From positions 1 through 24,007 of the IMG/VR virus record IMGVR_UViG_3300046007_001374: a stretch of 24,007 bases of DNA. One strand, given 5' to 3'. Position numbers and translations under genes: made by a program. The stretch's first letter is position 1. Every line of letters starts with the position of its first letter. Below are positions 1-24,007 of this stretch, piece after piece. Source of the DNA: a virus. The notes under the pieces were generated by a model. It did not search any database. It saw nothing but the letters and a program-made list of their open reading frames with translations, and was not told the DNA's origin.

Positions 1-749
1 AGGACCCTGAAAGCGGCTTAGCAGGTTGGGTTGACCCAGCTAATTATGGCGCAGCTGGCGCTTCAGGTACTGCAGCTACTCACGCATTAACTGAAATTCA
101 ACTTAATGCTCGCAAGTTAGCGACCAAAGAATTTGTAACACTTGACGAGGAAGAAGATGCTATCCTAGCAATCGTACCTTTCGTTCGTGATGCAATGCAA
201 CGTCGTATGGCTCGTGCAATGGACGTAGCCTTGTTACGTGGTACTGGTGCTAATGCTGCTGACCCAATCACTGGTTTGGTAACTCGCGATGCAGCTTCAG
301 CTGTAACTGTACCTGTTGCTGCTAAAGTAACTGCCAATACTCTTATCGCTCTACGCAAAGATATGGGTGTTATGGGTTTGAATCCAGCTGACGTAGTTTA
401 TGTAGTTTCTACTGAAGCTTACTTTGACTTGTTAGAAGATACTAACTTCATGACTGTAGACAAAATTGGCGCCGCAGCTACTTTGTTGACTGGTGAAGTA
501 GGTATGGTTGCTGGCTCTAAAGTATTAGTATCTGGCGAGTTTGAAGCTAAAGCAGCTACTAAAGCAGGCGTTGTAGCAGTTTACAAACCTAACTTCGTAA
601 TCGGTAACCACCGCTCATTACGTATGGACTCAGATATTGATGTTGAAAAACAATCACGTATCTTAGTTGCTAGCTCTAAAATGGGCTTCACAGCTATCGA
701 AACCGCAGCTACTCGCTTAGGTGTTTCTGTAATGCGTTGGGTAGCTTAA
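1..749 (+). CDS. Major capsid protein, HK97 fold (5'-truncated)
   Basis: This is the C-terminal part of a major head protein that forms the icosahedral shell. The reading frame is open from base 3, so the start codon lies upstream of the window. About 248 residues are visible. The stretch LNARKLATKEFVTLDEE followed by VPFVRDAMQRRMARAMD resembles the N-arm/P-domain helix of HK97-type capsid proteins. The segment GTGANAADPITGLVTRDA is the usual 'xGxGxxxPxGI' region, and the A-domain follows to the C-terminus (TRLGVSVMRWVA). Arginine codons are almost all CGT/CGC, as expected for a very highly expressed gene and unlike the AGA/ATA-rich genes just downstream. Its position before head-tail connector genes agrees. 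The family assignment is by recognition of the sequence pattern, not by a search. Confidence 0.85.
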   Translation, partial: DPESGLAGWVDPANYGAAGASGTAATHALTEIQLNARKLATKEFVTLDEEEDAILAIVPFVRDAMQRRMARAMDVALLRGTGANAADPITGLVTRDAASAVTVPVAAKVTANTLIALRKDMGVMGLNPADVVYVVSTEAYFDLLEDTNFMTVDKIGAAATLLTGEVGMVAGSKVLVSGEFEAKAATKAGVVAVYKPNFVIGNHRSLRMDSDIDVEKQSRILVASSKMGFTAIETAATRLGVSVMRWVA

Positions 750-767
750 TACCTAACTAGCATAAAT

Positions 768-795
768 ATAATACCCACTTAATTGTGGGTATTAT
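768..795 (+). terminator. Hairpin after capsid gene (terminator- or attenuator-like)
   Basis: A perfect 11-bp inverted repeat (ATAATACCCAC / GTGGGTATTAT) with a 6-base loop TTAATT lies 19 bases after the capsid stop codon. It is followed only by TCTT, not a long T-run, so a strong intrinsic terminator is doubtful. Partial termination, or protection of the capsid mRNA 3' end, fits a gene needed in hundreds of copies. Its right arm is shared with a second, alternative hairpin. Confidence 0.55.
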
Positions 796-825
796 TCTTA
801 ATTAACAAATATTAAGAATAATACC
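788..825 (+). promoter_or_regulatory. Alternative hairpin overlapping the first, before the connector RBS
   Basis: GGTATTATTCTTAAT (788-802) pairs perfectly over 15 bp with ATTAAGAATAATACC (811-825), leaving an 8-base loop. The left arm contains bases 788-795, which are also the right arm of the hairpin at 768-795, so the two structures cannot form together. The right arm ends about four bases before the AAGGAAAG ribosome binding site of the next gene (start 843). This is the geometry of an attenuator or mRNA-processing switch. A role is inference. Confidence 0.45.
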
Positions 826-842
826 TCCAAGGAAAGAATAAC

Positions 843-1394
843 ATGGCAGCAATTTTAAACCTCAATGAATATAAAACGTTCTTAGGGTTGCAGTCGACTA
901 ATAATGATGTACAGTATGAAGCTTATATTGAAGCTGTAAACGAGTATATTAGTCAATACTGTAACAGGGCTTTTTATACTACAGACCAAGAACAAGCTCT
1001 AAACTTTTCGGTAAAACCTGGTGATGAATTGCAACCTATATTTTTACCAGAGTTTAATTTACTTGATGGATTTACGTTCACGAATAATGTATCAGCACTA
1101 CCTTTAGTAGAGTATACGGATTTTTACTATGATGAGCGAGCAAATACTTTAGTACCTATTACACCTTATCCAGTAGGTAAAAATAGTTTAACGCTACTAG
1201 GTACTTTAGGCTTCCCCATTATACCTTTAGACTTAAAATTAGCTGCTACAGAGTTAGTTAATAACTACTTTAAACGTGAAGGTGCTAAGAAAGCATCAAA
1301 TGCAACCGCACCGACAGTATTTGATTCTATAGAGGGTGGACAGCTACCTCAGCATATTAAGCGTATCTTAATACACTATACTATTAGGAATTAA
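843..1394 (+). CDS. Head-tail connector / adaptor protein (gp6-like)
   Basis: This is probably the head-completion adaptor that docks below the portal and links it to the tail. The N-terminus (LNLNEYKTFLGL, then DVQYEAYIEAVNEYISQYCNR) matches the usual start of HK97 gp6/gp15-like adaptors: a short 'EfKeyLgi' strand-helix, then a helix ending in Y-C-x-R. The protein is 183 aa, somewhat longer than small adaptors of about 100-150 aa. The C-terminal part has the helical 'LAATELVNNYFKREGA' segment typical of these proteins. A clear ribosome binding site (AAGGAAAG) sits about 7 bases before ATG 843. It lies between the capsid and neck genes, as expected. Assignment rests on pattern and position. 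Confidence 0.7.
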   Translation: MAAILNLNEYKTFLGLQSTNNDVQYEAYIEAVNEYISQYCNRAFYTTDQEQALNFSVKPGDELQPIFLPEFNLLDGFTFTNNVSALPLVEYTDFYYDERANTLVPITPYPVGKNSLTLLGTLGFPIIPLDLKLAATELVNNYFKREGAKKASNATAPTVFDSIEGGQLPQHIKRILIHYTIRN

Positions 1395-1395
1395 T

Positions 1396-2376
1396 ATGGC
1401 GATATCTGATTTCTCTCCTGAGCTTTTAAAGCGATTAGAGCTTAAAATGGAATCAGATATTGAAGACCATTTTACAGCTAAAACATTATATATCTCTGAC
1501 TATTCGAAGCTTAATCTAAGCTCAGTACAGTTATCTATCTTACGAAAAGCAATAAAGGGTAGTATAGATGCTACATATATACCTAAGCTAGACGAAGAAA
1601 CTATAGCAGCAGCTTTAGTTAAAGGTAAGCCTATTAAGTATGCTACTAGAAATAGTGTAGTACTTATATCAGACAAACCTTTGGACGACGAGATTTCTGA
1701 TTATATATCTAAAAAATATAACGGTATATTCGGCGCAGTAAATAAAGGTAGTGATGCAGACATTAGACCTCAAGTACGTCGTGCAATAGATATACTTAAA
1801 AAGTCTTTTGAATATAGTTTAAACGTAGAAGATATTAGAGCTACGTTAAATTATAAAACTGTACCTAAAGGTGATGTAACAGCAGAGTTCATAGCTTATG
1901 TATCTCCAGCCATTACGGAAAATGCCTCTGATTTAGTATTCAACAAAGTTTTTGGTACTACTCGATATAACAATAAACGGTCTATATCGAAGAAAAAGGT
2001 AAAACCAAAAATAAAAACACCGCAGCTACTTAAATCTACAACGCTAGATTCCTTAGGAAGCAATATACCTGATATTTCAGTGCTAAACAACTTACTACCT
2101 ATATATATTAAAAATAATATGGGCGACCCAAGGCTAAACTACAGAACAGGACGCTTAGCCAGTTCATATAAAATTCTTTCATTAAAAGAAAGAAAAGAAG
2201 GTATAACATTATACTTTAGCTATATGAACTTCCCGTACGCTAATGCGTTTGAGCCTGGCGGATACCAGTATAGGTTTGATAGAAGTCCAACGAATCTTGG
2301 TAAGGTAAGTATTAGAGAAATGCTAGTACAGCGCTTTAAGTTTACAGGCAACATTAAAGCCTTTAGGAGACAGTAA
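1396..2376 (+). CDS. Putative neck / head-tail joining protein (HK97 gp10-like C-terminus)
   Basis: A 326-aa protein whose C-terminal third (from about residue 245) carries the pattern NYRTGRLASSYKI, then ITLYFSYMNFPYANAFEPGG. This resembles the core of HK97 gp10-like and other head-closure/neck proteins (R-T-G-x-L-x-x-S, then a strand and Y-A-x-x-x-E-x-G). The N-terminal 200 residues are not recognised. They are rich in charged helices and include a basic stretch (SISKKKVKPKIK) near residue 200, which looks like a linker. It would act in the virion neck, between connector and tail terminator. The start codon is one base after the previous stop, with TAGGA as ribosome binding site. It uses many ATA and AGA codons, unlike the capsid and tube genes, which suggests low copy number. 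The neck function is inferred from motif and order. Confidence 0.55.
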   Translation: MAISDFSPELLKRLELKMESDIEDHFTAKTLYISDYSKLNLSSVQLSILRKAIKGSIDATYIPKLDEETIAAALVKGKPIKYATRNSVVLISDKPLDDEISDYISKKYNGIFGAVNKGSDADIRPQVRRAIDILKKSFEYSLNVEDIRATLNYKTVPKGDVTAEFIAYVSPAITENASDLVFNKVFGTTRYNNKRSISKKKVKPKIKTPQLLKSTTLDSLGSNIPDISVLNNLLPIYIKNNMGDPRLNYRTGRLASSYKILSLKERKEGITLYFSYMNFPYANAFEPGGYQYRFDRSPTNLGKVSIREMLVQRFKFTGNIKAFRRQ

Positions 2377-2822
2377 TGTCGTATAGACGCGAAATAAATG
2401 ACGCCTTAGTAAATTTATTAAAAACAATAAAAATTGCTGATGGCTTTAAATCAGACTTATTTGAGAATGTAAGTTCTACCTTATTGTTGTGGGATGAAGT
2501 AAATGACTTTCCTACAGTAATAGTTACTTCTGGTAACGAATCTAGAGAGTATCATCCAGCTGGATTTAAATGGGGTTTTGTAAGCTACACTTTACGTATT
2601 TATACTTACGGAGAGTCCGGACAGTTAGACCAAGATTTAATCCTACAAGATATAGAAAATCTATTAGATAGAAATAATAGATTAAGTTTAGCTACACCAG
2701 GTAGAGAAACTACAGAGATAACAGTAAACTCTATTGTAACGGATGAAGGCTTGTTAATGCCTTATTCTGTAGCGGAGATGGATATTACTGTGCGTTATCA
2801 AAGCGATAACAATATACTTTAA
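2376..2822 (+). CDS. Tail terminator / tail completion protein
   Basis: A 148-aa protein fitting the size and place of a tail terminator (lambda gpU-like role), which caps the tail tube and joins it to the neck. The pattern is typical: an N-terminal helix (INDALVNLLKTI), a central 'DFPTVIVTSGNESREYHPAGFKW' region with strands, then SYTLRIYTYGE, a helix with ILQDIENLLDRN, and a last strand EMDITVRY. These match the tail-completion fold of alternating strands with a helix preceding the final sheet. Its ATG overlaps the previous stop codon (TAATG), with TAGGAGA upstream, so translation is probably coupled. It directly precedes the tail tube gene, the usual order. Confidence 0.65.
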   Translation: MSYRREINDALVNLLKTIKIADGFKSDLFENVSSTLLLWDEVNDFPTVIVTSGNESREYHPAGFKWGFVSYTLRIYTYGESGQLDQDLILQDIENLLDRNNRLSLATPGRETTEITVNSIVTDEGLLMPYSVAEMDITVRYQSDNNIL

Positions 2823-2846
2823 TACTAACAAAGGAGAGCCTATAAA

Positions 2847-4181
2847 ATGGCATTAAATCTATCACGTAATACTCGTGCCTTCGTATCTACAAATGCGAAC
2901 GACACTGGTTTTACTTCAGCCAATACTTGGGAAATCCAAATCATGGCTGGCTATAGCTTAACTCAAGCAACTAGCGAACAAACAATTACTATTAACGAGA
3001 TGGGTAAAACTCCTACTCGTGGTCAACGCTCATTTAACCAAGCGTTAAATCCAGCAGAGTTCTCTTTCACTACCTATATGCGCCCATATATGAATGGTGG
3101 CTCTGTAACTGCTACTGAACGTATGTTGTGGAATGCAATTTCTGGTAACAAACAATTCGTAGATCCAGCATCTTATAAAGCTTTAGCAGCAACTGGTGGC
3201 GCTACCAAGTCGGGTTCAACAGGTACACTTACTTTTGCAGCTTCTCATGGTTTAATCGTTGGTGACGCTATTAACCTAGTTGGTTTCACAGGCGTAGATA
3301 TTTCTTGGAATACTAAAGCGGTAGTAACTACTGTAACTTCTTCTACTGTAGTAGTAGTAAGCTTCCCAGAAGTTGTTCCAGCTACTTCAGCTCCAGCAAC
3401 TACAACAGCTAAAGTAACTACTTCTCAGTGGACTGAGCGTTCTGACAAAGCATTTACAGATTTCTACAACTCAAATGCTCACCAATTAGCTCCATTATAC
3501 TTGATTTTCAAAATCGACTCTGCATGGTATCGTATTACTGGTGCAGCAATTAACCAAGCTACAATCAACTTTGCAATCGACGGCATCGCAATGATTGAAT
3601 GGCAAGGTATGGGTTTTGAGCTATTAGAGTTAGGTTCTACTGGTCAGTCAGAAATTCTAGCTAACGCAGTTGCTCCAAATACTTCTGCTTCTTTCATTGT
3701 TAACAAGTTATCAACTGTTACTATGGAGAAAGGTATTAATGGCGGTGGTACATCATTTGTAGTACCTATTACTGGTGGTTCAGTAACTATTAACAACAAC
3801 CTAACATTCCTGACTCCAGACATTTTAGGTACAGTTAACCGCTCAATCGGTTACTTTACAGGTACTCGCGCAGTTTCAGGTAACTTAACAGCTTACTTAC
3901 GTACTGGTGCAGGTAACAATACAGCAGCTCTATTAGCTGACGTACTAGCTTCCGCGGCTACAGAAGATGAAAACTTCTACAAAGTACAAGTAGAAATTGG
4001 TGGTTTAACTAACGCTACTCGCGTAGAATTGTTAATGCCTGCTGTTCAGTTACAAGTACCAACAGTTTCAGTAGAAGACGTAATCTCTACTGAAATCGGC
4101 TTCACTGCTCAAGGCTATACTGGCGCTGAGTATGATATTGAAAAATCAAACGAATTAGTAGTTTCTTACTACGGCGTTTAA
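2847..4181 (+). CDS. Major tail (tube) protein with inserted beta domain
   Basis: A 444-aa protein forming the stacked rings of the tail tube. The N-terminus (MALNLSRNTRAFVST, followed by TWEIQIMAGYSLTQAT and NPAEFSFTTYMRPY) is a recurrent phage tail-tube/minor-tail pattern. Residues about 112-190 look like an inserted small beta domain (GTLTFAASHGLIVGDAINL, then Val/Thr-rich strands), separated by Ala/Thr-rich linkers. Such domains often decorate the tube surface. The C-terminal half continues with beta strands and ends YDIEKSNELVVSYYGV. A strong AAAGGAGAG ribosome binding site precedes the ATG. Arginine codons are CGT/CGC and ATA is avoided, as in the capsid gene, consistent with a high-copy virion protein. 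It lies just before the frameshifted chaperones and tape measure, the standard place. Confidence 0.75.
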   Translation: MALNLSRNTRAFVSTNANDTGFTSANTWEIQIMAGYSLTQATSEQTITINEMGKTPTRGQRSFNQALNPAEFSFTTYMRPYMNGGSVTATERMLWNAISGNKQFVDPASYKALAATGGATKSGSTGTLTFAASHGLIVGDAINLVGFTGVDISWNTKAVVTTVTSSTVVVVSFPEVVPATSAPATTTAKVTTSQWTERSDKAFTDFYNSNAHQLAPLYLIFKIDSAWYRITGAAINQATINFAIDGIAMIEWQGMGFELLELGSTGQSEILANAVAPNTSASFIVNKLSTVTMEKGINGGGTSFVVPITGGSVTINNNLTFLTPDILGTVNRSIGYFTGTRAVSGNLTAYLRTGAGNNTAALLADVLASAATEDENFYKVQVEIGGLTNATRVELLMPAVQLQVPTVSVEDVISTEIGFTAQGYTGAEYDIEKSNELVVSYYGV

Positions 4182-4189
4182 TTAACTAT

Positions 4190-4212
4190 AAGGGTTGCAT
4201 AACGCAACCCTT
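4190..4212 (+). terminator. Hairpin after tail tube gene
   Basis: AAGGGTTGC / GCAACCCTT is a perfect 9-bp inverted repeat with a 5-base loop (ATAAC), starting nine bases after the tube stop codon. It is followed by GCTTTAAG, so the U-tract is weak. It probably stabilises the tube transcript or gives partial termination. It mirrors the hairpin after the capsid gene. Confidence 0.55.
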
Positions 4213-4239
4213 GCTTTAAGCTAAAATTTAGGATTAACA

Positions 4240-4671
4240 ATGGCTTTATCTATCGGCTCATTAGTAGCAGCAACAAAAGTAATCGAAGTAGATTTTCCAG
4301 GTCTAGACGGTTTTAAAGTATCTTTAAGCTACATTTCTCGTGAGAAATTAGCAGAGTTGCGTAAGAAAGCAACTAAAACAGTATTCAAACAACGCCAGCC
4401 AGTTGAAGAATTGGATAGCGACTTGTTTTTAAAATTATATGCAGAAGCAATCATCAAAGGCTGGAAAGGTCTTACATTAGGTAACTTAAGTGAACTAATG
4501 GTCATTAATGATTTTGCTGCTTCTGAAAAAGACGCTCTAGTAGATTATTCACCAGAAAATGCTTTAGAGTTGTTAAAGAACTCAACAAGTTTCGACGCTT
4601 TTGTAGGCGAAACTATTGCAGACCTAACAAATTTTCAGAGTCCCAGTACTCCGACTGTTACGAAGCAATAA
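4240..4671 (+). CDS. Tail assembly chaperone, short (G-like) form
   Basis: A 143-aa protein in the position of the lambda gpG-type chaperone, between tube and tape measure genes. Such chaperones bind the tape measure protein during tail assembly and are not in the finished virion. The N-terminal half is a beta-rich segment (TKVIEVDFPGLDGFKVSLSY). A helical part with a 'LYAEAIIKGWKGL' stretch follows, typical of this class. The last ten codons (Q-S-P-S-T-P-T-V-T-K-Q) look like a low-complexity tail, as expected for the non-shifted product. A -1 slippery heptamer lies in phase at 4629-4635 near the 3' end. The ribosome binding site is TAGGA. Assignment rests on position plus the frameshift signature. 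Confidence 0.75.
   Translation: MALSIGSLVAATKVIEVDFPGLDGFKVSLSYISREKLAELRKKATKTVFKQRQPVEELDSDLFLKLYAEAIIKGWKGLTLGNLSELMVINDFAASEKDALVDYSPENALELLKNSTSFDAFVGETIADLTNFQSPSTPTVTKQ
4629..4635 (+). other. Programmed -1 ribosomal frameshift site (A AAT TTT)
   Basis: The heptamer A AAT TTT fits X XXY YYZ exactly and is read in the zero frame as ACA AAT TTT CAG of the upstream chaperone gene. The -1 frame is open from at least base 4560 through the stop at 5010-5012. A slip therefore joins 132 residues of the first frame to 125 residues of the second, giving a 257-aa G-T type fusion. The -1 residues between the slip and Met 4701 read SESQYSDCYEAIINYIENS and run on into LIGMNKQQYF, which looks like genuine protein. 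I see no strong stimulatory hairpin close downstream, only short pairings such as GAGT/ACTC. Confidence 0.8.
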
Positions 4672-4700
4672 TTAATTATATAGAAAACAGTCTAATAGGT

Positions 4701-5012
4701 ATGAATAAGCAGCAATACTTTGATATGTGCGAGCAGTTAAATTCAGAACCTAACGAGGCTGAGACGCCCGTGGACTTAGAAGATTTACCTTTTGAAGTTC
4801 AACGGGCTTTTTCTTTATATAAGATATTGCCTGATATAATTGACGGAATGTCTGGGTATTATGGTGGTAAAGATTTAAGCTCATTAATAGTATTAATGCA
4901 GTTAAAAGAATATGAAAATAAAGACATAATTTTTGAGTTTATCATTTTTATAAACTCAGTGTATAAAGAAAAAATGAATAAGAAAAGAGAATCAGTAGTT
5001 AGCAAATCTTAA
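4701..5012 (+). CDS. Tail assembly chaperone second frame (T-like), made by -1 frameshift
   Basis: The reading frame from this ATG encodes 103 aa (MNKQQYFDMCEQLNSEPN and onward), but the coding stretch really begins at the slip site at 4635. The functional product is most likely the fusion of 4240-4635 with 4635-5012. Supporting this, no good ribosome binding site precedes ATG 4701 (only TAATAGGT), and the sequence before the Met continues as plausible helix. T-like domains contact the tape measure or recruit tube subunits during assembly. The motif 'EDLPFEVQRAFSLYKILPD' followed by a conserved-looking Gly-Tyr-Tyr-Gly-Gly is consistent with phage second-frame chaperones. The lysine-rich C-terminus (KEKMNKKRE) is followed 23 bases later by the tape measure start. 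Confidence 0.7.
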   Translation: MNKQQYFDMCEQLNSEPNEAETPVDLEDLPFEVQRAFSLYKILPDIIDGMSGYYGGKDLSSLIVLMQLKEYENKDIIFEFIIFINSVYKEKMNKKRESVVSKS

Positions 5013-5035
5013 CCCTTAATATAGGACTGGGTTAT

Positions 5036-8000
5036 ATGCCAGAAATTGTACAGAAGACTATAGTGGTTACTGCCGACACTAAAAAATTTGAAGGGCAGAT
5101 ACGGGATTTAAAAAAGACTGTAGATTCTACATCTATTAATTTAGACGTAAATACTAAGTCCACGCAAGCAGAATTAAAAACAGTTACAGGTACTGTAAAG
5201 ACTTTAGAAAATGCATTAAATGATGCTACTAGAGCTAAATCAGGTCTAGAGCGTGGTACGTCAGGTACTGGCGGAGTTAGTAACGCTACTCGTGACTTTT
5301 CACGTCAAGCCCAAGGCTTAGGTGGTTTAGTACACATCTATGCGGCCGTTGCCGCGAACGTTTATGCTACTTCGGAAGCATTTTCAGCTCTTTCAAAAGC
5401 TATGGATGTAGTTTTGATGAAAGAGTCTATGGATAAGTTTGCAGCTAATACAGGGCAAAACATTGCAGCTATCGCAGATAGTATGCAAAAAATTACTGAA
5501 GGTGCTCTAAAGCTACCAGATGCAGTACGCTTAACAAACTTAGGTACTTCTTCAGGCTTAACAGCTAAACAGTTGGAGTTACTAACTATTGGTGCTAAAG
5601 GTGCTTCAGCAGCTTTAGGTCGTGATTTATCAGACTCTATGGACCGTGTAGTTCGTGGTATCGCAAAAATCGAACCAGAGTTACTAGACGAGTTAGGTGT
5701 TACTATTCGTGCTGGCCAAGCTTACAAAGAGTATGCAAAAACTCTAGGTGTAGCTGCTGACGAATTAACAGGTTTCCAACGTACACAAGCTTATGCTAAT
5801 GCAGTTAGCGACCAGTTATTAGAAAAATACGAGTCCATTGCTAAAGAAGTACCAGTTAACGCTTTTACTAAATTAGCAGCAGCAATTAAAACAGCTACCG
5901 ACTCAGCATTAGGTTTTGTAGGTAAAGGGTTAACACCTATTATTGACGGTATGTTAGCAGTACCTAATGCAGTTACTTTAGGTTTAATTGCAGCTACAGC
6001 TAAGCTAACACAACTAGCTTTACCCTCAATTTTATCTTTTAAAGACCGTGCATTAAAAGAAGCACAAGATTTACAAGATGAATACGCCCGTATTCAAAGT
6101 TCTGCTAGTACAGCAAAACTACAACAGTTAATTCCACAAATTCAACCTAAGCAAATTGAATTAGCAAAACAACAGCGTTTAATTATTGACGAGCTACGAG
6201 ATTCTACAGAAGATTTATCTATTTACTCAAATAAGTTAGTAACGATAAGCCAATTAGACGCAGATGCTAAAAAAGATATTAGAACACAAGTAAAAGCGTT
6301 ACAAAAAGATGAACTAGACTTAGCTACTATTGTTAAAGCTAGAACTACTTTAGAAATGAACGCTTTAACAGCTAAACAAGCTGCTCAAGCAAAAATAGAT
6401 GCACATAATGCAGGTAGTTTAAAGTTATCTGAGAAGCAGCTAGCTTTATACCAAGACCAGTTAAAAGCATCTAATGGTGTCCTTACGCAAGTAGCTAATA
6501 TTAACTCAGCCTTAGATGCTAATACAGTTAATATGACTAACATTGCTAAGTTAGAAAAAGAAATTGCCGATACTAAAGCAAGTGTTTCCTTACCTGTAGC
6601 AATGCAGTTAAAACAGCTAGAAGCTCAGCACGCTATTGAAACAGCTAAACGTAAAGCCTTGCTAATTGATATCACGTCAGTTTATGGTGTAATGTCTAAA
6701 GAAGCTAAAGATTATAGCCAGCAAATTAACGCAGCTAACATAGAATATCAAAAACAACGAGCAGAAATAAAAACAGGTACAGCCAGTATAGGTGCAATGG
6801 GCACTTCTTTAGCTTACGTAACTACCGCAGCAACAGCTTTAGGTGTAGCAGTAGGCCGTGCAGCCTCAACATTATCAAGTTTAGCTTTTGGTTTACCAGG
6901 CTTAGCAGTAGGTTTAGCTTTAGCGTTCTACGAGCCTATCGGAAAAGCTCTTGGTATGATTAATAAGTATCAAGATGAAGTCGATACAGCTTCCGAAGGT
7001 TTAAAGAAATTTGCGGAGAGTTCAGAAGAGTATTTTAATAAAGTACAGCGCAAGCTACAAGATGCTCAAGTAGGTACTGAAAATTATGCTAAGATTGTTC
7101 AACAGAATACTACTAACATTGAAGACTTAACTACAGCAATCGAAAAACAATTTGATGCTTTAGCTAAGTATAGAAAAGAGTATGAAAATAGCAACTGGAT
7201 ACAGAAGCTATTTATGGTTGAACCAGAAAAATTAGTAACTAAAGATATTGCAAAAAGTTTACTACAAACTTTGGAGACCGCAGCTACAGATAATGTAGGT
7301 GCTACGGCTATGACTAAGTTAATGAATAGTATTGTTAGCAAAGAGCAGTTAGAGTTACTAATTACTAGCGATGAAAAACTTAAAAAGTTAGAAAAAACTT
7401 TAGCAAATGTAGCGACAGGAAGATACGCACAGCGTCTGGCTTTAGAGCAAGAAATTAAAGCTTTAAAAGAATCTACAGCCGAAGTAGAGAAACAGCTAGA
7501 GAAAAATCCGCAATTAGCCGAGCAATTAGCTAATCTTCGTAAAACAGCTACCAGCTTTTTAACATCTTTTGAAAAACCTATGGAAGCTCTTAGTACCGCT
7601 TTAGATAAGGTAGGTATGTACGCTCCAGAATTAGATGCAAATATTGCTAGACTACAAGAGCCAATCAATACTTTAACTGCTAGTATGCGTGAACAGCTAG
7701 GAGTTATTTCACAATACCAAAAAACAGGTAATGTTAGCGCTTTAGAAGCTGTATTTAAAAATACACAAGGCTATATTGAGCAAACAATACCAAAAGCCAG
7801 AGAGTTAATCGAAGACCTTATTAAAGGTGGTAAATTTAAAGATGGACAAGGTGAAGCAGCTTTAGCAGCTCTAGATGCTAATATCAACCAATTAAAAGAT
7901 ATTCTAAAACGTAGCGCAGAACTAGACTTAGTGTTAAGTAATGCAAGACTACCAGACTCTATTAGAGAGAAAGCGCTAAAACAAAAAGCAGACTTAGCCG

Positions 8001-11000
8001 ACCAGCTAAGAGACCCTTTAGCAGCTGCAGGCGGTATTACAACAGGTACTATTGCAGGCGCTAGCGACAAAGCTAATAAATTCAACCAAGAAAAAGACCA
8101 GTATCAAGCGCTATTAGACCAAGCCAGATTATTTTTAGAATTAGAAAAATCAGCAGCTGATGTACTTAAAGAGCGCATTGACTTAAATGCTAAACTAGGT
8201 ATCTTATCTGAAGAAGAACTCTTTAGTGGTTATCAGAAAGCAGCTTTATCTGAACAAGCAGCTCAATATGAGCTAACTAAACTCACTATAGCTAAGCAAG
8301 CACAAGATGCAACTAAAAATGGTTTATCCTACGATAAATCAAGAGCATTAGCTTTAGCTGAACAAACTAACCAATTAAAAGTTCAATCAATTGAATTATC
8401 TACTGCAGAACTAAAAGCAAATGCAGCTTTAACAGCTTCACGTCAAGATTTAGAATTAAAACGTGAAACCCTACGAGTAGCAAAAGATTATGCTAAGCTA
8501 GCAGCTCAATTTGGCGGTATGTCTACTGCGGAAGCAGCCAGTATCGAGATTCAAGCTGAAATGTTAGAGATGCAGTCTCAGCGTAATAAAACACAAGAGC
8601 AGTTAAACTCTCTAAAAGTAAATGAAGCTAAGTTAAGTTTTGATGACTTCCAAAATGCAATCAACAAACAACAATACTTAGAACGCTCTTTAGAGCTACA
8701 AGATGCTAACTATCAGCTATATTTAAAAATAGCTCCATTACAACAGCAAGCTAATATTGCTCAACAACAATATAATAATTACTTAAATGCTTACAACTCA
8801 GTATTAGGTACTATTTACCAAGCAGAAGCAAACATTACGTTACTAAAAGAAAAACAAAATGCGTACATTGAAGCCCAAGTAGCTTTAATCAATGCTTCTA
8901 CTAATAAATCACCTGAAGAAAAACGCTTAGAAACTATCGCTTTAATTAGTCAAGAATATGACAAGTTAAAAGCTAAAGAGTTAGACTTTGGTATTAACAT
9001 TAGTTCCTCTGATTCTATAGTATCAGGTATGCAATCTGCTATTAAGTCCGCTGACCAACTGCGTGTTATTTTTGAGAACCAAGTATTAGCTCAAGAAGAA
9101 CTAGCTAAACGTATGGATGCCACAGGTGCTAGTGAAAAGACACGAGCTAAAGAGTTATCTAAATTAAATAAACAAAACTTTAGAGATAATTTAGCGGGTT
9201 ATTCATCTCTAGCAGGAGCAGCAGCTTCTTTATTTGATAGAGAAAGTGCTCAAGCTAAAGCCTTGTACGATTTAGAGAAAATGTTAGCAATCGCTACTTT
9301 AGCTATGGATGCTCAAAAATTAGCATCTAAATTAGGGTTAATTGGTGCTGAGCAAGCTCACGCAGCAGCAGCTGGTACAACAGCAGTACTTACTCAAGGT
9401 GCTGGGGACCCTTATACAGCCTGGCCACGTATCGCAGCAATGACAGCTGTAGTAGCAGGCTTACTAGCAGGTATTGGTACTAACTTAACAAGCAGTTCAG
9501 TAACTGTAGCATCAGGAGCTTTAGGTGGCAGTGGCGCAGAGTCGCCAGTAGGAAGTACTGAATCAAGTAAATCACTTAGTGCTGCAGAAACTTATCTAAC
9601 AGATATTGAAGCAGACCAGTATAGAGAGCTACGTAAAATCTTTACAGAGATGCAAAATCTTAATAGTAATATTACAGGTTTTGTAACAGCTTTATATACT
9701 TCAGGAGATATTCGTAGTATCGGAGCTAACCCTGTAGGAGTTGGATTTAAAGATAATCCTGTGGCAGAAAGCTTAAGAAATTTAGGTGATAGCTTTAATA
9801 GTATCCCAGTGGTTGGTAATATACTATCAGGTGTTGGTAACTTTATTGGTAATGCAATTAGTTCCGTATTTGGCGGTGGTAGTAGTACTAGCGTAACAGG
9901 TTCTGGTTTATTTATGCCTAACTTTACTCTAGGTTCTGGTGTAGATTTAAAAAGCTATACGGATTACGTTAAAAAGACTGACGGTGGCTGGTTTGGGAGT
10001 TCCAGAACAGATTACTATAGCACATACGCAGATATCTCTGGTCAATCGGAAGCAGCCTTCCAAGCAGTATTTACTAACCTGAGAGAAGGTATCTTAAGTA
10101 TTGGTGACGCTTTAAATAGAAATATTGAAAGCCAAGTAAACTCATTTACAATATCAATCGGTAAGATCGCCACATCAGGTAAGACTGGTGCAGAAATCGA
10201 ACAAGCCCTACAAGAGGCAATTAGTACACAATCAGATAAATTAGCTTATGCTATATTCCCAGATTTAGTTACTAAATACGCTAAGTTAAATGAAGGTTAC
10301 TTTGAAACGCTGATCCGTTTAGTAGCAGATAAAGCTATTGTAGAATCTACTTTTGGTGACATGGGTTTAATATTAAGTACTAATGCCGATATTATAAACA
10401 TATCACAGAACTTAGTTAAATTCAGTGGTTCAATTTCTGACTTTGTATCTAATAGTGGTGACTTCGTATCTAAGTTTTATAGCGACGAACAAAAACTTAG
10501 TATTACAACTAGAAAGGTTAATGACCTATTTGCTTCGTTAAATTTAACTTTACCTACTTCAGCTCAGTCTTTAGTAGATATAGTTCATTCTTTAGATTTA
10601 ACTACGGAGTCAGGTCAGCAAGCATTTGTAAGTATTACTAAAGCTTCCGAAGTGCTAGACGAATACTATAGTAGTTTAGAATCTGCATCAGATAAGTTAA
10701 TAGAGACCGCAGATTCTGGATTGACAGCGTTACAGAAGGCTATAGATGCGGAAAAGAAACTGTTAAATGATGCTTATAATGAGCGAGTTGATAGTTTAAA
10801 TGCAGAGAAAAAAGCTTTAACTGATACTAAAACAGCAGCGGATGCGTTATCTAAATCACTGAAATCAGCTTATGATAGTATATTTAAGTCCATTGCAGAC
10901 CCTGTAGCTTCATATAAGCAAGCACAAGCTAGCTTAGTGAATTTAGCTTCTTCTGGTAGCTTACCAGAACAAGAGTACCTAAATAGTCTTCTAAGTTCAG

Positions 11001-11617
11001 CTACATCAAATACTACTAAGTATTATAGTACTTTCGAAGATTATGCAAGAGACCAAGCAGTAACAGGTAAAGCAATATCAGATTTGCTAGGATTATCTGA
11101 TAACCGACTAAGCACTGCTGAAGCCCAATTACTAGCTACAGAGACTACGTTAACTACATTAAAAGAAACTTTAGATAACGATATAGCAGCGCTAGATGCT
11201 ACAATTGACTACTATGAGCGCCAGCTAGATGCATTGAAAGGTATTGATAACTCAGTACTAAGCGTACAAGCTGCAGTAGTAAACCTAGAGTCTTATATCG
11301 CAGCAGCATCTATGTCGGTGTTCGGTACACCTATTCTACCTTCTTTTGATGTTGGCACAAACTACGTATCGCAAGATATGGTAGCGCAAATTCATAAAGG
11401 CGAGATGATTGTACCTGCTAAGTTTAACCCAGCGACTTCAGGATTGCAAGTTAATCAAGCGCTTCTAGAAGAAATAAAAGCTTTACGTCAAGAAGTATCA
11501 GAACTAAAAGCGCAGGATAGACAGATTGGTATTCAACTAATTAAAGCTAATGTTAAAACAGCAGACTATATAGAGCAGTGGGATACTACTGGATTAAAAG
11601 TAGAGGTAATGCCATAA
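5036..11617 (+). CDS. Tape measure protein (tail length determinant)
   Basis: A 2193-aa protein that sets tail length and is ejected with the DNA. The N-terminus is a beta/helical start (VVTADTKKFEGQIRDLKKTV), followed by long helices rich in Ala, Gln, Lys and Glu (about residues 350-580 and 860-1400), as expected for an extended coiled-coil scaffold. A hydrophobic region at about 586-645 (SLAFGLPGLAVGLALAFYEP) and another at about 1440-1485 (ending AAMTAVVAGLLAGIGTNL) could enter the inner membrane during DNA delivery. Near residue 2103 the motif SFDVGTNYVSQDMVAQIHKG then EMIVPAKF is the classic C-terminal 'FDxGTxxVxxDMxAxIHxGExxVPA' signature. A final coiled-coil helix (LLEEIKALRQEVSELKAQ) ends the protein. 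At the usual 0.15 nm per residue the length predicts a tail of roughly 330 nm, if unprocessed. Confidence 0.93.
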   Translation: MPEIVQKTIVVTADTKKFEGQIRDLKKTVDSTSINLDVNTKSTQAELKTVTGTVKTLENALNDATRAKSGLERGTSGTGGVSNATRDFSRQAQGLGGLVHIYAAVAANVYATSEAFSALSKAMDVVLMKESMDKFAANTGQNIAAIADSMQKITEGALKLPDAVRLTNLGTSSGLTAKQLELLTIGAKGASAALGRDLSDSMDRVVRGIAKIEPELLDELGVTIRAGQAYKEYAKTLGVAADELTGFQRTQAYANAVSDQLLEKYESIAKEVPVNAFTKLAAAIKTATDSALGFVGKGLTPIIDGMLAVPNAVTLGLIAATAKLTQLALPSILSFKDRALKEAQDLQDEYARIQSSASTAKLQQLIPQIQPKQIELAKQQRLIIDELRDSTEDLSIYSNKLVTISQLDADAKKDIRTQVKALQKDELDLATIVKARTTLEMNALTAKQAAQAKIDAHNAGSLKLSEKQLALYQDQLKASNGVLTQVANINSALDANTVNMTNIAKLEKEIADTKASVSLPVAMQLKQLEAQHAIETAKRKALLIDITSVYGVMSKEAKDYSQQINAANIEYQKQRAEIKTGTASIGAMGTSLAYVTTAATALGVAVGRAASTLSSLAFGLPGLAVGLALAFYEPIGKALGMINKYQDEVDTASEGLKKFAESSEEYFNKVQRKLQDAQVGTENYAKIVQQNTTNIEDLTTAIEKQFDALAKYRKEYENSNWIQKLFMVEPEKLVTKDIAKSLLQTLETAATDNVGATAMTKLMNSIVSKEQLELLITSDEKLKKLEKTLANVATGRYAQRLALEQEIKALKESTAEVEKQLEKNPQLAEQLANLRKTATSFLTSFEKPMEALSTALDKVGMYAPELDANIARLQEPINTLTASMREQLGVISQYQKTGNVSALEAVFKNTQGYIEQTIPKARELIEDLIKGGKFKDGQGEAALAALDANINQLKDILKRSAELDLVLSNARLPDSIREKALKQKADLADQLRDPLAAAGGITTGTIAGASDKANKFNQEKDQYQALLDQARLFLELEKSAADVLKERIDLNAKLGILSEEELFSGYQKAALSEQAAQYELTKLTIAKQAQDATKNGLSYDKSRALALAEQTNQLKVQSIELSTAELKANAALTASRQDLELKRETLRVAKDYAKLAAQFGGMSTAEAASIEIQAEMLEMQSQRNKTQEQLNSLKVNEAKLSFDDFQNAINKQQYLERSLELQDANYQLYLKIAPLQQQANIAQQQYNNYLNAYNSVLGTIYQAEANITLLKEKQNAYIEAQVALINASTNKSPEEKRLETIALISQEYDKLKAKELDFGINISSSDSIVSGMQSAIKSADQLRVIFENQVLAQEELAKRMDATGASEKTRAKELSKLNKQNFRDNLAGYSSLAGAAASLFDRESAQAKALYDLEKMLAIATLAMDAQKLASKLGLIGAEQAHAAAAGTTAVLTQGAGDPYTAWPRIAAMTAVVAGLLAGIGTNLTSSSVTVASGALGGSGAESPVGSTESSKSLSAAETYLTDIEADQYRELRKIFTEMQNLNSNITGFVTALYTSGDIRSIGANPVGVGFKDNPVAESLRNLGDSFNSIPVVGNILSGVGNFIGNAISSVFGGGSSTSVTGSGLFMPNFTLGSGVDLKSYTDYVKKTDGGWFGSSRTDYYSTYADISGQSEAAFQAVFTNLREGILSIGDALNRNIESQVNSFTISIGKIATSGKTGAEIEQALQEAISTQSDKLAYAIFPDLVTKYAKLNEGYFETLIRLVADKAIVESTFGDMGLILSTNADIINISQNLVKFSGSISDFVSNSGDFVSKFYSDEQKLSITTRKVNDLFASLNLTLPTSAQSLVDIVHSLDLTTESGQQAFVSITKASEVLDEYYSSLESASDKLIETADSGLTALQKAIDAEKKLLNDAYNERVDSLNAEKKALTDTKTAADALSKSLKSAYDSIFKSIADPVASYKQAQASLVNLASSGSLPEQEYLNSLLSSATSNTTKYYSTFEDYARDQAVTGKAISDLLGLSDNRLSTAEAQLLATETTLTTLKETLDNDIAALDATIDYYERQLDALKGIDNSVLSVQAAVVNLESYIAAASMSVFGTPILPSFDVGTNYVSQDMVAQIHKGEMIVPAKFNPATSGLQVNQALLEEIKALRQEVSELKAQDRQIGIQLIKANVKTADYIEQWDTTGLKVEVMP

Positions 11618-11618
11618 T

Positions 11619-12506
11619 ATGAAAATTATACGTCCAGTAAAGACTATATGTGAAAATATAGTCTCCTCTAACGTACCTTTAGTGGAGCCGCTATACAGCG
11701 CGGCTGCCACTTATTCTAAAGGTAATAGAGTTGTAAATGATGCTTGCGGAGCTACTGTATATGAGTCTTTAGCAAACTCTAACACTAACCACCCAGTTAC
11801 AGATACTGCTTGGTGGTTACCTATTGGAGCATCAAATTATTACGCCATGTTTGATACAAAAACAGGTACTCAAACAACAAATCCAGACTCTATAGTAATA
11901 GAAGTATCATTTAATGCTTTAGTTAATAGTGTTGCGCTAATTAATGTAGATGCTAATACTGCTAGATTTGAAGCGTGGAATTTAGTAAATGAAAAGATAC
12001 TAGACATGACCGTTTCTTTAAGAGACTTGGGGCGCGTAGATTATTATGACTACTTTACTAGAGAGTTAGAGATTTTAGAAAACTACGTTACTTTTGAAAT
12101 ACCTACTATCGGTCAAGGTAGAGGTAAATTAACTTTAGAAAAGACTAACAGCACAGCAAAACTAGGGGCTTTAATCTACGGTTCGCAGTTTGAATTAGGT
12201 AAAACCCTTTACGGTGCTACAGTAGGTATCAAAGACTTTTCTACTAAAGAAGATGACATATTTGGTAATTATATTATTATCCCAAGAGGCTATAGAGATA
12301 AAATAGAGGTAGATTTATTTGTACCGCTAAATAATATTAATAGATTAAGGAAAGTTTTATCAGACTATAGAACGGAGCCGCTAGTGTGGAGTGCAGAAGA
12401 TGAAACAGGTACTCTATTAACGTATGGTTACTATAAGGATTTCTCAATAGTATTATCTAACCCTTTAGGAGCGGACTGCTCTTTACAAATTGAAGGATTA
12501 ACATAA
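11619..12506 (+). CDS. Distal tail / baseplate protein with carbohydrate-binding-like module
   Basis: A 295-aa protein directly after the tape measure, the place of distal tail (tail-tip) proteins. Residues about 24-70 (PLYSAAATYSKGNRVV through TAWWLPIG) resemble the small CBM5/12-like chitin/carbohydrate-binding module: Y-x-x-G-x-x-V, a short loop, Y-x-x-x-x-x-N-x-x-x-P, then a W-W-x-x-x-G end. The rest is a beta-rich body (SIVIEVSFNALVNSVALINV, later RGYRDKIEVDLFVPLNN) ending CSLQIEGLT, plausible for a distal tail sandwich fold. It may bind surface glycan while forming the tail-end ring. The start follows the previous stop by one base, with GAGGTAAT about 10 bases upstream. The first 95 bases carry two strong hairpins. 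The role is inferred from position and domain pattern. Confidence 0.6.
   Translation: MKIIRPVKTICENIVSSNVPLVEPLYSAAATYSKGNRVVNDACGATVYESLANSNTNHPVTDTAWWLPIGASNYYAMFDTKTGTQTTNPDSIVIEVSFNALVNSVALINVDANTARFEAWNLVNEKILDMTVSLRDLGRVDYYDYFTRELEILENYVTFEIPTIGQGRGKLTLEKTNSTAKLGALIYGSQFELGKTLYGATVGIKDFSTKEDDIFGNYIIIPRGYRDKIEVDLFVPLNNINRLRKVLSDYRTEPLVWSAEDETGTLLTYGYYKDFSIVLSNPLGADCSLQIEGLT
11641..11664 (+). promoter_or_regulatory. Hairpin in 5' coding part of distal tail gene
   Basis: AGACTATAT (11641-11649) pairs perfectly with ATATAGTCT (11656-11664) around a 6-base loop GTGAAA. It lies about 20 bases inside the coding region and could slow translation start or be an RNA processing site. Function is unproven. 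Confidence 0.35.
11681..11711 (+). promoter_or_regulatory. GC-rich hairpin in 5' coding part of distal tail gene
   Basis: AGTGGAGCCGC (11681-11691) pairs with GCGGCT and CCACT (11700-11705 and 11707-11711), with a single bulged G at 11706 and an 8-base loop. It is unusually strong for this AT-rich genome and lies 16 bases after another perfect hairpin. Confidence 0.4.
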
Positions 12507-13315
12507 TGCCTATATCAGCATTACCAGTTCCGCCGAACCTACAGACTAATACTCCTGTAGAGTTTACGCAGAAAACAGATAATTTATTACAGGCTTTACC
12601 TACGTTTGTTAATGAAGCTAACGCTCTACAAACAGATGTAAATGCTAAACAGGTAGCAGCATTTAATAGCGCTACCGCGGCTGCTAATAGTGCTACTGCC
12701 TCTGCCAACAGCGCTCTAGCTGCAGCAGCAGAAGCGGCTTCAGCACTAGACTCAAAAAACAGAGTATTAGCAGTAGAAGCTAACCAAGCGTTAGATGTAC
12801 TAAATGCGTTAAAAACAGTAGATGGGCCTGGGTCAGGTTTAGACGCAGACCTATTAGATGGACAACATGGTAGTTACTACGCGCCTCTAGAATCTCCAAC
12901 ATTCACAGGAACACCTACAGCAACCACCCCAACCATAGGTACAAATTCTACGCGGTTAGCTACTACAGCATTTGTTAATGCAGAAATAGCAAATGATGCA
13001 GTAACAAAAACAAGTGCCACAGGCGCAGCTACTTTACCTGTAGGTACAGTAGCTCAGCGTCCTACACCAGCAACAGGTATGTTTAGGTACAATACAGAGT
13101 ACGCCCAATTCGAAGGCTATAATGGCTCTGCGTGGGGTGGTGTAGGCGGAGCTTCCGGTGGAGCTGGCAACCCTTTTATGTACTTAAATGACCAGATAGT
13201 AACGCAAAGCTATGCAGTACCTTCTGGTAAAAACGCTATGAGTGCTGGAGAAATCATATTAGCAGACGGAGTAGTGGTAGATGTGCCAGATAACTCTACG
13301 TGGACCGTGGTATAA
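12506..13315 (+). CDS. Short tail fibre protein
   Basis: A 269-aa fibre. After an N-terminal attachment segment (residues about 1-45), an Ala/Ser-rich heptad-like stretch (about 50-100, e.g. AAFNSATAAANSATASANSA) looks like a trimeric coiled coil. Then comes the fibre motif LDADLLDGQHGSYYA, followed by SPTFTGTPTA and the TNSTRLATTAFVNAEI segment, common in phage fibres. The module 'PATGMFRYNTEYAQFEGYNGSAW' is a repeated fibre/appendage element. The last 48 residues end ADGVVVDVPDNSTWTVV, nearly matching the end of the 1195-aa fibre at 17291-20878. It overlaps the previous gene by TAATG, with AAGGA upstream. It probably forms a short tail appendage or an adaptor for the small tip proteins encoded next. 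Confidence 0.7.
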   Translation: MPISALPVPPNLQTNTPVEFTQKTDNLLQALPTFVNEANALQTDVNAKQVAAFNSATAAANSATASANSALAAAAEAASALDSKNRVLAVEANQALDVLNALKTVDGPGSGLDADLLDGQHGSYYAPLESPTFTGTPTATTPTIGTNSTRLATTAFVNAEIANDAVTKTSATGAATLPVGTVAQRPTPATGMFRYNTEYAQFEGYNGSAWGGVGGASGGAGNPFMYLNDQIVTQSYAVPSGKNAMSAGEIILADGVVVDVPDNSTWTVV

Positions 13316-13325
13316 GGAGGAATAA

Positions 13326-13748
13326 ATGACAACAACAATTAACGGAACGACTGGTGTCAGTCAAGTCCAAGACTCAGTAGTGACAGATGGTAAACTCTCA
13401 CTAACAGCCAACAGCGCACCGATTAAAACCGCCCTTAACGCTTCTGGTAGCGCACCTATCTACGCTTGCCGTGCTTGGGTGAACTTTAATGGCGCTGGTA
13501 CGGTTGCTATTCGCGCAAGTGGCAACGTGAGTAGTATTACGGATAATGGTGTTGGGGATTACACTGTTAATTTTACGACTGCTATGTCTGATGTGAATTA
13601 TGGTGCTGCTGGTATAGCAAGTGTTGACACTTCGAAAGACCCAGTAAGTTTATACACAATAACTACATCAAGTGTTCGTCTTGTTACAGGCGCTCTTACA
13701 AACCCACAAACAGACAAGACCACAGTATCCGTACAAGTATTCCGCTAA
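13326..13748 (+). CDS. Small tail-tip / adhesin-like protein (copy 1)
   Basis: A 140-aa protein with the recurrent phage-tip pattern APIYACRAWVNFNG, then VAIRASGNVSSITDNG, then GDYTVNFTTAM and a C-terminal VQVFR. Related sequences sit at the ends of fibres or as separate receptor-binding tips in many phages. The N-terminus (TTTINGTTGVSQVQDSVVTDG) looks like a fibre-attachment strand. A near-consensus TAAGGAGGAATAA ribosome binding site precedes the ATG, the strongest in the window, so it may be made in quantity. A paralogue with the same core lies at 14281-14778. Codon choice (more GTG, CTC/CTT, GGC) differs from the tape measure and neck genes, which suggests later acquisition. Confidence 0.6.
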   Translation: MTTTINGTTGVSQVQDSVVTDGKLSLTANSAPIKTALNASGSAPIYACRAWVNFNGAGTVAIRASGNVSSITDNGVGDYTVNFTTAMSDVNYGAAGIASVDTSKDPVSLYTITTSSVRLVTGALTNPQTDKTTVSVQVFR

Positions 13749-13760
13749 AAGGACTTAACA

Positions 13761-14036
13761 ATGAAAAAAATTATCTACAAAAACCCTGACAACTCAATCG
13801 CTATTATCACACCAACTGATGAAGTGTTGAGTTTTGCATCCATCCAAGCTATTGCTGAAAAGGACGTACCCCACAACCTACCTTACTGGATTGTGGATTC
13901 ATCCGTTATCCCAGAAGACAGAAGCTATCGCAGTGCTTGGGAAGTGTCTGAGAATATGGGCGAACCGCACGGCTTTGGTGGACTTAGTAACGAGTTCGAT
14001 GCTGAATTACTAGCTAAATGGAAGGCAGAACAATGA
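13761..14036 (+). CDS. Small protein of adhesin cassette, possible fibre chaperone
   Basis: A 91-aa protein (MKKIIYKNPDNSIAIITPTDE, then IAEKDVPHNLPYWIVDSSVI) of a type often found next to phage fibre genes. The pattern 'YxNxDxxIAIITP... EKDVPxxLPYWIVD... FRxAWEV' is recognisable, but I know no proven function. It is acidic, has no membrane segment or signal peptide, and probably helps folding or attachment of the neighbouring tip protein. The start has an AAAAGGA site that forms part of a short repeat also found after the gene at 14281-14778. It overlaps the next gene by ATGA. Confidence 0.5.
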   Translation: MKKIIYKNPDNSIAIITPTDEVLSFASIQAIAEKDVPHNLPYWIVDSSVIPEDRSYRSAWEVSENMGEPHGFGGLSNEFDAELLAKWKAEQ

Positions 14037-14284
14037 GTATAGTTATTAATATTGAAAAAGCAAAAGAGATTCAAAAAGACCGCTTACGTACGGAACGTAC
14101 TAAGGCTTTTGAGCAACTAGACCGTGACTTTATGCTTGCAGTAGCTAAAGGCGACAACACAGTCGCATTAGCAATCGAAGCACAGCGCGTAAAGCTACGT
14201 GATGTGACCAAGCACGAAGCTTTAATGAACGCCATGACGGTAGAGCAACTCAAATTGTGTACATTAGAGGAGCTAATTAAATGA
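14033..14284 (+). CDS. Small helical protein of adhesin cassette
   Basis: An 83-aa, mostly helical charged protein. I chose ATG 14033 rather than the in-frame ATG at 14018. It overlaps the previous stop as ATGA, has GGAAGG about 8 bases upstream, and yields the natural start MSIVINIEKAKEIQKDRLR. The body (AFEQLDRDFMLAVAKGDN, LRDVTKHEALMNAMTVEQL) resembles small proteins found beside phage fibre genes, some of which act in fibre assembly. That link is inference. It overlaps the following tip gene by ATGA, so three genes are translationally coupled here. Confidence 0.5.
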   Translation: MSIVINIEKAKEIQKDRLRTERTKAFEQLDRDFMLAVAKGDNTVALAIEAQRVKLRDVTKHEALMNAMTVEQLKLCTLEELIK

Positions 14285-14778
14285 GCACAGTAAAAGCAAA
14301 GAATATTAAAGTCCCAAACTCCGCAGGTACGCTAGAAGCTACGTTGAGTTTTGATGGGGTTAATGTGGTAAGTGATAAGCCTATCAATGCGGATATTAAA
14401 CCTAGTCTTAATGCCACTGGTATTGCACCTGTATATGGTTGTCGTGCTTGGGTTAACTTTGATGGTACTAAGGACAGTACGGGTGCAGTTAGTACAGCTA
14501 ACACAGCTAGGTTTATTCGTGCTAGTGGGAATGTTACAAGTGTGGTTAGGAATGGTACAGGGGATTACACGGTTAATTTTACCGTAGCTATGCCTGATGC
14601 TAACTACTCATGGACTTTTGGCACTCGAAATGAAGGCACAGCTGGCGCCAGCGATCCGCAAGGTCATGTATCGGTAAAGTTGGGGACTACTCCAGCGGCA
14701 TCATCAATCACAATCAGGTCTGGCGTTGTTGGCGTTGCTGCGGATAACCCATTCGTCTGCGTAAACATCTTCCGCTAA
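14281..14778 (+). CDS. Small tail-tip / adhesin-like protein (copy 2)
   Basis: A 165-aa paralogue of the protein at 13326-13748. The shared core is APVYGCRAWVNFDG, then FIRASGNVTSVVRNGTG, DYTVNFTVAMPDANY and a C-terminal VNIFR. It has a different N-terminus (STVKAKNIKVPNSAGTLEAT) and a roughly 11-residue insertion after the NFDG motif (STGAVSTANT). The conserved core with changed edges is what is expected of receptor-binding tips under diversifying selection. It starts with an ATGA overlap and is followed by the same TTCCGCTAAAAGGA end as copy 1. Which receptor it binds cannot be seen. Confidence 0.6.
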   Translation: MSTVKAKNIKVPNSAGTLEATLSFDGVNVVSDKPINADIKPSLNATGIAPVYGCRAWVNFDGTKDSTGAVSTANTARFIRASGNVTSVVRNGTGDYTVNFTVAMPDANYSWTFGTRNEGTAGASDPQGHVSVKLGTTPAASSITIRSGVVGVAADNPFVCVNIFR

Positions 14779-14792
14779 AAGGAGCTAACTAA

Positions 14793-15224
14793 ATGAGCGC
14801 AAGTATTAAAAGCAACTCAAGTGGAAACCTAGAGTTATATAGTGGAGCTACCAAAGTGCTAGAAGCTAATGCTGGTACTGGGGTGGTTAGTGGGTTAAAG
14901 GTGGCTGCTGGTAGTAGTGCTGGACAAGCTGTGAACTACGATCAGGTTATTGGTGTAGGTCAAACTTGGCAGAATGTTATGGCTAGTAGGGCTTTAGGTG
15001 TTACTTACACGAATACAACGGGAAAGCCGATTATTTTTGCTGTAACCAGTGTTAACAATGCCTCTGGTCACACTCAATCCACGTTTGTGAACGGAGTTGA
15101 TTTGGGTTCTCATTCAACTGCAACTGGAGCTAATTTATCTTTTGCTGTCGTCCCAGCAGGTGCAACATATATGACTAGTGTTGATGGTGGGGCTACGCTA
15201 ATGAAATGGACGGAGCTACGCTAA
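14793..15224 (+). CDS. Tail fibre / adhesin-like protein
   Basis: A 143-aa protein with an N-terminal fibre strand segment (IKSNSSGNLELYSGATKVLE, a common phage-fibre start). The tip-domain motif GVGQTWQNVMASRALGVTY follows, then TNTTGKPIIFAV, VNNASGHT and FVVPAGATY-like strands (here FAVVPAGATYMTS), ending MKWTELR. This 'GVGQTWQNVTASRALGxTYTNxTGKPI' pattern recurs in many phage receptor-binding or fibre proteins. The ribosome binding site is AAAAGGAGCT. It overlaps the next gene by TAATG. Together with the two preceding tip proteins it suggests a set of small, separately encoded adhesins. Confidence 0.6.
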   Translation: MSASIKSNSSGNLELYSGATKVLEANAGTGVVSGLKVAAGSSAGQAVNYDQVIGVGQTWQNVMASRALGVTYTNTTGKPIIFAVTSVNNASGHTQSTFVNGVDLGSHSTATGANLSFAVVPAGATYMTSVDGGATLMKWTELR

Positions 15225-15496
15225 TGAAGCACTATAAAAACCCTTTAGGTCAAGTCTTTGCATTTGACGCTGACCAACTTCACCTAGTAACCGCTGATAT
15301 GCGTGAAATTGGCAACCAAGAGTTAGCTGAATTGCTTGCGCCAACACCTGAGCAACTAGCAGGGCAAGCTAAGGCAGAAGCCCGTGCTTACCTAGCATCA
15401 ACAGATTGGTACTACGCACGACTAGCTGAAACAGGTCAAGCAGTACCAGATGATGTGGTAGCCAAGCGTAAAGCATCTAGGGAGTTACTACAATGA
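15224..15496 (+). CDS. Tail-fibre-assembly-like small protein
   Basis: A 90-aa protein. I place the start at ATG 15224 (TAATG overlap, CGGAGC about 8 bases upstream), not the in-frame ATG at 15206. The pattern is M-K-x-Y-K-N-P at the N-terminus, then TPEQLAGQAKAEARAYLAST and DWYYARLAETGQAVPDDV, ending with an R-x-x-x-R-x-x-L helix. It matches the C-terminal part of tail-fibre-assembly-like proteins (DW-Y-x-x-R-x-x-E-T-G-x-x-V-P-x-x-V). Such proteins usually act as chaperones or in attachment for the adjacent fibre gene. The region 15192-15228 contains a 14-base direct repeat (GCTACGCTAATGAA) spanning both possible starts. Confidence 0.55.
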   Translation: MKHYKNPLGQVFAFDADQLHLVTADMREIGNQELAELLAPTPEQLAGQAKAEARAYLASTDWYYARLAETGQAVPDDVVAKRKASRELLQ

Positions 15497-15978
15497 GTGA
15501 CTTCCTAATCAATGTAGGGGTGTTCTACGCTATTGTTGCTGGCGTGCTCATCTATATGTTAGTGAACGCACGCAATAAGCTAGGCTCATTCACAGCAGCT
15601 ATCAATCATTACCGCAATACGGAGAACGGCAGCATCTTTGGAATCATTCTCGCAGCGGTAGTGTTTCCAATAGTGGTAGCAGGTGTGTTAACCTTAGCTT
15701 ACTTGGGTATTGGTAAAGCAAGTGCGGATGAACCACGCTACTTTACACATACTCAAATCTTTGCAGGTGTTGAGAACTCGCAAAAGGTTAGCCCGATGTG
15801 TTACGAGGGTGGTGTAAATGATAGGCTGACTAGCAACTTAGGTGTGAGACAACATTTACTAGGTTACGCTGATGTGGACGTTTACGCACAGGTGACCCAT
15901 CATAGTTGCGCTACTAATCGTGATCTATATGGTTATGATGCCTATGGTATCTCAGCTACATGGACGTTTAAACGATAA
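15493..15978 (+). CDS. Membrane-anchored beta-rich protein, unknown function
   Basis: A 161-aa protein with two predicted membrane segments (residues about 6-24 and 48-73), followed at 76-78 by Ala-Ser-Ala before Asp-Glu, which looks like a signal-peptidase site. The remaining ~83 residues have strands and two cysteines (SPMC and HHSC) that could form a disulphide, plus GGVNDRLTSNLGVRQ and SATWTFKR. I have seen this C-terminal pattern in other phage proteins but know of no function. It may sit in the periplasm or outer membrane. It follows the tip-assembly gene by ATGA overlap with AGGGAG, and closes the adhesin cassette. A lysis or superinfection-exclusion role is possible but unproven. Confidence 0.45.
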   Translation: MSDFLINVGVFYAIVAGVLIYMLVNARNKLGSFTAAINHYRNTENGSIFGIILAAVVFPIVVAGVLTLAYLGIGKASADEPRYFTHTQIFAGVENSQKVSPMCYEGGVNDRLTSNLGVRQHLLGYADVDVYAQVTHHSCATNRDLYGYDAYGISATWTFKR

Positions 15979-16000
15979 TTAATATCAAGGATATATCTAT

Positions 16001-16336
16001 ATGATAGATTTCACTATAAAGAAAGGTAATAGCTTTGAACTAGTAGGTGTACTATTAGACTCAAACGACCAACCTGTAGATATATCTGCAGGTATATTAG
16101 TAGAAAGTCAGGTAAGAAGCCAAAAAGACGTACTAATAGATACTATGCTTTTTGAAAGTTTGCAAACATCAGACCCCTCAACTTTAGGAATGTATAAGTT
16201 ATCAGCTAGTACAGCAACATGGCCTTCAGGTCTATCAAGTTTGATGTATGATATTAAATTTACTGATACAGTATTAGATAAACCTATACTTTCGCAGACA
16301 GGTTATATCAGGGTTCAGGAAAGTGTTACAAAATGA
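16001..16336 (+). CDS. Ig-like baseplate/tail accessory protein (BppU-like)
   Basis: A 111-aa beta-rich protein with the pattern IDFTIKKGNSFELVGVLLDS, then PVDISAGILVESQVRS, then GMYKLSASTATWPSGLSSLM and YDIKFTD, ending in a T-K tail. This resembles the small Ig-like domain found in baseplate upper proteins and other phage tail appendages (x-x-x-GDTF-x-L, R-S-x-x-R, W-P-x-G-x-x-x-YDI). It probably forms a collar or anchor for the long fibre encoded downstream. The ribosome binding site is AAGGA. Codon use returns to the TTA/GTA/ATA-rich style of the structural genes. It overlaps the next gene by ATGA. Confidence 0.55.
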   Translation: MIDFTIKKGNSFELVGVLLDSNDQPVDISAGILVESQVRSQKDVLIDTMLFESLQTSDPSTLGMYKLSASTATWPSGLSSLMYDIKFTDTVLDKPILSQTGYIRVQESVTK

Positions 16337-16788
16337 AAACAAAGCTAAAGTTAATAATCTACAATGCTGATTTAGATATTGTAGAAACGGAGTTTTCAAA
16401 TAATTATAAAACATTTCTACTTTCAACATATTCTATTATACAAAACACTACTTCAGTAGGTGCAGGTATTGCAGGTGAGTTAATTAACCCCTATACCTTT
16501 GTAGCATATAACCAAGATGGTTTAGTAGTTCCAGCAGTTAACTCAGAATTAGTATTAGGCATAACAATAAGTACTACACAACAAGGTCAACCCGTAGCAA
16601 TAAGAACAGAAGGTGAGCTTGTAAATCAAGGATGGAATTTAGAACCTAATAAACCTATTTATGTAGGTGCAGATGGGCAGATAACCCAAGACTTAAGTAA
16701 TCTTACTTACTTTATTAAAGCAGGTGTAGCAACACACCAAACAAGAATTTTTTTACAATTCCAACCAACTATACTTAGGAGTTTATAA
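16333..16788 (+). CDS. Putative tail/fibre-base structural protein
   Basis: A 151-aa protein of unknown specific role, beta-rich. The central part (VLGITISTTQQGQPVAIRTE, then NKPIYVGADGQITQDL and GVATHQTRIFLQF) follows a G-x-x-I-S...GQPV-x-x-x-x-E-G, P-x-YVG-x-x-G pattern. The 166-aa protein next to it shows the same kind of domain (VSLGQPATVYFEGRN, YYLSETAGG). The two may be diverged relatives that co-assemble. Coupled to its neighbour by ATGA, with AGGAAAG upstream. No signal peptide or TM. A structural role is inferred from its position between the Ig-like protein and the long fibre. Confidence 0.45.
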   Translation: MKTKLKLIIYNADLDIVETEFSNNYKTFLLSTYSIIQNTTSVGAGIAGELINPYTFVAYNQDGLVVPAVNSELVLGITISTTQQGQPVAIRTEGELVNQGWNLEPNKPIYVGADGQITQDLSNLTYFIKAGVATHQTRIFLQFQPTILRSL

Positions 16789-16790
16789 TA

Positions 16791-17291
16791 ATGGCTGATA
16801 AATATATCGGACTTATCAACGGTACAATGACTGAAGTTGAAGCTAAAACAACTAGCTCAGGCGCATCTGATTCAGGTAAAGTAGTAGCATTAGACGGTAC
16901 TGGCCGCCTAGATACCTCTATGATGCCTGTCGGCATTGGTGCGGATACTATGACTGCTAACGCTTTTGAAGCTTTAGCTGCTGGCGATTTCGTATACATC
17001 AAAACTGATGGTACAGTAGCAAAAGCGAGTGCTGGTGTAAGCGGCGTACCTAGTGTAGGTTTCGTAATATCTGCAGTTAGTTTAGGTCAACCAGCAACAG
17101 TTTACTTTGAAGGTCGCAATACTGCACTTTCTGGTTTAACTATCGGCTCACGTTACTACTTGAGTGAAACTGCTGGCGGTGCTACTACTACCCCTGTAAC
17201 TGGTGCAGGTAAAAAACATCAAGTACTAGGTACTGCAGTAAGCGCTACTACTATCTCATTTGAAGCAGATGACTATGTAGTGTTAGCATAA
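16791..17291 (+). CDS. Putative virion accessory / fibre-base protein
   Basis: A 166-aa protein starting MADKYIGLINGTMTEVEAKT, then a segment with 'GRLDTSMMPVGIGADTMTAN' and 'GDFVYIKTDGTVAKAS'. Its C-terminal half has a beta domain (GQPATVYFEGRNTALSGLTI, GSRYYLSETAGGATTTPVTG, then VLGTAVSATTISFEAD). That second part matches phage fibre/appendage modules where a strand pair is followed by 'xYYLS-x-x-x-GG-x-x-x'. The ribosome binding site AGGAG is good. Several CGC/CGT and C-ending codons resemble the high-copy capsid and tube genes, hinting that this may be an abundant virion protein. No further function can be seen. Confidence 0.45.
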   Translation: MADKYIGLINGTMTEVEAKTTSSGASDSGKVVALDGTGRLDTSMMPVGIGADTMTANAFEALAAGDFVYIKTDGTVAKASAGVSGVPSVGFVISAVSLGQPATVYFEGRNTALSGLTIGSRYYLSETAGGATTTPVTGAGKKHQVLGTAVSATTISFEADDYVVLA

Positions 17292-20200
17292 TGGCAGAAC
17301 GTAGACCGCTTGTAATTGTCGACGGCATAGTTAGCGAGCTACCTACAATAGATACAACACCTCTAGCAGATAGTGGTGTTGTAGTTGGTACTTACCCTAA
17401 AGTAACCGTTGACTCAAAAGGGCGAGTGACAAATGGGGCAGCACTAAGTAGTGCTGATATCCCATCACTTGATACAAGTAAATTAACCACAGGTACTTTA
17501 ACAGTATCACGTGGAGGTACTGGAGCTAGTACTTTAACAGGTATTTTAAAAGGTAATGGAACTAACGCTTTCACAGCAGCAACTGCTGGTACAGATTATG
17601 TAGTACCTAGCGGCTCTATTACAGGTAATGCTGCTACAGCTACAGTATTACAAACAGCTAGAACTATCAACGGAGTTAGTTTTAACGGTAGTGCTAATAT
17701 TACTATTGCTGATAGCACGAAGATTCCGACTACAGAGAAAGGCGCTGTAAATGGTGTAGCCACTCTAGGTGCTGATGGTAAAGTACCTTCTACGCAGTTA
17801 CCTAGTTATGTAGATGATGTTTTAGAGTTTGCTAATTTAGCAAGTTTCCCCGCAACAGGCGAATCAGGTAAGATTTATGTAGCTTTAGATACGAATAAAA
17901 CATATCGCTGGTCGGGTAGCGCTTATGTTTATATTACTTCTGGCGCAGTAGATAGTGTAGCAGGAAAGACAGGGGTAGTTACTCTTGTTAAAGCTGACGT
18001 TGGTTTAAGCAATGTAGATAATACTAGTGATGCGACTAAAAACGTATTAAGTGCTACTAAGTGGACTACACCACGTACTGTAACTATTGGCAGCACAGGT
18101 AAATCTGTAGATGGTTCTGGTAATATTATTTGGACTCTTGCAGAGATAGGGGCTCAAGCCCTAGATGCTGACTTGACCGCCATCGCAGCTTTAGCAGGTA
18201 CTTCAGGATTGCTACGTAAAACTGCAGCAGATACTTGGAGTTTAGATACTAACACATATGTTACATCTAGTGGTGTAACATCTGTAACAGGTACAGCCCC
18301 AATTATTAGTTCTGGAGGTACTACACCAGCAATTAGTATAAGTGCTGCAACTACAGGTGCTGCAGGCTCTATGAGCGCCGCTGATAAAACTAAGCTGGAC
18401 GGTATTGCTACAGGTGCTGAAGTAAATCAAAATGCTTTTAGTAATATCGCAGTTAGCGGACAAACTACTGTAGCTGCGGATGCTAAAACAGATACCGTTA
18501 CTTTTATAGCAGGTAGTAATGTAACTATTACTACTGATGCAGTAAATGATACCGTTACTTTCTCTGCAACAAATACTACTTATGGAGTAGCAACATCTAC
18601 AGTAGCAGGTTTAGTAGAGCTTGGCTCTGATACAGTACAAAGTACAGCTGCAAACGCTGTAACATCTACAGCTAGTAGAACTTATGCCTCTCAATTAAAT
18701 GCTAGTGGGCAGTTAGTAGTTAACGTACCTTGGACGGATACTAATACCACATATTCCGCAGGAACTGGGTTATCTCTAGTAGGTACTACGTTTAGTAATA
18801 CCGCACCAGACCAAACAGTTGTATTAACTGGTTCTGGTGCAACCAGTGTTAGCGGCACATACCCAAGTTTTACTATAAGTTCAACAGATACAGTATATAC
18901 CCACCCTACAAGCGGTGTAACAGCTGGTACGTATAAATCGGTTACAGTCGATACTAATGGTCATGTTACGGCAGGTACAAACCCAACAACCCTTGCAGGT
19001 TATGGGATTACCGATGCAGCTCTTGCAACCCATAATCATACTCTTGATAGTTTGAGTAATGTCGCTATTACAAGTAACACTGGAGGTGAAATCCTCAAAT
19101 GGTCTGGTACTGCGTGGATTAACAATACTCTTGCGGAAGCTGGAATACAACCAGCAGGTAGCTACTTAACTACTAACCAAACAATTACTTTTAGTGGAGA
19201 CGCAACCGGTAGTGGTTCAACTGCAGTGACCTTAACGCTAGCAAACAGTGGCGTTACAGCAGGTACATATCCAAAGGTTACTGTAGATGCTAAAGGCCGT
19301 GTTACTAGTGGAACTACTCTCAGTTCAACAGATATACCGCCATTAGATGCTAGTAAGATAACAACAGGTATTATTGACGCTGCACGATTACCCGCTTATG
19401 TTGATGATGTGATCGAAGCAGCGAACTTAGCGTCATTCCCAACAACTGGGGAGACTGGTAAGATTTATATGGCACTTGACACCAACAAAACCTATCGTTG
19501 GAGTGGTAGCACTTACGTTTACATCACATCGGGTGCAGTTGACAGTGTTGCTGGTAAAACAGGTGTGGTTACACTGGTAAAGGGTGACGTTGGTTTAGCT
19601 AACGTGGACAACACCAGTGATGCTACTAAAAACGTCCTCAGTGCAACCAAGTTGACTACAGCGCGGACGATTAACGGTGTTTCATTTGATGGAACAGCTA
19701 ATATCACCATTGCTGACAGTACTAAACAACCTCTTGACGCTGACTTAACGGCAATCGCTGCTTTAGCTGGTACGAGTGGGTTATTACGTAAGACCGCTGC
19801 TGATACTTGGTCACTGGATACTACTGCTTATACCGCTAACTTAGGTACAGTCACTTCAGTTGGATTGTCATTACCGTCAATACTGACAGTAAGTGGTTCA
19901 CCTGTGACCACCAGCGGTACGTTGAGTGCTACCTTAGCATCACAAACCGCTAACACCGTATTTGCAGCACCAAACGGGTCGGCAGGTGCTCCTACGTTCC
20001 GTGCACTGGTTACTGCGGATATTCCATCATTGGATGCTAGTAAGATTACAACAGGTACACTTGCGGTTGCTAATGGCGGTACAGGGTTGGCTTCCTATGT
20101 GGTAGGTGATTTAGTATTTGCATCAGGTACTACCACACTTTCAAAATTAGCGGATGTTGCAACAGGTAATGTGCTATTATCTGGTGGTGTTGGTGTTGCT

Positions 20201-20878
20201 CCAAGTTACGGTAAAGTAGGGTTGACAACTCATGTTAGCGGAACACTTGCGGTTGCTAACGGTGGTACAGGTGCGACTACTAGCACTGGTAGTGGCAGTG
20301 TGGTATTAAGTACAAGTCCTACTCTCACAACACCTAATATTGGTGTAGCAACTGGTACTTCTTTCAACAGTATCACAGGACTGGCTTCTGTTACCCCTCT
20401 TGTAGCAGGTACAGCAGCTGTAGGCACAAGCACAGCGGTTGCTAGACAAGACCACGTGCATCCTGCTCAAACCAGTGTAAGTGGTAATGCAGGAACAGCT
20501 ACTACACTGCAAACCGCTAGAACGCTTACTATCGGTTCAACAGGTAAGACGTTTAACGGTAGTGCTAATGTAAGCTGGTCGTTAGCTGAGATGGGTGCTG
20601 CACCTACAGTATCTCCAGCATTCACAGGTACTCCTACCGCACCAACTGCAACTGTAACAACAAACACAACACAAGTAGCAACTACTGAGTTTGTACAGAC
20701 TAAGAAAGGTTATGCAACAGGTGCAAGCGGTGAAGAAGCGTTTTTCTTAAATGAAACTACTATTAATAACTCTTACACAATCCCAACTAACTACAATGCA
20801 GGAACATTTGGACCTGTAACTGTTGCAGATGGGGTTACAATAACAGTACCTGATAATTCTTCATGGACGGTAGTATAA
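17291..20878 (+). CDS. Long modular tail fibre protein
   Basis: A 1195-aa fibre, the largest receptor-binding candidate here. It begins with an N-terminal attachment segment (RPLVIVDGIVSELPT). Modules follow: GxYPKVTVDxKGRVT; LDxSKxTTG; GGTGAS; YVDDV-KIY; VAGKTGVVTLVK; ADLTAIAALAGTSGLLRKTA. Much of this set occurs twice (around 17390-18260 and 19250-19830). The 85-residue YVDDV block is at 17807-18061 and 19397-19651, with about 77 of 85 residues identical. H-x-H motifs at residue about 581 (HNH) and about 1055 (HVH) may bind metal, as in T4-like fibres. The C-terminus has SPAFTGTPTAP and ends ADGVTITVPDNSSWTVV, matching the short fibre. The start overlaps the previous stop (TAATG) without a strong ribosome binding site, suggesting translational coupling. 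It is expected at the tail end, binding the host surface. Confidence 0.85.
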   Translation: MAERRPLVIVDGIVSELPTIDTTPLADSGVVVGTYPKVTVDSKGRVTNGAALSSADIPSLDTSKLTTGTLTVSRGGTGASTLTGILKGNGTNAFTAATAGTDYVVPSGSITGNAATATVLQTARTINGVSFNGSANITIADSTKIPTTEKGAVNGVATLGADGKVPSTQLPSYVDDVLEFANLASFPATGESGKIYVALDTNKTYRWSGSAYVYITSGAVDSVAGKTGVVTLVKADVGLSNVDNTSDATKNVLSATKWTTPRTVTIGSTGKSVDGSGNIIWTLAEIGAQALDADLTAIAALAGTSGLLRKTAADTWSLDTNTYVTSSGVTSVTGTAPIISSGGTTPAISISAATTGAAGSMSAADKTKLDGIATGAEVNQNAFSNIAVSGQTTVAADAKTDTVTFIAGSNVTITTDAVNDTVTFSATNTTYGVATSTVAGLVELGSDTVQSTAANAVTSTASRTYASQLNASGQLVVNVPWTDTNTTYSAGTGLSLVGTTFSNTAPDQTVVLTGSGATSVSGTYPSFTISSTDTVYTHPTSGVTAGTYKSVTVDTNGHVTAGTNPTTLAGYGITDAALATHNHTLDSLSNVAITSNTGGEILKWSGTAWINNTLAEAGIQPAGSYLTTNQTITFSGDATGSGSTAVTLTLANSGVTAGTYPKVTVDAKGRVTSGTTLSSTDIPPLDASKITTGIIDAARLPAYVDDVIEAANLASFPTTGETGKIYMALDTNKTYRWSGSTYVYITSGAVDSVAGKTGVVTLVKGDVGLANVDNTSDATKNVLSATKLTTARTINGVSFDGTANITIADSTKQPLDADLTAIAALAGTSGLLRKTAADTWSLDTTAYTANLGTVTSVGLSLPSILTVSGSPVTTSGTLSATLASQTANTVFAAPNGSAGAPTFRALVTADIPSLDASKITTGTLAVANGGTGLASYVVGDLVFASGTTTLSKLADVATGNVLLSGGVGVAPSYGKVGLTTHVSGTLAVANGGTGATTSTGSGSVVLSTSPTLTTPNIGVATGTSFNSITGLASVTPLVAGTAAVGTSTAVARQDHVHPAQTSVSGNAGTATTLQTARTLTIGSTGKTFNGSANVSWSLAEMGAAPTVSPAFTGTPTAPTATVTTNTTQVATTEFVQTKKGYATGASGEEAFFLNETTINNSYTIPTNYNAGTFGPVTVADGVTITVPDNSSWTVV
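17807..18061 (+). repeat. Fibre internal repeat, copy A
   Basis: An 85-codon block from YVDDVLEFANLASFP to KNVLSATK. It pairs with copy B at 19397-19651, with 8 amino-acid differences. The codons differ strongly between copies, so this is a diverged duplication or separate acquisition. Confidence 0.8.
19397..19651 (+). repeat. Fibre internal repeat, copy B
   Basis: The second copy of the YVDDV to KNVLSATK block. It uses more GTG, CTC, GAC and AAC than copy A, fitting a different origin from the first half of the gene. Confidence 0.8.
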
Positions 20879-20880
20879 CA

Positions 20881-21426
20881 ATGAACCTTACTAACAACTT
20901 TACTCTCGCGGAATTTAACTTCCGCGACTCTCCTTTGGATGAGGCTTTAGAATCTAATGCTAAAGCATTAGCAGAAAACTTACAAGCTATTCGCGACTTT
21001 CTAAATATACCTATGAGAGTAACTAGCTGGTATAGACCCTTAACTATTAACAGAAATGCTGGCGGCAGTAAAACTAGCCAGCATTTACATGGTGAAGCAG
21101 TGGACTTCGTAGTTCACAAGTTCGATGCTAAAGCTTACGATAACTTATTCAAGGAGCTTATCGAAGGTACTATTAAACTTCCGCATGCTTGTTCACAGAT
21201 TATTCGTGAAACCAAGGATACTGCCGAAGGTAGAAAAGAATGGATACATATGGGCATTAAAACTTTACGGTGGTTAGATGCTCAAAAGGACACTATTAAT
21301 TCTAGCAGTGCATCCTCTGCACAAAAGAGTAAAGCTACAAAGCGCTTAACTCATTGTGAATGTTTACTCACTAAAGACGCCGTAAACTTTGAATTAGTTA
21401 AATATATACCATACGGAGATATGTAA
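20881..21426 (+). CDS. Endolysin, peptidase M15 family (D,D/L,D-endopeptidase-like)
   Basis: A 181-aa zinc peptidase that cuts peptide cross-links in host peptidoglycan for lysis. I chose ATG 20881, just after the fibre stop, over the in-frame ATG at 20863 inside the fibre. Near residue 66 the M15 motif S-x-H-x-x-G-x-A-x-D is present as SQHLHGEAVD, giving H68 and D75 as zinc ligands. The third ligand is H123 in EWIHMG, with E120 as the likely catalytic acid. The lead-in SWYRPLTINRNAGGSKT matches the family's 'S-x-YR-x-x-x-N-x-x-x-GG' pattern. There is no signal peptide, so it is released by a holin. The last ~50 residues (Ser/Lys-rich linker, then CECLLTKDA) are an extension of unknown use. 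It could alternatively be tail-associated, but the lysis neighbours favour endolysin. Confidence 0.85.
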   Translation: MNLTNNFTLAEFNFRDSPLDEALESNAKALAENLQAIRDFLNIPMRVTSWYRPLTINRNAGGSKTSQHLHGEAVDFVVHKFDAKAYDNLFKELIEGTIKLPHACSQIIRETKDTAEGRKEWIHMGIKTLRWLDAQKDTINSSSASSAQKSKATKRLTHCECLLTKDAVNFELVKYIPYGDM

Positions 21427-21428
21427 TA

Positions 21429-21782
21429 ATGGCTGCTCACAGCTTTATGGATAATGACTTGTCTCAAGATAGGCGCATAAATGACGCTAACTATATATAC
21501 GTAATGGGGAAGTTAGAACTACAAGAAAAAGCTGTAAAGTCTGTAGAAGACCAGTTAAAAGAAACTAGAGCAGATTTTAAAAATGCTATGAAAGAGCACA
21601 GAGATAGTAATGATAAGGTTGTAGACGCTATACAACGTGAAGTATCTACTTTAGCTCAAGGTTTCTCGGATATGACTAACAACGTCAAACGCATTCAATA
21701 TATACTTTTAGGGGGAGCTTTATTCTACATACTAGATAGTATAGGGCTTAAAGCTTTCTTGATTAAAATTATGGGAGTTTAA
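21429..21782 (+). CDS. Holin-like / coiled-coil protein with C-terminal TM
   Basis: A 117-aa protein. Residues about 28-75 form a charged coiled coil (LELQEKAVKSVEDQLKETRA). One membrane helix lies near the C-terminus (about 89-107: IQYILLGGALFYILDSIGL). This layout, with a cytoplasmic or periplasmic coiled coil and one C-terminal TM, is seen in XhlA-type lysis proteins and some small holin accessory proteins. It follows the endolysin by two bases, with GGAGAT as ribosome binding site. It could cooperate with the GTA-type holin at 22954-23562, or act as an antiholin or regulator. No motif decides between these. Confidence 0.5.
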   Translation: MAAHSFMDNDLSQDRRINDANYIYVMGKLELQEKAVKSVEDQLKETRADFKNAMKEHRDSNDKVVDAIQREVSTLAQGFSDMTNNVKRIQYILLGGALFYILDSIGLKAFLIKIMGV

Positions 21783-21784
21783 CT

Positions 21785-22324
21785 ATGAACTCCCTAAAAT
21801 TTACTCACTCCCTGTTAGTAATAATTGCAGTCATACTTTTTATATATACAGGATATAGCTTCTATAAAGACGCTAAGGTAGAGAAAATACGACAAGAGTA
21901 TGAATACGCACTCTTGCACGAACCCGACCCTCTGGTCGTAGAGCGTGTAGTTGGTGACTCTGCAGCTTCTACATGTATTAATAGAGAGTACGAGTTCCGA
22001 CGTTTAGTAAAGGCAACTAAATCGCTAGATATTTATGTACAAGAACGTTGGCATAGTTTAGATGGCGCTTTAAATACTGACGGTATTGAGGGGGAAATAG
22101 TACTAGCTAAGCCTATATACTACCCTCTTGATGCTGGATTTAAAAAAGTTATGACGTTTAAAAAAGTAGTACCAGAATCTGTTACTAAAGGTAGGTGGGA
22201 GTATAGACCTATAGCTACTTACGTAGTTAATGAGAAAAAACGAATAACTAGAGCACTACCGCCACAGATTGTAGATGTAGACTGCAACTTTGATAAAACA
22301 AAACACAGAGGTAATTTGGAATGA
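21785..22324 (+). CDS. Single-TM lysis-region protein, unknown
   Basis: A 179-aa protein with an N-terminal membrane anchor (about residues 8-24: SLLVIIAVILFIYTGYS) and a soluble part (VVGDSAASTCINREYEFRRL and onward to IVDVDCNFDKTKH) that has two cysteines. This looks like a periplasmic protein tethered to the inner membrane. It lacks the long Gln/Lys coiled coil of a typical i-spanin, so I do not call it one. A spanin-like or other envelope role is still possible given its place among lysis genes. The start follows the previous stop by two bases, with GGGAG upstream. It overlaps the next gene by ATGA. Confidence 0.4.
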   Translation: MNSLKFTHSLLVIIAVILFIYTGYSFYKDAKVEKIRQEYEYALLHEPDPLVVERVVGDSAASTCINREYEFRRLVKATKSLDIYVQERWHSLDGALNTDGIEGEIVLAKPIYYPLDAGFKKVMTFKKVVPESVTKGRWEYRPIATYVVNEKKRITRALPPQIVDVDCNFDKTKHRGNLE

Positions 22325-22953
22325 TTCATTTAGTACTTTTAGGTCTTTTAGTAGGTCTAGCAACTTGTTCAACTAAGTCAGAAGCAGCTCAATCAAGTAT
22401 TAGCTACTTGCATGGTGACGGTTATGTTAGCGGCGATAATACTCGAAACACTGTACGAATAGATACATTAGCTATAAAAGATTGGGGACTTTTGTATGGA
22501 CGAGCTGACGTGCTTAGCTTTGATGATAGCAACAGTAGTATTAGCACTCGTGGCATCGGTCATTATGGTCATGGCTTGCACTTGGCAGGACAACTGCAAA
22601 ACCAAAAAGGAGTTAGCCAATCAAGTGCTGGAGTCGGATACAGCAGCTTTAGCAAAGACTCTAGCTGGTTCGTTGACGTATACAAGATGCAATCTAACTA
22701 CTACGGAGACTCTATACACTGGTTCAACTATTACAGCAGAAACCTCGGAGAGAATTACAAGGCAACTGGCTTTATTGAGTACATTAAACCAGAAAATAAA
22801 AACCTAGAACCAGTAACGTTTTCGCAGGCATCAATACTTAGAAAAGTTAGCAATGTTTGGGTTGGTGTAGAGCATCAACGTTACTTTAACAAAGGAAGCG
22901 TTAAAGGTTTAGATGAGTCAGTAAACCAACTACTTATTAAATGGGATTTCTAA
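22321..22953 (+). CDS. Outer-membrane-like protein (signal peptide, beta-barrel-like)
   Basis: A 210-aa protein with a likely Sec signal peptide (MIHLVLLGLLVGLATC; cleavage near residue 22-23, Ser-Glu-Ala/Ala). The body shows alternating strands and aromatic girdles (TLAIKDWGLLYGRADVLSF, RGIGHYGHGLHLAGQLQ, SWFVDVYKMQSNYYGDSIH, VGVEHQRYFNKGS). It ends NQLLIKWDF with a terminal Phe, the classic signature for outer-membrane barrel insertion. It resembles Tsx-like outer-membrane proteins in outline. A phage would use it to alter the host surface (superinfection exclusion), or it may be part of lysis. The Cys near the end of the signal region lacks a proper lipobox (L-A-T-C). Confidence 0.5.
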   Translation: MIHLVLLGLLVGLATCSTKSEAAQSSISYLHGDGYVSGDNTRNTVRIDTLAIKDWGLLYGRADVLSFDDSNSSISTRGIGHYGHGLHLAGQLQNQKGVSQSSAGVGYSSFSKDSSWFVDVYKMQSNYYGDSIHWFNYYSRNLGENYKATGFIEYIKPENKNLEPVTFSQASILRKVSNVWVGVEHQRYFNKGSVKGLDESVNQLLIKWDF

Positions 22954-23562
22954 ATGGATATTCTAAAGACTTTAGCCCCTTGGCTGCTTTCAGCAGCGAC
23001 GGGCGGCGTACCTGCTTTAGCAGCTACAGCCTTTAAGACTTTAGCAGATACTTTAGGTATTGAATCTTCAGAACCTAAAATAGTAGAAAAAGCTCTGGAG
23101 TCCGCGACTCCAGAGCAACTCGCTAAGATTAAAGAGGCTGAACAAACATTTGAATTAAAGATGAAAGAGCTAGGATTCAAGCATATTGAAAACTTACGTG
23201 CTCTTGATGTTGAAGAAACTAAAGGTTATTTAGCAGATGTTCAAGATGCTCGCCTACGTAATTCTACCAATGATAAGATACTTGTCACTGGGATTATTAT
23301 TCTTATTTCATTTGCTATTACCGTTATTCTTTCTCTTTATGGTAGTTATTTACTATTAAGTGGAGGTATTCAGTTACATGACCCAGGTATTGTAGCCGCA
23401 GTATTCGGCTTCCTAGGTACTGTAGTAGGCTACTTAGCTGCTAACGCACAGCAGGTAGTAGGTTATTTCTTCGGTTCTTCAAAAGGTACTGGTGATGCTC
23501 GCGAAGCTTTATCAAGTACGTTAAACACTTTGGGTAATTCCCTAGCTAAAAAGGCTAACTAA
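22954..23562 (+). CDS. Holin, GTA-type 3-TM family
   Basis: A 202-aa protein with an amphipathic N-terminal segment (LAPWLLSAATGGVPALAATA), a charged helical middle (about 45-107) and two membrane helices: about 109-133 (ILVTGIIILISFAITVILSL) and about 146-165. The signature VVGYFFGSSKGT at about 168-179 is typical of the phage/gene-transfer-agent holin family of this architecture (V-x-G-x-x-F-G-S-S-x-G-S/T). Holins open the inner membrane so the endolysin can reach the wall. The ATG follows the previous stop directly, with a GGGA ribosome binding site. It overlaps the next gene by TAATG. Confidence 0.75.
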   Translation: MDILKTLAPWLLSAATGGVPALAATAFKTLADTLGIESSEPKIVEKALESATPEQLAKIKEAEQTFELKMKELGFKHIENLRALDVEETKGYLADVQDARLRNSTNDKILVTGIIILISFAITVILSLYGSYLLLSGGIQLHDPGIVAAVFGFLGTVVGYLAANAQQVVGYFFGSSKGTGDAREALSSTLNTLGNSLAKKAN

Positions 23563-24007
23563 TGTCTAAAAAACAACGTCGTCAACAAAGTCAAACTGGT
23601 CCAATCGTAGAGCTTTCTGAGTTTCATCCTAAAAATGAAAAGCAACGCAGATACTTAAATAGTATGAAAGCTAATATTATTACATTCGGGCTAGGTGTGG
23701 CAGGTACTGGTAAGACTTACTGTGCAGCCCATTATGCAGCACAGCTACTTTTTAACAACCATATTGATAGATTAATTGTTACACGCCCTGCTCAGGAAGC
23801 TGGAGAAGAAGAGTTAGGCTTCTTACCTGGCGACTTGGCTGAAAAATTTGCACCATACCTTGCCCCTATTCGTGAAAACTTAGAGCATGCTTTAGGTAAG
23901 AGTTTTGTTGATTACTTAGTTAAGATTGGACGTATTGAATATATTCCAATCGGTTTCATGCGTGGTAGAAGTTTTGATAACTGTCTTATTATTGCTGACG
24001 AGGCACA
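23562..24007 (+). CDS. phoH: PhoH-like ATPase (3'-truncated by window end)
   Basis: The first 148 residues of a PhoH-family P-loop ATPase. The P-loop is GVAGTGKT at residues 45-52, preceded by the ITFGLG strand. 'RLIVTRPAQEAGEEELGFLP' and 'GDLAEKFAPYLAPI' are the usual PhoH helix-strand signatures. LIIADEA near residue 142-148 is the Walker B/DEAQ motif, cut by the window edge. Phage PhoH proteins are common auxiliary genes of uncertain function, once tied to phosphate stress. The start ATG overlaps the holin stop (TAATG). The basic N-terminus (KKQRRQQSQ) may bind nucleic acid. The rest of the gene lies beyond the window. Confidence 0.9.
   Translation, partial: MSKKQRRQQSQTGPIVELSEFHPKNEKQRRYLNSMKANIITFGLGVAGTGKTYCAAHYAAQLLFNNHIDRLIVTRPAQEAGEEELGFLPGDLAEKFAPYLAPIRENLEHALGKSFVDYLVKIGRIEYIPIGFMRGRSFDNCLIIADEA

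Follow-up and report, generated by a model that had tools for sequence, protein, structure and literature searches.

A predicted −1 frameshift fuses the tail assembly chaperones of an uncultured T5-like phage and probably replaced a +1 shift predicted in its relatives

Among the closest known counterparts of the locus described here is the G/GT pair of tail chaperones of phage lambda, whose slippery heptamer, treated by Levin 1993 and Xu 2004, is said to be G_GGA_AAG. The roles of the lambda chaperones have been summarized, and long-tailed phages generally have chaperones fused by a −1 shift (PMC5009743). Caulobacter phages phiCbK (AAAAAAC) and Colossus (GGGAAAC) have −1 fused pre-tape measure chaperones (PMC3556154). 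Shifts in the +1 direction have been described at a different motif: influenza A PA-X is made by a demonstrated +1 shift at UCC_UUU_CGU (PMC3498833), the +1 motif of plant amalgaviruses is UUU_CGN (PMC5052127), and a +1 site at TTT-CGC in the tail chaperone overlap of HF1-group haloviruses was proposed by its authors (PMC7230728). The genome paper of phage Sugarland states that, similar to T5, a frameshift signal was not predicted (PMC6256483).

The window analysed here is one whole strand of 24 kb, positions 1 to 24,007 of IMG/VR virus record IMGVR_UViG_3300046007_001374, and derives from a T5-like siphovirus, with head, tail and distal genes represented. Matches to tail or connector families of PHROG were obtained for the terminator, the major tail protein (2847..4181, + strand; phrog_3575, E 4.3e-67), two small chaperone ORFs and the tape measure protein (5036..11617, + strand; 2193 aa; phrog_3779, tail length tape measure protein, E 2e-52). 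The chaperone ORFs, which immediately precede the tape measure gene, are TAC1 (tail assembly chaperone 1, gpG-like; 4240..4671, + strand; phrog_313, E 1.3e-19), the zero-frame product of 143 aa, and TAC2 (gpT-like; 4635..5012, + strand; phrog_3914, tail assembly chaperone, E 1.4e-14), an extension domain of 125 aa in the −1 frame that overlaps TAC1. Matches to TAC1 by tblastn were found in 902 phage records and matches to the tape measure protein in about 900, nearly all T5-like in both cases. The cultured T5-like records examined have a further gene, annotated as minor tail or base plate tail tube, between those of the major tail protein and TAC1; the window, at 4181-4240, lacks it.

As in lambda, two small genes lie between the major tail and tape measure genes with the second in the −1 frame, an X_XXY_YYZ heptamer lies in their overlap, and a predicted fusion takes the place of the second gene. 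Unlike those of lambda, the chaperones of the window belong to T5-like families (phrog_313 and phrog_3914), and the heptamer is A_AAT_TTT, or G_GGA_AAC in most of the clade to which the window belongs, rather than G_GGA_AAG; the heptamer of Colossus is the same as that of most of this clade. The window site is an ordinary case of the lambda G/GT type, and we give a probability of roughly 0.93 to the reading that a programmed −1 frameshift of this type makes a TAC1-TAC2 fusion, with the slip, its efficiency and the chaperone roles predicted from sequence and from lambda. Most ribosomes would translate TAC1 to its stop at 4671 and release the 143-aa protein, whereas a minority would slip by −1 on A_AAU_UUU, with tRNA-Asn on AAU and tRNA-Phe on UUU re-pairing with AAA and UUU, and would proceed in the −1 frame to produce the 257-aa fusion (gpGT-like; 4240-4635, then 4635-5012, + strand). 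By analogy with lambda, many copies of TAC1 and few of the fusion would coat their expected client, the tape measure protein, and the extension of the fusion would recruit the major tail protein, the expected partner of the T domain.

Examination of the reading frames confirmed what a preliminary description of this DNA had observed, and all of its coordinates are correct. The zero frame of TAC1 reads ...GAC CTA ACA AAT TTT CAG AGT..., with the P-site codon AAT at 4630-4632 and the A-site codon TTT at 4633-4635, and its register places the heptamer in the zero frame at 4629..4635 (+ strand), as had been claimed. The −1 frame, said to be open to 5012, has its last stop within TAC1 at 4524 (TGA) and is open from there to the TAA at 5010-5012, and the proposed 257-aa fusion follows by sequence arithmetic as 132 + 125 aa with the junction ...T-N-F-S-E-S-Q-Y-S-D.... 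Canonical in-frame heptamers make up 0.50% of codons across the genes of the window, and the 49-codon landing zone would contain one or more by chance with a probability of about 0.22. Because of this value, comparison with relatives was needed; the window sequence by itself is suggestive, with chance a possible explanation, and it is the homologue comparison that decides. The interpretation put forward in the preliminary description, including all three of its inferences, is supported by that comparison.

Homologues were collected from IMG/VR with TAC1 and its profiles, together with annotated T5-like records, and removal of duplicates and truncated loci left 93 distinct loci with TAC2 in the −1 frame and 89 with TAC2 in the +1 frame. 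The Phe codon at 4633-4635 aligned with Phe in all 237 loci covering the site. A search for the same heptamer in relatives, which the preliminary description had proposed as a check, found 91 of the 93 −1-frame homologues to have a canonical heptamer at this codon (70 G_GGA_AAC, 17 A_AAT_TTT and 4 A_AAT_TTC), compared with 143 of 20,138 codons (0.71% per codon) elsewhere in TAC1, these counts being non-independent trials on related sequences. The two exceptions, L015 (GCT TTT) and L176 (GCT AAT TTT), both retain U_UUU. At the A_AAT_TTY sites, the preceding codon is ACA, TCA, GCA, GAA or CAA, its third base always A. Both of the −1-frame loci fetched later from genome bins (L248 and L249) also have a canonical heptamer at the slip codon, within GAA AAT TTT. 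Among the 89 +1-frame homologues a canonical heptamer was found in four, which hold A_AAT_TTT by coincidence (GAA AAT TTT CGT) and provide a fair control for the motif alone. The zero-frame tail past the Phe is 0 to 11 residues long in the −1 class and 1 to 29 in the +1 class.

The residues between the slip and ATG 4701, which had been called protein-like, proved to be conserved as protein. These 22 transframe codons (SESQYSDCYEAIINYIENSLIG; 4635..4700, + strand), read only after a −1 shift, correspond to a slip-to-Met stretch of 22 residues in 91/93 homologues of the −1 class and 76/89 of the +1 class. Past the TAC1 stop, the ratio of nonsynonymous to synonymous changes in the trans-frame was 0.158 (−1 class) and 0.185 (+1 class) versus 1.36 and 5.4 in shifted control frames, as estimated by a crude pairwise count on related sequences and not a fitted model. 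An AlphaFold2 model of the 125-aa extension, built with 60 homologues whose rows were IMG/VR loci only, reached a pLDDT of 94.1 and a pTM of 0.84, and included a helix at residues 6-20, before Met 4701, with a pLDDT of about 96. The 22 residues are, judged by these counts and this model, under purifying selection and predicted to fold as part of the TAC2 domain. The best BFVD matches of the model include T5-like proteins named 'tape measure chaperone', and weaker viral structure matches were to chaperones of other phages, e.g. CcrColossus and Loki; the match of the Colossus protein to the TAC2 fold was weak (TM 0.64, E 0.025), and phiCbK and Colossus were not among the relatives retrieved by sequence. 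Comparison of the T-domain model with solved structures gave zero matches.

The principal alternative, which we consider improbable, is that TAC2 is an independent gene whose translation starts at ATG 4701, 29 nt past the TAC1 stop, through re-initiation or coupling, and that the heptamer arose by chance. This Met is the annotated start of TAC2 in public records such as that of T5, an ATG occupies the position in 83/93 (−1 class) and 81/89 (+1 class) homologues, and a chance heptamer in the overlap has a probability of about 22% in the window alone. However, ATG 4701 lacks a good ribosome binding site, as had been claimed: its anti-SD duplex is +0.2 kcal/mol, compared with −4.0 for TAC1 (4240), −5.3 for the tape measure gene (5036) and −8.7 kcal/mol for the major tail gene (2847). 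The same is true of the relatives, in which the median SD energy at the internal start (0.0 in the −1 class and −0.9 in the +1 class) is no better than at random positions (−1.0), whereas that of TAC1 starts is −5.8. The position is not ATG in 10 of the 93 −1-class homologues (one GTG, nine with no common start codon) and 8 of the 89 in the +1 class, 17 of these 18 lacking ATG, GTG and TTG, as do L248 and L249. Furthermore, coding selection and constant length reach 22 codons upstream of the Met, past the TAC1 stop, and the helix before the Met is part of the modelled fold. The ATG at 4701..4703 (+ strand), part of the conserved motif GMTK..Y, is better read as encoding a conserved Met within the T domain than as a start, in agreement with the preliminary description, and TAC2 is predicted to be without independent initiation. 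It is even less probable that the −1 frame is reached by transcriptional rather than ribosomal slippage on AAAUUUU, which would result in the same protein, since the runs are only A3 and T4 in the window and G3A3 in the G_GGA_AAC relatives, and the codon register is kept, as required by tandem tRNA slippage but not by polymerase slippage.

With respect to stimulation of the −1 frameshift, a synonymous-constraint scan of 129 TAC1 columns in the −1 class placed codons −2 (1.45 bits), −3 (1.12) and −7 (0.90) at the top, the mean being 0.21 bits. Codons −2 and −3, the two most constrained columns, are the heptamer, and codon −7 is CAG, mostly before GTA, so that at the G_GGA_AAC sites an SD-like AGGU precedes the GGA P codon by about 11 nt, where a bacterial −1 stimulator is commonly located. 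The SD-like CAG GTA of many relatives is absent from the window, and folding gave no sign of a strong 3' hairpin, as the preliminary description had noted (z −1.0 for 4636-4700 and −0.3 for 4629-4720); because the element is missing and the hairpin insignificant, slip efficiency in the window may be low. A universal 3' stimulatory hairpin was rejected for the −1 class (mean z −0.63). Strong predicted stems lie a few bases 3' of the slip site in L059, L069, L070, L188, L191 and L220 and are possible lineage-specific 3' stimulators.

The cultured relatives examined, which were not part of the account in the preliminary description, showed a +1 arrangement at the same codon. TTT CGN occurs at the homologous Phe codon in 89/89 homologues of the +1 class, the codon after TTT being CGT, CGC or CGA, and this Phe is never TTC, although TTC encodes 24% of the Phe residues in the rest of the gene. 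Candidate PA-X-type +1 sites, defined by zero-frame TTT CGN and TAC2 open in the +1 frame, were found in L006 (7055-7459, − strand), L002, L003, L005, L007-L014 and L065-L158. T5-like Demerecviridae (T5 AY543070, Erwinia KEY, Vibrio phi 3, Shivani and others) have TAC1 and TAC2 homologous to those of the window and share with it the predicted shift site at the same Phe codon and mostly the same transframe length, but differ in having TAC2 in the +1 frame and an invariant UUU_CGN. T5 and other +1-class T5-like phages appear, from this conservation, to slip +1 at UUU_CGN. The annotation of T5 TAC2 (T5.142) begins at the internal Met, so the first 22 or so residues are missing from it.

PA-X and the amalgaviruses share the motif of these +1-class relatives, not of the window, and are eukaryotic viruses. 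The HF1-group haloviruses share both the +1 arrangement and the motif in a tail chaperone pair, but they are archaeal myoviruses, the prediction was made from six genomes, and a direction switch was not described. A −2 shift in the +1 class was judged unlikely because the codons before UUU vary (AAC, AAT, CAC, ACT, TCT, GGG, TTG, CGA) while UUU_C is invariant. In the Shivani record both frames are joined as one CDS, and because its span of 832 and its 277-aa model fit two-base reuse, the join apparently reuses two bases (−2) instead of skipping one (+1); the Shivani paper does not discuss the joining of frames.

In the marine +1 subclade (L065-L158), synonymous constraint is strong at codons −10, −8, −7 and −6 within CUC AAY GAG GUA GUC, in a stretch that precedes TTT CGN by about 18 to 30 nt. 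GAG is present in 75/76 and GTC in 65/76 members, although GTC is rare for Val in TAC1, and an SD-like GAGGU is placed about 19 nt before the shift codon. In Aeromonas phages TS3 and Akh-2 (L243 and L244, Shenzhenvirus), the conserved tape measure frame contains in-frame TAG, without TAA or TGA, and the annotated ORFs are shattered. TAG looks recoded in these two phages, perhaps to Gln, and with TAG so read, a +1 shift at TTT CGA would again connect their TAC1 and TAC2; a search of the first 40 kb of Akh-2 yielded no tRNA.

That the window also uses the T5-like +1 site, or a −2 shift, with A_AAT_TTT as a relic is barely credible, for although the Phe codon is the same and the four coincidental +1-class loci hold both motifs, TAC2 of the window is in the −1 frame, a +1 shift after TTT meets a stop within the overlap and not TAC2, the codon after TTT is CAG and is never CGN in the −1 class, and the frames refute this reading unless the contig has an indel, which more than 90 other −1-frame loci oppose.

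Phylogenetic analysis of the chaperones, from which the shift-site columns were excluded, placed the −1 class on one side of a single branch (support 99 in FastTree with 182 rows and 100/99 in IQ-TREE with 63 rows), and the −1/+1 split was present in 100% of 200 bootstrap trees. As the −1 loci form one clade (support 100/99), the shift direction would have changed once, at a fixed codon. Under midpoint rooting without an outgroup, the −1 class is nested among +1 lineages, which makes a change from +1 to −1 the likelier direction. The two frames are one base apart, and thus a single-base indel in the overlap together with a new slip site would suffice. The earliest −1 branches use A_AAT_TTT, as does the window, and the heptamer type switched at least five times within the clade between A_AAT_TTY and G_GGA_AAC, always to the other canonical site. 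The tape measure and chaperone trees are nearly, not fully, concordant; since the former needs three class changes and the latter one, cassette shuffling between the classes appears limited. No cultured phage of the −1 clade was seen among INPHARED records, in which the best identity was about 42%.

It is probable, in sum, that T5-like phages including T5 fuse their chaperones by a +1 shift at the invariant UUU_CGN and that in one uncultured clade, that of the window, a −1 shift took its place a single time, at the same Asn-Phe codon pair and on canonical heptamers, a natural switch of direction in which the fusion was conserved. The window site would then serve, by a −1 shift, the same fusion for which cultured T5-like phages appear to use +1 at UUU_CGN. 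Both the direction switch and the T5 +1 site look new; our literature search found no paper describing the latter, which is no proof of absence.

These results suggest that T5, a model phage, has an invariant candidate +1 site despite the stated absence of a predicted signal (PMC6256483). UUU_CGN-type sites have been demonstrated in influenza and, as far as we found, only proposed for prokaryotic viruses. In T5-like records that begin TAC2 at the internal Met, the start would be corrected. The −1 clade amounts to a natural experiment, with the same protein and the same codon but the opposite slip, suggesting that what the phage keeps is the fusion, and probably the ratio, while direction, motif and stimulator may change.
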